From: Veillonella seminalis
GTDB taxonomy: Bacteria; Bacillota; Negativicutes; Veillonellales; Veillonellaceae
NCBI RefSeq assembly: GCF_003992065.1
Contig: NZ_RQUZ01000003.1
Location: forward strand, 1-64,000
Direction: 5' to 3'
Length of the DNA: 64,000 bases
Positions within the stretch are counted from its first letter, which is position 1. The number at the start of each line of letters is the position of its first letter. This document shows, in pieces, positions 1-64,000 of this stretch. A program made the position numbers and the translations under genes. The notes under the pieces were generated by a model. That model saw only the letters and a program-made list of their open reading frames with translations. It was not told where the DNA came from and did not search any database.

Positions 1-90
1 TGGTGTAATGCACTGCCACGCAAAATTCTAAATTACCGGACACCACAAGAAGTATTCATTGAAGAAGTTAATAAGTTACTGGGTTTTTAA
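1..90 (+). CDS. IS30-family transposase, C-terminal fragment (runs off the left edge)
   Basis: Frame 1 of the plus strand is open from base 1 and encodes about 29 residues ending at TAA 88-90. The stretch NALPRKILNYRTPQEVF is the typical C-terminal tail of IS30-family (DDE) transposases, where an arginine-rich 'RP(R)K.L.YRTP.E.F' segment closes the protein. The catalytic DDE residues lie outside the window, so activity cannot be judged. It is the only plus-strand coding sequence supported in the window and overlaps the 3' end of the minus-strand membrane-protein gene, which it has evidently disrupted. Confidence 0.8.
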   Translation, partial: WCNALPRKILNYRTPQEVFIEEVNKLLGF

Positions 91-117
91 AAGTGTTCAA
101 TTTCATATTGCAATTTA
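1..117 (+). mobile_element. Right end of an IS30-family insertion sequence
   Basis: The transposase tail stops at base 90 and is followed by AGTGTTCAATTTCATATTG, resembling the terminal inverted repeats of Firmicute IS30 elements. Non-IS sequence (the DUF6056-like gene) begins near base 115-118. The exact boundary is inferred, because the left terminal repeat and target duplication are outside the window. Confidence 0.6.
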
Positions 118-718
118 CTAGAATAAATCCGATTATTCCTACTGAAAAGTTTTCATTAGCCCAACCGGAGAAAATTCCCAAGATAAATATAACCAAATAC
201 AAAAAATAATTTCTGAAAGTTTCACTATTGCCATCATTTAATCTATAAAATAACATGAAAATTAACGGAATAATAATCGTCCATAGATAATTACCGGCAC
301 CGGTTAACCACAGAATATCCTGACCAAAAGCCGGTAAAAATACCCAAATGGAAAAGTTAATGTAGATTAGTATTGGCAAGGACCAATACTTAAGCTTCGT
401 TATATGTGCATAAACCAATAAAAGTAGCACAACATAAATTAACGAATTAGCCACATTAAAAACTGATTTTGGCATACTCAAAAATAATAACGAAAAAAAT
501 TCACCCCATACGCGACCACTCCAAGTAAGGTAATAATTCTCTAATGCTTGATACATATCACCCACCGAGTAAATATTAACGGCTGTACCGTATTTCAAAT
601 AATCATCAACCACAAATCCGGTTAAACTATTTAATTTGAACATTAATATAAAAATACCAACCAACAAGCCTACAAATGCTATTTTTATTGCTACCGGTGA
701 CTTTAAATACTTATACAA
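68..718 (-). pseudogene. DUF6056-like multipass membrane protein, 3' end cut off by IS30
   Basis: The frame encodes 216 residues with about six hydrophobic segments. Recognisable conserved points are a VDDYLKYG segment after the first helix, a GRVWGEF segment, a GAGNYLW motif near residue 140 and GWANEN near residue 187. This pattern fits the DUF6056 family of large integral membrane proteins often found in surface-glycan loci; these are usually more than 400 residues long. The last 15 or so residues (from about NCNMKLN) are encoded by the IS30 end, so the real C-terminal half is missing. It is probably non-functional. It lies just downstream of rmlB on the same strand. The family role is unknown; some members resemble lipid-linked glycosyltransferases in topology, which is only a suggestion. 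Confidence 0.65.
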
Positions 719-744
719 AACAAGTTCATCCTTCCATCAATACA

Positions 745-1734
745 CTATACTCCACTGATAATATCTTCCCACCATTGGCGGTTATCTAAATACCATTGTA
801 TTGTTTTTTTAATGCCGTTGGCAAACTGCGTTTCCGGTAGCCACCCGAGCTCAGTATAAATCTTTGTCGAATCAATAGCATAGCGCAAATCATGGCCCTT
901 ACGATCCGCTACATAGGCAATTAAGTCTTCAGATTTACCTAACTCTTTGCAAATCAGTTTTACGATGTCAATATTAGCCATTTCATTATGACCACCAACA
1001 TTATAGACTTGTCCCTCACGGCCCTTATGAATAATCAAATCAATGGCCTTGCAGTGATCCTTTACATATAACCAATCGCGAATATTTTCACCATCACCAT
1101 ATACCGGTAGCGATTTATTATACAATGCATTAACAATCATAAGCGGAATCAACTTCTCCGGAAATTGATAAGCCCCATAATTATTAGAGCAACGAGAAAT
1201 CGTCACCGGAAGACCATACGTTCTAAAATATGACAACACTAATAAATCAGCTGCCGCTTTTGAACTACTGTACGGAGAACTTGGTTGTAATGGCGTTGTT
1301 TCCGTAAACAGCAAATCCGGTCTTTCCAATGGCAAATCTCCATATACCTCATCGGTCGAAACTTGATGATAACGTTTGATACCATATTTGAGACATGCAT
1401 CCATCAAGACTGATGGTCCCATAATGTTTGTTTCTAAAAAAACGCCGGGATTATCGATTGATCGATCAACATGAGATTCAGCAGCAAAGTTTACGACTAT
1501 ATCCGGATGTTCTTCTTCAAACAACTGATTGATGGCTTCTCTATCACAGATATCTGCTTTAACAAATCTAAAGTTAGGATTCTCCATTACACTTGCCAAG
1601 GTAGATAAATTACCGGCATACGTTAATTTATCTACACAAATGATGCGATAATCCGAGTATTTCTTTAACATATGAAACACAAAATTCGAGCCGATAAAAC
1701 CAGAGCCGCCGGGAATCATAATAGAATATTTCAT
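745..1734 (-). CDS. rfbB: dTDP-glucose 4,6-dehydratase
   Basis: This 329-residue short-chain dehydrogenase/reductase converts dTDP-glucose to dTDP-4-keto-6-deoxyglucose, the second step to dTDP-rhamnose and other deoxysugars. The N-terminal NAD-binding loop reads PGGSGFIGSNF (residues 8-18), where most homologues have T in place of the first P. The dehydratase signature STDEVYGDL, the YSSSK catalytic Tyr/Lys pair and SNNYG(A)YQFPEKLIP are present, and length is normal. The ATG at 1734 follows an AAGG ribosome site. No rfbA, rfbC or rfbD is seen here, so the other dTDP-sugar steps must be encoded elsewhere, or the pathway goes to a different sugar. Confidence 0.93.
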   Translation of the reverse strand: MKYSIMIPGGSGFIGSNFVFHMLKKYSDYRIICVDKLTYAGNLSTLASVMENPNFRFVKADICDREAINQLFEEEHPDIVVNFAAESHVDRSIDNPGVFLETNIMGPSVLMDACLKYGIKRYHQVSTDEVYGDLPLERPDLLFTETTPLQPSSPYSSSKAAADLLVLSYFRTYGLPVTISRCSNNYGAYQFPEKLIPLMIVNALYNKSLPVYGDGENIRDWLYVKDHCKAIDLIIHKGREGQVYNVGGHNEMANIDIVKLICKELGKSEDLIAYVADRKGHDLRYAIDSTKIYTELGWLPETQFANGIKKTIQWYLDNRQWWEDIISGV

Positions 1735-1754
1735 AATTTTACCTTAAATTGAAA

Positions 1755-1807
1755 AAGAGTTATATTGACTATGTATAAATGAAATTTTACCAATTTTTAT
1801 AACTCTT
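1755..1807 (-). terminator. Weak hairpin upstream of rfbB
   Basis: A perfect 10-bp inverted repeat (AAGAGTTATA / TATAACTCTT) encloses about 33 bases. On the minus strand it is followed by a short T tract. It may end transcripts from the polysaccharide genes to its right before rfbB. The large loop makes this a weak call. Confidence 0.35.
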
Positions 1808-1898
1808 CTATGTTAATCTGTTCTTATTTTTTCAACAATTTACATCATTCTTGAACCGAACCTAAAAAATACATATAATACATAGATGCAATATTAAT

Positions 1899-2455
1899 TC
1901 ACGGAACTAATCTTCGTACATAAGGTATTTGTTTTAATAAACACACTACTAATAAACAGACTATATAAGTTAGAACAGGACCACCCAAACGCCAAAATAA
2001 ATCTTCAGCAGGGATATGAAAATAAGCGGAAAAATTATCTATAAAAAATTTATGCGTTAAGTATATTCCTAAACTGCAAGAAGATAAATATCTTAGTATT
2101 TTAGAATACGGGATTAACCAATCATGACTTAAATATTTAATAAATGTAAAAATTGCAATAGCTAATAAAACTGTATGGAATTGTGTATAGCTAAAAAAGG
2201 TTCTATCTAAACTTCCATTTTCTATACTTAAATAATATGTTGCAAAATAACGAATTAGGCAAGAAGTAATCCCCAAACCATAAATTATATATCTATATAT
2301 TTTCACTAACTCAGTATTAAATAATAAATAACCTAATAATACATAGAATATAAGTCAACCACCAGCAAATGGAAAATAAATTGCACCATTATATTCAATC
2401 CTAAAAATTGAAAAACTAACGGCAAACAAGACTACGTCAGAATTTTGGTTATGTT
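1899..2455 (-). pseudogene. Acyltransferase-3 family membrane protein, decayed C-terminal remnant
   Basis: The uninterrupted 3' part (1899-2306) encodes four hydrophobic helices with SSCSLGIYLTHKFFID near the end, the typical C-terminal pattern of acyltransferase-3 (OafA/WecH-like) membrane proteins that O-acetylate surface sugars. Reading the same frame upstream gives FRIEYNGAIYFPFAGG, then an in-frame TGA at 2355-2357, then LIFYVLLGYLLFNTELV running into the downstream frame. The TGA sits where a conserved aromatic residue would be. Upstream of about 2455 the frame is closed and no N-terminal part with the catalytic His is found. A functional product is unlikely. The GC content is very low, like its right-hand neighbours. 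Confidence 0.7.
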
Positions 2456-2496
2456 AACTAACCTATAGAAAACCATTAAGTAACTTTTAAACTATC

Positions 2497-3792
2497 TTAT
2501 ATTTTATCTAATAATATTTTTTTAGCTATCCATAGAACTCCCCCAATATAAATAATCGTAGTTCCAAATAAGTCCAAAAAGAATCTTTCATCAATTGATG
2601 ATAAAAATAAAGGATAAGAAATCGTCGCATATATTAACAACGATGTAATTTTAATATCATTATTATATTTTAAATAATTATAATAATAACTATAAAATGC
2701 ACCTAATAACCACATAACCCCTAACATACCAACCACCCCAAACGCTTTAATATATCGCCATTCTGCCGTATAAACATTAGTATCAATACCTTCAAAATTA
2801 ACAAATGGCAAAAATATTTCAACATCTGGCAAATTAAATCCTAAAAAATTAAGATTCCTATAAACACTAACTAGTAAATTAGAACCAATCAAAGAGTTCT
2901 CTACCGGTAACTGATGATATATAACATCAAAAGCCGGAACAGATAGACCTAAATAATGCGATAAAATAATAAAAGGTGTCCGAGTACTGCTAGTTACTTT
3001 TCCAGATAAATACCCCATTATCAAGAAAAAGGATACAGCCATAATTCCTAATATGCCAAGTATAATGATTGATTTTATACCTGCCTCAAATTTAAATTGA
3101 TGCTTTTTTAGATAAAGAAAAATTCCAATTACTACAACAAATATAACAAATGACATCATCGCCATGCGTCCCGTTGTAAATATCATAAAAGGAATATAAG
3201 TTAAAATAGGCACTAGAAAAAAGAGATTTGATTTTGACCATTTAAAAAATATTAAGTTACTTAAAAATGCATATACATATACTGAAGCAATTGCTAATGC
3301 AATATATTGTCGATAATTCATCCATCGACTTAATGAAACTTGCTCAGCTTCAATAGCTGGCCTTACAGTTTTTATAATATTAAATACACCTTCTGTATTT
3401 CCAAGTAATATAGATAAGTGAAAGATTTCACGAAAACTAAGCATAGCCAAAATACTCATTATCAAAAAAGCAATGAAAATTAGTTTATCAACTTTATAAT
3501 ATTTAATAGTAAAAACTGGCTGTACGGATTGTCTAAAAAAGGCAATCTTACAAACAGCAACGTTACCACAAGCAAATGCAAGAATCCCCATCAATAATAC
3601 TATTACACTTGACATTGAAAAAGGTAATTGCCACCGTTCTATGTTTAATGCAGCTAATATAGAACTTAACATCATAGTCGTACTCATTAAAATGCTTGGT
3701 TGAAGGACATCCCCTTTAAAAAAATATATTAAACCTATTGATAAAATCAATAACAATACAGATAAAATATACAAAAATCCTGGATCAACCAT
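2497..3792 (-). CDS. wzy: Oligosaccharide repeat-unit polymerase (Wzy-like)
   Basis: The product of 431 residues has about twelve hydrophobic segments and a larger hydrophilic loop around residues 260-330, the usual architecture of O-antigen/capsule polymerases, which join lipid-linked repeat units on the periplasmic face of the inner membrane. Sequence conservation in this group is too low for motif proof. The call rests on topology and on its place beside wzz and wzx. I chose the second ATG (3792), which has AAGGA nine bases upstream; the first ATG at 3801 directly abuts that site. It overlaps the end of wzz by 8 bases, suggesting translational coupling. Base composition is strongly AT-rich compared with flanking genes. 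Confidence 0.75.
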   Translation of the reverse strand: MVDPGFLYILSVLLLILSIGLIYFFKGDVLQPSILMSTTMMLSSILAALNIERWQLPFSMSSVIVLLMGILAFACGNVAVCKIAFFRQSVQPVFTIKYYKVDKLIFIAFLIMSILAMLSFREIFHLSILLGNTEGVFNIIKTVRPAIEAEQVSLSRWMNYRQYIALAIASVYVYAFLSNLIFFKWSKSNLFFLVPILTYIPFMIFTTGRMAMMSFVIFVVVIGIFLYLKKHQFKFEAGIKSIIILGILGIMAVSFFLIMGYLSGKVTSSTRTPFIILSHYLGLSVPAFDVIYHQLPVENSLIGSNLLVSVYRNLNFLGFNLPDVEIFLPFVNFEGIDTNVYTAEWRYIKAFGVVGMLGVMWLLGAFYSYYYNYLKYNNDIKITSLLIYATISYPLFLSSIDERFFLDLFGTTIIYIGGVLWIAKKILLDKI

Positions 3793-4453
3793 TTTTTTCA
3801 TTCCTTATCGAAATTAAAAATACTATCACCGCTCCAATAATAGTTCCTAAAACAGCACCTATAATTCCATACTTTAGTATTATTATGCTTTTATCATTTA
3901 CTAATAGTTTTGGTTCTAATGTATATGCACTTATTTCTTTAAATTGGCTTTGCGGAGTTATTTTCTCAATCCTCGACTCAGCAAAAGAAATATATTCGTC
4001 TAAATATTTAACTCCATATAATTTTATATATTCATAATCTTTTGCATCATCTGCACTTAATGAGAAAATATACTGAATAACTCCAGAATGAATATCAACA
4101 ACATGAATATGCTTTTGCAACCATTCAACTTTCTGAATTTCTGTTAACTTATCCCAATCTCTATTAATTTTTTTATAATCAAATCTATTTTCTGATTGTT
4201 TTAAGAATAAATCAATTTCACTATAACTCTTTAAAAAAGTACCATAATCAAGAGAATTATTAAACATTAATGGCTGATTATACTCAATTTTTATAGTTTT
4301 TTCAGTATGAAAGCGTGTACTTTGAAGAACATAATCTGTAAAAAAAGTTTTTTCAATTACTAAACCTAATGAAAAAATAATTGCTAATAGAATGATGTAA
4401 ATAAACTTACTTTTTAGTGTATCAATAAAAACTCCAAATCTTACACTTTGCAT
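3785..4453 (-). CDS. wzz: Wzz-type chain-length determinant / polysaccharide co-polymerase
   Basis: The 222-residue protein has one transmembrane helix near the N-terminus (about residues 15-35), a hydrophilic periplasmic part, and a second helix at the C-terminus (GAVLGTIIGAVIVFLIS) followed by a short basic tail. This two-helix layout is characteristic of Wzz/PCP proteins that set polymer length together with Wzy. No tyrosine-kinase domain is attached, so it is closer to PCP-1 than to kinase-type BY-kinases. The second of two adjacent ATGs is preferred because it lies five bases after GGAGG. Adjacent wzy and wzx support the role. Confidence 0.75.
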   Translation of the reverse strand: MQSVRFGVFIDTLKSKFIYIILLAIIFSLGLVIEKTFFTDYVLQSTRFHTEKTIKIEYNQPLMFNNSLDYGTFLKSYSEIDLFLKQSENRFDYKKINRDWDKLTEIQKVEWLQKHIHVVDIHSGVIQYIFSLSADDAKDYEYIKLYGVKYLDEYISFAESRIEKITPQSQFKEISAYTLEPKLLVNDKSIIILKYGIIGAVLGTIIGAVIVFLISIRNEKNG

Positions 4454-4474
4454 CATGACCTCCGAAAATTTTTA

Positions 4475-5722
4475 TTAAATCTTTTTTAATATATTATTTT
4501 TGAAAACATATCCCAAAATAGCAAATGTAATAACCCCTTCAACAATTACCATTATTATAGCAACCCCCTCACCCAGCCAATAAGGAGCTATACAAAACAT
4601 TAATATGATATCTAAAATAGCCCCCAACACAAGAATATTGCTAAATATCTTTTGATAGCCATAATTCAACAAAACTTGAATTCCAAAAACATTACTTATT
4701 GATATTACCAACGGTAATAATGCCAATATTCGCAAAATTACTACGCTTGACTGATATCCCTCACCAAACAACAACTGTACTACACAAGGGGCCAAAAAGA
4801 TCAAAGATATACTCCCTATCAAACAGCCACCGATATAAACTTTTCCATAAGCTTTTATAAAATTCAAAAAATTATTTTTACCCTCTTGAATTTTTTTACT
4901 GGCATAAGGATACACCGCTTGATTAACAGTAAACATAACACCTTTAATACTATCTATTAATTTATTGGCCGCACTAAAATATCCCACTATAGTGTCATTA
5001 GAAAAAATACCTAATAAGACTATATTACTAGTTGTATATATGTTTATAGCAATAGTAGAAAGAAAAATATGCCAACCATCATTCATAGTTTTTATTACAC
5101 CTTTAAACGTTGGCTTTATAAACACAAAACTATATTGTCTTGCTATAATTATATACGAAAGTATTCCTGCTAAGATTAAAGTACTTGACTGAAATAAAGC
5201 AGCTAACAAATAATCATCCGGGTTTCGAACAAACAAAAAAAACAAAATAACAGTTGCCAATCTAGCTATTATATTGACAATTGTTATATATCTCATTTGT
5301 TGAATCCCCTGAAAAAACCATGTAGGGAAAATAAAATTACCTAATGCTAATAAAAAAACACTCCAATACAAATAAGCATCAAACTTTATTGCCATAAAAT
5401 CAATGATAAAAATAGAAAAAAAAGAAAATAAAGCTGTTAAAAGAAGAAGTAATGCCTTACAAGTCATAATATTAACAAAAATATCGGCAATTTGATTTTT
5501 TTCTCCAGCTCTCGCAATATCCCTAGGGCCAGTCATATTAAAGCCATAGTCCACAATTATAATACAATACTGAACTATTCCTTGCATAAAAGCAATCGCA
5601 CCAAATTTATCCACGCCTAAAACTCGAACTAAATAAGGTAATAATATAAAATTCAATATGTATTCTGCACCTTTTAAACTTACCAATGAAAAAATATTTT
5701 CAAACAACTTATTTATTTTCAT
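4475..5722 (-). CDS. wzx: Polysaccharide flippase (Wzx-like, MATE/MOP superfamily)
   Basis: This 415-residue integral membrane protein has about twelve helices. It opens with a NKLFENIFSLVSLKGAEYIL-type amphipathic start and the sequence RVLGVDKFGAIAF, typical of RfbX/Wzx O-antigen transporters; DYGFNMTGPRDIAR follows near residue 60. Wzx flips undecaprenyl-linked repeat units across the cytoplasmic membrane. The gene is very AT-rich, like the rest of this block. It lies 18 bases from wzz and 21 bases from the HAD-like gene, consistent with one operon. Confidence 0.85.
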   Translation of the reverse strand: MKINKLFENIFSLVSLKGAEYILNFILLPYLVRVLGVDKFGAIAFMQGIVQYCIIIVDYGFNMTGPRDIARAGEKNQIADIFVNIMTCKALLLLLTALFSFFSIFIIDFMAIKFDAYLYWSVFLLALGNFIFPTWFFQGIQQMRYITIVNIIARLATVILFFLFVRNPDDYLLAALFQSSTLILAGILSYIIIARQYSFVFIKPTFKGVIKTMNDGWHIFLSTIAINIYTTSNIVLLGIFSNDTIVGYFSAANKLIDSIKGVMFTVNQAVYPYASKKIQEGKNNFLNFIKAYGKVYIGGCLIGSISLIFLAPCVVQLLFGEGYQSSVVILRILALLPLVISISNVFGIQVLLNYGYQKIFSNILVLGAILDIILMFCIAPYWLGEGVAIIMVIVEGVITFAILGYVFKNNILKKI

Positions 5723-5743
5723 AGTTCAATCTCTTAATAATAT

Positions 5744-7645
5744 TTATTTATATTTCTTAAACAAATAGTAAAATTTAAAAATCAATTTCATCAAATATCG
5801 GTTTTTAGTTTTCTCTATAATAGCCCCAGATAACCATGGACTATTCTTAATAGAATTTATAGAGTCTTCAAAAGATGAAGCTTTTGAACTTAAAATTAAT
5901 GGTCGTAACTCATCAAGAATCACCCTATAATCTTTCCATATTTTTATATCTTCTAGAGTTGGTGTAATTGCAAAGTTTTTAAAGTTTTGCAGGGCTATAT
6001 TGGTACTAATATCTTCATCAATAAATTGATTCATACTAGATTTAAAAAATGACAACGCCCCCCTCTGCAATTCTTGAATATAATACTTTTCGTCAACTTT
6101 CCCTCCTCCAATATACTCGAAGTCAGCTAATATTGGTTCCACTTTATTATCTATAACTTGATAACCTTTAACGCTCCCATGCGGAGCAGTGAGAAATATT
6201 TCTAAAAACATATAACAAAAACGTAATAGGACCTTATACTGCTTGGTTTTATTGCCTGAGTCAAAAAATATATTTCTAGTTGTATTTTCCTCAATTGCAG
6301 AATGCAAATAAAAATAAAAAGGATTTACATCTAAATTCTCTTGTTTTAAATAATATTTTAATGCAAACTCAATGCTACAACCGGCTCCCATGTCAATAAT
6401 ACCAACATTTCCATAAAATTGCTCTTGATAAAAATATGATTGAATAAGTATTGCCTGAGCCTTAGAATCACTGAATATCTGTTCTTTAATAAAATCAAAC
6501 AAAGATTCTACTCGCTGATCAATTTTCAAAGTATCAATATTAAATCTATCTTGACGAGCCAATTTAAATTTGTCTAACACCACATCATCAATTGTAATGC
6601 AAAATCTATCTAACACATATTCTAATGTAAAAGATTTATCCCAAGATTTATAATGTTTCACCATATCGTCAAAAGATTTATCATATTGTAAAATCGGCCT
6701 TATTACAGACTTTCTTGAAATATAAAAATATTTTGAATCTATGTTAGGACAATATAAAGAAAAAGCTTTTTTCAAAATGTATCCATCTCGTGAAAAAAAG
6801 AAAACTTTTTTTAATTTTTTTTGCTCTACTTGTTGCGCTAACCACTTAGTAAAACCTAATAATAATGGACCAAAAACCTCATATCCTATTTTAAAAATAT
6901 CATTTTCTTTAATCGGCATATTATTATTAATAAACCGATTTATCCAATTGTAAGTAAAAATTTCCTGACTAAATAAACCCTCTTCATCATAATAAGTGGG
7001 AAATAATTCCCCTTCATCAATCAAAAATGCAGATAATCCTTGCATTTTTGCCTTTTTAAAGTCAGCATTTTTGTCATTACCAATATGAAGAACTTGAGAT
7101 GGTAATAATCTTTCTTTTTCTAAAACCTTCTTAAATAGTAAACCCTGCTCCCATTTTGTAATCCGTTCATCGCACGAAGAGTAAACTATTTTATGATGTA
7201 AATAATCGTTTTTCTCTAAAATTTTATTAATATCTGATGCACTAAAGTACATATCAGAAATAATGAGAATAGGTTTTTCTATAGATACGCAATAATTATA
7301 AATCTCTTGAAGTTCTTGATTCGCTGTACAAACAAGCAATTCAAGTTCTAACTCCATTTTTTTTATTAAATTTTTTTCACTTTCAATATAACTATCATCA
7401 AAATTTTCATAAATTTCATCGATATTTACTTCTCGATAAGTGCATCTTTTTCTCGCATTAGCCTCAGCCGCAATTCGCGAATCGTATATCTTTTTTGATG
7501 TTCCTAACAACTTATTAACTTTATACTCTAGCAATCTAAATACATCTTTATTGCTTCCAAGATTTCTTTTTATCAAAGTATCAAACACATCAAATGATAT
7601 AACATCATGTTTTGAAATTATTAATTTTAGTTTCTCAAGATCCAT
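5744..7645 (-). CDS. Large HAD-superfamily protein of glycan loci
   Basis: The 633-residue product begins with a complete HAD phosphatase core. Motif I is SFDVFDTLIKR (residues 17-27, with the DxFDT variant), motif II is near LIISDMYFSASD (about 131), and motif IV is HIGNDKNADFKKA (about 187). The remaining 400 residues form a second, uncharacterised region with SRDGYILKKAF and GIIDMGAGCSIEFALKYY, which may be another catalytic domain. Similar long HAD proteins occur inside capsule and O-antigen clusters, where they may act on phosphosugars or handle phospho-linked substituents; the substrate is unknown. Its ATG directly follows the stop codon of the GT4 gene. Confidence 0.7.
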   Translation of the reverse strand: MDLEKLKLIISKHDVISFDVFDTLIKRNLGSNKDVFRLLEYKVNKLLGTSKKIYDSRIAAEANARKRCTYREVNIDEIYENFDDSYIESEKNLIKKMELELELLVCTANQELQEIYNYCVSIEKPILIISDMYFSASDINKILEKNDYLHHKIVYSSCDERITKWEQGLLFKKVLEKERLLPSQVLHIGNDKNADFKKAKMQGLSAFLIDEGELFPTYYDEEGLFSQEIFTYNWINRFINNNMPIKENDIFKIGYEVFGPLLLGFTKWLAQQVEQKKLKKVFFFSRDGYILKKAFSLYCPNIDSKYFYISRKSVIRPILQYDKSFDDMVKHYKSWDKSFTLEYVLDRFCITIDDVVLDKFKLARQDRFNIDTLKIDQRVESLFDFIKEQIFSDSKAQAILIQSYFYQEQFYGNVGIIDMGAGCSIEFALKYYLKQENLDVNPFYFYLHSAIEENTTRNIFFDSGNKTKQYKVLLRFCYMFLEIFLTAPHGSVKGYQVIDNKVEPILADFEYIGGGKVDEKYYIQELQRGALSFFKSSMNQFIDEDISTNIALQNFKNFAITPTLEDIKIWKDYRVILDELRPLILSSKASSFEDSINSIKNSPWLSGAIIEKTKNRYLMKLIFKFYYLFKKYK

Positions 7646-8788
7646 TTATTTTTTCTCTTTCAAGTAAAAACTCATTATCTTATTAACTTCTGTATCAATA
7701 TCATAACCGGCTAACCTTAATTCTTTCGAAGTATCTCTTCTAGTAACAGCACTCTTCTTTAATATTATATCTGCCCAAGTCTTTTTCTCTAATTTCTTAT
7801 CGATAAAATAACACAAGCCATCTACTAACTTTAATTCTTTGGTTATATTATCCGAAAAAAAACAAGGCAATCCGCTGGCTTGTGATTCTACACCAACAAC
7901 AGTAAGGCCTTCAAATCTTGAAGGCATTACAAAACAATCCATTGCCTGCATTAACTCAGCCACATCATGTCGTATCCCTAAAAATAAAACGGCATTTTCT
8001 AATTTTAATTTTTTGACCTGATTGACCGCATTCTTATAATATGTATCATCCCCTACATAATCACCTATTAATAATAATTTAGCTTTAGATCTTTTATTAT
8101 GCACTTCATTAAATACATCAATCAAAAATTCGTGATCTTTTTGATACACAAATCTCCCCACATGACCAACAATAAAGTCTTCATCACCAAATTTTAACTC
8201 AGAGCGTTTGATTTGTCTTACTTTATCATTAAAAACTATATCTTTTATATTAATAGCATTATGGATAACCGTAAATGGTTGTGTATTCCCAAACATCCAC
8301 TGCCCTGCTGATTGAGCACAAGCAAAGTAATCAGTTACACTCCACTTCATAAGAATTCGATTGAAGCCTATTAAAACCCGCCTAATTAGACCAATCTTAT
8401 TTTCAAAGCCACCGTTATGAGAGTGTATAATTCTCACAGGTATTCCCATTATTTTTCCTAGAAATAATGGGAAAATATATTCTAAACTATTAGTATTTAA
8501 TACAATTGCCTTATAATTTTTTGATTCTTTACGAAGTAATTTTATCCATTGCCAATAGTGATTTAAAGGATTCTTATGTCGCGAACAAACCCCAAAAATC
8601 TTTGATCCGGCATTTCTTATTTTATCGGCAAAGACAATATCATATTCATTGGTAATATTTACAAAATCATAAACTACTTTATTTCTATCTAAATGGTCAA
8701 ATTGCTGCATTAAATATGTTTCAAGACCACCTATATTCCGAGTCATGCCAATTTGTAAAACTTTTACCGGCAATAAATCTTGATTCAT
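7646..8788 (-). CDS. Glycosyltransferase family 4
   Basis: This 380-residue GT-B fold enzyme shows the N-terminal glycine-rich loop of the acceptor domain (MTRNIGGLETYLMQQF) and the C-terminal donor-binding region: VGHVGRFVYQKDHEFLIDVF, then MDCFVMPSRFEGLTVVGVE with the EGLTVVGVE form of the EX7E motif. It transfers a sugar from a nucleotide donor to the growing lipid-linked oligosaccharide on the cytoplasmic face. Donor and linkage cannot be read from sequence. The ATG follows AAAGGA at eight bases. It is coupled to the HAD-like gene downstream. Confidence 0.88.
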   Translation of the reverse strand: MNQDLLPVKVLQIGMTRNIGGLETYLMQQFDHLDRNKVVYDFVNITNEYDIVFADKIRNAGSKIFGVCSRHKNPLNHYWQWIKLLRKESKNYKAIVLNTNSLEYIFPLFLGKIMGIPVRIIHSHNGGFENKIGLIRRVLIGFNRILMKWSVTDYFACAQSAGQWMFGNTQPFTVIHNAINIKDIVFNDKVRQIKRSELKFGDEDFIVGHVGRFVYQKDHEFLIDVFNEVHNKRSKAKLLLIGDYVGDDTYYKNAVNQVKKLKLENAVLFLGIRHDVAELMQAMDCFVMPSRFEGLTVVGVESQASGLPCFFSDNITKELKLVDGLCYFIDKKLEKKTWADIILKKSAVTRRDTSKELRLAGYDIDTEVNKIMSFYLKEKK

Positions 8789-8793
8789 TTTAA

Positions 8794-9855
8794 TTATCCT
8801 TTAATTTTTGCAAATAAAAATGGAAATTGTCTTTTTATTAATCCAATCATCCGTACAAGCCACAATAACAAAACTCCTTTTTCATCGCGCAACAAAGATA
8901 TCATTAATTTCTGTTTCTTAGAAATGTTTATAAACTCAACACACTTAAAATAATTATATATTTTACTATCTCTAATTGACGTTAATAACTTTTGAATATT
9001 TTCACCTGATTCAATAGCTCGTTGTAGTGTAGAATATACGAACCGAGTATACATCCAAAACAACATACTTTTAGATTCATCATCCATATTTTCAAAACCA
9101 TTAAAAAATGCTAAGAAACGCTCGATTTTCATTATATGTAAATTATAGTAGTCATCATTCTTTTGTGACGATAAACTATTAGACTCTGTTAATTTAATAT
9201 AATGATAGCCTGTATAGTCAATACATTTAAATGTATTGACATATCTAAAATACCGCATGTTAAAATCAAAATCTTCATTTACACGATATGAAGGATTTAG
9301 TTCAAGTCCATTTTCCTCTATTATTTCACGACGATAAAAACCATTCCATAAATAGCCAAATAATGGCACTAACTCCATTTTTAAAATTTGCTTGGCAATT
9401 TCGTTTCGATCTTTATATTCACGAGTTAATAAACTTTGTACTTTAAAAAAATGGTTATTTGAATCTTTTTTAATATATTCTTCAATACAACCATACTTTA
9501 AACAATCTATATCGCACTCTCTCAAATGAATATATGCTGTTGCAAGTAAATCTTTATCAACATAATCATCACTATCACAAAATGTTACATATTTCCCTAC
9601 AACGTATGACAAAGCATAATTTCTTGCCGCTGCAGCCCCGGCATTTCGTTGCATCTGATAAAGTTTAATTCTATTGTCTTTTTTTAAATAAGATTTACAA
9701 ATATCATAACTATTATCTGTAGATTGATCATCAACTAAAATCAATTCAAAATTTGTATATTCTTGTTCCAATATACTTTCTATCGCCCTTTGCAAAAAAG
9801 GTGCAGCATTATAAACTGGCATAATTACACTAAAAAACGGTTCATTAAATTCCAT
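8794..9855 (-). CDS. Glycosyltransferase family 2
   Basis: The N-terminal GT-A domain is clear: FSVIMPVYNAAPFLQRAIES, then FELILVDDQSTDNS and YVTFCDSDDYVDKDL with the metal-binding DxD. The C-terminal half (about residues 200-353) is less conserved. The gene contains a TTG-initiated upstream extension to 9879, but the internal ATG at 9855 has a GGGAG site nine bases away and gives the usual family start, so I use it (353 residues). The likely job is adding one sugar to the repeat unit. Composition is AT-rich, like the wzx block. Confidence 0.87.
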   Translation of the reverse strand: MEFNEPFFSVIMPVYNAAPFLQRAIESILEQEYTNFELILVDDQSTDNSYDICKSYLKKDNRIKLYQMQRNAGAAAARNYALSYVVGKYVTFCDSDDYVDKDLLATAYIHLRECDIDCLKYGCIEEYIKKDSNNHFFKVQSLLTREYKDRNEIAKQILKMELVPLFGYLWNGFYRREIIEENGLELNPSYRVNEDFDFNMRYFRYVNTFKCIDYTGYHYIKLTESNSLSSQKNDDYYNLHIMKIERFLAFFNGFENMDDESKSMLFWMYTRFVYSTLQRAIESGENIQKLLTSIRDSKIYNYFKCVEFINISKKQKLMISLLRDEKGVLLLWLVRMIGLIKRQFPFLFAKIKG

Positions 9856-9920
9856 ATAATACTTCTCCCATGCATACAACGATAATCAAGTTACTAAAAT
9901 CTAAAATAGTGTTTAATTTC

Positions 9921-10685
9921 TTACTTTCCAAATACCTTACGTTTCAAAAAGCTACCGCCTTTTTTGAGCCAATTTTGTTTTTCCATAAAAGAAACATTTT
10001 GCTCTTTATAGTTAATCTGATTTTTTTCAAGCCAAACATCTAATAAAATCTCACTGACAAAGCCAAAGATACGAGATTCATATTGATCATAATCAGAAAT
10101 ATCTACTCGTTTTTCCAGTTCAAACAATATATCAAATAGCCATTCACAGTATTGATTGTATAAATCACGACGCATAACAAACATATTAAACATATGAGCC
10201 CATGTGCGATTACATACAATTGTAAAGGCTTCCGAATACTCCGGATACATTTCAGCAATAATAGTTTCAGTTACATCTAATCCTTCACTATGATGAGCAT
10301 GATTATAATGCGAGCGGTTGCTTTCAATATAATAACGGCGTTTATCGGCCACTACAACAGGATATTGCTCTAATAAAGTTTGCCATTGTCCGCTAGTTAA
10401 AACTTGCTGCTTCTTGCCTTCAATATTACGAACTTCTTTATTCGTAAAATAGCGACGATAATGTACTAACCCCACATAATCCGCCTCTAAGTTCTTCCAT
10501 GCCCAATAAAGAGCTGTTAATTCACAATAGTTAGGATTTTTAGCTGATATATTATCACCGGTGTTATCACCAACATACCCTAAATCAGCTTTTCCCTCTC
10601 TGCCTACATGTATAGGCATATATACTGAATCACTTGGCATCCAATACAATTTATGTGCCGCCACTAAAATTTTTATTATCGCCAC
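9921..10685 (-). CDS. DUF4422 capsular polysaccharide glycosyltransferase-like protein
   Basis: The 254-residue protein contains the DUF4422 hallmarks: an ILVAAHK start, PIHVGR near residue 25, ELTALYWAWKN, and GLVHYRRYF around residue 73. DUF4422 proteins are found in capsule and exopolysaccharide clusters and are thought to be glycosyltransferases; direct biochemical data are limited as far as I know. Translation most likely begins at a GTG (10685) immediately after the glf stop codon, with AAGGA ten bases upstream. GC content rises here to that of the conserved right half of the locus. Confidence 0.8.
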   Translation of the reverse strand: MAIIKILVAAHKLYWMPSDSVYMPIHVGREGKADLGYVGDNTGDNISAKNPNYCELTALYWAWKNLEADYVGLVHYRRYFTNKEVRNIEGKKQQVLTSGQWQTLLEQYPVVVADKRRYYIESNRSHYNHAHHSEGLDVTETIIAEMYPEYSEAFTIVCNRTWAHMFNMFVMRRDLYNQYCEWLFDILFELEKRVDISDYDQYESRIFGFVSEILLDVWLEKNQINYKEQNVSFMEKQNWLKKGGSFLKRKVFGK

Positions 10686-11783
10686 TTACTTCAATTCCTT
10701 TTCTACTAAACGCAATGCACTTGCAATTACCTTATCCATATCATAATATACATATTCAGCTAAACGACCGCCAAAAATAACATTAGATTCTTCCTTAGCC
10801 TTTAAAGCATATTTAGCATATAAGTCCTGATTTTTTTCATTATTCACAGGATAGTATGCCTCATCGCCCACTTTCCAATCAGCCGGATATTCTTTAGTTA
10901 CATAAGAAACAGGTTGTGTACCGAATTCAAAGTGTTTATGCTCAATCACACGAGTATAAGGTACATCGGCGGCTGTATAGTTAACTACCGCTACCCCTTG
11001 ATAATTATCTGTTTCTATTTTTTCGGTTTCAAAACGTAAACCGCGATACTCCAATTGACCGAACTCATAATTATAATATTCGTCAATCGGACCTGTATAT
11101 ATAATCTTATCGGCTAATGCGGATAATTCTTCACGATTCTTAATAAAATCAACACCTAGGCGAACTTCAATACCTTCTAACATATTTTCGATTAACTTGG
11201 TATAGCCGCCTTCAGGTATCCCCTGATATCGATCATTAAAGTAGTTATTATCATAAGTATAACGAACTGGCAAACGTTTAATGATAAAAGAAGGGATTTC
11301 TGTACAAGGACGGCCCCACTGTTTTTCAGTATAGCCTTTGATAAGCTTTTCATAAATATCGGTGCCAACTAAACTAATAGCCTGTTCTTCCAAATTTTTA
11401 GGTGCATCAGTAATTACAGCACGTTGTTTTTCGATAATAGCTTTCGCTTCGTCCGGTGTAGAAATGCCCCACATCTTACTAAACGTATTCATATTAAATG
11501 GCAAGTTATACATTTCACCCTTATAATTGGCAACCGGAGAATTTACATAGTTATTAAAAGTAGCAAATTGATTCACATAATCCCATACATGTTTCATCGA
11601 TGTATGGAAAATATGAGCACCATATACATGAATATTAATGCCGTCTTTATTTTCGCAATACATATTACCACCAATATGATTGCGACGATCAATGACTAAT
11701 ACTTTTTTCCCACGTTTATGTGCTTCATGTGCAAATACAGAACCAAACGGACCTGCCCCAACCATTAAATAATCGTATTTCAT
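10686..11783 (-). CDS. glf: UDP-galactopyranose mutase
   Basis: The 365-residue flavoenzyme interconverts UDP-galactopyranose and UDP-galactofuranose. The FAD-binding dinucleotide loop is VGAGPFGSVFAHEA, followed by VLVIDRRNHIGGN. The conserved IHVYGAHIFHT, GYTEKQWGRP and YTGPIDEYYNYEFG segments are all present, and length is normal. The internal ATG at 11783 has GAGGAG eight bases upstream and is preferred to a GTG at 11810 that would overlap the preceding gene. Its presence predicts galactofuranose in the surface polysaccharide, and one neighbouring transferase probably uses it. Confidence 0.95.
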   Translation of the reverse strand: MKYDYLMVGAGPFGSVFAHEAHKRGKKVLVIDRRNHIGGNMYCENKDGINIHVYGAHIFHTSMKHVWDYVNQFATFNNYVNSPVANYKGEMYNLPFNMNTFSKMWGISTPDEAKAIIEKQRAVITDAPKNLEEQAISLVGTDIYEKLIKGYTEKQWGRPCTEIPSFIIKRLPVRYTYDNNYFNDRYQGIPEGGYTKLIENMLEGIEVRLGVDFIKNREELSALADKIIYTGPIDEYYNYEFGQLEYRGLRFETEKIETDNYQGVAVVNYTAADVPYTRVIEHKHFEFGTQPVSYVTKEYPADWKVGDEAYYPVNNEKNQDLYAKYALKAKEESNVIFGGRLAEYVYYDMDKVIASALRLVEKELK

Positions 11784-11799
11784 ACGTATCACTCCTCTA

Positions 11800-13239
11800 T
11801 TAATAAGCACCTTTTCGTTGTAATACGGCTGTTACGGTTTTTACTAAATATACAATGTCAATCCAAACTGACCAATTATGTACATACCACGAATCCATCT
11901 GAACACGTTCATCATAGGTTGTATCACTACGACCGCTAACTTGCCAAACACCGGTGATTCCCGGTGGCACCAAGTAAAAGTCTTGAATATATTCTCCATA
12001 TTTCTCTACTTCAGCCTGAACAATCGGTCTTGGTCCTACTAAACTCATTTCCCCTTTTAAAACATTGAGTAATTGAGGTAATTCATCAAGGCTCGTCTTA
12101 CGCAAAAAGTGACCGATTTTAGTAATACGAGGATCGTTTTTCAATTTAAAATCTCGATTCCATTCTTCCTGTGCTTCCGGATTATCTTTTAAATATTCCT
12201 GTAAAGCTTCTTCAGCATTTACTACCATAGAGCGAAACTTATAGCAAGGGAATTCCTTACCATGCTGCCCCACACGTCGATGTGCAAATAAAATAGGTCC
12301 GGGATCAGAAATATAAATAAAAGCGGCAATAATGAGTCCTATCGGAAGGAAAACTATCATACCGGCTAACGTTAAAACAGTATCAAATACGCGTTTTAAG
12401 AAACGATAATAAGGTCTGGCCAAATTATTTTTAACATTAACCAGAAGCATATTTTCTTCCATTAAACCTTGCACCGACACATTCGCTACCGGTAATCCGA
12501 TTAGTTCCGGCACGAAAGATACATTTTTGATCAAAATTTCTAAACGGTTAACTAAGGTAATTAATTTGTCCGGCGGTAAGCCCGGTGCACACACGATTAC
12601 GTGTTGAATCTTTGTCTTAGCTACTATTTCATCAATATCGCAAAAACCTCCCAATAACGGATATTGATCGGTCAGATTTTTACAAACCGGATTATCATCA
12701 ATAAAACCGACTATTTCATAACGCATAATAGGATGCCGCTCAAAGGATTGTAAAACAAGTTCCGCTGTTTTACCGGCGCCGATAATAATAACCGGAATTT
12801 TAAGTATCCCCTTTGCAATAAGTATCCGCTCTAATATATAGCGTCCTAACAATAACATTACAAAGGTAAATACCCACGACCCGATAATAAATAAACGTGA
12901 CACATCGCCGGCTACATTTGCTGCATACATAAGAAATACTGTGAGCATAACACTAAATGATACGGCTTTAAATAAATTCCGTACTCGATCCCAATACGGC
13001 AATGCTATATCATAACAATGGCACAAGCACATCATAAAAAGAAATAACGCCGGAGCTATTAAATAGATATAAATACTGCGAATACTAAAAGTATCCGAAA
13101 CAGGAGGAAACATCCATAACTTTCGCGCTTCATAAGCAAACGAAATTCCTAATACAATCATAAAATAATCAACAATAAACAGGCATAATGGTAATACATA
13201 AGTTGTGTTACGTTTTAACAATGGGATAGAATCTTTCAT
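11800..13239 (-). CDS. wbaP: Undecaprenyl-phosphate sugar phosphotransferase (WbaP-like)
   Basis: The 479-residue protein starts polysaccharide assembly by moving a sugar-1-phosphate, probably galactose or glucose, onto undecaprenyl phosphate. It has about five N-terminal transmembrane helices, a central nucleotide-binding-like domain (VIIIGAGKTAELVLQ near residue 150), and a C-terminal bacterial sugar transferase domain with FAHRRVGQHGKEFPCYKFRSM, DELPQLLNVLKGEMSLVGPRP and PGITGVWQVSGRSD. The ATG at 13239 follows AAAGGA and is preferred to an upstream TTG. It is the first gene after galU in the minus-strand run and is the priming enzyme for the locus. Confidence 0.9.
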   Translation of the reverse strand: MKDSIPLLKRNTTYVLPLCLFIVDYFMIVLGISFAYEARKLWMFPPVSDTFSIRSIYIYLIAPALFLFMMCLCHCYDIALPYWDRVRNLFKAVSFSVMLTVFLMYAANVAGDVSRLFIIGSWVFTFVMLLLGRYILERILIAKGILKIPVIIIGAGKTAELVLQSFERHPIMRYEIVGFIDDNPVCKNLTDQYPLLGGFCDIDEIVAKTKIQHVIVCAPGLPPDKLITLVNRLEILIKNVSFVPELIGLPVANVSVQGLMEENMLLVNVKNNLARPYYRFLKRVFDTVLTLAGMIVFLPIGLIIAAFIYISDPGPILFAHRRVGQHGKEFPCYKFRSMVVNAEEALQEYLKDNPEAQEEWNRDFKLKNDPRITKIGHFLRKTSLDELPQLLNVLKGEMSLVGPRPIVQAEVEKYGEYIQDFYLVPPGITGVWQVSGRSDTTYDERVQMDSWYVHNWSVWIDIVYLVKTVTAVLQRKGAY

Positions 13240-13307
13240 CACAATAAATCCTTTCAACAAACTTCTTATTATATAACAATGGGTTATTAATTGTTTAGCA
13301 TAAGGAT

Positions 13308-14177
13308 TTAAAAATTATCTAGATCTAATGATTTCAAATACTTTGTTAGTGCCTCTCCCACGTCTTCATTGCGAAGGCCATATTCAATCATCGCCTGCAG
13401 ATAACCGAAACGGTTACCGATATCATAACGCTTCCCTTCATAGGCCAAAGCAAATACATCTTCATCAAGCTGAGCAATCGCATCGGTTAATTGTAATTCA
13501 TTGCCGGCGCCTAGTGGAATATTTTCCAAACAATCAAAAATCTTTGGTGATAATATATAGCGTCCCAAAACGGCTATATTTGACGGAGCCGATTCTTTTT
13601 GAGGTTTTTCAACCAAACCATCTACTTTATATACCGTATCTGAAATCGGTGTACCAGAAACGATTCCGTAGGAACTTACCATATCATCCGGAACTCGTTG
13701 TGCCCCCAAAACGGTTCCGCCATGTGTATTATATGTATCAATCAATTGTTTCAAACAAGGTTTTTCCGGATTATATACCACATCATCCCCCAATAAAACG
13801 GCAAACGGTTCACCGGCACAAAATGCCTTAGCACATAATACGGCATCCCCCAAGCCGCGCGGTGCTTTCTGCCGAATAAAATGTACGCGAATATCTGCTA
13901 AGCGGCGTACCATGGCCAATTGCTTCTTTTTCCCCTGTTGTTGCAATAACTGTTCCAATTCAACACTTGTATCAAAGTGATCTTCAATAGCACGTTTATT
14001 CCGCCCCGTAATAATCAGAATTTCCTCAATACCGGAATCAACTGCTTCTTCAATAATATATTGAATAGCCGGTGTATCCACAATAGGCAACATTTCTTTT
14101 GGTTGTGCCTTAGTTGCCGGTAAAAAACGAGTACCAAATCCTGCTGCCGGAATAACTGCTTTTCTCACACTTTTCAT
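13308..14177 (-). CDS. galU: UTP-glucose-1-phosphate uridylyltransferase
   Basis: The 289-residue nucleotidyltransferase makes UDP-glucose from UTP and glucose-1-phosphate. The signature AVIPAAGFGTRFLPATKA and KEMLPIVDTPAIQYIIEEA are at the N-terminus; the substrate segments FAVLLGDDV and GLVEKPQ follow. The ATG at 14177 has GAGG six bases away and is chosen over an in-frame TTG inside that site. UDP-glucose feeds ugd further right and, after epimerisation elsewhere, glf. It sits at the boundary between the polysaccharide locus and the ribosomal-protein operon. Confidence 0.95.
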   Translation of the reverse strand: MKSVRKAVIPAAGFGTRFLPATKAQPKEMLPIVDTPAIQYIIEEAVDSGIEEILIITGRNKRAIEDHFDTSVELEQLLQQQGKKKQLAMVRRLADIRVHFIRQKAPRGLGDAVLCAKAFCAGEPFAVLLGDDVVYNPEKPCLKQLIDTYNTHGGTVLGAQRVPDDMVSSYGIVSGTPISDTVYKVDGLVEKPQKESAPSNIAVLGRYILSPKIFDCLENIPLGAGNELQLTDAIAQLDEDVFALAYEGKRYDIGNRFGYLQAMIEYGLRNEDVGEALTKYLKSLDLDNF

Positions 14178-14287
14178 ACTACACCTCAAAAACTAACAAC
14201 TCAACTTGATTTTTATTTTACAAGAAATAAATAAGTACAAAAAATAAATTTATCCGTTTATATTTCCTTTTATTATAACATTTTTAT

Positions 14288-14333
14288 AAAAAAAAGGGTG
14301 TAGAAAGTTCACATAATTGTGAATCTCTACACC
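14288..14333 (-). terminator. Intrinsic terminator of the infC-rpmI-rplT operon
   Basis: On the minus strand GGTGTAGA pairs with TCTACACC, with an inner TTCAC/GTGAA helix, followed by eight T residues. It lies 30 bases after the rplT stop codon and upstream of galU. Confidence 0.9.
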
Positions 14334-14362
14334 TTTTTTCTCATATATCTTATTCGTTTGTC

Positions 14363-14713
14363 TTATGCGTTTTTAGCTACTTCAACGAATTTAGCGAAAG
14401 CGGCCATATCGTTAACAGCCAAGTCTGCTAACATTTTACGGTCAACTGCAACGCCTGCTTTAGTTAAGCCGGCGATGAAACGGCTATAGCTCATACCGTT
14501 CATGCGGGCAGCCGCATTGATACGGGTAATGAACAATTTACGGAATTCGCGTTTTTTCGCACGACGGTCACGACGAGCATAGTATAATGCTTTCATTACC
14601 GTTTCGTTTGCTTTTTTGAACAAACGACTACGTGTACCGCGATAGCCTTTAGCTAATTTTAAGATTTTTTTATGACGTGCATGAGCAGTTACGCCCTTTT
14701 TCACTCTAGCCAT
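14363..14713 (-). CDS. rplT: 50S ribosomal protein L20
   Basis: The 116-residue basic protein matches L20 throughout ([55 protein letters not shown]). L20 binds 23S rRNA early in large-subunit assembly and represses its own operon in characterised bacteria. GGAGGAAA precedes the ATG. It is last in the infC-rpmI-rplT operon. Confidence 0.98.
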
Positions 14714-14748
14714 TGTGTATTTCCTCCATTATCCAGTAATTTTAACTA

Positions 14749-14946
14749 TTAAGCGTATGGTAAACATTTAGCAACGCGTTTGTAATCGGCTTTGCTAACC
14801 AAAGTTGCTTTGCGAAGATTGCGTTTACGAGCCGGGGATTTCTTTTCTAAGATGTGGCTCTTGAAAGCTTTCGCACGTTTGAATTCACCGCTACCGGTCG
14901 GTACAAAACGTTTAGCCGCTGCACGGCGAGTTTTAATTTTTGGCAT
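14749..14946 (-). CDS. rpmI: 50S ribosomal protein L35
   Basis: This 65-residue highly basic protein begins [14 protein letters not shown] and ends [10 protein letters not shown], normal for L35. The ATG at 14946 is nine bases after GGAGG. A TTG that would add six residues lies within that ribosome site and is rejected. It sits between infC and rplT. Confidence 0.97.
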
Positions 14947-14964
14947 GATTAGTTTCCTCCTCAA

Positions 14965-15477
14965 TTATCCTTTTTTTGCTAATATCATCGTCATGTTTCG
15001 CCCTTCAAGCTTAGCTGCTTTTTCCACAACTGCCTGTTCTTCCAATTCTTTGGCAAAACGGGTTAATACATTCTGACCCAATTCAGGATGGCTCAATTCT
15101 CGGCCACGGAACATGATGGTAACTTTTACTTTGTTACCTTCTGCTAGGAATTTACTAGCATTCTTCATTTTTACATAGAAGTCATGATCTTCAATATGGG
15201 GACGAAGCTTTACTTCTTTTAAAGTAAATGTCTTCTGTTTCTTTTTAGCTTCTTTTTCGCGCTTCTGTTGCTCATAGCGATATTTACCGTAGTTCATAAT
15301 TCGACATACCGGCGGCTTACCGTTCGGTGCCACTTCCACTAAGTCCAATTGATGTTCTTCGGCTAACGCAAGAGCTTCACGAGCCGACATAATACCTAAT
15401 TGCTCATTATCGGCACTTACCACACGAACTTCACGGGCGCGAATCTCTTCATTAATACGCGGCGTATCTTTGCTAAT
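14965..15477 (-). CDS. infC: Translation initiation factor IF-3, AUU start codon
   Basis: IF-3 prevents premature subunit joining and proofreads initiation codons. The product (170 residues) contains RINEEIRAREVRVVS, the linker KPPVCRIMNYGKYRYEQQKREKEA and the C-terminal KVTIMFRGRELSHPELG. There is no ATG, GTG or TTG in a sensible position: two TTGs lie upstream of or inside the strong GGAGGTG site (15484-15490). The codon six bases after that site is ATT at 15475-15477, giving (M)SKDTPRINEE, which matches the conserved Firmicute N-terminus. AUU starts are the known autoregulatory device of infC. Confidence 0.93.
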   Translation of the reverse strand: MSKDTPRINEEIRAREVRVVSADNEQLGIMSAREALALAEEHQLDLVEVAPNGKPPVCRIMNYGKYRYEQQKREKEAKKKQKTFTLKEVKLRPHIEDHDFYVKMKNASKFLAEGNKVKVTIMFRGRELSHPELGQNVLTRFAKELEEQAVVEKAAKLEGRNMTMILAKKG

Positions 15478-15510
15478 AATAGTCACCTCCAACAAATTAT
15501 TTTCTATAAT

Positions 15511-15617
15511 AAAAAAACGGACGGCATAATGCCATCCGTAACTGATTACTAGTTAGATATTCAACCCGTTATTTCGAGACAACAGGTGAGAAGCGGATGG
15601 CCTCTACTTCATTCAAC
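15511..15617 (-). promoter_or_regulatory. infC operon leader with terminator and competing antiterminator (L20-leader type)
   Basis: On the minus strand ACGGATGGCA pairs with TGCCGTCCGT (15518-15539), followed by seven Ts (15511-15517), an intrinsic terminator 20 bases before the infC ribosome site. An upstream segment GGCCATCCG (15594-15602) is complementary to the CGGATGGC arm of that terminator, so the two structures exclude each other. This is the layout of Firmicute ribosomal-protein leaders that sense L20. Family assignment is by position and logic; the consensus of the Rfam model was not tested. Confidence 0.75.
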
Positions 15618-15623
15618 TTCATT

Positions 15624-15652
15624 ATGATAACAAATCTAAGAGAGCTTGTCAA
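15624..15652 (-). promoter_or_regulatory. Sigma-70-type promoter of the infC operon, proximal
   Basis: Minus-strand TTGACA (15647-15652), 17 bases, then TATCAT (15624-15629). Transcription would start near 15617, just before the antiterminator segment of the leader. Confidence 0.75.
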
Positions 15653-15687
15653 CTGCAAATCACTCTTTTTATTTTGTCAACTTGGAT

Positions 15688-15716
15688 AGTATATCATACT
15701 TTGAGCATTCAGTCAA
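15688..15716 (-). promoter_or_regulatory. Sigma-70-type promoter of the infC operon, distal
   Basis: Minus-strand TTGACT (15711-15716), 17 bases, then TATACT (15688-15693). It is in tandem with the proximal promoter. The rest of the interval 15478-15794 holds these promoters and the leader but no gene. Confidence 0.7.
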
Positions 15717-15794
15717 AGCAACTGCAAGAAATTAAAGTGCCCAATCATCTATACTTACTAAAGAAGCCTTTGCTTAAATCAATACCTTCATCGA

Positions 15795-16802
15795 CTACTT
15801 CACAGAGTAATATTCCTTGTACCAAGCAACGAATTTCCCCAAGCCTTCTTCAATCGTCGTTGAAGGTTTGAAATCGAAATCTCGTTCCAATTCGCTTACA
15901 TCGGCATAGGTCTGATACACATCACCCGGCTGCATCGGCAAAAATTCTTTTCCAGCCGTCTTACCTAATTGCTGCTCCAAGACTTCAATAAAGTGCATGA
16001 GTTGTTCCGGTTTATTATTGCCGATATTATACACCTTATATGCGTCTCCTGCTTCATTTTTAGCCGGCGGATTACATAACATTCGTTCTATACCGGTTAC
16101 GATATCATCCACATAGGTAAAATCGCGGTACATATCGCCCTTATTGTAAATCTGAATTGGTGTACCAGCATTTATTTTATTGGTAAATTTAAAGTACGCC
16201 ATATCAGGGCGCCCGTATGGTCCATAAACGGTAAAGAATCGTAAACCCGTAGCCGGAATGCCATATAAATGACTGTATGTATAGGCCATCAATTCGTTGG
16301 ATTTTTTAGTAGCCGCATACAAACTGATTGGATGATCCACATTATCGGTTGTGGCAAACGGCGTCTTCTGCTGGTTGCCGTATACTGAGGAACTGGAGGC
16401 AAATAGCAGATGTTCTACCGGATTATGACGGCAAGCTTCCAAAATATTGAAGAAACCCATCATATTCGATTCCATATAAGCTCGCGGATTATCAATACTA
16501 TAGCGAACCCCTGCCTGAGCCGCCAAATTTACAACAATATCCGGCTTGAAATTTTCAAAAAGACCGTTAACAGCCGCTTCATCGGCTAGGTTCCCCTTTA
16601 CAAAAGTAAACTCAGGATATGCCTTCAGAATCGCTAAACGGCTTTCTTTTAACGACACATCATAGTAATCGTTCAAATTATCAAAGCCTAATATTGCAGC
16701 CCCTTTATCCAGGAGCAGTTTTGCCAAATGAAAGCCGATAAACCCGGCCGCCCCGGTAATAAGAACTTTTTTACTTGTATCAAATTCTTTATAGGTAGCC
16801 AT
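15795..16802 (-). CDS. UDP-glucuronate 4-epimerase-like NAD-dependent epimerase
   Basis: The product (335 residues from ATG 16802) is an extended SDR enzyme with VLITGAAGFIGFHLAKLL as its NAD loop, VNLAAQAGVRYSIDNP, the SLYAATKK catalytic Tyr/Lys motif, and GLRFFTVYGPYGRPDMAYFKF, which is the pattern of UDP-GlcA/UDP-GalA epimerases of capsule and LPS pathways. It lies next to ugd, which makes its substrate. The start is uncertain: a GAGAGGGG stretch lies about 14 bases before ATG 16802, and an ATG near 16835 would add 11 residues. Product UDP-galacturonate is the best guess. Confidence 0.85.
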   Translation of the reverse strand: MATYKEFDTSKKVLITGAAGFIGFHLAKLLLDKGAAILGFDNLNDYYDVSLKESRLAILKAYPEFTFVKGNLADEAAVNGLFENFKPDIVVNLAAQAGVRYSIDNPRAYMESNMMGFFNILEACRHNPVEHLLFASSSSVYGNQQKTPFATTDNVDHPISLYAATKKSNELMAYTYSHLYGIPATGLRFFTVYGPYGRPDMAYFKFTNKINAGTPIQIYNKGDMYRDFTYVDDIVTGIERMLCNPPAKNEAGDAYKVYNIGNNKPEQLMHFIEVLEQQLGKTAGKEFLPMQPGDVYQTYADVSELERDFDFKPSTTIEEGLGKFVAWYKEYYSVK

Positions 16803-16889
16803 TGTCGTGCCACAATCCCCTCTCAAATTACTCATTAGTGCCAAACACTAATTTACAATTACATTGCTATAAAATAACCATAGTATCCA

Positions 16890-18056
16890 TTAATCTCTGT
16901 CAAATAAATCTCGAGTGTATACTTTCTCTTTAACATCGACCAAATCATCAGACCAACGGTTAGTAATAATAACATCGCTCATCGCTTTAAATTCAGCTAA
17001 ATCACGAATAACGCGTGAACGGAAGAAGTCATCAGCTTCTAAAGTCGGTTCATACACAACGACTTCAATCCCTTTAGCTTTAATGCGTTTCATAACGCCT
17101 TGAATGGCTGATGCACGGAAGTTATCGGAATCGCTTTTCATCGTCAAACGATATACGCCCACAATCTTCGGCTGCCGTTCAATAATCATATCGGCGATAT
17201 GATCTTTACGAGTGCGATTGGCTTCCACGATAGCCGATACTAAGTTCTGCGGCACATCATGGTAGTTAGCCAATAGCTGTTTCGTATCTTTCGGCAAACA
17301 ATAGCCGCCGTAACCGAAAGACGGATTATTATAAAAATCACCGATACGCGGATCCAAGCATACGCCTTTAATAATTTCAGACGTATTTAAATCACGCATT
17401 TCCGCATAGGAATCGAGTTCATTGAAGTAAGCTACACGTAATGCCAAATAGGTGTTGGCAAAGAGTTTAATCGCTTCCGCTTCAGTAGAGCCGGTGAAAA
17501 TAATCGGAATGTCTTTTTTAACAGCTCCTTCAGCCAATAAATCGGCAAATACCTTTGCTCGGTCCGATCGTTCGCCTACAACAATACGAGACGGATATAA
17601 ATTATCATGCAACGCCTTACCTTCACGTAAAAATTCCGGCGAGAAAATAATATTTTCCGTATTATATTTTTCACGCATCTGAGCCGTATAGCCTACGGGA
17701 ATTGTTGATTTGATAATCACAACGGCACCCGGATTAATGTCCAACACTTCTTCAATGACCGCTTCAACCGATGAGGTATCAAAGAAATTCTTCTTCGGAT
17801 CGTAGTTTGTCGGGGTTGAAATGATAACAAAATCTGCCCCGGTAAAAGCTTCTTTAGCATCCAAAGTGGCTTTAAAGTTAATATCATCTCGTTGCAAAAA
17901 GTCTGAAATATCCGCATCCACAATCGGCGACTGCCCTTTATTGAGCATATCGACTTTTTCCGGAACAATATCCAGAGCCACCACTTCATGATGTTGTGCT
18001 AATAACAAACCATTAGATAAACCTACATAACCGGTTCCGGCGATTGCAATTTTCAT
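16890..18056 (-). CDS. ugd: UDP-glucose 6-dehydrogenase
   Basis: The 388-residue NAD enzyme oxidises UDP-glucose twice to UDP-glucuronate. It begins [20 protein letters not shown] (Rossmann loop), carries [20 protein letters not shown], and has the catalytic cysteine in [15 protein letters not shown] (near residue 255), with the [13 protein letters not shown] segment following. The ATG at 18056 follows AGGATGAGG. It acts between galU and the adjacent epimerase, supplying acidic sugars for a surface glycan. Confidence 0.95.
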
Positions 18057-18156
18057 CTGCCTCATCCTTTAATTAAAATACTGTCTTTTAATCCTAAATA
18101 TCGGATTTACTGACTCACAATTCATAACTTAAAACAAGCGGGACTAATTTATCCTG

Positions 18157-19170
18157 TTAATTCTTCTTGTTGCCACCTAGTTTATAAATCACGCGCAGCA
18201 CACTGTACCAGAAAATACCTTCCAAAAATTTACCGTAATGCCCCTGTTTCTTCTGGTAATCGCCCCATTGCTGGAAGTCATGATAGTTTTCCGGCTTTTT
18301 CACCGGCAAAACATTCGTAATCGTCTCCCATGGTGCCAACGCGTTATATTTACGCCACAAAGCATCAATATCGGTGACCACCATTTGCCATGGTTTACGA
18401 CGACCGGTCCAATGAGCGATAACCGGTTTGCTGTCAAATTCGGCAGCACCGCCGTACGCATTATAAGCCGCCGGCAAGAAATATAAATCACCGTCGAATA
18501 CCAAGTTCAATACATCCTGGCTCTGCCCTTTAAAACGGCTTGGCGGTTCATTCTGATAAGCAAAGGCCTTTTCGGTAATTTGATCTGTTTCCCATTGGGT
18601 AATATCTATAACCATGACACCGTCATTAAAGTATTTACCGGATTTCAATTTCAAATGACCGGCTCGATACGCAACAGATTCAGGCGTTTCCGATACGGCC
18701 CCCATAGCCTTGCCCTGCAAATCCATATTCCATAATTCTTTGAGGGAATCACACACCATGGTGTCCGCATCAAGGTAAATAAACTTATCACTGTATTCCT
18801 TAATCACTTTTGGCATGTAGATGCGGGCATAGGTGATTCTGGAAAAGCGCGCCACTTTAATATGAAAGTCGTTGAACGGCGTCATATCGAGTAAGTACAC
18901 AATGCAATGGCATTGCCACTGTTTGGCCATAGCTTCTATTTTGGCCAAATTTTCCGGACTGTAACCGTCCACAAAAATATGCACCACAAAGTTTTGAGCT
19001 TTGTTATTTTCCAGTACCGACACAACCGATACGCCCATGATATGAATAAACCCGTCATTGACATTATAGGCGATGTGATAAGCACCTTCATCCGAACTCG
19101 AGTAGTTAAAGTCTATTCGCTCTTTTATAAAATGTTCTATTTGAAAAAAATCTTCTGAAAATGTTTTCAT
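18157..19170 (-). CDS. Glycosyltransferase family 8
   Basis: The 337-residue retaining GT8 enzyme has HIAYNVNDGFIHIMGVSVVS near residue 35, the metal-binding DADTMVCDSLKELW (DxD) near residue 140, FNDGVMVIDITQWE, and the C-terminal IAHWTGRRKPW. Homologues add glucose or galactose to the LPS core (WaaI/WaaJ/RfaJ-like). The ATG at 19170 is eight bases after AGGTGG; an upstream GTG overlaps the preceding gene and is rejected. Three transferases in a row (this, the next GT8 and a GT2) suggest an LPS-core or glycan side-chain cluster. Confidence 0.88.
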   Translation of the reverse strand: MKTFSEDFFQIEHFIKERIDFNYSSSDEGAYHIAYNVNDGFIHIMGVSVVSVLENNKAQNFVVHIFVDGYSPENLAKIEAMAKQWQCHCIVYLLDMTPFNDFHIKVARFSRITYARIYMPKVIKEYSDKFIYLDADTMVCDSLKELWNMDLQGKAMGAVSETPESVAYRAGHLKLKSGKYFNDGVMVIDITQWETDQITEKAFAYQNEPPSRFKGQSQDVLNLVFDGDLYFLPAAYNAYGGAAEFDSKPVIAHWTGRRKPWQMVVTDIDALWRKYNALAPWETITNVLPVKKPENYHDFQQWGDYQKKQGHYGKFLEGIFWYSVLRVIYKLGGNKKN

Positions 19171-19174
19171 CTGT

Positions 19175-20107
19175 TTATCCACCTATAGTTTGCCAAAATT
19201 TGGCCCAACGAATTCGCATAAGCTGTCTTGTGAGGGATTTCCCCTGCATATCTTTACTCGGCTGCGGCATGACCTCATCATTAAAACGAGTATTTTTTAA
19301 GGCCTCATAATATATGCCGTTAAATGCTTTTTCATAAGCAAATTCCCACGGTTTATAGCGACCGGCCCAATGTATTACAGCCGGACTCTTTAAGGCCTCA
19401 AATGCTTTTTTACGCCACCTGCCGCTACATAGAATTTTTAGCGGCAACGAAAAAACCGGCGGAATAATATTCCATCGCAACGGTAATTCCTGCCAATTAT
19501 TTTTAAATACTTTATTCAATCCATCCTGATCATGATGACGGAATTGGTGTGCAGTAATTTCAGTCAACACCTCAGTGCCATAATTTTCAACACGCCACCT
19601 GGAAACATCAATCACCATCATACCGGAATTAAAATAATCATCGGACTCGTTAAGACCGATGGATTCGTGTTTTTCACGACGACTGCGTTTTGATGACATA
19701 ATACCTAAGTCTACCGTCGCCCCCACCGGATGACCATCCAATGATAATTGCCAAAGTTCAGCTACGTCGCCGATGACAACCAAATCGGTATCAAAGTAAA
19801 TCGCCTTCCGGACGCTGTCCGGTAATAATTTTGGAATCATCAAACGCAAATAAGCCGCCTTGCTGATGTGACCGCTGGTAAACCCTTTGATGGCCTCACC
19901 GTCAACCGGTATCAATTGCACACGGCCTTTTAAATCTTTGATTGTTGCTTCGATTTTCTGTTGCTTTATTTCACTTATACCGTCACTTAAGATATACAAA
20001 GTCACGCGTTGCGGCTCGGTCGTATGCAATAAGATAGAAGCCGCCGTTACGGCCGCATGCTGTGCATAATTATCATCAGCCGCCAATACTATAGCTATAT
20101 CGTCCAT
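19175..20107 (-). CDS. Glycosyltransferase family 8 (second copy)
   Basis: The 310-residue GT8 protein starts DIAIVLAADDNYAQHAAVTA, with the donor-site YFDTDLVVIGDVAELW (DxD) near residue 103, YFNSGMMVIDVSRW, and VIHWAGRYKPWEFAY. It is related to but well diverged from the neighbouring GT8. It lies four bases before that gene's start and two bases after the GT2 stop, so the three form one transcription unit. Its likely target is the LPS core, judged by family and by the presence of an outer membrane. Confidence 0.88.
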   Translation of the reverse strand: MDDIAIVLAADDNYAQHAAVTAASILLHTTEPQRVTLYILSDGISEIKQQKIEATIKDLKGRVQLIPVDGEAIKGFTSGHISKAAYLRLMIPKLLPDSVRKAIYFDTDLVVIGDVAELWQLSLDGHPVGATVDLGIMSSKRSRREKHESIGLNESDDYFNSGMMVIDVSRWRVENYGTEVLTEITAHQFRHHDQDGLNKVFKNNWQELPLRWNIIPPVFSLPLKILCSGRWRKKAFEALKSPAVIHWAGRYKPWEFAYEKAFNGIYYEALKNTRFNDEVMPQPSKDMQGKSLTRQLMRIRWAKFWQTIGG

Positions 20108-20109
20108 GC

Positions 20110-20868
20110 TTATTTTCCCTTTTCCCGTTGCTGCAACTCATATAATTTCACGTATTTCAGCATGGTATAAAATGTGTGCTGATAAGAAGAAAATACGCCC
20201 ATCCAGCCATCTAAAAAGCCGCCTTTAAAAAGCAATGCCCGCAACCCGCCAATAAAGGAATGTGAAAACGCCTTTCCCAACGAAATGCGTTTGCCCTTGG
20301 CGAACTGTTCTTCCGCCCAAATAGTCGTATAATGGTCAGCCTTCTGCAGCCAATGATGCCAACTTTCATAAGAAAAATGCTCTAAAGCACCGTTTAATAC
20401 TGATTTTGGCAGATTTGTTTCCGGATGTTCATGTACTTTGCCTACCCAGGTAACCGATTCACGCGGAAATAAGCGGTATACAATGTCCGGTGCAAAAATG
20501 CCGTGTTTAAAACGATGTCCGTTAAAGACAACCTCCCGTTTTAAGCCATATTCGCCTACACGATTTTCCACAACGATGTATCTGATTTCTCGGCGCATCG
20601 TTTCATCCATGCGTTCATCCGCGTCGATATATAACACCCAATCAGCCGAAGTTTGTTCCAATGCGAAGTTTCGCTGTGCCGCAAAATCTTCATCCCAGGC
20701 ACGATAACGAACTATGGCCCCGTTTTTTTCGGCAATGGCTACCGTATTATCAGTGCTGCCGGAGTCGATAATGAGCACCTCATCCGCACATTGCTTTACA
20801 TTCTGAATAGCTGCTTCAATATGCTTTTCTTCGTTTTTTGTCAAAATAATGACAGCTAATGAACTCAC
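20110..20868 (-). CDS. Glycosyltransferase family 2 (LPS-core type, WaaE/KdtX-like)
   Basis: The 252-residue enzyme shows LAVIILTKNEEKHIEAAIQN, EVLIIDSGSTDNTVAIAE, DFAAQRNFALEQ and WVLYIDADERMDE, the pattern of the beta-1,4-glucosyltransferase WaaE/KdtX subgroup of GT2 that modifies the inner LPS core. A hydrophobic stretch near the C-terminus (FIGGLRALLFKGGFLDGW) may be membrane-associated. Translation starts at GTG 20868, seven bases after GGAGG. It is the first gene of the three-transferase operon. Confidence 0.85.
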   Translation of the reverse strand: MSSLAVIILTKNEEKHIEAAIQNVKQCADEVLIIDSGSTDNTVAIAEKNGAIVRYRAWDEDFAAQRNFALEQTSADWVLYIDADERMDETMRREIRYIVVENRVGEYGLKREVVFNGHRFKHGIFAPDIVYRLFPRESVTWVGKVHEHPETNLPKSVLNGALEHFSYESWHHWLQKADHYTTIWAEEQFAKGKRISLGKAFSHSFIGGLRALLFKGGFLDGWMGVFSSYQHTFYTMLKYVKLYELQQREKGK

Positions 20869-20969
20869 TGATTCGCCTCCAATTATGCCATATACGTTAA
20901 CTGTTAAATCATTTTTAAGTTAGTTAAGTACTTCTATTACTTCTACTTTTTTACTCAAGTAAGTAAAGA

Positions 20970-21422
20970 CTATTCAATCAAACTCTTTTGACCGGCTTCG
21001 TCTTCTCTGGCCGGCAAGCTTCTATGAGCAATCGCTACGGCAATTTCATTCAAATGTAAAATGCCGACGCCCACATAAATAGCCACGCTGATGTGTTCAC
21101 GATAACGGGCAATACCGATTTTACCGCCCACATTGAGACCAATTGCCTTACGTTTTAATTGTTCCAATGCTTCTTGAGTAGCACCGATAACGGCCCCTTC
21201 GCCAATGTGATTATCAGCTACTACTTTTTGACGCTGAGCCGCTACAACGGCATGTTCTATAATCTTGGGAATGGACTGCACGAATTGACCGCCAAAGTCA
21301 ACCGCTACGGATCGAATTCCTTTTTCTTGTAATTCTTTGCGTAATTCTTGTTCTTTTTGACGTGATTCCGTAATCGTCAATTGCAAGGCTGCCCGTCCTA
21401 CCGCAATACTGTTATATTCCAT
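20970..21422 (-). CDS. HutP-family protein
   Basis: The 150-residue protein resembles the HutP family: EGAVIGATQEALEQL in the middle and GLNVGGKIGIARY followed by ISVAIYVGVGILHLNEIAVAIAHRSLP at the C-terminus, the segment that in HutP carries metal and histidine ligands. In Bacillus HutP is an RNA-binding antiterminator of the histidine-utilisation operon, activated by histidine and divalent metal. No hut gene is present here, so its target is unknown. The ATG at 21422 follows GGAAGGTG at six bases. It is followed by the inserted ATPase/TOPRIM-like module. Confidence 0.75.
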   Translation of the reverse strand: MEYNSIAVGRAALQLTITESRQKEQELRKELQEKGIRSVAVDFGGQFVQSIPKIIEHAVVAAQRQKVVADNHIGEGAVIGATQEALEQLKRKAIGLNVGGKIGIARYREHISVAIYVGVGILHLNEIAVAIAHRSLPAREDEAGQKSLIE

Positions 21423-21553
21423 AATAGTCACCTTCCTACCGACCTACCAAATTGTCTCTATTTCAATATTATATCACCGGTTATATTGTTTCACCAACAC
21501 ACATAACACTACCATATCACAAAGAATTTAACCATTAGTGAAGTAACGTACCA

Positions 21554-22144
21554 CTAGATTAGACCTTTAACTTTTAAACAATATCCTACGTATTCATCTA
21601 AATTAGTACACTTGGCCTCCCTAAGTTTTTGCCAGAGCATGATTATATCTTCCTTTGTTGAACTGTTTGGTTCAAAAATAGAGAAGTAATCTTTCTTTTT
21701 AAATATTTTTATGCCAATTTTTTTCATTGTTTCTTCTAAATTGGGATCATTATATATAGGCACGATAGTATTACCAAACCAATATGATTTCTTAAAATCA
21801 CCATTGATATAAGCTCTTTTTTGTTCTTCCGTACAATCATCTACATCCAAAATAGGGAATATTTGGCAATTTTTAATTTCGCCTTTTTCAATATTTATAT
21901 TGCTAAATTGACCTTGTAATGATCTCGGCGTCTTAAAATATCTATTACGTAAATGTCTATCTAAACTAGTCACCTGTATACTTGAACGTCCTTTATCATT
22001 CGCAATTATTTTTTGAGATAATCTTAAAGTGCTTCCTATATTATCACATAAACTATATTCAGAGCGACCATGAGCAATAACTATACTCCTTAAATAATTA
22101 GGTTCTAACCTTTTATTTCGTCTTGGTGTTTGCTGTTTCCCCAT
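21554..22144 (-). CDS. TOPRIM/RloB-like small protein paired with an AAA ATPase
   Basis: The 196-residue protein is not confidently placed in a named family. Its N-terminal region is basic (RRNKR), followed by RSIVIAHGRSEYSLCDNI (residues 20-36) and IFPILDVDDC (residues 95-104). These resemble the first beta-strand/acidic loop and the DxD loop of TOPRIM nucleases, including RloB-like proteins, although the usual first Glu seems replaced by His25 with Glu29 nearby. The ATG at 22144 has GAGGTG nine bases upstream and lies inside the end of the ATPase gene (32-bp overlap), so the two are translationally coupled. A nuclease effector of a defence pair is the leading idea, not proven. Confidence 0.55.
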   Translation of the reverse strand: MGKQQTPRRNKRLEPNYLRSIVIAHGRSEYSLCDNIGSTLRLSQKIIANDKGRSSIQVTSLDRHLRNRYFKTPRSLQGQFSNINIEKGEIKNCQIFPILDVDDCTEEQKRAYINGDFKKSYWFGNTIVPIYNDPNLEETMKKIGIKIFKKKDYFSIFEPNSSTKEDIIMLWQKLREAKCTNLDEYVGYCLKVKGLI

Positions 22145-23504
22145 CAGCAACATCACCTCGGTTCAAACTTTGCCAACAATTTTTATTCAATTCTTCAGCA
22201 ATATCTTCAAAGTCTACATATCCCGTATACGGAATACCGGCATAATCCCCACGTAAATATCTAATTCTCATATTATGGTTTTTCTGAGTACGTTGTTTAT
22301 AAGAATCCACACTGATAACTTGCTTTTCCCCTTCACTATCCACACTAATAATATAAACATACTTAGGTGCCAACGTTTCCATCAAAATCGTATTGTGTGT
22401 AGTAGCAATACATTGCCCTTCCATATGTTCATCCAGATTTTCTATAATAGATGCCATCATAAGATCATGAATGCTACTATCTATTTCATCGATACAAACA
22501 ATGCCACCTCTAACAGCACTTAACAATAATGGCAATAAATTTACAATTTTTCTTGTCCCTGCAGATTCTTGAATCATAGGAATAGTTAAAACATCGCCAT
22601 CAACAACTTTTTTTACCATCAATCTATAATCAATGGAATCTCCTCGTTCTTGAATTTCATAGAAAACATCTTCAATATCAGAATAAAGTCCACCCAATAC
22701 TCGTTTTATAGCCAACTCCCAAGGTTTAAATAAAGGTGCTTGTTCTTTAGGCAATGCTCCTCCAAATAAATTTCCTGGAAACGGAATACTTGAATTACCT
22801 TCAATTAAATAACGGCCTTCAAATAACCGCATCATAGAAATACGACGTAAAGAATCTAAAATCATCCAAATTCGATTATTGACATGTTCTTTTAAGTATT
22901 CTAGATTCTTTATATTTAATTCATCCGCCAAAATGCTGAATAAAGTATGATTCCCCCAGAACTTTGAGATTATATTTTTTAATTCAGAAATATAGTCTTG
23001 TGAAAATATAGCCCTACTCAAAAACACCGAATCCTTTGATATTTTAAATACAACACCACTTCGTTTATTTAGCAGACTATATAACTCTTCTTCTATAATC
23101 TTACCATTTTGTATAACTATTTTATAATTGCCATCAAAGGTATCTAATTTAAAGCCTATATTGATAGCCATAGGGGCAGTTGTTCCAATACGTTTATTTT
23201 CTTCAAACAGTTTTCCTAATGATATATTTTGTTGCTGAACTAATTGAAGTAATATATTCCGTTTTACATCTTCTCCTTCCCCTAACGATTCAATGTTATC
23301 CATAATATCTTTGGAAAATTTATGAAAATTCAATGTTTCAAAAGTTTGCTTTAAAAAAACTACCGACTCCATAATGTTAGTTTTACCAACACCGTTTTCG
23401 CCATAAATAAATGCAAGTTTTTTAGGATCTCCTTTACTATCTCTTAAGTCAATAAATATGTATTTAAATGACTTAAAGTTCTCTAGCTCCAAGAAAGTAA
23501 TCAT
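22113..23504 (-). CDS. AAA-family ATPase (AAA_15/OLD/RloA-like)
   Basis: The 463-residue protein has an ABC/SMC-like ATPase core: MITFLELENFKSFKYIFIDL, Walker A GENGVGKT at residues 35-42, a long central insertion (about residues 60-300), QESAGTRKIVNLLPLLL as signature region, Walker B GGIVCIDEID near residue 345, and the switch histidine in ATTHNTIL near 375. This arrangement is typical of ATPases that team with nucleases in phage defence (OLD, RloA, AbiL, PARIS-type AriA). There is no fused TOPRIM domain; the partner gene downstream appears to supply it. GC content is clearly lower than in the pyr operon on its right, suggesting acquisition. Confidence 0.75.
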   Translation of the reverse strand: MITFLELENFKSFKYIFIDLRDSKGDPKKLAFIYGENGVGKTNIMESVVFLKQTFETLNFHKFSKDIMDNIESLGEGEDVKRNILLQLVQQQNISLGKLFEENKRIGTTAPMAINIGFKLDTFDGNYKIVIQNGKIIEEELYSLLNKRSGVVFKISKDSVFLSRAIFSQDYISELKNIISKFWGNHTLFSILADELNIKNLEYLKEHVNNRIWMILDSLRRISMMRLFEGRYLIEGNSSIPFPGNLFGGALPKEQAPLFKPWELAIKRVLGGLYSDIEDVFYEIQERGDSIDYRLMVKKVVDGDVLTIPMIQESAGTRKIVNLLPLLLSAVRGGIVCIDEIDSSIHDLMMASIIENLDEHMEGQCIATTHNTILMETLAPKYVYIISVDSEGEKQVISVDSYKQRTQKNHNMRIRYLRGDYAGIPYTGYVDFEDIAEELNKNCWQSLNRGDVADGETANTKTK

Positions 23505-23530
23505 ATTATCACCCCTTTATGTTATAAATT

Positions 23531-23623
23531 GTAACATAATTTAACATTAATATCTATGAAATGTAAACATAATGTTAAATGAATGATAAATAAATGTTAA
23601 GTTTGATGTTAACACAATGTTAA
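23531..23623 (-). promoter_or_regulatory. Cluster of AATGTTAA repeats before the ATPase gene
   Basis: The 8-mer AATGTTAA or a one-base variant occurs at 23541-23548 (inverted), 23571-23578, 23593-23600, 23605-23612 (GATGTTAA) and 23616-23623, with looser copies (GTAACATA, ATGTAAACAT) between. They cover the whole upstream region of the ATPase operon and could be operator sites or a chance result of AT-richness. Confidence 0.45.
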
Positions 23624-23635
23624 ATTATATAATGC

Positions 23636-23666
23636 AAAAAAAGGCACGAGATTTTCATCTCGTACC
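23636..23666 (-). terminator. Intrinsic terminator of the pyr operon
   Basis: Minus-strand GGTACGAGAT, a GAAA tetraloop, then ATCTCGTGCC form a 10-bp stem followed by seven Ts. It lies about 50 bases after the pyrD stop codon. Confidence 0.92.
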
Positions 23667-23716
23667 TTTTATTCTCTCTATATGCAGTTCAAACTCTCTT
23701 AAAGTTTCTAAAGCTT

Positions 23717-24757
23717 TTAAAATCTGTACGGTTCCAAAGCCCCTACGACTTCATTCACATGGTTCAAGCCGGTTGCTTCGCAGTACTCATGCATTTCGCG
23801 AGCAATGTTACCGATAGCACATGGATCAACCATGGTTGCCGTACCGACGGATACGATGTCCGCACCGGCCAACATGAATTCGATGGCGTCGGTACCCGTC
23901 ATGATACCGCCCATGCCCATAATCGGTAAATCAATAGCCTGAGCCACTTGATGTACTAGACGAAGAGCAATCGGTTTAACGGCCGGACCGGATAAACCGC
24001 CGTACAAGTTACCAAGTACAGGACGACGTGTTTTAATGTCAATCGCCATGCCGAGCAAGGTATTAATCAAACATAAACCGTCAGCACCGGCTTCTTTAAC
24101 GGCTGTAGCAATTTCTACGATGTCCGTTACATTCGGCGATAATTTCATGATTACCGGTAAATCCGTGTTTTCACGAACTGTCTTACATACGGCTGCCGCC
24201 GATTCGGCGGACACACCAAACGCCATGCCGCCGTTTTTAACATTCGGACAGCTAATATTAACTTCGAGGCCCACAACGCCCGGCACAGACAAAGTCTTAG
24301 CCATAAAGGCGTAGCCTTCTACGTCTGCGGCCGAAATATTGGCCAAAATCGGCACATTATACTGTTTCAATTCCGGTAAAATATCACGTACAAACGCTTC
24401 CGCACCGGGGTTTTCCAAACCGATACAGTTCAATACACCGGACGGTGTTTCGGCAATACGGGTGCCCGGATTACCGTTGCGCGGTGTCGGCGTCAAGCCT
24501 TTTACCGAAATGGCACCCACTTCGTTGCTGAGGTCAAGATAATCGGCATATTCGAAACCGAAACCGAAAGTGCCCGAGGCGGCTACAATCGGATTTTTCA
24601 TCTTAATACCGCAGAACTCAACGGCTAAGTCCTTATAGGAAGGCTTTTTACCGTTTAAATCTTTGCTGTGATCCATCCCTATATAGTCTTTTTCACCGTG
24701 TAAATTGCCGTCAGCAGCATGATTACCATGCATCTTAATATCTGAGGTATTACTCAT
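23717..24757 (-). CDS. pyrD: Dihydroorotate dehydrogenase B, catalytic subunit
   Basis: This FMN enzyme oxidises dihydroorotate to orotate in pyrimidine synthesis. After a 40-residue variable N-terminal extension, the class 1 core starts at DLAVEFCGIKMKNPIVAASGTFGFG; NISCPNVKNGGMAFG holds the catalytic cysteine of class 1B (in place of serine in class 2). IMGMGGIMTGTDAIEFMLAGA is the FMN-phosphate site. I start it at ATG 24757, seven bases after GGAGGTG, overlapping the pyrK end by 8 bases (ATGAGTAA); the frame extends further upstream but without a ribosome site. It pairs with PyrK, so NAD is the likely electron acceptor. Confidence 0.95.
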   Translation of the reverse strand: MSNTSDIKMHGNHAADGNLHGEKDYIGMDHSKDLNGKKPSYKDLAVEFCGIKMKNPIVAASGTFGFGFEYADYLDLSNEVGAISVKGLTPTPRNGNPGTRIAETPSGVLNCIGLENPGAEAFVRDILPELKQYNVPILANISAADVEGYAFMAKTLSVPGVVGLEVNISCPNVKNGGMAFGVSAESAAAVCKTVRENTDLPVIMKLSPNVTDIVEIATAVKEAGADGLCLINTLLGMAIDIKTRRPVLGNLYGGLSGPAVKPIALRLVHQVAQAIDLPIMGMGGIMTGTDAIEFMLAGADIVSVGTATMVDPCAIGNIAREMHEYCEATGLNHVNEVVGALEPYRF

Positions 24758-25724
24758 TGAAAAACACCTCCTCAGCGGCAAATACAGGGCCGTCCTTACA
24801 TACTTTATAGCGTTTACCACCACGACCGTTGCAGCCGCAGCCTAAGCAGCCGCCGGTACCGCAACCCATGCGTTCTTCCAAGGACACTTGGCAAGGCACA
24901 CTGAATTCGGATGCCACTTTCGCAACACCTTTCATCATCGGGGTCGGACCGCATGTTAATACACTCGTGAAACCGATATTGGCTACTTTTTCAGAAGCTT
25001 CGTGAGCCCCTACAGCTTCATTCACAGCACTATCGGCAACTTCAGCGCCTGCAACAGTATCGCCGGCTACTTTACCATGCAAGAATGGTGTTAACTGACG
25101 AGTAACTTCGCCGCGTTCGGACTGAATAAGTTCCGGCATAATGGCTGTCGGGAACCCTTTCGTACCAACGGAGCCGTCATCGGTCGTCACATAAACCGGC
25201 ACGTCATAGGCTTTGAACAAATCGGCCCAGAAGGTTTCCGATTCATTGCGAAAACCGAGCACAACAGTTGCTTTTTTAGCTGCTACCGGTTTAATGACCG
25301 TTTCGTCTTCTTCATTCGTGTAACGCGTTGTATCTTCAATTTCATTCAATTTTGACGCAATGCAGAGCATCGGTGCAATACCGACACCGCCGCCCACGAG
25401 GAGCATGTTGTCGGTCATTTCAAAACGACTGCCCAAAGGTCCCAAACAATCAAGGGTATCCCCTTCTTTGAGGTGCGTCATAATGTCCGTACCGGTCCCC
25501 ACTACGCGATACAAGAGCGTAATGGTGCCTTCAATTTTATCAAAACCGGCATAACTGATGGGACGGCGCAATAAAGGCGCCGTGCCGCCGGTTACACGTA
25601 CATTACAAAATTGGCCTACTTCCGCTTCAGCGGCCTGTTTCGGTGCATACAGATCCATAATCCATACATCGGCACCAATTTGCTCATTGCGGAGCACTCG
25701 CGCCATTTCTACATAACCGCTCAT
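24750..25724 (-). CDS. pyrK: Dihydroorotate dehydrogenase B, electron-transfer subunit
   Basis: PyrK carries FAD and a [2Fe-2S] cluster and passes electrons from PyrD to NAD. RRPISYAGFD is the FAD site, VGGGVGIAPML the NAD-binding region, and CGTGGCLGCGCNGRGG with a final Cys in YKVCKDGPVF the cluster ligands. At about 324 residues it is longer than the usual 250-260: an Ala/Glu/Val-rich insertion of roughly 45 residues (around 215-260) separates SERGEVTRQL from IGFTSVLTCGP. The start is ATG 25724 with GGAG upstream, or a GTG at 25736 that overlaps the carB stop. Confidence 0.93.
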   Translation of the reverse strand: MSGYVEMARVLRNEQIGADVWIMDLYAPKQAAEAEVGQFCNVRVTGGTAPLLRRPISYAGFDKIEGTITLLYRVVGTGTDIMTHLKEGDTLDCLGPLGSRFEMTDNMLLVGGGVGIAPMLCIASKLNEIEDTTRYTNEEDETVIKPVAAKKATVVLGFRNESETFWADLFKAYDVPVYVTTDDGSVGTKGFPTAIMPELIQSERGEVTRQLTPFLHGKVAGDTVAGAEVADSAVNEAVGAHEASEKVANIGFTSVLTCGPTPMMKGVAKVASEFSVPCQVSLEERMGCGTGGCLGCGCNGRGGKRYKVCKDGPVFAAEEVFFNE

Positions 25725-25732
25725 TGCGTGTA

Positions 25733-28700
25733 TCACTCCATCTCAAAATCTTGTAACGCTTCGACTTCAATCTTAATTTCTTCATTAGCTCGACCGGCTA
25801 CTACACGCAATACTTCACGTGCCGTATCCAAGGAGGTCAAGCAAGGTGTACCCATTTCAACGGCCAAACGACGAAGTTGGAAACCTTCGCGTTCAGGGCG
25901 TTTACCATAGGTCAAGGTGTTCAACATCAAGTCAACTTCACCGCGACGGATCAAGTCGGCACAGTTGTTTTCACCTTCGTGAATCTTATTGACAATTACA
26001 CATGGAATACCATGTTCTTCAAAATATTTGCCCGTACCGCCGGTTGCCTGGATGTGGTAACCGAGGTCGATAAAGCCTTTCGCAAGACGTGCTGCTTCTT
26101 CTTTATCGCGGTCCGCTACGGTCATGAGGATATGGCCTTTTTCAGGAATACGCATGTTGGCACCATGAATGGCTTTGAACAAGGCTTCCGAATAAGTGCG
26201 GCCGATACCCATAACTTCACCGGTGGATTTCATTTCAGGTCCCAAAGCGATTTCTACGAGACCCATTTTGGAGAATGAGAATACCGGCGCTTTAACGGCA
26301 ACATAATCTTTAGCCGGAACCAAACCGGTCGGTAAGCCCATAGACTTAATCGTTTCACCGAGAGCAATGCGTGTCGCATATTCAATCATGTTGATGCCCG
26401 TAACTTTACTGATGAACGGTACGGTACGGCTGGAACGTGGGTTAACTTCGATAACATTGAGTTCACCGTTAGCTACGATGTACTGAATATTTACGATACC
26501 TTTTACATTTAAGCCGCGTGCAATACGCTGCGTATAATCAACGATTTGGTTCGTAATTTCTTCGGATAAATGTTGAGCCGGATATACGGCAATGGAGTCA
26601 CCGGAGTGAACGCCGGCGCGTTCGATTTGTTCCATGATGCCCGGAATACATACGTCTTCACCGTCGGCGATGGCGTCAACTTCCACTTCCATGCCCACCA
26701 TGTAGCGGTCGATAAGTACCGGATGGTCTTTGGATGCCACTACCGCTTCTTTCATGTACACGTCAAGTTCTTGGTCATTGTACACGATTTCCATAGCACG
26801 GCCGCCGAGTACGTAAGACGGACGAACGATGAGCGGATAGGATAAACGCTGAGCCGCTGCCAACGCTTCTTCATGGCTCGTTACCAACGCCCCTACCGGA
26901 CGCGGAATACCGAGTTCAGCCAACAAAGCATCGAAACGTTCACGGTCTTCCGCCATGTCGATGCTGTCTACGGACGTACCGAGGATTTTTACACCCCGTT
27001 CTGCGAGAGGACCGGCCAAGTTAATAGCTGTCTGACCGCCGAACTGAGCGATAACGCCGATTGGGTTTTCTTTGCGGATAACTTCCATAACATCTTCCAC
27101 GGTGAGTGGTTCGAAGTACAAGCTGTCCGATGTATCAAAGTCCGTACTTACTGTTTCCGGATTGTTATTGATGATAATAGACTGTTTGCCGGCTTTACGA
27201 AGCGCCCAGGAAGAGTGAACGGAGCAATAGTCGAATTCAACGCCCTGGCCGATACGAATCGGACCGGAACCGAGTACGATAACGCTGTTTTCACCGCGCG
27301 GTACTACTTCGTCTTCCATAGCATAAGCACTGTAGTAATAAGGCGTGTGTGCTTCAAATTCAGCTGCACAAGTATCTACATATTTGTAAGTCGGGAACAA
27401 CTTCATTTCCTGACGTTTTGCCAACACATCGTCAGCCGTTACATTGGCATAGCGGGCAATAACTTTATCCGGCATGCTGTAACGTTTTGCCTGGCGAAGA
27501 TTGTCTTCCGTAATACCTTCGGAAGCCAATTTCTTTTCTAAAGTTACGATGTTCTTAATCTTGTTGATGAAGAACATGTCGATTTTCGTAATGAAGTGGA
27601 TTTTTTCCACACTGATGCCCGCACGAAGAGCCTGAGCCACTACGTAAATACGTTCATCATCTACCAAACGAAGGCGTTCAATCAATTGTTCAGGTGTTTC
27701 ATGAGCAATTTTCTTGAGTTCAATATGGTCAAGACCGATTTCCAAGGAACGAATAGCTTTTAATAAGGAGCCTTCCAAAGTACGGTCGATAGCCATAACT
27801 TCGCCGGTTGCTTTCATCTGAGTACCCAAGGTACGGTCAGCCAAGTTGAATTTTTCAAAAGGCCAACGTGGGAACTTAGTTACCACATAGTCAAGGGACG
27901 GTTCGAAGCAAGCTTTCGTTTCACCGGTTACGGCGTTAGTAATGCTGTCCAAAGTCATACCGAGGGCTACTTTAGCCGCTACTTTAGCAATCGGATACCC
28001 CGTCGCTTTTGAAGCCAACGCAGACGAACGGGATACACGCGGGTTAACTTCGATTACATAATATTGGTTACTGTACGGATCCAAGGCATACTGTACGTTA
28101 CAACCACCTTCGATTTCGAGGTAACGAATGATGTCAACCGATGCCGTACGAAGCATTTGGTATTGAATATCGTTCAAAGTCTGGCTTGGTGCCACAACGA
28201 TGGAGTCCCCTGTGTGAACGCCAACCGGGTCGATATTTTCCATGTTACATACGATAATGCAGTTGTCCGCACTGTCGCGCATAACTTCGTATTCCACTTC
28301 TTTCCAGCCTGCTACGGAGCGTTCTACGAGAATCTGATGAATCGGGCTGAGTTTGATACCGCGAAGGGCAATCATGTACATTTCTTCTTCATTGGCTGCA
28401 ATGCCGCCGCCCGTACCGCCTAAGGTATAAGCCGGACGAATGATGATCGGATAACCGATTTTATTGGCAAATTCAACGGCTTTATCTACGTCGCTGAAAA
28501 TATCACTTTCCGGTACCGGCTGGTTAATACGTTCCATAGCTTCTTTGAAAAGCTCACGGTCTTCCGCCTGTTTAATAGCCGCCAAAGTGGTACCTAAAAG
28601 TTTTACGCCGTATTTTTCAAGAACGCCCGCTTCGGATAATTCCACCGCCATGTTAAGACCTACCTGGCCGCCCAAAGTGGCAAGCAAGCCGTAAGGACGT

Positions 28701-28936
28701 TCTTTACGGATAACTTCCGTTACAAATTCCAAACTGATTGGTTCAATATATACGCGGTCCGCAATGTCGCGGTCCGTCATGATTGTTGCCGGGTTGGAGT
28801 TTACGAGCACTACTTCATAGCCTTCTTCGCGAAGGGAGCGGCAAGCCTGGGTACCGGCATAGTCAAATTCTGCTGCCTGGCCGATAATAATCGGGCCCGA
28901 TCCGATAACGAGTATTTTCTTATTTTCCATTGTCAT
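25733..28936 (-). CDS. carB: Carbamoyl-phosphate synthase large subunit
   Basis: The 1067-residue protein makes carbamoyl phosphate from bicarbonate, ammonia and two ATP. Two homologous halves each open with a [20 protein letters not shown] or [20 protein letters not shown] segment and contain ATP-grasp sites ([19 protein letters not shown] and [19 protein letters not shown]). The C-terminal MGS-like allosteric domain with [16 protein letters not shown] follows. Length and domain order are normal. It is between carA and pyrK in the pyr operon. The ATG at 28936 follows AAAGGG at seven bases. Confidence 0.98.
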
Positions 28937-28949
28937 TGGTCAGCCCTTT

Positions 28950-30020
28950 CTATTTATATTCTTTCATCATTGCTTTGAATTCATCGAACAAGTACAGATT
29001 GTCAGTCGGTCCCGGCGATGCTTCCGGATGATATTGTACCGACATGATTGGCAAGCTGTTGTGACGCATACCTTCCACGGTGTTATCGTTCACACTGCGA
29101 TGGGTAATCGTGATATCAGCGTCTTTTAAGCTGTTTTCATCTACCGCAAAGCCGTGGTTCTGAGAGGTAATGTACACGCGGCCGGTGCGAAGGTCTTTAA
29201 CCGGATGGTTGGACCCGCGATGGCCGAAACGTAATTTATAAGTGGAGCCGCCAAACGCTAAGGACAATACTTGGTGACCCATGCAAATACCGAAAATCGG
29301 TTTCTTGCCGAGTAATTTTTTAATTTCTTCAACGGCGTAGCCGAGGTCCGAAGGGTCCCCCGGTCCATTGGATAAGAAAATACCGTCCGGATTGACTGCC
29401 AATACCTCTTCCGCCTTGATGTCAGCCGGGAAAATGGACAAGCGGCAGCCGCTCGCTTCGAGGGATTTCAAGATATTTTCTTTAACCCCGAAGTCATATA
29501 CGGCTACATGGTATTCGGCGTTTTCATTACCGCGGAAACCTTGCCACTTGGTCGTTACCTGCATAACCTGGTCGGTCGGCAAATCCTGTTTTAACAACGC
29601 ATCAATGCGTTCCTGCGGCGTATCTACCGGACAGATAACGCCTTTCATAACACCGTGGTTACGGATGTTACGAGTAATGGCGCGGGTATCTACATCATAG
29701 AGACAAGGCACGCCGTACGCACGTAAATATTCTTCAAATAAGCCTTCATTTTGCCAATTGCTTGGGAAGGTACAAAGTTCGCCCACAATCATACCGCGGC
29801 AATATGGTTTCGGTGCCTGTGCAATATCGCGGAACACGCCATAGTTGCCGATGAGCGGATAGGTCAATGTGATAATTTGATCGGCGTACGAAGGGTCGGT
29901 CAAAATTTCCTGATAACCGGTCATACCGGTGTTAAATACAACTTCGCCGAGGATTGGTCTTGCTCCCAAGAGCTTACCTTCGTATACGGAGCCATCTTGT
30001 AGTACTAATTTGCCTTTCAC
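28950..30020 (-). CDS. carA: Carbamoyl-phosphate synthase small (glutaminase) subunit
   Basis: CarA hydrolyses glutamine and passes ammonia to CarB. The 356-residue product contains FNTGMTGYQEILTDPSYADQI in the N-terminal domain and a class I glutamine amidotransferase domain with the catalytic cysteine in FGICMGHQVLSLAFGG and the His/Glu pair in SVQYHPEASPGPTD. Translation starts at GTG 30020, overlapping the pyrC stop by four bases (GTGA). It is immediately upstream of carB. Confidence 0.97.
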   Translation of the reverse strand: MKGKLVLQDGSVYEGKLLGARPILGEVVFNTGMTGYQEILTDPSYADQIITLTYPLIGNYGVFRDIAQAPKPYCRGMIVGELCTFPSNWQNEGLFEEYLRAYGVPCLYDVDTRAITRNIRNHGVMKGVICPVDTPQERIDALLKQDLPTDQVMQVTTKWQGFRGNENAEYHVAVYDFGVKENILKSLEASGCRLSIFPADIKAEEVLAVNPDGIFLSNGPGDPSDLGYAVEEIKKLLGKKPIFGICMGHQVLSLAFGGSTYKLRFGHRGSNHPVKDLRTGRVYITSQNHGFAVDENSLKDADITITHRSVNDNTVEGMRHNSLPIMSVQYHPEASPGPTDNLYLFDEFKAMMKEYK

Positions 30021-31306
30021 TGAGTCACAACTCCCTCTTTCATCACAATATTACCATCTACAACCGTTAATTTGGCTTTGCCTGTTAAGGTCATGCCGTC
30101 AAACGGACTCGTCTTACCTTTAGTATAGAATAAATTGCGGTCTACCGTCCACTCTTCATCGGTGCTGAAAACGGTAATATCGGCGGTTTTGCCCACTTCT
30201 AAAACGCCCGCATCAACGCCCATGATTTCGGCCGGACGAACGCTCATGAGATTTACAATTTCATCCAAGGTCAAAATGCCTGTTTTGTAAGTATGTGTCA
30301 AAACAGCTGCCAAGGATGTTTCAAGACCGCTGAAACCATTCGGTGCACAGCAGAATTCCACGTCTTTTTCTTCTTCCGCATGCGGTGCATGGTCCGTAAT
30401 AATGGCGTCGATTGTGCCATCTTTCACGCCTTCCAAAAGGGCTTGACGATGGTCTTCGGAACGAATCGGCGGCGCCATTTTGAAAGCCGGATTATATTCA
30501 CGCAAGAATTCATCGGTAAAAGATAAATGCTGCGCTGTTACTTCGCAAGTTACCTTAATACCTTTCTCTTTAGCGGCACGGATTTGGTCTACCGTATCTT
30601 TACTGCTTACGTGAGCGATATGAATGTGACCGCCGGTCATCTGTGCTAAGAGAAGGTCACGAGCTACAGCCATGTCTTCTGCTACGGCCGGACGACCTTT
30701 AACCCCCATTTCATAAGCTACGAATCCTTCGTGCATATGACCTTCATGAGTAAGACTTACTTCTTCGGCGTGGTCGATTACCGGTTTGTTGAACATGCTG
30801 GAGTATTCCAAAGCACGGCGCATGAAAGCGGCGCTTTCTACATAGTGACCGTCATCGGAGAAACCGACAACACCGGCTTCCGCCATGTCGCCCATTTCTG
30901 CCAGTTCTTTACCTTCAAGGTTTTTACTTACGGCACCGATAAATTCAACTTTTACAAGGCCGGTAAGTTCAGCCTGTTTTTGCAAACCGCGAACCAAAGC
31001 GGCATTATCTACTACCGGTTTGGTGTTAGCCATGGTAGCGATACGGGTAAAACCGCCGGCAGCTGCTGCCTGCGTACCGCTGTGGAAGTCTTCTTTCGCT
31101 TCCTGACCCGGTTCACGCAAATGCGTATGCATGTCGATGAGACCCGGTGTTACGATAAGGCCGGTTGCATCATATACATCAGCGCCGTCAGCACTTAAAT
31201 TCTGACCGATTGCGGCAATCTTGCCGTCTTTCACCAAAATATCGGCTACTTCATGTTGTTGTTTTTTCGGATTTACAATGGTTCCACCCTTAATCAGCAA
31301 GTTCAC
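30017..31306 (-). CDS. pyrC: Dihydroorotase (class I)
   Basis: PyrC cyclises carbamoyl-aspartate to dihydroorotate. The 429-residue amidohydrolase has the metal-binding GLIDMHTHLREPGQEAKED, a later His in VIDHAE, HIAHVSSKDT and ITDHAPHAEEEK, which are the zinc-binding and catalytic positions of class I enzymes. I start it at GTG 31306, eight bases after GGAGG; a GTG at 31315 is inside that site. The start lies within the last 17 bases of pyrB, indicating translational coupling. Confidence 0.96.
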   Translation of the reverse strand: MNLLIKGGTIVNPKKQQHEVADILVKDGKIAAIGQNLSADGADVYDATGLIVTPGLIDMHTHLREPGQEAKEDFHSGTQAAAAGGFTRIATMANTKPVVDNAALVRGLQKQAELTGLVKVEFIGAVSKNLEGKELAEMGDMAEAGVVGFSDDGHYVESAAFMRRALEYSSMFNKPVIDHAEEVSLTHEGHMHEGFVAYEMGVKGRPAVAEDMAVARDLLLAQMTGGHIHIAHVSSKDTVDQIRAAKEKGIKVTCEVTAQHLSFTDEFLREYNPAFKMAPPIRSEDHRQALLEGVKDGTIDAIITDHAPHAEEEKDVEFCCAPNGFSGLETSLAAVLTHTYKTGILTLDEIVNLMSVRPAEIMGVDAGVLEVGKTADITVFSTDEEWTVDRNLFYTKGKTSPFDGMTLTGKAKLTVVDGNIVMKEGVVTQ

Positions 31307-32240
31307 TGCCGTCACCTCCTACAATCGTTAAGTATAATACAGCCATACGTACCGCTACGCCGTTGCGTACCTGTTCCTGAATGGCCGATTCATCGCTGTA
31401 AGCCACATCGTGAGCAATTTCAAGACCACGATTCATAGGCCCCGGATGCATAACCATCACATCGTCTTTGGCCAAGGCCAACACATTTTTATTGATACCG
31501 AAGATGCGTGCATATTCACGATTCGTCGGATATAAAGCAGAGTTAATACGTTCTAACTGAATGCGCAATACGTTGATTACGTCGGCGTCTTTAACCGCTT
31601 CACGCACATCGTAGTGAATGGTTACACCCATTTTGGCAAGTTCCGGATAAAGCAAAGTGCGCGGACCAACCAAGTGAACATCGGCGCCCATTTTGGTAAA
31701 ACCGTAAATATCGCTGCGCGCTACACGGCTGTGCATGATGTCGCCGGCAATAACAATTTTTTTACCTTCCAAAGTGCCTTTGCGTTCGATAATGGAGTAC
31801 ATATCGAGCAAAGCTTGGGTCGGATGTTCATGTGCACCGTCACCGGCGTTGATGATAATCGGATCCACCACTTTAGTAGCGTATAACGGGGACCCTTCCG
31901 CACTGTGACGCATTACGATGGCGTCGGTACCCATGTACGATACGGTAAGCAAAGTATCGCGGAAACTTTCACCTTTCGCCATGGAGCTACCGCTCTTCGT
32001 AATATTAATAACGTCGGCACCCAAGTATTTCCCAGCTAATTCGAAGGAACTGCGCGTGCGCGTACTGTTTTCCATGAATAAGTTGATGATGGATTTGCCT
32101 TTTAACAAAGGATATTTCTTATCATCCGATAAGACGATTTTCTTCATTTTCTTGGCTACGCGTAATATAAGTTCAATTTCTTCCTTTGTAGCATGCTGTA
32201 AACCCAGCAAATGCTTGCCTTTCAAACTTACTTCTCCCAT
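31290..32240 (-). CDS. pyrB: Aspartate carbamoyltransferase catalytic subunit
   Basis: PyrB condenses carbamoyl phosphate with aspartate. The 316-residue protein has the carbamoyl-phosphate loop FMENSTRTRSSFELA, the SMAKGESFRDT mobile loop, and AHEHPTQALLDMYSI. No pyrI regulatory-subunit gene follows, as is normal for Firmicutes. It is the first gene of the operon after the PyrR-type leader, with AAGGAGG before its ATG. Confidence 0.97.
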   Translation of the reverse strand: MGEVSLKGKHLLGLQHATKEEIELILRVAKKMKKIVLSDDKKYPLLKGKSIINLFMENSTRTRSSFELAGKYLGADVINITKSGSSMAKGESFRDTLLTVSYMGTDAIVMRHSAEGSPLYATKVVDPIIINAGDGAHEHPTQALLDMYSIIERKGTLEGKKIVIAGDIMHSRVARSDIYGFTKMGADVHLVGPRTLLYPELAKMGVTIHYDVREAVKDADVINVLRIQLERINSALYPTNREYARIFGINKNVLALAKDDVMVMHPGPMNRGLEIAHDVAYSDESAIQEQVRNGVAVRMAVLYLTIVGGDGSELAD

Positions 32241-32278
32241 TGTCAGCCTCCTTAACTGAGATTCTCGGTTTATATAAC

Positions 32279-32389
32279 AAAAAAAGACCTCTTGCCTGTG
32301 GCAAAAGGTCTATAGCAGACTTAGTGATACACCTATAGCAATATAACGATACAGGTGCCTACCATATCCTTTACTAGCCTCACAGGACT
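32279..32389 (-). promoter_or_regulatory. PyrR-type attenuator of the pyr operon
   Basis: On the minus strand AGTCCTGTGAGGCT (32376-32389) fits the PyrR-binding loop consensus ARUCCNGNGAGGYU exactly. Downstream, AGACCTTTTGCC pairs with GGCAAGAGGTCT (32285-32311), followed by seven Ts (32279-32285), an intrinsic terminator 38 bases before pyrB. In characterised Firmicutes PyrR with UMP binds the loop and favours the terminator. No pyrR gene is in the window. Confidence 0.88.
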
Positions 32390-32455
32390 AACTTAAAAGG
32401 TAAATTGTGTGAAACGAACGGTCTCTCGTACCGCCCTTCTGTTTCTTCTTTTTAT

Positions 32456-32484
32456 ATTTTACCCGTCTGAAGTTAGCCTGTCAA
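32456..32484 (-). promoter_or_regulatory. Promoter of the pyr operon
   Basis: Minus-strand TTGACA (32479-32484), 17 bases, then TAAAAT (32456-32461). The start site would be about 60 bases before the PyrR-binding loop. Confidence 0.8.
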
Positions 32485-32526
32485 GGTTAGTATTATGAAG
32501 TTCCGTTTATCAAAAAGTCATATCAA

Positions 32527-34599
32527 TTAGAACTTAATTTCAGCCCCTACGCGCCATACACGGCCATACATGTTGAGGTCTTCCACATCCTTATCGAGGA
32601 TGTTGTTTACTGCCACGAAGGCTGAGAAGTTTTCATTAAAATTACGGGTTACCGCCGCATTCAAGGTGTTGAAGGAATACAAATCGTAATTGGTGCTGCT
32701 GCGACCGCTCGCATTATACGCATAATCATGAGTAAAGCTGTTCCAAATTACACCGCTATAACCGGTCTTTTTATGATCATCGTAAACGAGCTGAACGGTG
32801 GTAATGGATTTGGCACGATTAAGTAACCGCGTATCCGTTGTCTTATCCTTCGCATCGATGTAGTTGTAGGTTGCTTTGAGGCTCAAACGGTCGCTCAATT
32901 TATGACCGGCTGTCAATTCGATACCGTTAATCTGTGCCTTATTCACGTTCACATACTGTGCATGGTAAACGCCGGTAGCCGCATCACGCCACTGATTGTA
33001 GTTGATGAGATTGGACACCTTATTGTTGTAGTATGTAATCTTACCAAAGGATTTACCGTGTTCCCCTTCCAATGAGAAGTCAAAGTTCGTGGATTTTTCC
33101 GGTTCTAAGTCAGGATTACCTACCACGTTAACCATGATTGGCCCCGGACTGTGCCACATATCCATGTAGAGTTCGGATACGGTTGGTGCTTTATAGCCCT
33201 TACCGTAATTGGCTTTGAAACGAAGATTATCCTTAATGCTGTAATTCAAACCGATATGCGGTGATACATTAGATCCGAAGGAGCTGTTGTGCTCATAGCG
33301 AACCGAAGGCTGAAGCATAAATTTATCCGTTACTTGCCATGTATCTTCTACAAAACCGGCATAGGAATTAACTGTATGGGCTTCTTGCGTTTTCACACCA
33401 TTCGCATCAGCTTGGCCACCCAAACGAGTGCCGGAATAGTACACTTTGCGATATTCGCCGCCAAAGGTCAAGGTATGCGCATCATTGAGGTACATGGTAT
33501 TCTGTGCATCCGTTACCCATGTGTAATACTTGGCTCGGTCATAATCGGAGCTCGGATACATTTTTTCCATCATGGCCTGTGCTACTTTGCTGAAACGACC
33601 TAAGAAAGAAAAGTCTACATTGTTGCTCATATCATAATCTTTTTTCAGCTGATTATAATAGGTGCGTACTTGGTAATCGTTCTTTTCCGTGGAGCCCGTA
33701 TAAGTGGCACTCAAACCATAGCCCGTATTGTTGTAATGCTCTACCTTGTCTTTTTGCTGGTCATAGGCCATCCCGCGATTAAGTCCCTGCACATCAGCCA
33801 GCTCCGTACGAAGCTTTTCTTTGAAGTAATTAGCATCCAAACGGAGTTTATTCTTGTTAGCATTTTCAAAATCATAGGTAGCGCTGATATCAAAATTCTG
33901 ACGATTGCCGAACATGTAGCGGTTGTAGCCTTCACTCCCCACTTTAGTGGCTAATGCTTCAGTTACGGTTAAAATATTCTGCGGACGTACCTTCGTAAAT
34001 TGAGCGCCGGTAGTCAAATTCCAACGCCCCTGTTTACCGGAATCATAGCGATAATAATTATTCTGCTGCTTGGTGCCCGTATTAACGCCAACTGTTACGC
34101 CTTCTTTGTCCGGCAACTTGGTAATAATATTAATAACACCGCCCATAGCATCAGAACCATAAAGCGAGCTCGTAGCGCCGCGTACGATTTCTACGCGCTC
34201 TACTGTATCAAGACTCATGCGGCCCAAAGTATACACATTGGCCGTGCTGTCCGTATCTTCACCGGCAATGCGCTTACCGTCCACCAAAATGAGAGTATGT
34301 TTCGTGTCCATACCGCGGAGCATTACTTGGTTACCGGTCATGGCCGATTCAGCAAGACTCACATTATCTGCGAGCTGCAAGGCGGACACAAGGTCGGTAG
34401 CGCCCATGCGTTTCATATCTTCAGCTGTAACTACTTCAACCGCCTGCGGGGCCGTTTTCACAGTTTCCTCCGTCTTCGACGCCGTTACCACTACCATATC
34501 GGTGGCAAGATCCGCTGCCTGTACGCCGTATACAGGTGCTAATAAAACAGCCAATGTCATGGCATGCAACACAAGTTCTTTGGATTTTACTCTTTTCAT
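32527..34599 (-). CDS. TonB-dependent outer-membrane receptor (probable heme/iron-complex receptor)
   Basis: The 690-residue precursor has a signal peptide (about residues 1-28, cleavage after VQAA), a TonB-box-like DMVVVTA, a plug domain with VMLRGMDTKHTLILVDGKRI and VERVEIVRGATSSLYGSDAMGGVINIIT, and a 22-strand-type barrel ending in phenylalanine (VGAEIKF). It resembles the CirA/FepA/HutA group. The ligand is inferred as heme from the neighbouring HutW-like enzyme and flavodoxin; siderophore or other iron complexes are possible. It is at the downstream end of the iron locus, after a structured 365-base gap that may carry its own control. Confidence 0.88.
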   Translation of the reverse strand: MKRVKSKELVLHAMTLAVLLAPVYGVQAADLATDMVVVTASKTEETVKTAPQAVEVVTAEDMKRMGATDLVSALQLADNVSLAESAMTGNQVMLRGMDTKHTLILVDGKRIAGEDTDSTANVYTLGRMSLDTVERVEIVRGATSSLYGSDAMGGVINIITKLPDKEGVTVGVNTGTKQQNNYYRYDSGKQGRWNLTTGAQFTKVRPQNILTVTEALATKVGSEGYNRYMFGNRQNFDISATYDFENANKNKLRLDANYFKEKLRTELADVQGLNRGMAYDQQKDKVEHYNNTGYGLSATYTGSTEKNDYQVRTYYNQLKKDYDMSNNVDFSFLGRFSKVAQAMMEKMYPSSDYDRAKYYTWVTDAQNTMYLNDAHTLTFGGEYRKVYYSGTRLGGQADANGVKTQEAHTVNSYAGFVEDTWQVTDKFMLQPSVRYEHNSSFGSNVSPHIGLNYSIKDNLRFKANYGKGYKAPTVSELYMDMWHSPGPIMVNVVGNPDLEPEKSTNFDFSLEGEHGKSFGKITYYNNKVSNLINYNQWRDAATGVYHAQYVNVNKAQINGIELTAGHKLSDRLSLKATYNYIDAKDKTTDTRLLNRAKSITTVQLVYDDHKKTGYSGVIWNSFTHDYAYNASGRSSTNYDLYSFNTLNAAVTRNFNENFSAFVAVNNILDKDVEDLNMYGRVWRVGAEIKF

Positions 34600-34722
34600 C
34601 TCTAAACACCTCTAAATAACACAAAAAACACAAATCAACACGTTTCACAATTGCACATTACAAATCCCTAATTATATCCAGAACTTACCTTTATTTTTTG
34701 AAAAAATCTATGCATAAAAAAT

Positions 34723-34845
34723 GACATAATAAGAGGACCTACCTGCACCAATACCCTACTGAAAACCGCTTGTGCCCCTATGCGCATCAACGACGGTTTA
34801 ATTTGTGATATTCAGTGTTCGATAGGTCCTTACCTATTATGTCAA
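34723..34845 (-). promoter_or_regulatory. Large nested palindrome in the leader of the TonB-dependent receptor
   Basis: The ends TGACATAATA...AGGACCTA and its complement pair across about 80 bases. Inside, ACTGA (34759-34763) pairs with TCAGT (34813-34817), and AAACCG (34764-34769) with CGGTTT (34795-34800). Such concentric helices suggest a structured RNA or a small non-autonomous element. No known riboswitch consensus was recognised. Confidence 0.5.
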
Positions 34846-34871
34846 TTTATTACACGCTATATGTATTCATT

Positions 34872-34963
34872 ATTATGCTATGCTTAGCATATCCATAATG
34901 CCCTCACGATTCAAATCTACACACTGTACTTGAATCGTATTTACAACTTGGACGGCTTGCCGT
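34872..34963. repeat. Three further hairpins between the flavodoxin and receptor genes
   Basis: ATTATG/CATAAT enclosing the near-palindrome ATGCTTAGCAT (34872-34899), CGATTCAA/TTGAATCG (34907-34940) and ACGGCTTGCCGT (34951-34963) follow one another. Together with the larger palindrome they fill the whole 34600-34964 gap; no gene is seen there. None has a strong T tract on the minus strand. Confidence 0.45.
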
Positions 34964-34964
34964 A

Positions 34965-35480
34965 TTAACCTAATTTTGCCAAAACTTCTTTAGCAAATGC
35001 CGCTGCATTGGCTAAATCATTTGCATCCGGATGAGATGCCGCTTGTTTATGACGTTCTTCGCGTTCGGCACTACGTCCGTGTGGATGACCATCCGGGAAG
35101 ATTTTGAACATCATTTCAATGACTTTCGGATCTACTTTGCCTTGGCACATGAAAGTCCCTAAAGGTTCCTGACCGTTTGGCAAAAGACCGGTAGCGGCTA
35201 CCATAGTCTCTTTGGCATGCGGCATCATAGGCGGTACACCTAAGGTAGCAAATAAAGCTACTTTTTCATTATCAATGCGTTTAAGCACTGCCTGAGCTGC
35301 TTTATCCGCATTCCCCTGGTCAGCCCAAAAGCCCATGAATACTACATCATATTGGCTTAAGTCAGCCGGAGCTTCATTAACCGGCACACATGGCGTACCT
35401 TCCGGCAAAACGCCCACAATTGCTTCGGCTACTTGTTTGGTATTCCCGGTGCGGGATGAATAAATAACAATGCTGTTCAT
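34965..35480 (-). CDS. Flavodoxin-family protein
   Basis: The 171-residue protein starts with the FMN phosphate-binding loop IVIYSSRTGNTKQVAEAI and continues as a flavodoxin with YDVVFMGFWADQGNAD and FATLGVPP. A His-rich segment (DGHPHGRSAEREERHKQAA) near residue 132 is unusual for the family. In characterised anaerobic heme-degradation loci a flavodoxin supplies electrons to the radical SAM enzyme (ChuW/HmuW), so this protein may do the same for the HutW-like protein encoded upstream. GGAG lies seven bases before the ATG. Confidence 0.82.
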   Translation of the reverse strand: MNSIVIYSSRTGNTKQVAEAIVGVLPEGTPCVPVNEAPADLSQYDVVFMGFWADQGNADKAAQAVLKRIDNEKVALFATLGVPPMMPHAKETMVAATGLLPNGQEPLGTFMCQGKVDPKVIEMMFKIFPDGHPHGRSAEREERHKQAASHPDANDLANAAAFAKEVLAKLG

Positions 35481-35584
35481 CGAATGACTCCTTTCAGCTT
35501 ATGAGAATAATTAAATTGGCTATGAGTAATATAACGCTAATATTGATTATGCCTTTATATCTAAAGAGTATATTTCTTACAGCC

Positions 35585-36388
35585 TTATTTTTTATTTCCT
35601 GTTTCATAGGGCACACAGATGGTATGTGTCTCACCGTCTATGTCAAGTTTGGTAAATACCATATTGACTTCATATAAATTGCTGAGAACTGTTTCCGTAA
35701 AAATCTCGTCTGCCGGACCGTCGGCCACGATTTGCCCTTTTTTCACTGCAATAAGACGATCGCTGTAATGAGCGGCATGGTTCAAATCATGGAGCACCAT
35801 GATTATCGTAATACCTCGCGTGTGATGAAGTTTTTCTACCAACTTCATCAGTTCCAGCTGATACCGCACATCGAGGAAGGTTGTCGGTTCATCCAAGAGG
35901 AGAATATCCGGCTCCTGTGCAATAGCCATGGCGAGCCAAGCACGCTGCCGTTCACCGCCGGATAAGTCTTTAAGCGGTCGGTGTTGTAACTCGCTGAGCC
36001 CGTTTTCTTCAATCGCCGTTTGGACCGCTGCCACGTCTTCATTGGTAAGCGAACTGAACGGATTCTGATACGGTAAACGACCGCAAAGCACGAGATCGCG
36101 CACGGTCATATCCTGCGGGGCCTGTGCCGATTGCGGCAACATGGCAATCATACGCGCTACCGTTTTGGAATTCATGGATTGAATATCCTTGCCGTCAAGA
36201 AATACCGTACCGCCCAAAGGTTCCAACAAACGACCCAATGTTTTTAACACCGTCGACTTGCCTGAACCGTTAGGACCGATAATTGACACGATTTCCGGTT
36301 TATCAAAAACGAGTGATATATTTTTACCCACCGGTCGCGAAGGATAACCGATACCGGCTTTATTCATGATTAAAGTTCGTTTCGTCAT
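35585..36388 (-). CDS. Iron-complex/heme ABC transporter ATP-binding protein
   Basis: The 267-residue ATPase has Walker A GPNGSGKST, the signature LSGGERQRAWLAMAIAQ, Walker B ILLLDEPTT and the switch His in MVLHDLNHA. It belongs to the FepC/HmuV/BtuD group that energises uptake of iron complexes. Its ATG overlaps the permease stop by four bases (ATGA), so the permease and ATPase are coupled. Confidence 0.92.
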   Translation of the reverse strand: MTKRTLIMNKAGIGYPSRPVGKNISLVFDKPEIVSIIGPNGSGKSTVLKTLGRLLEPLGGTVFLDGKDIQSMNSKTVARMIAMLPQSAQAPQDMTVRDLVLCGRLPYQNPFSSLTNEDVAAVQTAIEENGLSELQHRPLKDLSGGERQRAWLAMAIAQEPDILLLDEPTTFLDVRYQLELMKLVEKLHHTRGITIIMVLHDLNHAAHYSDRLIAVKKGQIVADGPADEIFTETVLSNLYEVNMVFTKLDIDGETHTICVPYETGNKK

Positions 36389-37422
36389 GTGCGGCTCCTC
36401 CGTTTCAATAAGTATAGGAAGAACGGCGCACCCAAGAAGGATAAGAAAATACCTACCGGAATTTCAGCAGGACTGAATATGGTGCGCGCAAAGGTATCGG
36501 CACCGACTAAAAGACCTGCGCCGAACACAGCCGACGCGGGTAATAAATATTCAAAATCCGAACCTACGACGAGTCGCATCAAATGCGGCACAATAAGCCC
36601 TACAAAACCGAGTAAGCCCGCTACACTCACGGAGGCAGCTGCTAAAATGGCCGCCAAAAGCACTAAAATAATACGCGTTTTTTTCAAATTAATGCCCAGA
36701 GATAAAGCTACTTCTTCGCCCATTTGCAAGGCATTCAGCTTGCGGTAATTCCAAATGGCACCTACCAAACCGATAAGGCTGTATGGCAACACAATCCACA
36801 CATAGGTCCAACGTGCCCCGGCAAAACCACCGGCCAGCCAGTTTACTACGCCCTGAATTCGGTCCGGAAACATAACGGATAAGGCCGTCGTACCACCGCC
36901 GAAGAAAGCAGCCACAGCAACCCCGGCCAAAATGAGACGCAAAGGGTTAATACCGCGGTCCCAAGCCAGAATAAATACAACCGCCAAAGCCACCAAAGCT
37001 CCCACAAAGGCGGCCAAAGGTACCCAAGCCGTTAAAGCAGGTGCTAAAATCATAACCGCCATGGCCGCCACCCCGGCACCGGCTGTTACACCGATAATCC
37101 CCGGATCTGCCAACGGATTATGCAGTACACCTTGCAAAATACAACCGGCCAAGGCGAGATTCATGCCCACCAAAGCAGCTGCAATCACGCGGGGCAAACG
37201 TAAATAATATAAAATACGTTCCGTGTCGGGATTGCCCTGCCCCTGTAACACGGCCATTAATTCTTGCCAACTGATAGGCACGGCACCATACATAAAACCA
37301 GTTATAATTACAAATACCAAAAAGATGCCGGCTATAAGATATGTCAGGCGGCGTTTGTTTTGCCGCGAATCATGGTAGGAATGATGTGTTGATGAAACCG
37401 CTTCACTATTACGGTGCGTCAT
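36385..37422 (-). CDS. FecCD-family permease of the iron-complex ABC transporter
   Basis: The 345-residue integral membrane protein has about nine or ten helices, beginning after a polar N-terminal tail of 25 residues. Family marks are LYYLRLPRVIAAALVGMNLALAG, QGVLHNPLADPGIIGVTAGA and GLLGFVGLIVPHLMRLVVG. I start it at ATG 37422, which has AAAGGAGG six bases upstream; an upstream frame extension lacks a site. It overlaps the end of the binding-protein gene by 14 bases. Confidence 0.92.
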   Translation of the reverse strand: MTHRNSEAVSSTHHSYHDSRQNKRRLTYLIAGIFLVFVIITGFMYGAVPISWQELMAVLQGQGNPDTERILYYLRLPRVIAAALVGMNLALAGCILQGVLHNPLADPGIIGVTAGAGVAAMAVMILAPALTAWVPLAAFVGALVALAVVFILAWDRGINPLRLILAGVAVAAFFGGGTTALSVMFPDRIQGVVNWLAGGFAGARWTYVWIVLPYSLIGLVGAIWNYRKLNALQMGEEVALSLGINLKKTRIILVLLAAILAAASVSVAGLLGFVGLIVPHLMRLVVGSDFEYLLPASAVFGAGLLVGADTFARTIFSPAEIPVGIFLSFLGAPFFLYLLKRRSRT

Positions 37423-38377
37423 GAGCCGCCTCCTTTCCGTATAAATCATCATACATAATTGTCAGCGCCTCACTGATGCGCGTACCCGGATTAGCCGCAA
37501 ATAAACCGCCGGATAAATAATAAATCCGCTGGTTTTTAACGGCACTCACATCCGCCCAAGCGGAACTATTCAGCATTTCCCGTTTAAATACGTTTACACT
37601 GTCCGATTTAGGCGACATGCTGATAAAAAAGATAACTTCCGGATCTGTTTTTACCACATACTCCATACTGAGCGGCACGTAATCACCGTCAAGCCCCGTT
37701 GCCATATCGGCAATATTATGGCCTCCCAGTAACTCCAACAAATTGCCGCTGAAGGCTTTACCGGTTGCCATGCTGAAACTGCCGGGAGCGCCGAAAATAA
37801 TAAGACTGCGCGGCCCTTTTTGTTTTTTAGTGTCATCAACAAGCTTATTATAATTCGCCACCGCTTTATCAGCCGTTGCTTTCGCAACATCCGGCTGATT
37901 CGTAAGTTCGCCGAAGAATGTGAGCGTCGTCACCACATCATCATAAGTATCTAAATCGTTAATGTATAAAGGAATGTCCGCCTGTGCCAAAATGTCACGT
38001 AAACTCGTATTAAACGGCACATTTATGCCGATAACGAGATCCGGATGAAGTCCGATGATTGTCTCAATACTGGGACTGTGAAGTGTGCCGACTGACGGTA
38101 CATCTTTCGTTTTTGCCATAATTTCTTTGGAAATATATGACGATGTAGGTTTGCCGACTACCGTACCACCTACGGCATAATACATGTCCAAATTCGATGA
38201 GTTCAAAATAACGACACGCTTAGGATGCTCAGGAATAACGATGGTTGTACCGGTCGCGTCCGTAACCGTGCGCATCGGTACTTGCGTGTTACCTTCATGA
38301 GTTAGTGAAATCCAACTCGTCAAAGCAATGACACAAACGATTACGATAGCCACGGGAACCAATAAATAACGTTTCAA
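37409..38377 (-). CDS. Periplasmic substrate-binding protein of the iron-complex/heme importer
   Basis: The 322-residue class III binding protein has an N-terminal hydrophobic segment (VPVAIVIVCVIALTSWISL) that may be a signal peptide or membrane anchor; no lipobox cysteine follows it. The fold is indicated by ATGTTIVIPEHPKRVVILN, SIETIIGLHPDLVIG and PEVIFFISM. Translation begins at TTG 38377, five bases after GAGGTG. Lack of a lipid anchor is plausible in a diderm. It is the middle gene between hutW-like and the permease. Confidence 0.88.
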   Translation of the reverse strand: MKRYLLVPVAIVIVCVIALTSWISLTHEGNTQVPMRTVTDATGTTIVIPEHPKRVVILNSSNLDMYYAVGGTVVGKPTSSYISKEIMAKTKDVPSVGTLHSPSIETIIGLHPDLVIGINVPFNTSLRDILAQADIPLYINDLDTYDDVVTTLTFFGELTNQPDVAKATADKAVANYNKLVDDTKKQKGPRSLIIFGAPGSFSMATGKAFSGNLLELLGGHNIADMATGLDGDYVPLSMEYVVKTDPEVIFFISMSPKSDSVNVFKREMLNSSAWADVSAVKNQRIYYLSGGLFAANPGTRISEALTIMYDDLYGKEAAHDAP

Positions 38378-38381
38378 CCGG

Positions 38382-39971
38382 TCACCTCATTTCCTTAGAA
38401 ATGTGCCCCGGATGTCCTCCCATTGGAGGATGCCCTTTCGGCATTTCTGCAGGATGACCTTTGATCATCCCTTCCATATGATTTTTTTGCATAGCACCGG
38501 GATGGTCTTTAGGAATGTTTCCCGGATGACCTTTTGGCATTTCGCCCGGATGACCGCTTGATTTGCCCTGCGTATTTTGGGCAGCAATATTTTCATGAAG
38601 CATGGTCGACTCACCGGTCAATAAATATTGAGCCAACTCAATCGTTGTCTGCGTCAAATTGACATGCCAAAATTCGCCGGCTATGGTCAATTTATACACA
38701 ATACCGTTATGCTCACATAAACCGCGTTCACACCATACATCGAATAACCATTTTAATTCTGCCAAACGTTCATCATAGGCAATTAACGGTTTCAAATCGA
38801 AGTAGCAATGTTCCAACTGATCCACAATAATATTGGCCATCTCCTGAAGCGGTGACTGTTTCATGAGCACCATAAACGGCTTTTGCCCCGCTTCCACCAT
38901 GTGCTCATAAGCACCGAGTGAACGATGTAACATCGTTGCATAGCCACCTACATTGCCGCCTGCACCGCAGCCTAACGGAAACATCGGATACCCGCGTTTG
39001 GCCATGCTGTTATATAGACTGCGTTCTCTTGATGAACGGCTCCAATGACAAGCGCTGAGACGACGATAGTTATACGTATCAACGAATGCACGTGCTTGGG
39101 CATACATAGTCGCTTGTTCACGAGTTGTTGCCGCCGGTGACACCTTGCCGTTTTTAATAGCTGCATTTAAATCGCTGTTTTCAAACACATTGAGCTGATA
39201 CAAATCCATCCCGTCAATCGGTGCCGCTTCCAGCATTTCCAAATCTTCTTGCCATTTTTCCGGCGTCTGATCCGGCAAGCCGTAAATCAAATCAACCACC
39301 AAGGCACATTGATTATACTCTTTGAGCTGACGGAGTCGCTCTAAAATTGTTTCTCGATCATCGAGGCGTCCCAATTGGCGACGTATTTTTGTGTGAAAAG
39401 ACTGCACACCCAGTGACATACGATTAACGCCGTTGGCGAACCAGGCATCCATTTTTTCAGGCACCACATCGTTAATACGGCCTTCCAAAGTAAGTTCGTA
39501 ATCATTAGCCAATGGCAGACACTTTTTAATCGTCTGTAAAAGACGAGCCGCATTTTTGGCCGACAAGGAAGTCGGTGTGCCGCCGCCGATAAACACAGTC
39601 TGAATCAAACCGTCTTTTAACCGGCGCTGCGTTGCATCGCTTTCCAAATCTTGAATTAATAAATCTATATATCTATCTTCCGCCGACTGATTAGCCGCGT
39701 TTTGAAAAAATCCGCAATATAAGCATTTCGTCTGACAAAACGGAATATGAATATACGCCGATTGCAGTTGCCCTTTTACCGGTTCCGTTGCCATGACCTT
39801 TTGCCATGTTGCTTGTGCTTCCTCCGGGCTTAAAGGCCGACCGTTGAGACCGGCGTGAACGACACGCTTCGCATCAAAAGCCTCCATCAACGGATTATCC
39901 GTTGCCCGTCCCAATTGCATGAGCCGCTGCTCGAGGGACATTTTTGCAAATAACTCTTCCGGTTTCATCAT
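38382..39971 (-). CDS. hutW: HutW/ChuW-type radical SAM heme-utilisation enzyme with His/Met-rich tail
   Basis: The enzyme is 529 residues long. The radical SAM cluster motif is CQTKCLYC (Cys79, 83, 86), preceded by AYIHIPF; TVFIGGGTPTSL and MSLGVQSFHTKIRRQLGR are the SAM-binding parts shared with HemN. The HemN-like core with LIYGLPDQTPEKW and the tail region matching HutW/ChuW indicate anaerobic opening of the heme macrocycle. The C-terminal residues from about 471 to 529 consist of octapeptide repeats such as GHPGEMPK and GHPGNIPK (six or seven copies), rich in His and Met, absent from E. coli ChuW as I know it. A HemN-type coproporphyrinogen function is the alternative, but the locus argues for heme use. 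Confidence 0.85.
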   Translation of the reverse strand: MMKPEELFAKMSLEQRLMQLGRATDNPLMEAFDAKRVVHAGLNGRPLSPEEAQATWQKVMATEPVKGQLQSAYIHIPFCQTKCLYCGFFQNAANQSAEDRYIDLLIQDLESDATQRRLKDGLIQTVFIGGGTPTSLSAKNAARLLQTIKKCLPLANDYELTLEGRINDVVPEKMDAWFANGVNRMSLGVQSFHTKIRRQLGRLDDRETILERLRQLKEYNQCALVVDLIYGLPDQTPEKWQEDLEMLEAAPIDGMDLYQLNVFENSDLNAAIKNGKVSPAATTREQATMYAQARAFVDTYNYRRLSACHWSRSSRERSLYNSMAKRGYPMFPLGCGAGGNVGGYATMLHRSLGAYEHMVEAGQKPFMVLMKQSPLQEMANIIVDQLEHCYFDLKPLIAYDERLAELKWLFDVWCERGLCEHNGIVYKLTIAGEFWHVNLTQTTIELAQYLLTGESTMLHENIAAQNTQGKSSGHPGEMPKGHPGNIPKDHPGAMQKNHMEGMIKGHPAEMPKGHPPMGGHPGHISKEMR

Positions 39972-40037
39972 AAACTAAATCCTTTCCACAATCTTTAAGC
40001 TCGCGACCTTCTATGTTAAACTTATTCGGCTTATTAG

Positions 40038-40439
40038 TTATTTATTGGTAGCACCGATGGAGAATTTTTTGATTCCCGCACTGCGCACCGTATCCATAAT
40101 GGCCACCACTTGACCGTGAGCGGAATGAGCATCGGCTTGAAGCACCACTGCCACCTGCGGATTATCCGCCTGCTTAGCCGAGAGCACTTGCTTAGCATCC
40201 GTCAAACTCAACGGTTTGCCGTCAATCACGATATGCCCTGCCGTATCAAGCGTAATAATAACCGGCACCTGTTTCTGCTGCACTGCCGCCTGTGCTACGG
40301 GAAGTTGCACATCCAATGACTTTTGTGCCACCGTTTGCAAACTGTTCATCATAAAAAATACGAGTAAAAAGAAAATAATATCAATCATAGGAATGATCAT
40401 AAACATTGGTTTTTGTTTCAGTCCGAATTCCTTGAACAT
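40038..40439 (-). CDS. exbD: ExbD/TolR-family protein
   Basis: The 133-residue protein has one N-terminal helix (MIPMIDIIFFLLVFFMM) containing the conserved membrane aspartate, followed by a periplasmic domain. ExbD works with ExbB and TonB to use proton motive force for outer-membrane transport. It lies four bases after exbB and just before the hutW-like gene. Confidence 0.93.
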   Translation of the reverse strand: MFKEFGLKQKPMFMIIPMIDIIFFLLVFFMMNSLQTVAQKSLDVQLPVAQAAVQQKQVPVIITLDTAGHIVIDGKPLSLTDAKQVLSAKQADNPQVAVVLQADAHSAHGQVVAIMDTVRSAGIKKFSIGATNK

Positions 40440-40443
40440 AGTA

Positions 40444-41058
40444 TCACCATTCCTTCTTCATGGCATTGACCATGGTCAAACACAATTCTTCGGAGCGAAT
40501 CACGAATTGATCCAGACGATGACTGAAATAGGTATAAATGGCAAACGCGATAATCGCCACACAAAGTCCCGTTGCGGTTGCAATCAATGCTTCCCCGATG
40601 CCGCCCGTAATGGCCGCCGCACCGCCGCCGTTATCGAGTACACCAAAGGTTCCGATCATCCCCGTAACCGTGCCCAAGAGGCCCAACAGCGGTGCTACCG
40701 TAACGATTGCACTGAGATAATCCAAATAGCGCTTAAAGGACGAAGTTTCAAACGTCATCTGCTCCATAAAGGCATTTTTCATACTTTGTTCCGATTCTCG
40801 ATTACTGCAACCGGCATGCACTACGCGACTGATAGACAGCGGAAATTGCTGACACAATTCGTCAATTTCACGCCAGTTACCGGCTTTGGCACTATGATAC
40901 ACACCATGTGCAAAACCACGGCCGCCTTTAGTATTCAATCTGAAAAAATACCAACGTTCAATCCCGATAGCTACGGTAATCATAGACAATACCAATAAAG
41001 GATACATTACCAAGCCACCGGTCACAAATAAATTAATGATATAGCTTATACTTTCCAT
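40444..41058 (-). CDS. exbB: ExbB/TolQ/MotA-family proton channel
   Basis: The 204-residue protein has three transmembrane helices: one near the N-terminus and two with APLLGLLGTVTGMIGTFGVL and GIGEALIATATGLCVAIIAF, the conserved ExbB/TolQ signature. I start it at ATG 41058, eight bases after AAGGAGG. With ExbD it forms the motor for TonB, encoded further upstream. Confidence 0.94.
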   Translation of the reverse strand: MESISYIINLFVTGGLVMYPLLVLSMITVAIGIERWYFFRLNTKGGRGFAHGVYHSAKAGNWREIDELCQQFPLSISRVVHAGCSNRESEQSMKNAFMEQMTFETSSFKRYLDYLSAIVTVAPLLGLLGTVTGMIGTFGVLDNGGGAAAITGGIGEALIATATGLCVAIIAFAIYTYFSHRLDQFVIRSEELCLTMVNAMKKEW

Positions 41059-41285
41059 TATAATGGCCTCCTTAAGCCCTAGCAAGCGAATTCAGTATGC
41101 TATACCTAATCGCTATACATTAGATGATAACAAATCTTAATCTCAATAAACTACCCCAAAACGGCCAAAGCAATCCAATAAGACATTTAATCCAATCAGT
41201 TTACGAATTAATTTAAAATTCCACGCCTATTAAAATGACTCATTTATTGAATTATTTTAAAGCCTTATAGCAACAAATCAGCCAA

Positions 41286-42260
41286 TTAATTGAGCAGTTT
41301 ATTTTTAACGCGATATTCGCGAGGATTACAGCCCATAATCTGCTTAAAAGCAAATGAAAACTTACTGCCGTTTTCATAACCCCACCGATTGGCAATCGCT
41401 AAAATCGTATCATCCGTCTTAACCAAATCTTTAGCGGCAAAGTTCATACGACACCGCTTTACATATTGGTAAATCGTAATACCGTACACCCCTTTAAAAC
41501 AACGTTTTAAGGCTGTCATAGATATGCGATGCCGATTGGCCAATTCCTCAATGGTATGATGATTGCCCAAATCGCTGTAAATTTCATCATGAATTCGTTT
41601 AATTGTCTCCACCTGAGCCCGTTCAAAGTAAATATGCTCCTCTCCTGTCTCACCGGTCAATGTTCCGAGTAACACGAAAATTTCAACGCATTTTATGCGA
41701 AGATATACCTCGGGAAGCACATCGGGCACATTATATAGATCCATGAAAAGCTCTTTTAAACGGCCCGTATCTTTAACCAAACCTACATTATTACCGCTAC
41801 AAAAGCGATTGCATACTTCTTCCAAATCGATACTGTTTTTGCCAACAAACGTATCTACCGCCGCCTGTGCTTTCGGAACATACACAGCCAAAGAAAGTCC
41901 TTTGTAAAAACCGGTCGGAAAATACGAACTGTGACGGAAGTTGGTACAGGTCTTCCAGCCTAACGAAATATCGCCGTCGTTCATGTATAAACATTTGCCG
42001 TTTTCAAAAGAGCATTCAATACGCCCGTCTTGGCAAAAATGGATTTCAAATAAACCGGACATAGGTTTCGCATTATGTGTAATCCGCTCCATCACCACGT
42101 CATTATAGATGATATCAATACCGTCAAAAACAGGCTGACTGATCATGCGAGCATAACCGTTTTCGTCCTTGCGCTCATATACTTTACGATTGTGCAAAAC
42201 CTCGAGCAAACGAGTGCCGGAATCTTGCATTTTATCCCTAATCGATTCTATTAATTGCAT
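41286..42260 (-). CDS. AraC-family transcriptional regulator
   Basis: The 324-residue protein has a C-terminal double helix-turn-helix: HHTIEELANRHRISMTALKRCFK and a second helix pair around TILAIANRWGYENGSKFSFAFK, closing with GCNPREYR. The N-terminal 200 residues are a ligand or sensor domain of unknown specificity, as in PchR/siderophore-type regulators. Position between tonB and exbB suggests control of the iron/heme genes. The ATG at 42260 lies shortly after GGAGGG. The 41059-41285 gap holds no gene; it may carry the exbB promoter. Confidence 0.85.
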   Translation of the reverse strand: MQLIESIRDKMQDSGTRLLEVLHNRKVYERKDENGYARMISQPVFDGIDIIYNDVVMERITHNAKPMSGLFEIHFCQDGRIECSFENGKCLYMNDGDISLGWKTCTNFRHSSYFPTGFYKGLSLAVYVPKAQAAVDTFVGKNSIDLEEVCNRFCSGNNVGLVKDTGRLKELFMDLYNVPDVLPEVYLRIKCVEIFVLLGTLTGETGEEHIYFERAQVETIKRIHDEIYSDLGNHHTIEELANRHRISMTALKRCFKGVYGITIYQYVKRCRMNFAAKDLVKTDDTILAIANRWGYENGSKFSFAFKQIMGCNPREYRVKNKLLN

Positions 42261-42276
42261 ATTCCCTCCAAAATGC

Positions 42277-42354
42277 AAAAAGACCTTTCTGTCTGTACGG
42301 ATTCGTTATAACCGCTATAGGTTATTCATCATCTGTACTTACAGAAAGGTCTTT
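42277..42354 (-). terminator. Long hairpin between tonB and the AraC gene
   Basis: A perfect 14-bp inverted repeat (AAAGACCTTTCTGT at 42279-42292, ACAGAAAGGTCTTT at 42341-42354) closes an internal GTAC/GTAC and AACC/GGTT pairing. On the minus strand a short T tract follows. It can end tonB transcripts or attenuate the AraC gene. Confidence 0.6.
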
Positions 42355-42392
42355 ACTCTAAATACTTGAGAATTAATATTAAATAAATACTG

Positions 42393-43154
42393 TTAATTTG
42401 TCAAGCGAAAACTAATAGGCACATTTACCGTAACGCTTTCGCCGGTTGGATTATGATACGGTGTTGCGTTGTAAACCGCTTTTAAAGCCGCATCAGCAAG
42501 TAGCGAATTTGTCGATGAAACCACATCGGCCGACACCAAATTGCCACTGCTATCAAGGGTAACCTGAATTGTTACGTCCCCTTCAATATTACGCCGTATT
42601 GCTACCGGCGGATAGGATTTATTGGCATTAACAGCACTCCAAAAACCGTCCGTATCAAACGGTTCCCCCGGTGCCACGCCCGGTTCATCACCGTTACCGA
42701 TACCGCTGCCTTCACCGCTGCCAAGGCCTTCCCCAACAGGACCACCCGACTCATTCGAGCCTTGGCCGATACCGTTAAAACTCGTTCCGGCACCTTCATA
42801 CGCTCCCGGTATTGCCAACGTGCCCGTGCCCGGTGCTACAACGGATGCCGGTGCTACTGACTGCGGTGTTTCAGAAGGAGTCCCGCCACCGTAACCGCCG
42901 GCCGCCGGATTCGTATGTTGACTCACCGCGGCTACTCGTTGACTCACATCTTCGACCGCCAACGGTTTGGGAAATTCAACTTGTTTTGTTATTGTCTCTT
43001 CCTGAGCTGCGGGGATTGATAAATCAATCTCATAAGCATCGGTTGCCGCCATTTGACTCATGTGATAGCCGATAACGCCTAAAGCGACAGCGGCTATTAA
43101 ATGAAAACCAACCGAACCGATTACTGCTTTTCGCCATATTAAAACTTGTTCCAT
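42393..43154 (-). CDS. tonB: TonB-family energy-transducing protein
   Basis: The 253-residue protein has an N-terminal membrane anchor (residues about 10-31, with the SVGFHLIAAVALGVIG helix), a periplasmic linker and a C-terminal TonB domain with YPPVAIRRNIEGDVTIQVTLD and the final VNVPISFRL. The linker is unusual: instead of Pro-Lys/Pro-Glu repeats it is very glycine- and serine-rich (GYGGGTPSE, GLGSGEGSGIGNG). It couples ExbBD to the receptor in this locus. Confidence 0.9.
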   Translation of the reverse strand: MEQVLIWRKAVIGSVGFHLIAAVALGVIGYHMSQMAATDAYEIDLSIPAAQEETITKQVEFPKPLAVEDVSQRVAAVSQHTNPAAGGYGGGTPSETPQSVAPASVVAPGTGTLAIPGAYEGAGTSFNGIGQGSNESGGPVGEGLGSGEGSGIGNGDEPGVAPGEPFDTDGFWSAVNANKSYPPVAIRRNIEGDVTIQVTLDSSGNLVSADVVSSTNSLLADAALKAVYNATPYHNPTGESVTVNVPISFRLTN

Positions 43155-43519
43155 ATTACCACCTTATCCGATAAATCCGCGGTTAAATCATATTTGATGC
43201 AAATTTCAAAATAATTTTTACACCGGGAATTATGAGAACATTACTCAATAAGCTAATAATAACAGGGATAATTCTATACTTCTGCTCCAAAAGGACATTT
43301 AATTTTCAATTTTTAATCCCGCCTTTAAAATTTCTTCCTTTCAAGACCGATTTTTACTGTGTTCAAAGGCTTTCATACATGCAAAAAGCGTAACCTTTTC
43401 AGATTACGCTTTCACTACAAATTAAACTACAATCTATACAATTTAATTTTAACCAAGTCCAAGAAATTAAAGTAAACCTACCTAAATTAAACAGAATAAT
43501 CTAAGTAAATCTATTTCAG
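43155..43519. other. Intergenic gap before tonB; one terminator, no gene seen
   Basis: This 365-base interval is AT-rich with no plausible coding frame. It holds the tonB upstream region on the left and the terminator at 43383-43412 on the right. No clear promoter or regulator site could be fixed. Confidence 0.6.
43383..43412 (-). terminator. Intrinsic terminator after the 507-residue protein gene
   Basis: Minus-strand AAAGCGTAA pairs with TTACGCTTT over a 10-base loop, followed by five Ts. It lies about 110 bases after the stop at 43520. Confidence 0.8.
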
Positions 43520-45043
43520 CTATGCCTGCGGCACCAATAAGAACTGAATAGGTAAATTGGAAGCACCGGCCGGCATGAACTGAATGGTCAACAATTTACC
43601 GGCTTTATAGGTATTGAAATACTGGGTATCCTGTGTTGTATTATAGCCCAAGAATAAACGAGCACCGGTCGGTACATTATAGATTTCAGACGTACCGTCA
43701 TAGGTTACTTTAAAAGAACCGGCATAGGCTCCACCTAATGGATTAATATAAAGCGCAAAGTCGCGATTTCCCATAGTAGGAATCGTCACTTCATAGCTGA
43801 CACCGTAGTTACCGCGATTGGTCACGGCTGTACCGGTTACCGCCGCAGCGGTGCTTACATCACCTGTAGCACCGGCAACACCGGCAGCACTTCCAGTACC
43901 TGAAACATTGGAAGCTGCATTTGGTGTCAATTCATCAACGCCTTCCACGAAGGGATCTTCACGGTCATTAGCCACCATAATTGATACAGGACCTAAGGCA
44001 CTGTCAAACGGTTGCATTAAGGTTAAACGACGCTGCGCCCCCACATATGTGCCGCGCAAGGCTACTTCATCCATCGGCAAGGTTTCCGCCATCAACGAAC
44101 CGCCCAAAGCCGGTGTATCAAACGGCAACATCATTACTTTTACATACACGGGACCGGAAGACGTAAAATCAAAAATTCCGGAGAACAAGTCATCCTGCGG
44201 AATCGGAATCTTATCGAGTTTTGAAAAGAACGCTTGTTTGCCGCCCGGCGCCAGCGTCACCGTATCAAGCACGGTTGGTTTTAATTTAGCCTCAGCCTGA
44301 GCCTGCTGACGAACTTCTTTACGCCAAGCCTTTACAGCCTGTTCACGCTGTTTGCCCACTACGTCATCGCCTACTTTGACAGCTTCATCGTCACCTCTTT
44401 GGTCGGCTACGGCCATCTTCTCAATCGCGCCGTCCTTATTGGCCGTGGCAATATTAGCTGTTGCTGTATTTGCTACGGCTGTATCGGCCGTTGATTTATC
44501 GGTCGTGGCGTTATCGGCAATTTGTTCAATCGTATCCTTCTTTGCGGTTACTGTCGGCACCGGTACTCCGGCTGCCTCTGCCGACCGTTTTCGCTGTGCT
44601 GCCGGTTGCCATTGACGATTTGTGCCCACGTATGGAGTATCCAAATCTTCCCGTGACAATTCACTGCCCACTACAAAATATTCGCGATTAGGTTTGGCAA
44701 ATACTTCGCGATGTACCGTTACATCCACATTCTTCTTAGACGTATTTTCAAGTACGATGGCAATCTTCTGCGGTTCTTTCATTTCATTAACATGATAAAA
44801 ATACACACGCCCCGTACCGTCGACGGTACCGGCTGCCAATACACCCGGTTTATTTACATATTCAGGACTGTCGGAAAAAATCAACGTATCTTTTTCTTCA
44901 GTCAAAACTACGGGCAAAGGCGTAAAAGTAGTGGTCTTAAAATCCACCGTTTCCGGCGGAGCCCCCATTACAAAGCCCAAACCGCGTGTCCATAACGCTA
45001 CTAAGACGGCAAGCCATCTGTATTTATTACGTAATAATTTCAC
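43520..45043 (-). CDS. Exported protein of unknown function
   Basis: I do not recognise this 507-residue protein. It has an N-terminal signal peptide (WLAVLVALWTRGLGFVMGA) and begins the mature part with PPETVDFKTTTFTPLPVVL. A middle region (about residues 160-210) is low-complexity, Ala/Thr/Asn-rich (TAVANTATANIATANK), followed by a charged helical stretch. The two flanking parts look like beta-rich domains (KIAIVLENTSKKNVDVTVHR; YEVTIPTMGNRDFALYINP). It starts at GTG 45043, follows whiA, and may be a surface or periplasmic protein. There is no evidence for an enzyme. Confidence 0.6.
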   Translation of the reverse strand: MKLLRNKYRWLAVLVALWTRGLGFVMGAPPETVDFKTTTFTPLPVVLTEEKDTLIFSDSPEYVNKPGVLAAGTVDGTGRVYFYHVNEMKEPQKIAIVLENTSKKNVDVTVHREVFAKPNREYFVVGSELSREDLDTPYVGTNRQWQPAAQRKRSAEAAGVPVPTVTAKKDTIEQIADNATTDKSTADTAVANTATANIATANKDGAIEKMAVADQRGDDEAVKVGDDVVGKQREQAVKAWRKEVRQQAQAEAKLKPTVLDTVTLAPGGKQAFFSKLDKIPIPQDDLFSGIFDFTSSGPVYVKVMMLPFDTPALGGSLMAETLPMDEVALRGTYVGAQRRLTLMQPFDSALGPVSIMVANDREDPFVEGVDELTPNAASNVSGTGSAAGVAGATGDVSTAAAVTGTAVTNRGNYGVSYEVTIPTMGNRDFALYINPLGGAYAGSFKVTYDGTSEIYNVPTGARLFLGYNTTQDTQYFNTYKAGKLLTIQFMPAGASNLPIQFLLVPQA

Positions 45044-45061
45044 TGAATTATTCCTCTTTTC

Positions 45062-46006
45062 CTAAATAAATTCTTCCAAGCCCATAGGCTCATAGGACAA
45101 GGCAAGTTGTTCCAATTTACGGAAACGATGCCCTACACCGGATTTGGAAATATGACCACCCAAAAGGTCAACAAGTTCCCCCAAGCTGGCATCCGGATTA
45201 TCCAGACGCACCATAGCCACTTCCAAAAGCTTCGGCGGCAAATCGCTAAGGTCTTGATGTCGCTCGATGATACGAATACTCTCGAGCTGACGTACCGCCG
45301 CATTGACCGTTTTTTGCAAATTGGCAGTTTCACAATTTACCTGTCGATTAATCTGATTACGCACCGTTTTCACGACACGCACTGTTTCAAATTCCATAAG
45401 GGCGGACTGAGCCCCCATGATCTGCAAACAATCCGTTACCGCATCGCCTTCCTTGATGTATACCACATAGGAATCTTTGCGCTCCGTAACGCGTGCCACG
45501 ATATGAAACAGTCGCAGTACGCGCACAATTTCATCGGCAAAATGCTGATTACTCGTCATAAATTCCAAGTGGTAATCACTTTCCGGCTTATTGACGGATC
45601 CACCACCTAAAAAGGCACCGCGTAAAAAGGCACGACGACCTTCCATGGTAGTGAGCCATTCCGCCGGCAAATCCGTATCCATCGGCCATAAAGCCATGTC
45701 TTCTAAGGCCTCACGCCCTTCTACAGTCGGCTCTACCGTCAAGGTATACACATTCTTTTTGCGTAAATTCAAGCCGCGCCGAATGAGGACGGACGTATGC
45801 AAGGCATAATGTGCCCGCAAAATAGATAAAACACGACGTGCTACCGCATTATTTGCCGTAACCAACCGAATTCCCACACGCCCCTGACTGCCCAACAAAA
45901 GCGAACCGCCCATGCGCAACAAACAAGAGGCTTCTACTTTAGCAGACAAACTGTCTTCATTCTTATACTGACACAGTTCGTTTTTTACATCTTCTGCAAA
46001 CGACAT
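45062..46006 (-). CDS. whiA: DNA-binding regulator WhiA
   Basis: The 314-residue protein has an N-terminal LAGLIDADG-like domain (CLLRMGGSLLLGSQG, FLRGAFLGGGSVNKP) and a C-terminal helix-turn-helix (LLEVAMVRLDNPDASLGELVDLLGGHISKSGVGHRFRKL). WhiA links cell division and chromosome segregation to metabolism in Bacillus and controls sporulation genes in Streptomyces. Here it follows yvcK and rapZ, the conserved Firmicute order. GGAGG precedes its ATG. Confidence 0.94.
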   Translation of the reverse strand: MSFAEDVKNELCQYKNEDSLSAKVEASCLLRMGGSLLLGSQGRVGIRLVTANNAVARRVLSILRAHYALHTSVLIRRGLNLRKKNVYTLTVEPTVEGREALEDMALWPMDTDLPAEWLTTMEGRRAFLRGAFLGGGSVNKPESDYHLEFMTSNQHFADEIVRVLRLFHIVARVTERKDSYVVYIKEGDAVTDCLQIMGAQSALMEFETVRVVKTVRNQINRQVNCETANLQKTVNAAVRQLESIRIIERHQDLSDLPPKLLEVAMVRLDNPDASLGELVDLLGGHISKSGVGHRFRKLEQLALSYEPMGLEEFI

Positions 46007-46143
46007 AGGTGCCTCCCTTCTCTTCTCTCAAACTGCTGCCTATATCGGCAACAGCAGGCTCTACGCCTTATATACTCTCAAAAGTTCTTAATAAGCCAAT
46101 AGCAGCTGCACTTAAGGCAGCCGCTAATATCTGCAATACTTAA

Positions 46144-47493
46144 TTAACGATCCTCACGTTTCAAATAATATTCCAAAATATGAGGTTCCAAGCCGGACTG
46201 CATGGCGTAAATAACGTCCATAACAATCTTGCCGAGACGTTCCGGATCGTGAACTGCCGTTTCCGGATGTTGAATGAGACCTGCACGAACGGTGCGCACG
46301 CCAAGGCTTGCCAATTTATCCGTATCCACCTTCACCGGTTCGGTCCCTACCGCTTTATACTTCTCGATAACCGCATCATCAAACGGCACATCGTTGACGA
46401 TAACCGTATCCACGATGCCAAGGCCGGCCATTTTTTGCAACGCCGCCACATGATCGGCCGCCGTAAAACCGTCGGTTTCCCCCGGCTGTGTCATAACATT
46501 ACAAATATAAAGCTTTGGTGCTTTCGAAGCCTTAATGTGCTCCGCAATTTTATCAATCAAAAGATTCGGCATAATACTTGTGTACAAGCTGCCCGGTCCC
46601 AAGATGATAGCATCCGCTTCATCAATAGCTTGCAAAGCAGCCCCTTGTGGTTGCGGTAAAGCAGGCTCCGTGAAAACACGTTTAATGCGTTTTTGCACGG
46701 TCGGAATCTGGCTTTCACCGGCCACAATCGAACCGTCTTCCATTTCCGCCATGAGTACAATATTCTGCGTTGACGCCGGAATAACGCGACCGCGCACTTT
46801 TAAAATCTTACTGGATGCATCGAGCGCCTTATCTACATCTTCGTCAAGAATTTGAGTCAATGCAGTCAAGAATAAATTACCGAAACTATGTCCGGCTAAA
46901 TCGCCTTCCCCACCGAAACGGTAACGGAAGAGCTGTTCCATAAGGCCTTCTTTTTCCGCCAAAGCTACCAAGCAGTTACGTAAATCGCCCGGTGCAATCA
47001 TTTGAAAGTCTTCGCGCAAGCGCCCGGACGAACCGCCGTCATCCGCTACGGTTACAATAGCCGTCAAATTGGACGTATGGGTTTTCAAACCGCGCAGCAA
47101 GGTGGACAAACCGGTACCACCGCCGATAACAACAACTTTAGGCCCTTTGGCCATGCGAATATTTTGGAAAATATAATCACCCACTTTATCCGTATCGGCC
47201 GGAATAATAGCACGCACTACGGCACTGCCTACCTGCTTAGTGCCGATTGTCATGAGCACGATACCGATTAAAATGGTGATAAAACCGCCGGTCGCCAATG
47301 TTGTGTAATTATAGGAACCGGTTGTTTCATATAAAACTTGTAAAAATAAATCTTCAAAGTATGACAGCCATTGATAATTAAGCATCAAGGCCACACCTAC
47401 GATTACGAGCAGCATGCCAATACCAAACACAACCAGCCATCGTTTTAATTTAAGGCCTGGTGTGAGCCACCGGAATCCTGACATATGTATCAT
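46144..47493 (-). CDS. yvcK: YvcK-type gluconeogenesis factor / CofD-like protein
   Basis: The 449-residue protein has two N-terminal transmembrane helices (about residues 20-42 and 65-88) not found in all homologues, then the CofD-like core: VVIGGGTGLSTLLRGLK, VADDGGSSGRLREDF, PGDLRNCLVALA, GHSFGNLFLTAL and ILGPGSLYTSIMPNL. YvcK affects cell shape and carbon use in Bacillus and binds UDP-sugars. The membrane anchor is a lineage feature. It lies between rapZ and whiA. Confidence 0.92.
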   Translation of the reverse strand: MIHMSGFRWLTPGLKLKRWLVVFGIGMLLVIVGVALMLNYQWLSYFEDLFLQVLYETTGSYNYTTLATGGFITILIGIVLMTIGTKQVGSAVVRAIIPADTDKVGDYIFQNIRMAKGPKVVVIGGGTGLSTLLRGLKTHTSNLTAIVTVADDGGSSGRLREDFQMIAPGDLRNCLVALAEKEGLMEQLFRYRFGGEGDLAGHSFGNLFLTALTQILDEDVDKALDASSKILKVRGRVIPASTQNIVLMAEMEDGSIVAGESQIPTVQKRIKRVFTEPALPQPQGAALQAIDEADAIILGPGSLYTSIMPNLLIDKIAEHIKASKAPKLYICNVMTQPGETDGFTAADHVAALQKMAGLGIVDTVIVNDVPFDDAVIEKYKAVGTEPVKVDTDKLASLGVRTVRAGLIQHPETAVHDPERLGKIVMDVIYAMQSGLEPHILEYYLKREDR

Positions 47494-47529
47494 TTGAATT
47501 CTCCTATCTAGAGCGATAACGCTACCGAG

Positions 47530-48453
47530 TTATTTAATCTCAGCTGCCGTTACCTCACGAGGATTACAATCCTCTTCTACATTATTTTTAAACATATCCC
47601 GATGCTCAATTGTTGCCCGATACCCTAATGTTTGAACATGATTATACAAAGCTTCCGCCATGGCTACGCTGCGATGCATACCGCCCGTACAGCCAACGGC
47701 CACCACGAACTGACTCTTTCCTTCTTTTTCATAATTAGGCAATAAAAAGTCCATGGTCGAAAACATAGTACTTAAAAATTGTTCCGTCACCTCGAAAGAA
47801 TTAATGTATTCATTAACCTGCGGCACTCGCCCCGTTTTATGACGAAATTCCGGATTATAGTACGGATTCGGTAAGAAACGAACATCCCATACCATATCTG
47901 CATCAAGAGGAATACCGTATTTAAAACCGAAGCTTACAACGGACACGGCAATGCCCTGTTTCTTTTCTTCCAATTGTGAAAACTTCTGACGCAAATAGGC
48001 CTTCAATTGGCTTGTTTTCATATTGGTCGTATCAATAATATAGTCTACACGCGGGCGGATAGAATCAAGAATCTTACGTTCCTTTTTAAGACCTACCGTA
48101 ATACGTCCGTCCGGAGCCAACGGATGACTGCGACGGCTCTCTTTATAGCGTCGAATCAATGTCTCATCAGTGGCATCCATGAATACGATTTCATAAGGAA
48201 CCTGCATTTCTTTAAGAGATGTCAATGCATCCGACAAGCTTTCAAAAAACTGACCGCCGCGAATATCCACGACCAAGGCTACTTGATTGATACGATCGCT
48301 TGCTTGACGGCATAAATTACTGAATTTAGGAATTAAAACGGGCGGTAAATTATCTACACAGAAGAAACCCATATCTTCCAAGGCTTGCATTACCTGTGTT
48401 TTACCTGCACCGGACATACCTGTCACAATGAGTAATCTAAACGTACCTTCCAC
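47530..48453 (-). CDS. rapZ: RapZ/YvcJ-type nucleotide-binding RNase adaptor
   Basis: The 307-residue protein has Walker A VTGMSGAGKT near residue 10, VDNLPPVLIPKF, FMDATDETLIRRYKESRRSHPL and the C-terminal GCTGGMHRSVAMAE and HRDM motif region. In E. coli RapZ guides the small RNA GlmZ to RNase E; in Firmicutes its homologue YvcJ binds and hydrolyses GTP. I start at GTG 48453, seven bases after GGGAG, giving the family N-terminus; the frame runs 21 codons further upstream without a ribosome site. Confidence 0.93.
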   Translation of the reverse strand: MEGTFRLLIVTGMSGAGKTQVMQALEDMGFFCVDNLPPVLIPKFSNLCRQASDRINQVALVVDIRGGQFFESLSDALTSLKEMQVPYEIVFMDATDETLIRRYKESRRSHPLAPDGRITVGLKKERKILDSIRPRVDYIIDTTNMKTSQLKAYLRQKFSQLEEKKQGIAVSVVSFGFKYGIPLDADMVWDVRFLPNPYYNPEFRHKTGRVPQVNEYINSFEVTEQFLSTMFSTMDFLLPNYEKEGKSQFVVAVGCTGGMHRSVAMAEALYNHVQTLGYRATIEHRDMFKNNVEEDCNPREVTAAEIK

Positions 48454-48469
48454 AATGAGTCTCCCTTCT

Positions 48470-49270
48470 TTATAAAATATGCGCCTCCAACCAATGTGCC
48501 ACGCCGTCATCCTCATTGGACGGACACACTTCGTGAGCCACTACTTTTACATTATCATCGGCGTTCGCCACAGCTACAGCTGTACCCGCGTATTCCAACA
48601 TGGAAATATCATTTTGCGAGTTGCCGAATGCCACAACCTGCTCCGGTTTCAGCCCTAAGTCTTCCACCATATGAGCCAAGGTGCTGCCCTTCGTACAATT
48701 CATGCTGTTAATTTCTAAAAAATTCGGCTTACTGCGCACGATTTCTACCTTACCTGCAAAAACACGATTCATCTCCGCTTCGATTTCCCGGATTCTCTCA
48801 GGTTTTGCAATAAAGAGTAACTTATTCGGCCCTTTTGGCGGCGTATATACAGCATCGCCGATGTACACCGGCTTGGCTCCTACACCTTTTTCATACATAC
48901 GCGATTCTTCCGTTTCATGATGAACGAGAAGCTCATCATCCACATAGGATTGCACATACCAATCATTGGCTTTAGCCAATTGCAAAATCTCTTTGGCTAC
49001 CGCTACATCTACTGTCTGTTCCCATAAATTTTCACCCGACTCGATGCGTTGCACCAAACCGCCGGAAAATAAAATCATCGGCAAGTCGCCCATATCCATG
49101 GCGTGCCCCACAGGACGTGCTGTCTGATACATGCGGCCCGTTGCAATCACGATATGAATGCCCTTGGTCTGTACCTTTTTCAAAATACTTCTTGTATAGT
49201 CTGAAATTGTATTATCTTCTCTCACTAATGTATCGTCTAAATCAATTGCCAATAATCGTATATCTGTCAT
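48470..49270 (-). CDS. Cof-type HAD phosphatase
   Basis: The 266-residue protein starts with HAD motif I, AIDLDDTLVREDN. It has IVIATGRMYQTARP (motif II region), a C2-type cap, and motif IV VVAFGNSQNDISMLEYAG. Cof-like enzymes dephosphorylate sugar phosphates or pyridoxal phosphate; the substrate is unknown. It is the first gene of the rapZ-yvcK-whiA unit, 16 bases upstream of rapZ. Confidence 0.9.
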   Translation of the reverse strand: MTDIRLLAIDLDDTLVREDNTISDYTRSILKKVQTKGIHIVIATGRMYQTARPVGHAMDMGDLPMILFSGGLVQRIESGENLWEQTVDVAVAKEILQLAKANDWYVQSYVDDELLVHHETEESRMYEKGVGAKPVYIGDAVYTPPKGPNKLLFIAKPERIREIEAEMNRVFAGKVEIVRSKPNFLEINSMNCTKGSTLAHMVEDLGLKPEQVVAFGNSQNDISMLEYAGTAVAVANADDNVKVVAHEVCPSNEDDGVAHWLEAHIL

Positions 49271-49446
49271 AGATACCTCACAATCCGATCTAAATTTCTG
49301 TTTATAACCCCATTTTTCTAATTTAAAGGGTTATTATTAAGTATACCACATCTGGTGAACTTATTCGACTTTTGTCAATTTTCAAAAGCTATCATGCTAT
49401 TATGAAATCAATACAATTATAAAACTTATTTCATATTTGTCATAAC

Positions 49447-49474
49447 TTGACGAAAATGGAATACATGATATACT
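49447..49474 (+). promoter_or_regulatory. Plus-strand promoter of the antitoxin RNA
   Basis: TTGACG (49447-49452), 16 bases, then TATACT (49469-49474). It fires toward the toxin gene, with a start near 49481. The interval from the Cof-phosphatase start (49270) to this promoter otherwise shows only that gene's leader. Confidence 0.7.
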
Positions 49475-49480
49475 GAAAGT

Positions 49481-49590
49481 ACAAAGAGAGCTATTAACGT
49501 GTGTAGGCGTTAGGATCATCTAAAGTATATGAACGGATACACCTAACGTATGAAGTACGGCAATACTTCTGGGCGTTAGGTGTATTTCTT
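49481..49590 (+). ncRNA. Putative type I antitoxin RNA
   Basis: The predicted transcript runs from near 49481 to a hairpin (ATACACCTAACG 49537-49548 with CGTTAGGTGTAT 49574-49585) followed by TTCTTT. It is antisense to the last 15 bases and the 3' untranslated part of the toxin gene, the overlap seen in TxpA/RatA and BsrG/SR4 systems. Readthrough to the stronger terminator at 49717-49768 would cover the whole toxin mRNA. Confidence 0.55.
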
Positions 49591-49659
49591 TAATGAAATA
49601 ATTAGCACTATAAGAGTAGCAAAACCAATCATTAATGATATAGCTTCGTATACTGTCAT
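49576..49659 (-). CDS. Small holin-like toxin of a type I toxin-antitoxin system
   Basis: A 27-codon frame encodes MTVYEAISLMIGFATLIVL with a hydrophobic helix ending in a lysine-rich tail (SLKKYT). The start MxVYEAxSLMIxFxT and the single-helix design match the putative holin-like toxins (TxpA/YonT type) of Firmicutes, which insert into the membrane. The ATG at 49659 is preceded by a GGTG site. The overlap with a plus-strand transcript and the palindromes on both sides support a type I locus. The protein is too short for routine gene callers. Confidence 0.8.
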   Translation of the reverse strand: MTVYEAISLMIGFATLIVLIISLKKYT

Positions 49660-49716
49660 AGTATCACCACATTTCGGTGATGAACCTAACTCACGTTAAT
49701 AGCTCTGAATATTATT

Positions 49717-49768
49717 ATAGCACTATGAATTTAAGAGTTAATATTTCAAATTCATAGTGCTATTTTTT
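49717..49768 (+). terminator. Strong plus-strand terminator at the toxin locus
   Basis: A perfect 16-bp stem (ATAGCACTATGAATTT with AAATTCATAGTGCTAT) is followed by six Ts on the plus strand. It would end plus-strand transcripts crossing the toxin gene. On the minus strand its arm also lies over the probable -10 region of the toxin promoter. Confidence 0.75.
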
Positions 49769-49817
49769 CTTTCATTAGATTATAATCAATCCCAAGATTT
49801 ATCAAATGACAGAATCA

Positions 49818-50468
49818 TTAATTATTTTGCATAGCCGCTTTAGTTAACGTCATCTGATCGAGTGTAAATTCTCTATCGGCAAATTTGATGCAAGCCTTTT
49901 TAAAAGCACGTTCTGTACTGCTTGTACCGGCAGCATTTTCCTTAACAATATATTTTTCGTTATACACATATTTATCTTCTTTAACAGAGTAAATAAGGAC
50001 TGTGTACAATACGGTGACTTCAAATTTTAACGGTGAAAAACCGAGCCAAGCGGTTTTTACTTTAGAATCGGTGATTCTCGCATTAATCAATAATACATAA
50101 TCGGAATTTGTCTGCTGTGCCATTTCATTTAATTCCTTTTTCTTCGGCACATAACCACGACCCAAAGCAGTATCATCAGGATTCAAATCGTTTTCCAATA
50201 AGTATTCTTCAAATACACTTTGGCTTTCAGCCATATTAACAGGTGATAAATTTTTATGTTTAGCTAATTCACGATCAATAGCTTTATATAAAATTTCTCT
50301 GGCTTCTGTTTCATTGCTCACCCCTGCATTCCCTACATACACGAGTGGCATAATTCTTTCTTTGCTACCGCTATTATAATAAGCGGCAACATCAAAGGCA
50401 TTTGTTGTAAATACAGCCCCAACTAAAACGAAAATCCCCATCATTAACAGTGAAAAAAATCTCTTCAT
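49818..50468 (-). CDS. Exported protein of unknown function
   Basis: The 216-residue protein has a clear signal peptide (FSLLMMGIFVLVGAVFTTNAF). The mature part is small, with KERIMPLVYVGN, REILYKAIDRELAKHKNL and SDYVLLINARITDSKVKTAWLG, resembling periplasmic proteins that share an alpha/beta fold with lipoprotein-type surface components; I do not recognise a named family. GAGGAGG lies before the ATG. It is between the toxin locus and ompM genes; its function is unknown. Confidence 0.65.
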   Translation of the reverse strand: MKRFFSLLMMGIFVLVGAVFTTNAFDVAAYYNSGSKERIMPLVYVGNAGVSNETEAREILYKAIDRELAKHKNLSPVNMAESQSVFEEYLLENDLNPDDTALGRGYVPKKKELNEMAQQTNSDYVLLINARITDSKVKTAWLGFSPLKFEVTVLYTVLIYSVKEDKYVYNEKYIVKENAAGTSSTERAFKKACIKFADREFTLDQMTLTKAAMQNN

Positions 50469-50584
50469 AAATAAACCTCCTCTTACCTAAAAAGTGAAAA
50501 TACCATAATAATTAATTCGACATAAAATTTCAAAATCCTTTATAATTATAAATTTTAATAATGAAGTTTATTCATTTTAAACAC

Positions 50585-50617
50585 AAAAAACACCCACCTC
50601 CCGAAGGAAGTGGGTGT
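50585..50617 (-). terminator. Intrinsic terminator of the first ompM gene
   Basis: Minus-strand ACACCCAC pairs with GTGGGTGT across a TTCCTTCGGGAG-type inner stem, followed by six Ts. It lies about 40 bases after the stop at 50656. Confidence 0.92.
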
Positions 50618-50655
50618 CTTATTTTCACTACTTCTTAATTCTGTTTTACAAGAAA

Positions 50656-51918
50656 TTAGAATTTGTAGTTTAATTCTGCACGGTAGTAATCGCTCAAGTC
50701 ATTACCGTCTTGGTCTTCAGCTGCAAAGCCATAGTATGCGGATAAACCAACATTTTTAGCTAATGCATAGTCAACAGTTGCTAACCAGCCTTTATAGTTT
50801 TGAGATGCAGGCTGATTCCAAGTGGAGCTGAATACAGGAGCTTTTTCAGCTAAATCAAAGTATTGAGCTTTAACATCCCAAGAACCGGCTTCTTTAATGT
50901 TGTAGTTACCGAAACCGATACCTGCTACCCAAGCGTCATTGCCGCCTTCTTTAGCATCTTCAGCAAATGTAGCGTATTCGCCACCAATCCAAACGTTTTT
51001 GAACTGGAAGTCAGCAAAACCGCCATAGATGTCGAAACTGTCGCCATCTAAATTATAAGCACTTGCAAATTTAGAACCGTTATTGTTAGCGAATGCATAG
51101 AAACCACCGATAGTGATGTCATCGCTAAGTTTACCTTGAGCCTGTAACAATGTTACGGAAAGGTTATTATCAGCCGTTGCAGCAGGTACACCTTCAATAA
51201 AGTAACCGTAAGCTGCTAATGCGCTGAATTTACCATTGTCGTATGCCAAAGCAGCACCGTCAAAAGTATCATCATAGATTAAGCCGTTACCAACGAAGGC
51301 GCCGAAACGACCAGCTACAGCCGTAGTGTCTTTACCGAATTTGTGTGCAACATAAACACGGTCAGCAGATACGGAAGCACTACCAGTGTTACCAAATTCA
51401 TTCGAACCTTTAATACGAATAACTGCAGAAGTATTTTCGTTTACTTGAGCATTGAATTGGATACGACCACGATAGTCAAATTTGGACTTTTTGCTTGCGT
51501 TAGTTTTGCTGAACTGGCCTTCCTTTTCATAACCTTCGTATTTCAAACGAACGTCACCAGTAACTTTTACGTTACCAACTTTGTTTTCCAAAGTAGCAAC
51601 ACGAACGCCCAAGTTGTTTAATTCGCTAGCAAATTCATCAGCCAAACGGTTGATCATAGCTTGTTGTTCAGCGTTAGCACGAGCTTCGTTAGCCATAGCT
51701 TTAGCTACCATCTGAGCCATTTCGTAACGAGTGATGTTGTTCTGGCCTTTGAAAGTGCCATCTGGGTAACCGTTGATTACACCAGCTGCTGCCAACTGAG
51801 CTACGCTCTGGTATGCCCAATCGTTAGGAGTTACATCGGAGAATGGGTTTGCTGCGAATGCAGTAGTTACGCCAAGTACAGCAGTTGCTGCAAAAATAGC
51901 TGCAAAACGTTTTTTCAT
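50656..51918 (-). CDS. ompM: OmpM-type SLH-porin, copy 1
   Basis: The 420-residue precursor has a signal peptide (cleaved after AFA near residue 22) and one SLH domain (about residues 24-85: NPFSDVTPNDWAYQSVAQLA, VINGYPDGTFKGQNNITRYE). A short coiled-coil region follows (residues 85-115), then a beta-barrel porin of about 300 residues ending in phenylalanine. In Negativicutes such OmpM proteins tether the outer membrane to polyamine-modified peptidoglycan through the SLH domain and act as general porins. The SLH part is nearly identical among the three copies here; the barrel loops differ. Confidence 0.93.
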   Translation of the reverse strand: MKKRFAAIFAATAVLGVTTAFAANPFSDVTPNDWAYQSVAQLAAAGVINGYPDGTFKGQNNITRYEMAQMVAKAMANEARANAEQQAMINRLADEFASELNNLGVRVATLENKVGNVKVTGDVRLKYEGYEKEGQFSKTNASKKSKFDYRGRIQFNAQVNENTSAVIRIKGSNEFGNTGSASVSADRVYVAHKFGKDTTAVAGRFGAFVGNGLIYDDTFDGAALAYDNGKFSALAAYGYFIEGVPAATADNNLSVTLLQAQGKLSDDITIGGFYAFANNNGSKFASAYNLDGDSFDIYGGFADFQFKNVWIGGEYATFAEDAKEGGNDAWVAGIGFGNYNIKEAGSWDVKAQYFDLAEKAPVFSSTWNQPASQNYKGWLATVDYALAKNVGLSAYYGFAAEDQDGNDLSDYYRAELNYKF

Positions 51919-52016
51919 TGTAATTACCCCTTTCGGTAAAAAACAGAAAAAAGAAATAAAATAGCAGATGGCATCTCATTTCATTCTTCATGTTTCTTTA
52001 CTCATGTAATATACAA

Positions 52017-52039
52017 TGGAGTGTCCATGTTTCCTCACA
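52017..52039 (-). promoter_or_regulatory. Conserved ompM leader box, copy 1
   Basis: Minus-strand GAGGAAACATGGACACTCC with identical flanks (23 bases in all) occurs before all three ompM genes. Here it is 98 bases before the start codon and about 48 bases after the start expected from TTGAAT (52117-52122), 17 bases, TATTAT (52094-52099). Rest of the gap 51919-52337 holds the ompM2 terminator. Confidence 0.75.
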
Positions 52040-52093
52040 CCTTATTACATTTTCTATCAATCATGAAGCTGTCATGACTACCAATCTATGGAC

Positions 52094-52122
52094 ATAATAT
52101 CACACTTGAATTGAAAATTCAA
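52094..52122 (-). promoter_or_regulatory. Promoter of ompM copy 1
   Basis: TTGAAT (52117-52122), 17-base spacer, TATTAT (52094-52099) on the minus strand. The following bases GTCCATAG are shared with the copy 3 promoter region. Confidence 0.65.
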
Positions 52123-52262
52123 AGGTTTTAGTTATGACTATTTCGCATAACTATGCATCTACCTTCTAGAAATAGATTCACTTTCATTAAAATTACATCT
52201 TACGGATCCTTATTTTATCAGCAACTTCTTAAATATTGATTTTTATAGATATTTAAAGCAAC

Positions 52263-52291
52263 AAAAAAAGACAACTTCCGAAGAAGTTGCC
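52263..52291 (-). terminator. Intrinsic terminator of the second ompM gene
   Basis: Minus-strand GGCAACTTC and GAAGTTGTC form a stem with a TTCG-containing loop, followed by seven Ts, 45 bases after the stop at 52338. Confidence 0.92.
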
Positions 52292-52337
52292 TTTTTTATA
52301 TTAGAAACTACTCTGTTACAGTATCCGTTGGGATAGA

Positions 52338-53660
52338 TTAGAACTGGTAGTTCAATTCTGCACGGTAGTAGTCCGGTAAGTCAGCGCCGTCTTGGTTTTC
52401 AGCGTTGAATGCCCAGTAAGCGGACAAGCCAACGTTTTTAGCCAAAGCGTAATCAACAGTAGCCATCCAAGCTTTGTAGTCGGAGTTTACTGGTTGATTC
52501 CAAGTAGAACTGATTACAGGAGCATGTTTAGCCTGGTCGAAGTACTGAACTTTAACGCCCCAAGTACCTTCGTTTTCAATGTCGTAGTTACCTACGCCAA
52601 CACCGGCTACCCAAGCATCTTTACCGTCGTTCTTTACGCCAGTATTCCAATTTTTGTCCCAAGTAGCATATTCGCCACCGATCCACAATTTGTTGAATTG
52701 AAGATCTAAGGAACCGCCATAGATGTCGTTATCTAAGTTATCTAAGCCCCAAGCGTAGAAACCACCGATAGTAGCGTGTTCACCCAAGTTACCTTTAACT
52801 TGTGCAAGAGCTACTTTGTAGTTAGTGTCAGCATCTTTGCTGTCGATGGAAATACCATCTTCAACGGAACGGTTGTCGGAACCATAAGCGCTGAACAAGT
52901 TACCGGTAATGAAGGAACCGTAACCACCGGTCAATGCGAAGTTGCCGTTATCATAAGTAATAGCAGCACCATCGAATGGATCGTCGTATACTAAACCGTT
53001 ACCGATAGTGTTATCGAAACGACCGATTACAGCAGTAGTGTCTTTACCGAATTTATGAGCAACATACATGTTGTCGAATTTAACAGTTGCATCATTTTGT
53101 GCATCGCCAAATTCTACACCATCATAACCGTTATTGTCGCCAGCTGTAACGATACGAACTACAGCGGAAGTGTTGTCAGCTACATTAGCATTGAACTGAA
53201 CACGTGCACGGTAGTCGAACTGGGAACGTTTGTTGCTGTTGTCGTCAGTAGCGAACATACCTTTTTTGTCGGAACCTTGGTAACGAAGACGAGCGTCACC
53301 GGTTACTTTTACGTTACCAACTTTGTTTTCCAAAGTAGCAACACGAACGCCCAAGTTGTTCAATTCGCTAGCAAATTCATCAGCCAAACGGTTGATTATA
53401 GCTTGTTGTTCAGCGTTAGCACGAGCTTCGTTAGCCATAGCTTTAGCTACCATCTGAGCCATTTCGTAACGAGTGATGTTGTTCTGGCCTTTGAAAGTGC
53501 CATCCGGGTAACCGTTGATTACACCGGCTGCTGCCAACTGAGCTACGCTCTGGTATGCCCAGTCGTTAGGAGTTACATCAGAGAATGGGTTAGCTGCGAA
53601 TGCAGTAGTTACGCCAAGTACAGCAGTTGCTGCAAATACGGCTGCAAAACGTTTTTTCAT
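52338..53660 (-). CDS. ompM: OmpM-type SLH-porin, copy 2
   Basis: The 440-residue precursor has the same signal peptide and SLH domain as copy 1 (SLH residues 24-85 almost identical). The barrel ends in an aromatic residue (LNYQF). The barrel part differs from copy 1 mainly in surface-loop-like insertions (for example FSAYGSDNRSVEDGISIDSK and KNWNTGVKNDGKDAW). The role is outer-membrane tethering and diffusion, as in copy 1. The gene stands alone between its own promoter and terminator, so each paralogue can be regulated separately. Confidence 0.93.
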   Translation of the reverse strand: MKKRFAAVFAATAVLGVTTAFAANPFSDVTPNDWAYQSVAQLAAAGVINGYPDGTFKGQNNITRYEMAQMVAKAMANEARANAEQQAIINRLADEFASELNNLGVRVATLENKVGNVKVTGDARLRYQGSDKKGMFATDDNSNKRSQFDYRARVQFNANVADNTSAVVRIVTAGDNNGYDGVEFGDAQNDATVKFDNMYVAHKFGKDTTAVIGRFDNTIGNGLVYDDPFDGAAITYDNGNFALTGGYGSFITGNLFSAYGSDNRSVEDGISIDSKDADTNYKVALAQVKGNLGEHATIGGFYAWGLDNLDNDIYGGSLDLQFNKLWIGGEYATWDKNWNTGVKNDGKDAWVAGVGVGNYDIENEGTWGVKVQYFDQAKHAPVISSTWNQPVNSDYKAWMATVDYALAKNVGLSAYWAFNAENQDGADLPDYYRAELNYQF

Positions 53661-53747
53661 AATAAATTACCTCTTTCCAAAAAAAGATTTAATAATGTTT
53701 GAACCAACACTATCTAATCTTCATTTCAGATACTCAGTAATCTTAAA

Positions 53748-53770
53748 TGGAGTGTCCATGTTTCCTCACA
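53748..53770 (-). promoter_or_regulatory. Conserved ompM leader box, copy 2
   Basis: The same 23-base sequence lies 87 bases before the copy 2 start codon and about 46 bases after the start expected from TTTACA (53846-53851), 17 bases, TACAAT (53823-53828). Confidence 0.75.
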
Positions 53771-53822
53771 AGTGACCGCTTTTCTCATATTAATGAATTT
53801 CGATGTCATTCGTTCTGTAATC

Positions 53823-53851
53823 ATTGTATCGCGGTCTTCATGATTTGTAAA
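53823..53851 (-). promoter_or_regulatory. Promoter of ompM copy 2
   Basis: TTTACA (53846-53851), 17-base spacer, TACAAT (53823-53828), minus strand. The rest of the 753-base gap 53661-54413 is very AT-rich and holds no gene: it has this promoter, the leader box, and the ompM copy 3 terminator. Confidence 0.65.
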
Positions 53852-54234
53852 GAAAACTCGGAATTTGTCCACGAGTTTTCAAGGAAAAATATGATAATTT
53901 TCGATATAATTTCACTTGTAATCCCCATGACTACTTGATTTATCACTCTTTTTCAATTATCACAATATTACACGAATTGTTTATCTAATTTTATAGAGTT
54001 TTCTGGATAAACGCAGTAAATATAAGGCTCTATTCTTTTCGCAAAATACAAAAATATCCAATTTAAAAACAACTTGATTTTCATAATTTAATTTATTTGT
54101 TTTATAGAGTAATTAAAATAACTTTTATATCAATTTTAAGTTTCTTTTTACTAACTTCCCTTTTATGTCTTTTTGGCTGCTTTAAACTTTACAATTCTTT
54201 TACAATATAGCAATTATGACTCACTTGAATACGT

Positions 54235-54273
54235 AAAAAAGAACCGGCCAACACGAAATTTCGTGTCGACCGG
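54235..54273 (-). terminator. Intrinsic terminator of the third ompM gene
   Basis: A GC-rich stem (CCGGTCGACACGA with TCGTGTTGGCCGG, two mismatches) is followed by six Ts on the minus strand, about 140 bases after the stop at 54414. Confidence 0.85.
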
Positions 54274-54413
54274 CCCTTACTTTTTGATCAAAAAATAGCT
54301 TTTTATGATCATTCAGTACTTAAGTTCTTGCTCTTAATTGATATTGTTTTTCAATTGCTATGGTTCTTATTGAACCACTATATTTTATTCTCTATTATAT
54401 ACTTTATTATATA

Positions 54414-55697
54414 TTAGAATTTGTAGTTCAATTCTGCACGGTAGTAATCGCCTAAGTCGTTACCGCTCTGATCTTCCGCATTGAATGCCCAGTAACCGGA
54501 AAGACCTACGTTTTTAGCCAATGCATAATCAACGGATGCCATCCAAGCTTTGTAATCGCTGTTATATGGCTGGTTGAAGGTAGAGCTGATTACAGGAGAG
54601 TATTTACCTTCGTCGAAGTACTGAACTTTAATGCCCCAAGTACCTTCTTTAGCGATATCGTAGTCGCCGTAACCAATGCCGGCTACCCATGCGTCTTTAT
54701 CGTTGGATTGTACCAACGTGCCGTCTTTATCGGAGAAGGTTGCATATTCGCCGCCTAACCAAACTTTACCGTAGTTGAGGTCTAAGGAACCGCCATAGAT
54801 ATCGTTATCTAAGTTTTTGTTACCGAAAGTATAGAAACCGCCAAGAGTTGCATGTTCACCAAGTTTTGCTTTAGCCTGTAACAAGGTTACGGTTGCATTG
54901 TCATCAGCGGAAGCACTGCTGAAGTCATGTGCATAGGAGCTCATGCTACCACTATTGAATAAGCCGCCTTCCATGAAAGAGCCGTAAGCAGCCGTTGCGG
55001 AGAAGTTACCGTTGTCGTAGTTAATAGCTGCACCGTCGAAAGTATCATCGTATACTAACCCGTTACCTACGAAAGCACCGAAACGACCGGCAACTACTGT
55101 AGTATCTTTACCGAATTTGTGAGCTACGTATACGCGATCAAATTCTACATCAGATGTTGTGGAATCACCGAATTCCATATCACCACTGGTTACACGGATA
55201 ACGGCGGATGTGTTGTCATTTACATTAGCATTGAATTGTACACGACCACGCATATCGAACAAGGATTTTTTATTAGTGTTATCGGAGCTGATTTCACCTT
55301 TTTTATCGGAACCTTGGTAACGGAGACGAGCATCACCGGTTACTTTTACATTACCTACTTTGTTTTCCAAGTTAGAAACGCGAACGCCCAAGTTATTCAA
55401 TTCATCGGAGAATTCGTTAGCCAAACGGTTGATCATAGCTTGTTGTTCAGCGTTGGCACGGGTTTCGTTAGCCATGGCTTTAGCTACCATCTGAGCCATT
55501 TCGTAACGAGTGATGTTGTTCTGGCCTTTGAAAGTGCCATCAGGATAACCGTTGATAACACCGGCTGCCGCCAATTGAGCTACACTCTGGTATGCCCAGT
55601 CATTAGGAGTTACATCGGAGAATGGATTAGCGGCGAACGCAGAAGTTACGCCAAGTACGGCAGTGGCCGCAAATACAGCTGCAAAACGTTTTTTCAT
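54414..55697 (-). CDS. ompM: OmpM-type SLH-porin, copy 3
   Basis: The 427-residue precursor has the signal peptide (cleavage near AFA) and SLH domain shared with the other copies, a coiled coil and a porin barrel ending LNYKF. The barrel carries its own loop insertions (for example MSSYAHDFSSASADD). It is the first of the three in transcription order. Promoter and terminator are separate from the others. Functional role as in copy 1. Confidence 0.93.
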   Translation of the reverse strand: MKKRFAAVFAATAVLGVTSAFAANPFSDVTPNDWAYQSVAQLAAAGVINGYPDGTFKGQNNITRYEMAQMVAKAMANETRANAEQQAMINRLANEFSDELNNLGVRVSNLENKVGNVKVTGDARLRYQGSDKKGEISSDNTNKKSLFDMRGRVQFNANVNDNTSAVIRVTSGDMEFGDSTTSDVEFDRVYVAHKFGKDTTVVAGRFGAFVGNGLVYDDTFDGAAINYDNGNFSATAAYGSFMEGGLFNSGSMSSYAHDFSSASADDNATVTLLQAKAKLGEHATLGGFYTFGNKNLDNDIYGGSLDLNYGKVWLGGEYATFSDKDGTLVQSNDKDAWVAGIGYGDYDIAKEGTWGIKVQYFDEGKYSPVISSTFNQPYNSDYKAWMASVDYALAKNVGLSGYWAFNAEDQSGNDLGDYYRAELNYKF

Positions 55698-55788
55698 AAT
55701 TATTACCCCTTTCAGAATAAAACAACTAAAAATATATTTTCGGTTGTCAGCTTCCGAAACAGATGGATTAAGAAATAATAGTTTCGAC

Positions 55789-55811
55789 TGGAGTGTCCAT
55801 GTTTCCTCACA
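55789..55811 (-). promoter_or_regulatory. Conserved ompM leader box, copy 3
   Basis: The same 23-base sequence lies 91 bases before the copy 3 start codon and about 54 bases after the start expected from TTTTGA (55894-55899), 16 bases, TATTAT (55872-55877). Confidence 0.75.
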
Positions 55812-55871
55812 ATGTAATTGTATTATTTCGTTAACTCAGTTGTTTCATCGTCTGAACTAACCTATGGACAC

Positions 55872-55899
55872 ATAATACCAATGAAAACTAAAATCAAAA
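55872..55899 (-). promoter_or_regulatory. Promoter of ompM copy 3
   Basis: TTTTGA (55894-55899), 16-base spacer, TATTAT (55872-55877), minus strand, followed by a GTCCATAG stretch as in copy 1. Confidence 0.55.
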
Positions 55900-56320
55900 T
55901 GAAAGTACCACAACTTCATGTTCAAGGAAACCTTGTTTAAATCTATATTTTTAGATTTAAAGATGTATAAGATATGCTATAATCCCGCATGTTTTAAGGT
56001 TTTCTATCCTTTTGGATTATTTTCAACTCGTCAACTTCAGAAAACTAAAAAAACTAAAATTAGTTTTTTAGTTTCATCTTATTCATCATCAAACATGAAT
56101 TCTTCATGTAAAATCAACTATTGTTATGAATTTACCATGAATTTTAACACACAAAAAGGCCTGACCACTTTGATTTTCTTCATAGAGCGTTTAGAAAACT
56201 CCATAAAATCATCAAAATGAACAGACCATTTAAATAGAAAATCAAATTTTCCGGTAATTTCCGGGTAAACTTTTAGTATCGACTTAACAATTTCTCAACA
56301 ATCTTGTTATCTAAGCATAT
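55900..56320. other. AT-rich gap between ompM and hydrogenase operons; no gene seen
   Basis: This stretch has no supportable coding frame. An inverted repeat of A-rich and T-rich arms (AAACTAAAAAAACTAA with its near-complement, about 56042-56075) is visible and may fold, but it lacks a GC-rich stem. Confidence 0.5.
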
Positions 56321-56359
56321 AAAAACACCTGTGAAACACTTTTTATTGCTTCACAGGTG
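56321..56359 (-). terminator. Intrinsic terminator of the hydrogenase operon
   Basis: Minus-strand CACCTGTGAA pairs with TTCACAGGTG over a 14-base loop, followed by five Ts, about 40 bases after the last gene. Confidence 0.88.
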
Positions 56360-56400
56360 CTAAAAACGTATTAAATTACTTATTGCAAGTTGCCTGTCAT

Positions 56401-56778
56401 TTACATGTCGGCCGCATCAATCCATGTCTGCAATTCGTCTTCCGCGGTTTCAATATCTTCGTCAAAGGCACCACAGAGACTGGGATAACGACCTACTTCA
56501 AGCGTGTACACAATGGCTTCATCACGAGCATTGCGAAATGTACCAAGCCAAATACCGGAGAATTGTGTTTCATACCACTCTACCGGCTGATCGGTTTCCG
56601 TAAAATTAATGGTAATGTTACCACGCCCCAGCGTTTCCATGACTTCAACTTGTTCTTCCATAGTGAGACCCGTTTTTTCAATATAAATCGTATGAGTCTC
56701 CCCCGTTTCACGAAGTCGTTTTAACGCCAATTGCAATTCTCTTAAAATGGCCTGCACATTGCCATAACTTTCTATCAT
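56401..56778 (-). CDS. HupH/HyaF C-terminal-domain protein (hydrogenase expression)
   Basis: The 125-residue protein matches the C-terminal domain of HupH/HyaF-type hydrogenase operon proteins: ILRELQLALKRLRETGETHTIYI, TLGRGNITI and WYETQFSGIWLGTFRNARDEAIVYTLEVG. Family members are usually about 280 residues; the N-terminal half is missing here. They are thought to help small-subunit iron-sulfur cluster assembly. The ATG overlaps the protease stop by four bases (ATGA). Confidence 0.8.
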   Translation of the reverse strand: MIESYGNVQAILRELQLALKRLRETGETHTIYIEKTGLTMEEQVEVMETLGRGNITINFTETDQPVEWYETQFSGIWLGTFRNARDEAIVYTLEVGRYPSLCGAFDEDIETAEDELQTWIDAADM

Positions 56779-57263
56779 TTCTTATGTACCTCAATTCCCC
56801 AAGCGTTTAGTTGCCGAATAACACGCTGTATCACGTCCGGCAAGGCCGCCTGTACAATTTCAGAAGGCTCAAAACCTACTTCAAGACTGGCCGGCTCAAC
56901 GCCGATAACCATAGCATCTTCCAATGGATCTTCCTGCAAGGCGCGAATGCGTAAAATATCCTGCATACCTACTTCGTGAACGGAGATATTCCCGGTAAAA
57001 TACTGTTCCGTCTCCTGATGAGGAAACTCATAAATCGTACCGGGCTTTTCACCACCATTAACAGCATCCACCAAGAGCAGTTTTTTCATGCCTCGCATAT
57101 AGCTGAGGAGCTCCATACCCATGGTGCCGCCGTCAATTATATTTACGGCCGGGCTAAATTCGTACTCTTTTTCTAACTGCTGTACGACATGTACGCCCAC
57201 CCCTTCATCGGTAAGCAAAATATTACCTACGCCCAACACGGTAATACTATTCTCGTTTACCAT
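56775..57263 (-). CDS. hyaD: Hydrogenase maturation protease (HyaD/HybD-like)
   Basis: The 162-residue endopeptidase removes the C-terminal tail of the large subunit once nickel is inserted. It has the GVGNILLTDEGVGVHVV start with the metal-binding Glu, ISVHEVGMQDIL with the His, and LLLVDAVNGG. The expected cleavage site is present in HyaB here (DPCLACATH, tail of 15 residues). The ATG at 57263 follows GAGGA; it overlaps the cytochrome gene end by 17 bases. Confidence 0.92.
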   Translation of the reverse strand: MVNENSITVLGVGNILLTDEGVGVHVVQQLEKEYEFSPAVNIIDGGTMGMELLSYMRGMKKLLLVDAVNGGEKPGTIYEFPHQETEQYFTGNISVHEVGMQDILRIRALQEDPLEDAMVIGVEPASLEVGFEPSEIVQAALPDVIQRVIRQLNAWGIEVHKK

Positions 57264-57960
57264 ATAAATCCTCAATATCTTCCGGATCCTGCGGATAGAA
57301 CTTCATCCCCGATACCATACTGGATACTTCCCCGGATTCTTCCATTACATCTTCGCGGAAAGCCAAGTACACATGCGCTACCGTGAATAATAAGAAGAAC
57401 CAAGCAATGTAATGGTGAATGATATGAATCTGATATTCGTTAAACAATAAATTTACCGGGTTGAACACGATGGCCAACCAGCTTTCAGGACGAATCTGCG
57501 AATACATGGCAAGGCCCGTACAGATTTCAAAGAACATCATAATATACACAATTAAATAACTGGTACGTGCTAAGGAGTTACGAAGCACACGGTGTTCTTC
57601 CTGACGCGGTAACATTAAATAGTGTAAGAAAGTTTGTTTTAAACCGTCCCAGTAGAGGCGTTTGCGGAATTTAGGCAGTAAACGGTCACCGCGATAGCGA
57701 ATGGCCCCATAAATGCGGAATATGAAAGCAAAAACAAGGATAAACGCAAATCCGAAGTGAATGCGGCGAATCATTTCCATAGAAAACCAGCTGTTAATAG
57801 CTTCAGCCGGTTCTTTACCTACGAACATGCTGAAACCGGGGTCACCGATATAGAGACCGGTCCAGAACAGGAACGTAACGCAAAGCACCATGGTCCAGTG
57901 GAAAATACGTAACCACAGACTAAATACACGATATGGCTTTTTTTCCGGTTGTTCTAACAT
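57247..57960 (-). CDS. hyaC: [NiFe]-hydrogenase cytochrome b subunit (HyaC/HupC-like)
   Basis: The 237-residue membrane protein has four main helices carrying likely heme-ligand histidines (LRIFHWTMVL, IRRIHFGFAFI, IHIIHHYIAWF). It accepts electrons from the small subunit and passes them to quinone. I start at ATG 57960; the in-frame extension to 57984 overlaps the large-subunit stop. Confidence 0.92.
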   Translation of the reverse strand: MLEQPEKKPYRVFSLWLRIFHWTMVLCVTFLFWTGLYIGDPGFSMFVGKEPAEAINSWFSMEMIRRIHFGFAFILVFAFIFRIYGAIRYRGDRLLPKFRKRLYWDGLKQTFLHYLMLPRQEEHRVLRNSLARTSYLIVYIMMFFEICTGLAMYSQIRPESWLAIVFNPVNLLFNEYQIHIIHHYIAWFFLLFTVAHVYLAFREDVMEESGEVSSMVSGMKFYPQDPEDIEDLYGKRE

Positions 57961-57974
57961 ATGAATCCCCCCTA

Positions 57975-59876
57975 TTATTTGCACAAAGCATCCGTATTAA
58001 CAGAGACGATTTTTTCACCTTTCTTATTGTACAAGTGGGTTGCACAAGCAAGGCAAGGGTCAAACGAGTGAATCCCTTTCAAAATTTCGAGCGGTTTATC
58101 CGCAATTTTAACGTGCGTATCAATCATGTTAGATTCGTAAGCACCATGTTCATTGGCCATCGTCTTAGGACAAGCATTCCAAGTGGATGGTACGATACAC
58201 TGATAGTTGTCGATTTTTGCATCTTTAATAACGCTCCAGTGACCGAGGGCACCACGAGGCGCATCAAGAACACCAACGCCTTTGGCTTCTTTCGGCCAAG
58301 AGTTAGGATCGAATTTGCTCATATCGGCTACTACTTCGTCGCCGCCTTTAATGTTGGCTACTAATTTATTGAACATGTATTGGCTCATATTAACCGCAAC
58401 CTGTGCATCGAGGGCACGACAAGCGGTACGGCCTACTGTACTACACATCCATACATGAGCCGAAACGCCCAATACGGAAGAAACGGTATCAATTTGTTTT
58501 ACAATCATCTGTTCCGCCCAAGACGGGTTACTGATGATGCCTTGTTTAACTTTGGTATACACTACGATATATTTTGCCAAAGGACCAACTTCGCAGGCTT
58601 TACCTTTAAATGTTGGGGATTTAATCCACGAATATTTCTTAGTTTCATCAAGGAATTCCCAATGTTCCTTCGTACCTGTCTTAGGACCGGTATAGTTAGG
58701 TTTGGTAATCCCTTCAGACGGATGGGCTGTCTTCGTGCCGTTTGGATATTCATACCAGGAATGTTCAACTTCTTCTGATAAGAAGTCAGGATTCATCAAA
58801 TCAGGGCCATCCATTGGGATAAATTTAGCTTTATCTACGCCGAGGCCGAAATCTTCAACTACACCGTTGGCACGGACTAAGATTTTTTTGAAATAATCGC
58901 CGTTGGAAATACCGCTATACGGTTCATCCGGATAATCACCGTAAGCCATGGCGCGTTTCTTGGATAAACCACCACCATCAACCATGCCCGCTTTGGCGTA
59001 AATCTGACCAATAGCCAACACGTCAGGTACATAGAAGTAGTTTACCAAATCCTTAGCCAACGAAATGGATTCATCAACTGTTGCAAGGCGCGCCGCATTA
59101 ACCGGTGCATTCATGTCATCCATGGAGATGGAACAAGGCATACCGCCGATACAGAAATGCGGATGTGGGTTTTTACCGCCAAATACAACATGAGGTGTTA
59201 CAATATCACGCTGACGGTCCAAAATATTGAGGTAATGAGCTACGCCCATCAAATGAACTTCCGGTGGCAATAATTGATAATCCGGATGATCCCACCACTG
59301 CGCGGCAAAAATGCCCAATTGACCGCTGTCTACGATTTTTTTAACTTTCGCTTGAATAGCGGCATAGTAGGTTGCATTGCCTTTAGGAAATTCTTTCGGA
59401 TACGCTGATGAAGTACTTTGTGTTTCAGCCGGTTCTAAACCGCTCAAGTTGTAGTTTTTAAGTACGGTTTCCTGAAGCGCAGCTGTTTGCACCGGATCGG
59501 CTTTTAACGCTTCGATTGGACTAACCCAGTCGAGAGCATGCAAATGATAGAAGTGAACGATATGGTCATGCGCATCTAAACAACTATGCATGATGTTACG
59601 AATATAGTTCGCATTTTTAGGAATCTGAATGCCTAAAGCATCTTCAACGGAACGCAAGGATGCAATGGCATGCGTAGATGTACAAACACCGCAAATACGC
59701 TGCACAAATGCCCACACATCACGAGGATCACGACCCTTAGCTACCAATTCAATACCACGCCAAGCAGTACCACTGGACAACACGTCTTCTACCTTACCGG
59801 TTGCTTCATCTACATTTACCTCAACCCGCAAATGACCTTCAATACGAGTAATCGGATCAACTACTACACGTTTCAT
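57975..59876 (-). CDS. hyaB: [NiFe]-hydrogenase large subunit
   Basis: The 633-residue subunit carries the NiFe active site. The N-terminal L1 motif is RICGVCTSTHAIAS near residue 62 and the C-terminal L2 motif is DPCLACATH near residue 610, giving the four cysteine ligands. The tail after His (LYNKKGEKIVSVNTDALCK) would be cut by HyaD. The segment structure fits a group 1 uptake enzyme. Its start overlaps the small-subunit stop by one base (TAATG). Confidence 0.97.
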   Translation of the reverse strand: MKRVVVDPITRIEGHLRVEVNVDEATGKVEDVLSSGTAWRGIELVAKGRDPRDVWAFVQRICGVCTSTHAIASLRSVEDALGIQIPKNANYIRNIMHSCLDAHDHIVHFYHLHALDWVSPIEALKADPVQTAALQETVLKNYNLSGLEPAETQSTSSAYPKEFPKGNATYYAAIQAKVKKIVDSGQLGIFAAQWWDHPDYQLLPPEVHLMGVAHYLNILDRQRDIVTPHVVFGGKNPHPHFCIGGMPCSISMDDMNAPVNAARLATVDESISLAKDLVNYFYVPDVLAIGQIYAKAGMVDGGGLSKKRAMAYGDYPDEPYSGISNGDYFKKILVRANGVVEDFGLGVDKAKFIPMDGPDLMNPDFLSEEVEHSWYEYPNGTKTAHPSEGITKPNYTGPKTGTKEHWEFLDETKKYSWIKSPTFKGKACEVGPLAKYIVVYTKVKQGIISNPSWAEQMIVKQIDTVSSVLGVSAHVWMCSTVGRTACRALDAQVAVNMSQYMFNKLVANIKGGDEVVADMSKFDPNSWPKEAKGVGVLDAPRGALGHWSVIKDAKIDNYQCIVPSTWNACPKTMANEHGAYESNMIDTHVKIADKPLEILKGIHSFDPCLACATHLYNKKGEKIVSVNTDALCK

Positions 59877-61027
59877 TAGTGGTTACCTCCTTCGTTATTC
59901 GTCTGCTCAGACGCTGCTTTTTTTGCTTCCTGTTCAGCTATCATTTTCTTTTCCAGCTGAATTGTATCATATTTATGTTTAGCCAAGGTTACGCCACCAT
60001 GAGCCACGACGGCACCGAAGGCGGTAAGACCGGCAATGGTACCGATAGTGTCAGCCGTGGTAACGGTATTGGCCACCTGTACTTGTGGTAAGCGTTGTGT
60101 GAAAACACCGTTATCCCAGAAACCTTTTTCACTACAACCGATACAACCGGAACCGGACTGAATCGGATAGGATAAACCATTCCACCAACGTAAATTACCG
60201 CAGGAGTTATAGGTTACCGGGCCACGGCAGCCCATTTTATAGAGACACCAGCCCGCTTTAGCCCCTTCATCATCGTATTTTTCAACGAAAAGACCGGAGT
60301 CAAAGAACGGACGACGATAGCATGTATCATGAATGCGATTGCCGTAAAATTGTTTTGGACGACCTTCCACATCGAGTGGCGGAATTTCGCCAAACAATGC
60401 ATAATGCATGATAACGCCCGTCATAACTTCAGGAATTGGCGGACAGCCCGGTACTTTAATAATTTTTTTACCGGACACTACTTCAGAAACCGATACGGTG
60501 TTCGTAGGGTTCGGATTAGCGGCCTGAACACCGCCCCAAGCGGCACAGGAACCGTATTCAATAATAAACGCGGCTCCGGCGGCACATTCTTTGAGCACAT
60601 CAACGAACGGACGACCGCCTACCATACAATAGGCACCGTTGTCATCCAGTGGCACGCCACCTTCAACGGCTAATACATACTGACCTTTTTTGTCGTTCAA
60701 CAATTTATGCAAATGAGCTTCAAAAGGAGCACCTGCCGCTGCAGATAGGGTATCATCATATTCCAACGCAATCATATTTAAAACCACATCAGAAGCGAAT
60801 GGCGACGTAGAGCGGATAAAAGATTCATCGCATCCCGTGCATTCATGACCATGCAACCAAATTACGGTTGGCAATTCTTTCGTATCGGCTGCTTCAACTA
60901 CTTTATTCAAATAGGTTGGAGGCAGGCCTAAAACGGCGGTCAAAGCCACACATGTTTTCATAAATGTGCGGCGGCTGATTTTACGTTCTCGGAATAACTT
61001 CCACAGACTGTTTTTGTTCTCTTTCAC
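59876..61027 (-). CDS. hyaA: [NiFe]-hydrogenase small subunit, Tat-exported
   Basis: The 383-residue precursor has a Tat signal, SRRTFMKTCVALTAVLG, at residues 18-34. Iron-sulfur ligands are seen in LHGHECTGCDES, EYGSCAAWGG, VPGCPPIPE, GNRIHDTCYRRPFF, and the SGSGCIGCSEKGFW region. A C-terminal hydrophobic stretch (TIGTIAGLTAFGAVVAHGG) anchors it to the membrane beside HyaC. Translation starts at GTG 61027. This is the first gene of the operon; maturation genes hypA-F are not in the window. Confidence 0.95.
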   Translation of the reverse strand: MKENKNSLWKLFRERKISRRTFMKTCVALTAVLGLPPTYLNKVVEAADTKELPTVIWLHGHECTGCDESFIRSTSPFASDVVLNMIALEYDDTLSAAAGAPFEAHLHKLLNDKKGQYVLAVEGGVPLDDNGAYCMVGGRPFVDVLKECAAGAAFIIEYGSCAAWGGVQAANPNPTNTVSVSEVVSGKKIIKVPGCPPIPEVMTGVIMHYALFGEIPPLDVEGRPKQFYGNRIHDTCYRRPFFDSGLFVEKYDDEGAKAGWCLYKMGCRGPVTYNSCGNLRWWNGLSYPIQSGSGCIGCSEKGFWDNGVFTQRLPQVQVANTVTTADTIGTIAGLTAFGAVVAHGGVTLAKHKYDTIQLEKKMIAEQEAKKAASEQTNNEGGNH

Positions 61028-61194
61028 AGGTGGACCCCCCTTGCTTGCAATAACTTTACTGTCCTTTAGTAAAACGTTTAAATCTTTATATCTATTAATA
61101 TAGTAAGTATATCATGTTACATTAATGTTTTCTATAGAATTTTACATGAAATTTGCCATTTTCTTAGCAAAACTTAACTATATTAGTATAAACA

Positions 61195-61521
61195 TTATTT
61201 TATAATAGAACGAATTAAGCCTTCTACAACAGCTGCCGGTTTATAACCTGCAATACGATCTTTTTCTTTACCGTTTTTGAAGCAAATTAGGGTCGGAATA
61301 CCTTGAATATCATACTTCAAAGCAACATCTTTTAAGGCTTCTACGTCAATAGTTACCACTTCAATGTCGTCTTTCATGTCTTCAGCTAACGTTTCCATTT
61401 CGGGATTCATTAATTCACAAGGTTTGCACCAAGTAGCCCAAAAATCGGCAACTACCACTTTAGATGATTCTTTTACTAATTTTTCCAATGCTTCTAAGCT
61501 TTCAATTTTTGTAACTGACAT
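61195..61521 (-). CDS. trxA: Thioredoxin
   Basis: The 108-residue protein has the thioredoxin fold and the active site ATWCKPCELM, where Lys replaces the usual Gly of WCGPC. The later conserved IQGIPTLICFKNG (cis-Pro) is intact. It is a single gene with GGAGGG before the ATG, between the hydrogenase operon and the RNase P RNA. Confidence 0.92.
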   Translation of the reverse strand: MSVTKIESLEALEKLVKESSKVVVADFWATWCKPCELMNPEMETLAEDMKDDIEVVTIDVEALKDVALKYDIQGIPTLICFKNGKEKDRIAGYKPAAVVEGLIRSIIK

Positions 61522-61666
61522 TACAATCCCTCCTTAATACCTAATCCTCTTAGTATTGTTTCATTATATGTATGAGGTGACAAAGTTTAGTCAAAAAATA
61601 TTGTTTTCATCTCTTCACATATAAATTTGAATCTTTATATTTACCATTTAATATTTTGACTAAAAT

Positions 61667-61690
61667 AAAACCGCCCCGAAGAGCGGTTTT
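61667..61690 (-). terminator. Intrinsic terminator of rnpB
   Basis: Minus-strand AAAACCGCTC, TTCG, GGGCGGTTTT, then ATTTT. It directly follows the RNase P RNA. Confidence 0.88.
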
Positions 61691-61696
61691 AAGCAA

Positions 61697-62047
61697 GCAA
61701 TCAATAAGCCGAGTTCTGTTCTGTTTGCACAGCGGTGATTATCTTTCTAGGCCTATAATTGCTTATAGGCTCAAGCGGCACAACCCGAAAGGTAGGCGGG
61801 CCACCCTTATCCCTTCCCTATTCGGCCTTGCTCCGGATGGGGTTTACCGAGCCAATATATTACTATATTGCTGGTGCGCTCTTACCGACACCGTTCCACC
61901 CTTACCGCAAAAGCGGCGGTTTACTTTTCTGTGGCACTATTCCCTATGGTCACCCACGCCGGACGTTATCCGGCATCCTGCCCTATGGAGCTCGGACTTT
62001 CCTCGAACTTACGCTCGCAATCACCTTTCATACTTGCTACTTAAAGT
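61697..62047 (-). ncRNA. rnpB: RNase P RNA (class A)
   Basis: The minus strand shows the conserved core of bacterial RNase P RNA: CGAGGAAAGTCCGAGCTCC (P4 5' half and CR-I) near the 5' end, CATAGGGCAG after it, GGTAAACCCC in the middle, and ACAGAACTCGGCTTAT (CR-V and P4 3' half) near the 3' end. Ends were placed by pairing of AGCAAG with CTTGCT as helix P1 and are approximate. The RNA processes tRNA 5' ends. Confidence 0.93.
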
Positions 62048-62251
62048 CTAGCAGATACAGCCTAGTTGGTCAATTATCTTTTTCTCAATATTTGTATGAA
62101 GTAACAGCACATCTAAAGATATCGAATTAGATTATAACCTTCCGTTACCGATGTCGGATAATCCGTCAATAACTGAACTGTCACCGTAATTGAATTTTAT
62201 CAAATCAGGGATGAATTATTAATTAATACATCAATTTGAGTCTCAATTAAT

Positions 62252-63367
62252 TTACGCGAAGAAAAAATCTTCATGCACATCACTGACAACGACCGGCACG
62301 TCGGTCACTTCTTGTTCCTGCATTTGTATTCCGATATGAGCCGCCAACAATTGAGCCGCGCCGATTTCCGTACCGAAATGACCTACATCGGCCACTAAAA
62401 TACCCAGCTCCTTAGCCATTTGCATGTCGTGATACTTCACATCACCCGTTACATAAGCTTGAGCCCCCATTTTAGCTGCTTTTTTAATAAATTCGGCACC
62501 ACTGCCGGTGCAAAGCGCCACTTTGGTAACAGCATCCGGTTTAGCCCCACCGAAACGAGCTCGGCCTCTTGGGAAACAAGCTTTAATGAGTTCAATAAAG
62601 CCTTCCGTATCCAATGTATCCGCCAATTCGCCGATGCGCCCGATGGTTGCTTCTTCACTCGGCGTCACCAGCTGATGCACTTCATAAGCCGGCACTTCAT
62701 AAGGATGAGCATCTTTCATAGCCGCAATCACACTGTTCACCAAATTCTTCGGCACGATGGCTTCAATGCGGTCTTCCTTCACAGTAGCCGCTTGCCCCAC
62801 TTTGCCGATATACGGATTGGCCCCTTCCAGCGGTTTAAATGTACCCGTTCCTTCCGTATAAAAAGCACAGTGACTGTAATTGCCGATTTTACCGGCACCG
62901 GCATCTCCCATGGCCTGCATTACGGCATCACGATGCGTAGCCGGTACAAAGGTGATAATTTTACAAAAACCTGTTTGATGAACGGTTTCAAGGCCTTTCA
63001 CATTGGCTAACCCGATTTGAGCCGCGGCTAAATCATTAAGCCCTCCATTGGCAATATCCAAATTAGTATGGGCACTATATACGGCGATTTTTTTGGAAAT
63101 CAATTGGATCATTAAGCGCCCCAACGCTGTTTCATCAGTAATCTGTTTCATACCTTTAAAAATCACCGGATGATGACTGACAATCATATTGTAGCCTTTA
63201 GCTTCCGCTTCCTCTACGACTTCAGGTGTTACATCAAGCGACGTTAATACTCCGGTTACCGCCATACTGCGTTCGCCTACCAATAGGCCCACATTGTCCC
63301 AGTCTTCGCACAAATGCTTAGGGGCTAATTTTTCTACCATAACGGCAATATCTTGCACAGTTGTCAT
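62252..63367 (-). CDS. Nif3-like dinuclear metal-centre protein
   Basis: The 371-residue protein belongs to the NIF3/YqfO family, which forms hexamers with two metal ions per subunit. It has LCEDWDNVGLLVG, IVSHHPVIFKGMKQ, AVYSAHTNLDIANGGLNDL, an extra domain (YqfO-type insertion, about residues 120-220), and YVTGDVKYHDMQ and DVGHFGTE at the C-terminus. It lies beside trmK as in Bacillus (yqfN-yqfO). The ATG at 63367 follows GGAG. Biological role is not settled; metal or GTP cyclohydrolase-like roles have been proposed. Confidence 0.9.
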   Translation of the reverse strand: MTTVQDIAVMVEKLAPKHLCEDWDNVGLLVGERSMAVTGVLTSLDVTPEVVEEAEAKGYNMIVSHHPVIFKGMKQITDETALGRLMIQLISKKIAVYSAHTNLDIANGGLNDLAAAQIGLANVKGLETVHQTGFCKIITFVPATHRDAVMQAMGDAGAGKIGNYSHCAFYTEGTGTFKPLEGANPYIGKVGQAATVKEDRIEAIVPKNLVNSVIAAMKDAHPYEVPAYEVHQLVTPSEEATIGRIGELADTLDTEGFIELIKACFPRGRARFGGAKPDAVTKVALCTGSGAEFIKKAAKMGAQAYVTGDVKYHDMQMAKELGILVADVGHFGTEIGAAQLLAAHIGIQMQEQEVTDVPVVVSDVHEDFFFA

Positions 63368-63378
63368 AAGTCTCTCCT

Positions 63379-63568
63379 TTATACTAATTCTCATTAACCC
63401 TTATTCTAACTCTTTGAGTTCTCATACTAACTCTTCGAGCTCTTATACTAACTCTTTGAGCTCTTATACTAACTCTTTAAACTCTTATACTAACTCTTTG
63501 AGCTCTTATACTAACTCTTTGAGCTCTTATACTAACTCGTTTAACGCTTATACTAATTCTTTTAACTC
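63379..63568 (-). repeat. Nine tandem 21-bp repeats, each an in-frame copy of the last seven trmK codons including the stop
   Basis: Units of GAGCTCAAAGAGTTAGTAT followed by AA (ELKELV and a stop) run from the trmK end (63548-63568) to 63379. Eight are 21 bases long; the ninth, at 63379-63400, has 22 and is degenerate. Most end in TAA, one in TGA. The array fills the gap between trmK and nif3 without disturbing either. Confidence 0.9.
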
Positions 63569-64000
63569 GTTAATTTCCGCTGCCAATACTTGATATTTAT
63601 CCGTATGCGCGAGCGTTTCCGTCATTCCTTCCAAAGCCGCTTCACGCATATGGATTAAATGATGCATGTGTTCTTCCCACAATGCCGGTTTTTCACACTG
63701 AACCAAGGCTCCCACCGTCCATAGCATGGATGCATCCGACAAGTTTTCATACGGATCCTTTGCATCGAGCACGGCTTGAATAACAGGACCATCTGCTGTA
63801 ACGTACGCCGCTTCACGACCTTTTTTAACAGCTAAAAATGCCTGATACAATTTGCCCATGTCGGCCATAATGACTTCGCGCACGATACGATAGCCTTTCG
63901 CCACCATATATTGTCGCAATTCTGCCTGACCGTTCTGCGGTTGCAATACATAAAAGTCCAGCATTTCGGGCCCCGCTTCTATAATATCTCTCATCAAAAA
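63548..64000 (-). CDS. trmK: tRNA (adenine(22)-N1)-methyltransferase, C-terminal part (runs off the right edge)
   Basis: The frame is open to the window edge; about 150 codons are visible. MLDFYVLQPQNGQAELRQYM, REVIMADMGKLYQAFLAVKKG and a C-terminal helical domain match TrmK/YqfN, which methylates A22 of tRNA; the SAM-binding N-terminal half lies outside. The coding sequence ends NELKELV at TAA 63548-63550, and that end is the first unit of the tandem array. It is the usual neighbour of the Nif3-like gene. Confidence 0.88.
   Translation of the reverse strand, partial: FLMRDIIEAGPEMLDFYVLQPQNGQAELRQYMVAKGYRIVREVIMADMGKLYQAFLAVKKGREAAYVTADGPVIQAVLDAKDPYENLSDASMLWTVGALVQCEKPALWEEHMHHLIHMREAALEGMTETLAHTDKYQVLAAEINELKELV

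Follow-up and report, generated by a model that had tools for sequence, protein, structure and literature searches.

A conserved RNA cap in the leaders of ompM genes and a proposed translation switch for outer-membrane tethers and porins

Introduction

Three OmpM-type genes lie close together in a 64,000-nucleotide stretch of Veillonella seminalis DNA (contig NZ_RQUZ01000003.1, positions 1 to 64,000; hereafter the window), and the same 23-base box stands in the leader of each. What does this box do, and does it bear on the amount of OmpM that is made? According to PMC10628300, most two-membraned Terrabacteria use OmpM-type proteins as their outer-membrane tether. An explanation of what determines the quantity of these proteins was found neither in that paper, where the words promoter, operon, untranslated and upstream are absent, nor in PMC9388160, where regulat-, untranslated and leader are absent.

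The box and its cap

The box, TGTGAGGAAACATGGACACTCCA on the minus strand, occurs in three identical copies at 52017-52039, 53748-53770 and 55789-55811, as the preliminary description had it. The spacing given there (87-98 bases before the start codon, 46-54 after the predicted transcription start) also holds: the 3′ end of the box is 98 (ompM-a), 87 (ompM-b) and 91 (ompM-c) bases from the start codon, and the predicted transcription starts near 52087, 53816 and 55865, placed 7 bases after the -10, lie 48, 46 and 54 bases upstream of the box. A 19-base core is found three times in the window against none expected from shuffles, and three times genome-wide, once per ompM leader, even when up to three mismatches are allowed. 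A search with the full box at up to three mismatches gave no fourth locus on either strand of the whole genome.

In relatives, 18 bases of the box are conserved, the outer TGT and CA being lineage-specific. They form what we call the cap, a GAG/CTC clamp closing the 12-base loop GAAAC-NN-GGA-N-A, in which nine positions are fixed (search pattern for leaders of SLH-porin genes: GAGGAAACNNGGANACTC). Three of the 12 loop positions differ among the element copies of one genome (G012). The features of the three loci are listed in Table 1.

Table 1. Genes, predicted signals and cap elements at the three ompM loci of the window
Feature	Position	Strand	Remarks
ompM-a, SLH + porin, 420 aa	50656..51918	-	
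ompM-b, SLH + porin, 440 aa	52338..53660	-	
ompM-c, SLH protein, 427 aa	54414..55697	-	no Pfam porin match
ompM-a predicted sigma-70 promoter	52094..52122	-	TTGAAT-17-TATTAT
ompM-b predicted sigma-70 promoter	53823..53851	-	TTTACA-17-TACAAT
ompM-c predicted promoter	55872..55899	-	weak -35, -10 TATTAT; outside the program-made promoter list
Predicted terminator after ompM-a	50587..50620	-	
Predicted terminator after ompM-b	52264..52297	-	
Predicted terminator after ompM-c	54239..54278	-	
ompM-a leader cap, GAG + 12-base loop + CTC	52019..52036	-	inside box 52017-52039; conserved in relatives
ompM-b leader cap	53750..53767	-	inside box 53748-53770
ompM-c leader cap	55791..55808	-	inside box 55789-55811
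Cap hairpin ompM-a	51995..52057	-	main stem 52050-52004; model R1 E 4.5e-15, copy in training set; fold
Cap hairpin ompM-b	53726..53788	-	R1 E 1.8e-13, copy in training set; stem weak by energy
Cap hairpin ompM-c	55767..55829	-	main stem 55829-55772; R1 E 2.9e-15, copy in training set; fold
ompM-a 3′ arm	51994..52018	-	alternative partner of ribosome-binding/start region 51915-51942; 1/500 shuffled arms as good
ompM-b 3′ arm	53723..53749	-	alternative partner of ribosome-binding/start region 53657-53683; 16/500 shuffled arms as good
ompM-c 3′ arm	55769..55788	-	possible partner of ribosome-binding/start region 55693-55712; 157/500 as good, not significant alone

Distribution and downstream genes

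The preliminary description had proposed a search of related genomes, and the element proved to be widespread. Among 380 genomes of the class, 234 carry the 18-base core; so do 21 of 50 from the phylum to which an Atribacteria locus belongs and, after removal of chance matches, 13 of 201 from that of an Armatimonadetes locus. In a sister family, 16 of the 17 genomes have it in a form with a 13-base loop. Within the Negativicutes, the element turns up in the class search and, among the matches listed, in named records of Negativicutes genera. It occurs in several phyla with clade-specific loop variants, which points to an ancient element in the regulation of outer-membrane genes.

Downstream proteins were judged in a random draw of 149 from 171 leaders (a few starts mis-called), a set that leaves out chance loci, one masked locus, ORFs shorter than 60 aa, sites less than 150 bases from the locus end and near-duplicate leaders. 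An SLH domain (Pfam) was found in 132 of the 149, and Porin_4 in four of the ten scanned proteins among those without SLH. We prefer the Pfam count to that of an SLH regular expression (182/214), which is loose and also passed two viral loci. As the model search was run at E <= 0.1 per genome, some weak matches are due to chance, such as L011; this locus was set aside together with L005, L212, L228, L231, L239, L258, L325, L326, L329 and two identical viral matches (L285/L286). By eye, L326 and L239 look like hemC coding sequence.

In 63 of the 171 leaders a strong promoter is predicted upstream of the box, against about nine expected, and in five it falls between the box and the start codon. 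The box stands at a median of 34 bases after the predicted +1 in these 63 leaders.

A covarying hairpin

Sequence comparison places the repeated box at the tip of a covarying RNA hairpin within the predicted transcript. In the order-level set of 33 non-redundant sites, native flanks reach -13.4 versus -10.2 kcal/mol for swapped flanks (z -8.8; 0 of 2000 permutations). A wider set of 166 sites, which still included six chance loci, gives -19.2 versus -13.3 (z -31; 60 permutations), and the minimum-energy fold contains the exact cap loop at 147 native and 40 swapped sites. While the stem varies in sequence, its pairing is preserved and the flanks of the box covary: the covariation score is 0.316 versus 0.151 when shuffled and at most 0.200 when slid, or 0.368 versus 0.153 and at most 0.217 for 73 rows aligned to the model, an alignment that leans toward the model's own structure. 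Two of the five measures in the first covariation test were not clearly above shuffles (222 and 40 of 500 reach them). The outer clamp pair is G-C in 70 and A-U in two of 72 model-aligned rows and never unpaired; A-U is also seen in six of the 166 sites, for which the search pattern admitted paired combinations only. Bulges differ from site to site, and there is no conserved junction. None of the covariance models of Rfam 15 matched at its gathering score, the five sub-threshold matches all being to unrelated families.

The three leaders of the window differ in stem strength. None of 500 shuffled arms pairs as well with the 5′ arm in ompM-a and 44 do so in ompM-c, whereas 171 are equally good in ompM-b, whose stem is thus not significant. 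Folded with the cap, the leaders reach -49.8, -42.8 and -42.1 (order a, b, c), compared with -47.0, -42.7 and -40.7 for the best folds with the clamp bases unpaired; the best fold of the whole ompM-b leader (-43.5) lacks the cap. A small hairpin within the box, TGGA-CAC-TCCA, had been put forward earlier and does appear in some local folds, yet the base that follows CTC is not constant within the class. Because of this variation and the covariation of the flanks, the mini-hairpin is not the conserved feature. The stem itself, the complementarity treated below and the wide distribution are absent from that description.

Pairing of the 3′ arm with the ribosome-binding region

In translational riboswitches the Shine-Dalgarno sequence is sequestered by one of two overlapping folds, which covers the ribosome-binding site. 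An alternative pairing over this site was found by computation in the cap leaders as well, except in the Armatimonadetes set. The 3′ arm pairs better with its own ribosome-binding region than with swapped ones (z -18.8, n = 168) and better than shuffled arms do (z -17.8 and -24). The advantage persists with GC-matched swaps, a control that covers the Shine-Dalgarno test only (native -13.7 versus -10.4, n = 167). Against the same region, the control segments score z -2.2 (5′ arm), -3.3 (upstream leader) and +1.3 (box). The complementarity thus exceeds its controls in this Negativicutes-dominated set. In the sets from other phyla, the Atribacteria arms beat shuffles (z -10.1, n = 16) and weakly beat swaps (z -2.4, n = 14), and the Armatimonadetes arms (n = 13) are not significant (z -0.4 swapped, -1.8 shuffled).

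Since the 3′ arm is able to pair with its own Shine-Dalgarno/start region, two competing folds are predicted. In 152 of 168 leaders the hairpin also uses half or more of the arm bases engaged in the Shine-Dalgarno duplex, and the duplex spans at least four of the six Shine-Dalgarno bases in 136 of 164 (a count without control). The signal per leader is modest: a median of 10% of shuffled arms equal the native one, and 53 of 168 native arms beat all 20. When the 5′ arm is removed in ensemble folding, Shine-Dalgarno accessibility falls moderately, from 0.33 to 0.22, with a drop of more than 0.2 in 46 of 164 native leaders versus 22 of 154 swapped controls.

Other pairings were tried and rejected. 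The box shows no such partner in the 5′ leader, mid-leader, ribosome-binding region or gene start (z -1.2, +2.1, +1.3 and +1.1), and the 5′ arm as a Shine-Dalgarno mimic gave no clear excess. GTGTCCAT, which lies close to the -10 in two leaders, was considered as a box partner; ompM-b lacks it and, by eye, it is not general in relatives.

A proposed switch and its rivals

Our preferred reading, to which we assign a probability of about two in three, is a cis-acting translation switch in which the cap hairpin and the Shine-Dalgarno pairing draw on the same arm, and a cap-reading factor sets ompM translation. The hairpin in the 5′ leader of the ompM mRNA would present the GAAAC-NN-GGA-N-A loop closed by GAG/CTC, as conservation and covariation indicate. 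In one fold the cap is formed and the ribosome-binding site would be freer; in the other the cap is open and the site would be covered. We infer that these folds compete in the cell. A factor recognising the cap might shift the balance and with it the translation, perhaps also the stability, of the main outer-membrane tether/porin, and a bound factor that makes the cap more stable would promote translation. This could let the cell adjust porin synthesis to what the envelope requires without relying on Hfq-dependent porin sRNAs. A protein is the likelier reader, ahead of a small molecule or an sRNA.

That the cap loop itself directly binds a small molecule or ion and so gates the ribosome-binding site is unlikely, though a riboswitch would suit the compact, largely invariant loop and the overlapping Shine-Dalgarno pairing, and the 'SLH motif' is listed as a riboswitch candidate in the text of Stav et al. 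2019 (PMC6429828). For an aptamer, a single hairpin whose bulges vary by site and which lacks a conserved junction is small, and no metabolite evidently links the genes, which encode structural porins. Rather improbable is a 5′-terminal stabiliser guarding a highly expressed mRNA from decay, its loop read by an RNase or accessory protein. The box does lie close to the predicted 5′ end (the median of 34 bases in the 63 strong cases), and three OmpM proteins are described as among the most abundant in the Veillonella parvula outer-membrane fraction (PMC5491611); but neither the match of the 3′ arm to the Shine-Dalgarno region nor nine loop bases fixed across phyla is predicted by such a role.

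The preliminary description took the box for a post-transcriptional element. A covarying hairpin in the predicted transcript, before genes for SLH-porins and some other porins in several phyla, favours this view, while its sRNA version is weakened. A trans-acting sRNA pairing with the loop, as in enteric porins, would have a suitable target in the conserved, unpaired 12-base loop of the porin leaders, but it now appears distinctly improbable: a single genome shows differences at three of the 12 loop positions, the full box has no fourth locus at up to three mismatches on either strand, and the seed would need to be kept across phyla. Furthermore, Hfq (PF17209) is unmatched in nine of the ten same-order genomes sampled, among them the window's own and the eight others tested from its own family (f1) and sister family f4, all eight of which bear the element; in the class it matches in 64 of 80 genomes. 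CsrA (PF02599) was also considered, as the loop resembles its consensus ACANGGA, but it is unmatched in the window's own genome and the nine others sampled from the order (matches in 50 of 80 genomes of the class). As neither protein was found in the window's genome, neither is the general cap reader.

It is most improbable that the loop provides a start codon behind an SD-like GAGG, so that ompM is controlled through the translation of a short ORF. Loop positions 6-8 do read ATG in 97, GTG in 51 and TTG in six of 171 leaders, yet they read AAG, ACG, CAG, GAG or TAG in 17, CAG at the listed sites of one genus of the class (g44) and AGG in 11 of the 22 sites of the Atribacteria set, where the cap fold is kept. 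There is no clear coding signal either (the first stop comes after a median of 57, 54 and 39 bases in the respective frames); without a conserved start codon and frame, an upstream ORF was rejected as the element's general role. A DNA operator for a transcription factor would also fit short boxes that are identical and similarly spaced from predicted promoters, an explanation we find scarcely credible, given flanks that covary as an RNA stem, an outer clamp pair that changes in compensation and a site downstream of the predicted promoters.

Beyond the switch itself, we advance only tentatively, with the odds against it, that in lineages ranging from Negativicutes to Atribacteria and Armatimonadetes one RNA-binding factor reads GAAAC-NN-GGA-N-A in the leaders of SLH tethers and other porins, and tunes their translation via the Shine-Dalgarno switch. 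The cap would then be the half, carried by the leader, of an old system of outer-membrane-protein homeostasis in two-membraned bacteria outside the Proteobacteria, replacing sigma-E and porin sRNAs.

Relation to known systems

In enteric bacteria MicF, OmrA/B and other Hfq-dependent sRNAs control porin mRNAs. The cap element resembles this system in the post-transcriptional control of outer-membrane protein genes proposed here, but Hfq is unmatched in the window's genome and the conserved part is a structured cap rather than a plain pairing site. With translational riboswitches it shares two overlapping predicted folds, but it is a single hairpin with no known ligand. In the iron-responsive element, a protein-read hairpin, the loop is invariant and the stem sequence free; the cap likewise joins an invariant loop to a free stem, though loop sequence and size differ. 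In Thermus thermophilus, the slpA 5′ untranslated region exerts leader-based control of an SLH-containing envelope protein; the cap element is a candidate for control of this kind.

Closest is the 'SLH motif', a candidate structured leader RNA described with 80 examples from Synergistaceae, Clostridia and Negativicutes, about 60% of them before SLH-domain genes (Stav et al. 2019, PMC6429828). Compared by text description alone, this 2019 riboswitch candidate is probably the cap element: both occur in Negativicutes and upstream of SLH-domain genes (132/149 here). The cap loop, Shine-Dalgarno pairing, non-SLH porins, Atribacteria and Armatimonadetes are not mentioned in the part of that paper's text compared.

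A cap that can be mutated and a predicted switch make the question of OmpM amount directly testable in Veillonella parvula SKV38, and the cap RNA may serve as bait for finding its reader. The SKV38 strain carries three copies of the element.

RNA hairpin in the ompM leaders

The leaders of the three tandem minus-strand ompM genes had been described as sharing an identical 23-base repeat (the box), and this identity is borne out at all three positions. Its 19-base core occurs at three sites in the 2.25 Mb own genome (GCF_003992065.1; <=3 mismatches), with none expected in shuffles of the window. The box is part of an RNA hairpin, the cap element, in which GAG, a 12-base loop and CTC stand on a variable stem. 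In relatives, the box is constant and its surroundings have diverged, yet the two flanks vary in concert. At 33 non-redundant sites of the order Veillonellales, the fold reaches -13.4 kcal/mol with native flanks versus -10.2 with flanks swapped between sites (z -8.8), and 0 of 2000 permutations match native folding. The covariation score of 46 aligned sites is 0.316, compared to 0.151 for shuffled and 0.10-0.20 for slid partners, with two of five measures lacking a clear excess over shuffles. In a wider set of 166 non-redundant sites, which still includes six chance loci, the values are -19.2 (native) and -13.3 (swapped; z -31 over 60 permutations), and the minimum-energy fold contains the exact GAG-12 bases-CTC loop in 147 versus 40 of the 166. 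Within the order, the exact loop is present in the local minimum-energy fold at 52 of 69 sites.

Among the 73 rows aligned to the model, 70 have G-C and two have A-U as the outer clamp pair, and in none is it unpaired; a pattern search that allowed paired combinations only gave 160 G-C and 6 A-U. Below the clamp, bulges and internal loops vary from one site to another. Loop constants are G-A-A-A-C, G-G-A and the final A, while positions 6, 7 and the base following GGA are variable. Loop positions 6-8 read ATG in 97, GTG in 51, TTG in six and CTG in none of 171 leaders; these frequencies follow the usual order of start-codon use, and 17 leaders carry non-start triplets.

Position in the transcript

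All three ompM products are SLH-domain proteins, two of them with a Pfam porin match. Each gene has its own predicted promoter, and the box lies 46-54 bases past the predicted +1, as the preliminary description had it. Because a strong terminator is predicted behind each gene, the tandem genes probably form three separate transcripts.

Coordinates of features in the ompM region
Feature	Position	Location	Basis
Box	52017-52039	ompM-a leader	
Box	53748-53770	ompM-b leader	
Box	55789-55811	ompM-c leader	
Terminator, strong	50587-50620	after ompM-a	prediction
Terminator, strong	52264-52297	after ompM-b	prediction
Terminator, strong	54239-54278	after ompM-c	prediction
GTCCAT / GTGTCCAT	52086-52093 (minus strand)	immediately 3' of -10, ompM-a	
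GTCCAT / GTGTCCAT	55864-55871 (minus strand)	immediately 3' of -10, ompM-c	

Across relatives, a strong sigma-70 promoter is predicted to precede the box in 63 of 171 leaders, where about 9 would be expected at the 5% threshold; in five leaders one falls between the box and the start codon. Since most of these promoters lie upstream and, in strong-promoter leaders, the median distance from +1 to the first base of the box is 34 bases, the hairpin is predicted to lie near the mRNA 5' end. The motif following the -10 (GTCCAT / GTGTCCAT) is complementary to ATGGAC(AC) of the box and is not present in ompM-b.

Proposed competing pairing of the 3' arm

In the competing-fold model, the 3' arm of the hairpin would pair either with the 5' arm or with the Shine-Dalgarno/start region of the leader. 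The 3' arm is indeed complementary to the ribosome-binding region of its own leader (mean duplex -13.7 native versus -10.3 swapped; z -18.8, n = 168); swap controls on the same region give z -2.2 for the 5' arm, -3.3 for the upstream leader and +1.3 for the box. The effect persists with GC-matched swaps (-13.7 versus -10.4, n = 167) and against dinucleotide-shuffled arms (z -17.8 and -24). It is modest in single leaders, where a median of 10% of shuffles equal the native arm; all 20 are outdone in 53 of 168 leaders. In 152 of 168 leaders, the hairpin also uses half or more of the arm bases in this duplex. By clade, the complementarity is upheld for the order, with z -5.5 and -5.1 at n = 33, and, by the shuffle control alone, for the sister family f4 (z -4.7, n = 18); in an Atribacteria set it is strong versus shuffles (-10.1, n = 16) and weak versus swaps (-2.4, n = 14), and in an Armatimonadetes set it is not significant (z -0.4 and -1.8, n = 13).

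Ensemble folding points to a modest shift in the expected direction: the unpaired probability of the Shine-Dalgarno is 0.33 with the cap enforced and 0.22 with the 5' arm removed, and 46 of 164 native leaders lose more than 0.2 of accessibility, versus 22 of 154 swapped ones (p 0.0002). Among the window's genes, ompM-a supports both pairings (shuffles as good: 0/500 for the hairpin, 1/500 for the ribosome-binding region), ompM-b the ribosome-binding pairing only (171/500 and 16/500) and ompM-c neither firmly (44/500 and 157/500). Whole-leader folds of ompM-a, -b and -c reach -49.8, -42.8 and -42.1 with the cap versus -47.0, -42.7 and -40.7 with the clamp bases held unpaired; the overall best fold of ompM-b (-43.5) lacks the cap.

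Candidate readers and relation to known RNAs

RNA control of ompM, as suggested in the preliminary description, is retained only in part, its sRNA component having lost ground. A base-pairing sRNA is disfavoured as reader, since the own genome holds no fourth locus matching the box (<=3 mismatches) and loop positions differ between copies within one genome; an sRNA with a short seed may still act on the cap. CsrA and Hfq are found in 50 and 64 of 80 genomes of the class Negativicutes, respectively. Among ten sampled genomes of the order, however, CsrA has no match in any and Hfq none in nine, the own genome included in both cases. As nine of these ten carry the element, its general reader can be neither CsrA nor Hfq.

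Against Rfam 15, neither this stretch nor any of 20 other loci has a match at threshold. The text of Stav et al. 2019 (PMC6429828) describes a riboswitch candidate, the 'SLH motif', for which 80 examples are given from Synergistaceae, Clostridia and Negativicutes, around 60% of them before SLH-domain genes. Likened from this text description rather than the drawn consensus, it is probably the cap element. Neither SLH nor S-layer occurs in the main text of PMC8632094 or of PMC11109978, and a literature search, mostly at listing level, found no functional study of the element. Given this probable identity and the absence of a functional study from the search, we place the element with an already known kind of RNA; new here are the mechanistic model and a range wider than the text of Stav et al. 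gives.

Distribution and downstream genes

R1, a model of the cap hairpin, has matches in 44 of the order's 61 genomes. In the class it matches 161 of 200 genomes, or 67 of 81 genera; the threshold (E <= 0.1 per genome) admits some chance matches. The exact pattern is present in 234 of 380 class genomes, with two matches for the reversed control pattern. Named loci among the matches listed include Limnochordia, unplaced Bacillota MAGs, Selenomonas, Sporomusa, Pelosinus, Dialister and Phascolarctobacterium. For an Atribacteria locus, the phylum of its genome has matches in 21 of 50 genomes (control: one); the cap folds exactly at 22/22 sites, and an SLH protein follows 21 of these (by eye), the remaining site having no called ORF. 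For an Armatimonadetes locus, the corresponding count is 16 of 201 genomes (control: 0); after removal of three chance sites (L325, L326, L329), 14 sites in 13 genomes are left, 12 with the exact cap fold. A small phylum of MAGs has matches in four of seven genomes, two of which fold to the exact cap.

An SLH domain (Pfam) is present in 132 of 149 downstream proteins drawn from the 171 leaders. Ten non-SLH proteins were scanned: four match Porin_4 (E 0.0001 or better, one under Pfam's cut-off), two more show only weak similarity to other envelope families, and the last four have no match. Five chance loci among the matches listed (Rhodococcus, Dyella, a Nitrososphaera MAG and two others) have neither the cap fold nor an evident outer-membrane gene. 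Two IMG/VR viral contigs (L285, L286) carry an identical cap-like sequence ahead of an ATPase-like gene; its local fold does form the cap loop, and these matches are probably due to chance.

The genome taken as V. parvula SKV38 has three R1 matches only, within one ~4 kb cluster, so the fourth ompM of V. parvula, Vpar_0227, placed at another locus in PMC5491611, would be without the element. In the family f4, probably Megasphaeraceae judging from its proteins, 16 of 17 genomes carry a loop of 13 bases with one additional A (GGA-N-AACTC; L341-L360), a natural variant useful for probing loop recognition. In a Bacillota MAG (L168), two caps (5847-5864 and 7552-7569) each precede one of two successive signal-peptide genes, the first of which matches Porin_4; the second cap has a compensated A-U clamp (AAG...CTT).
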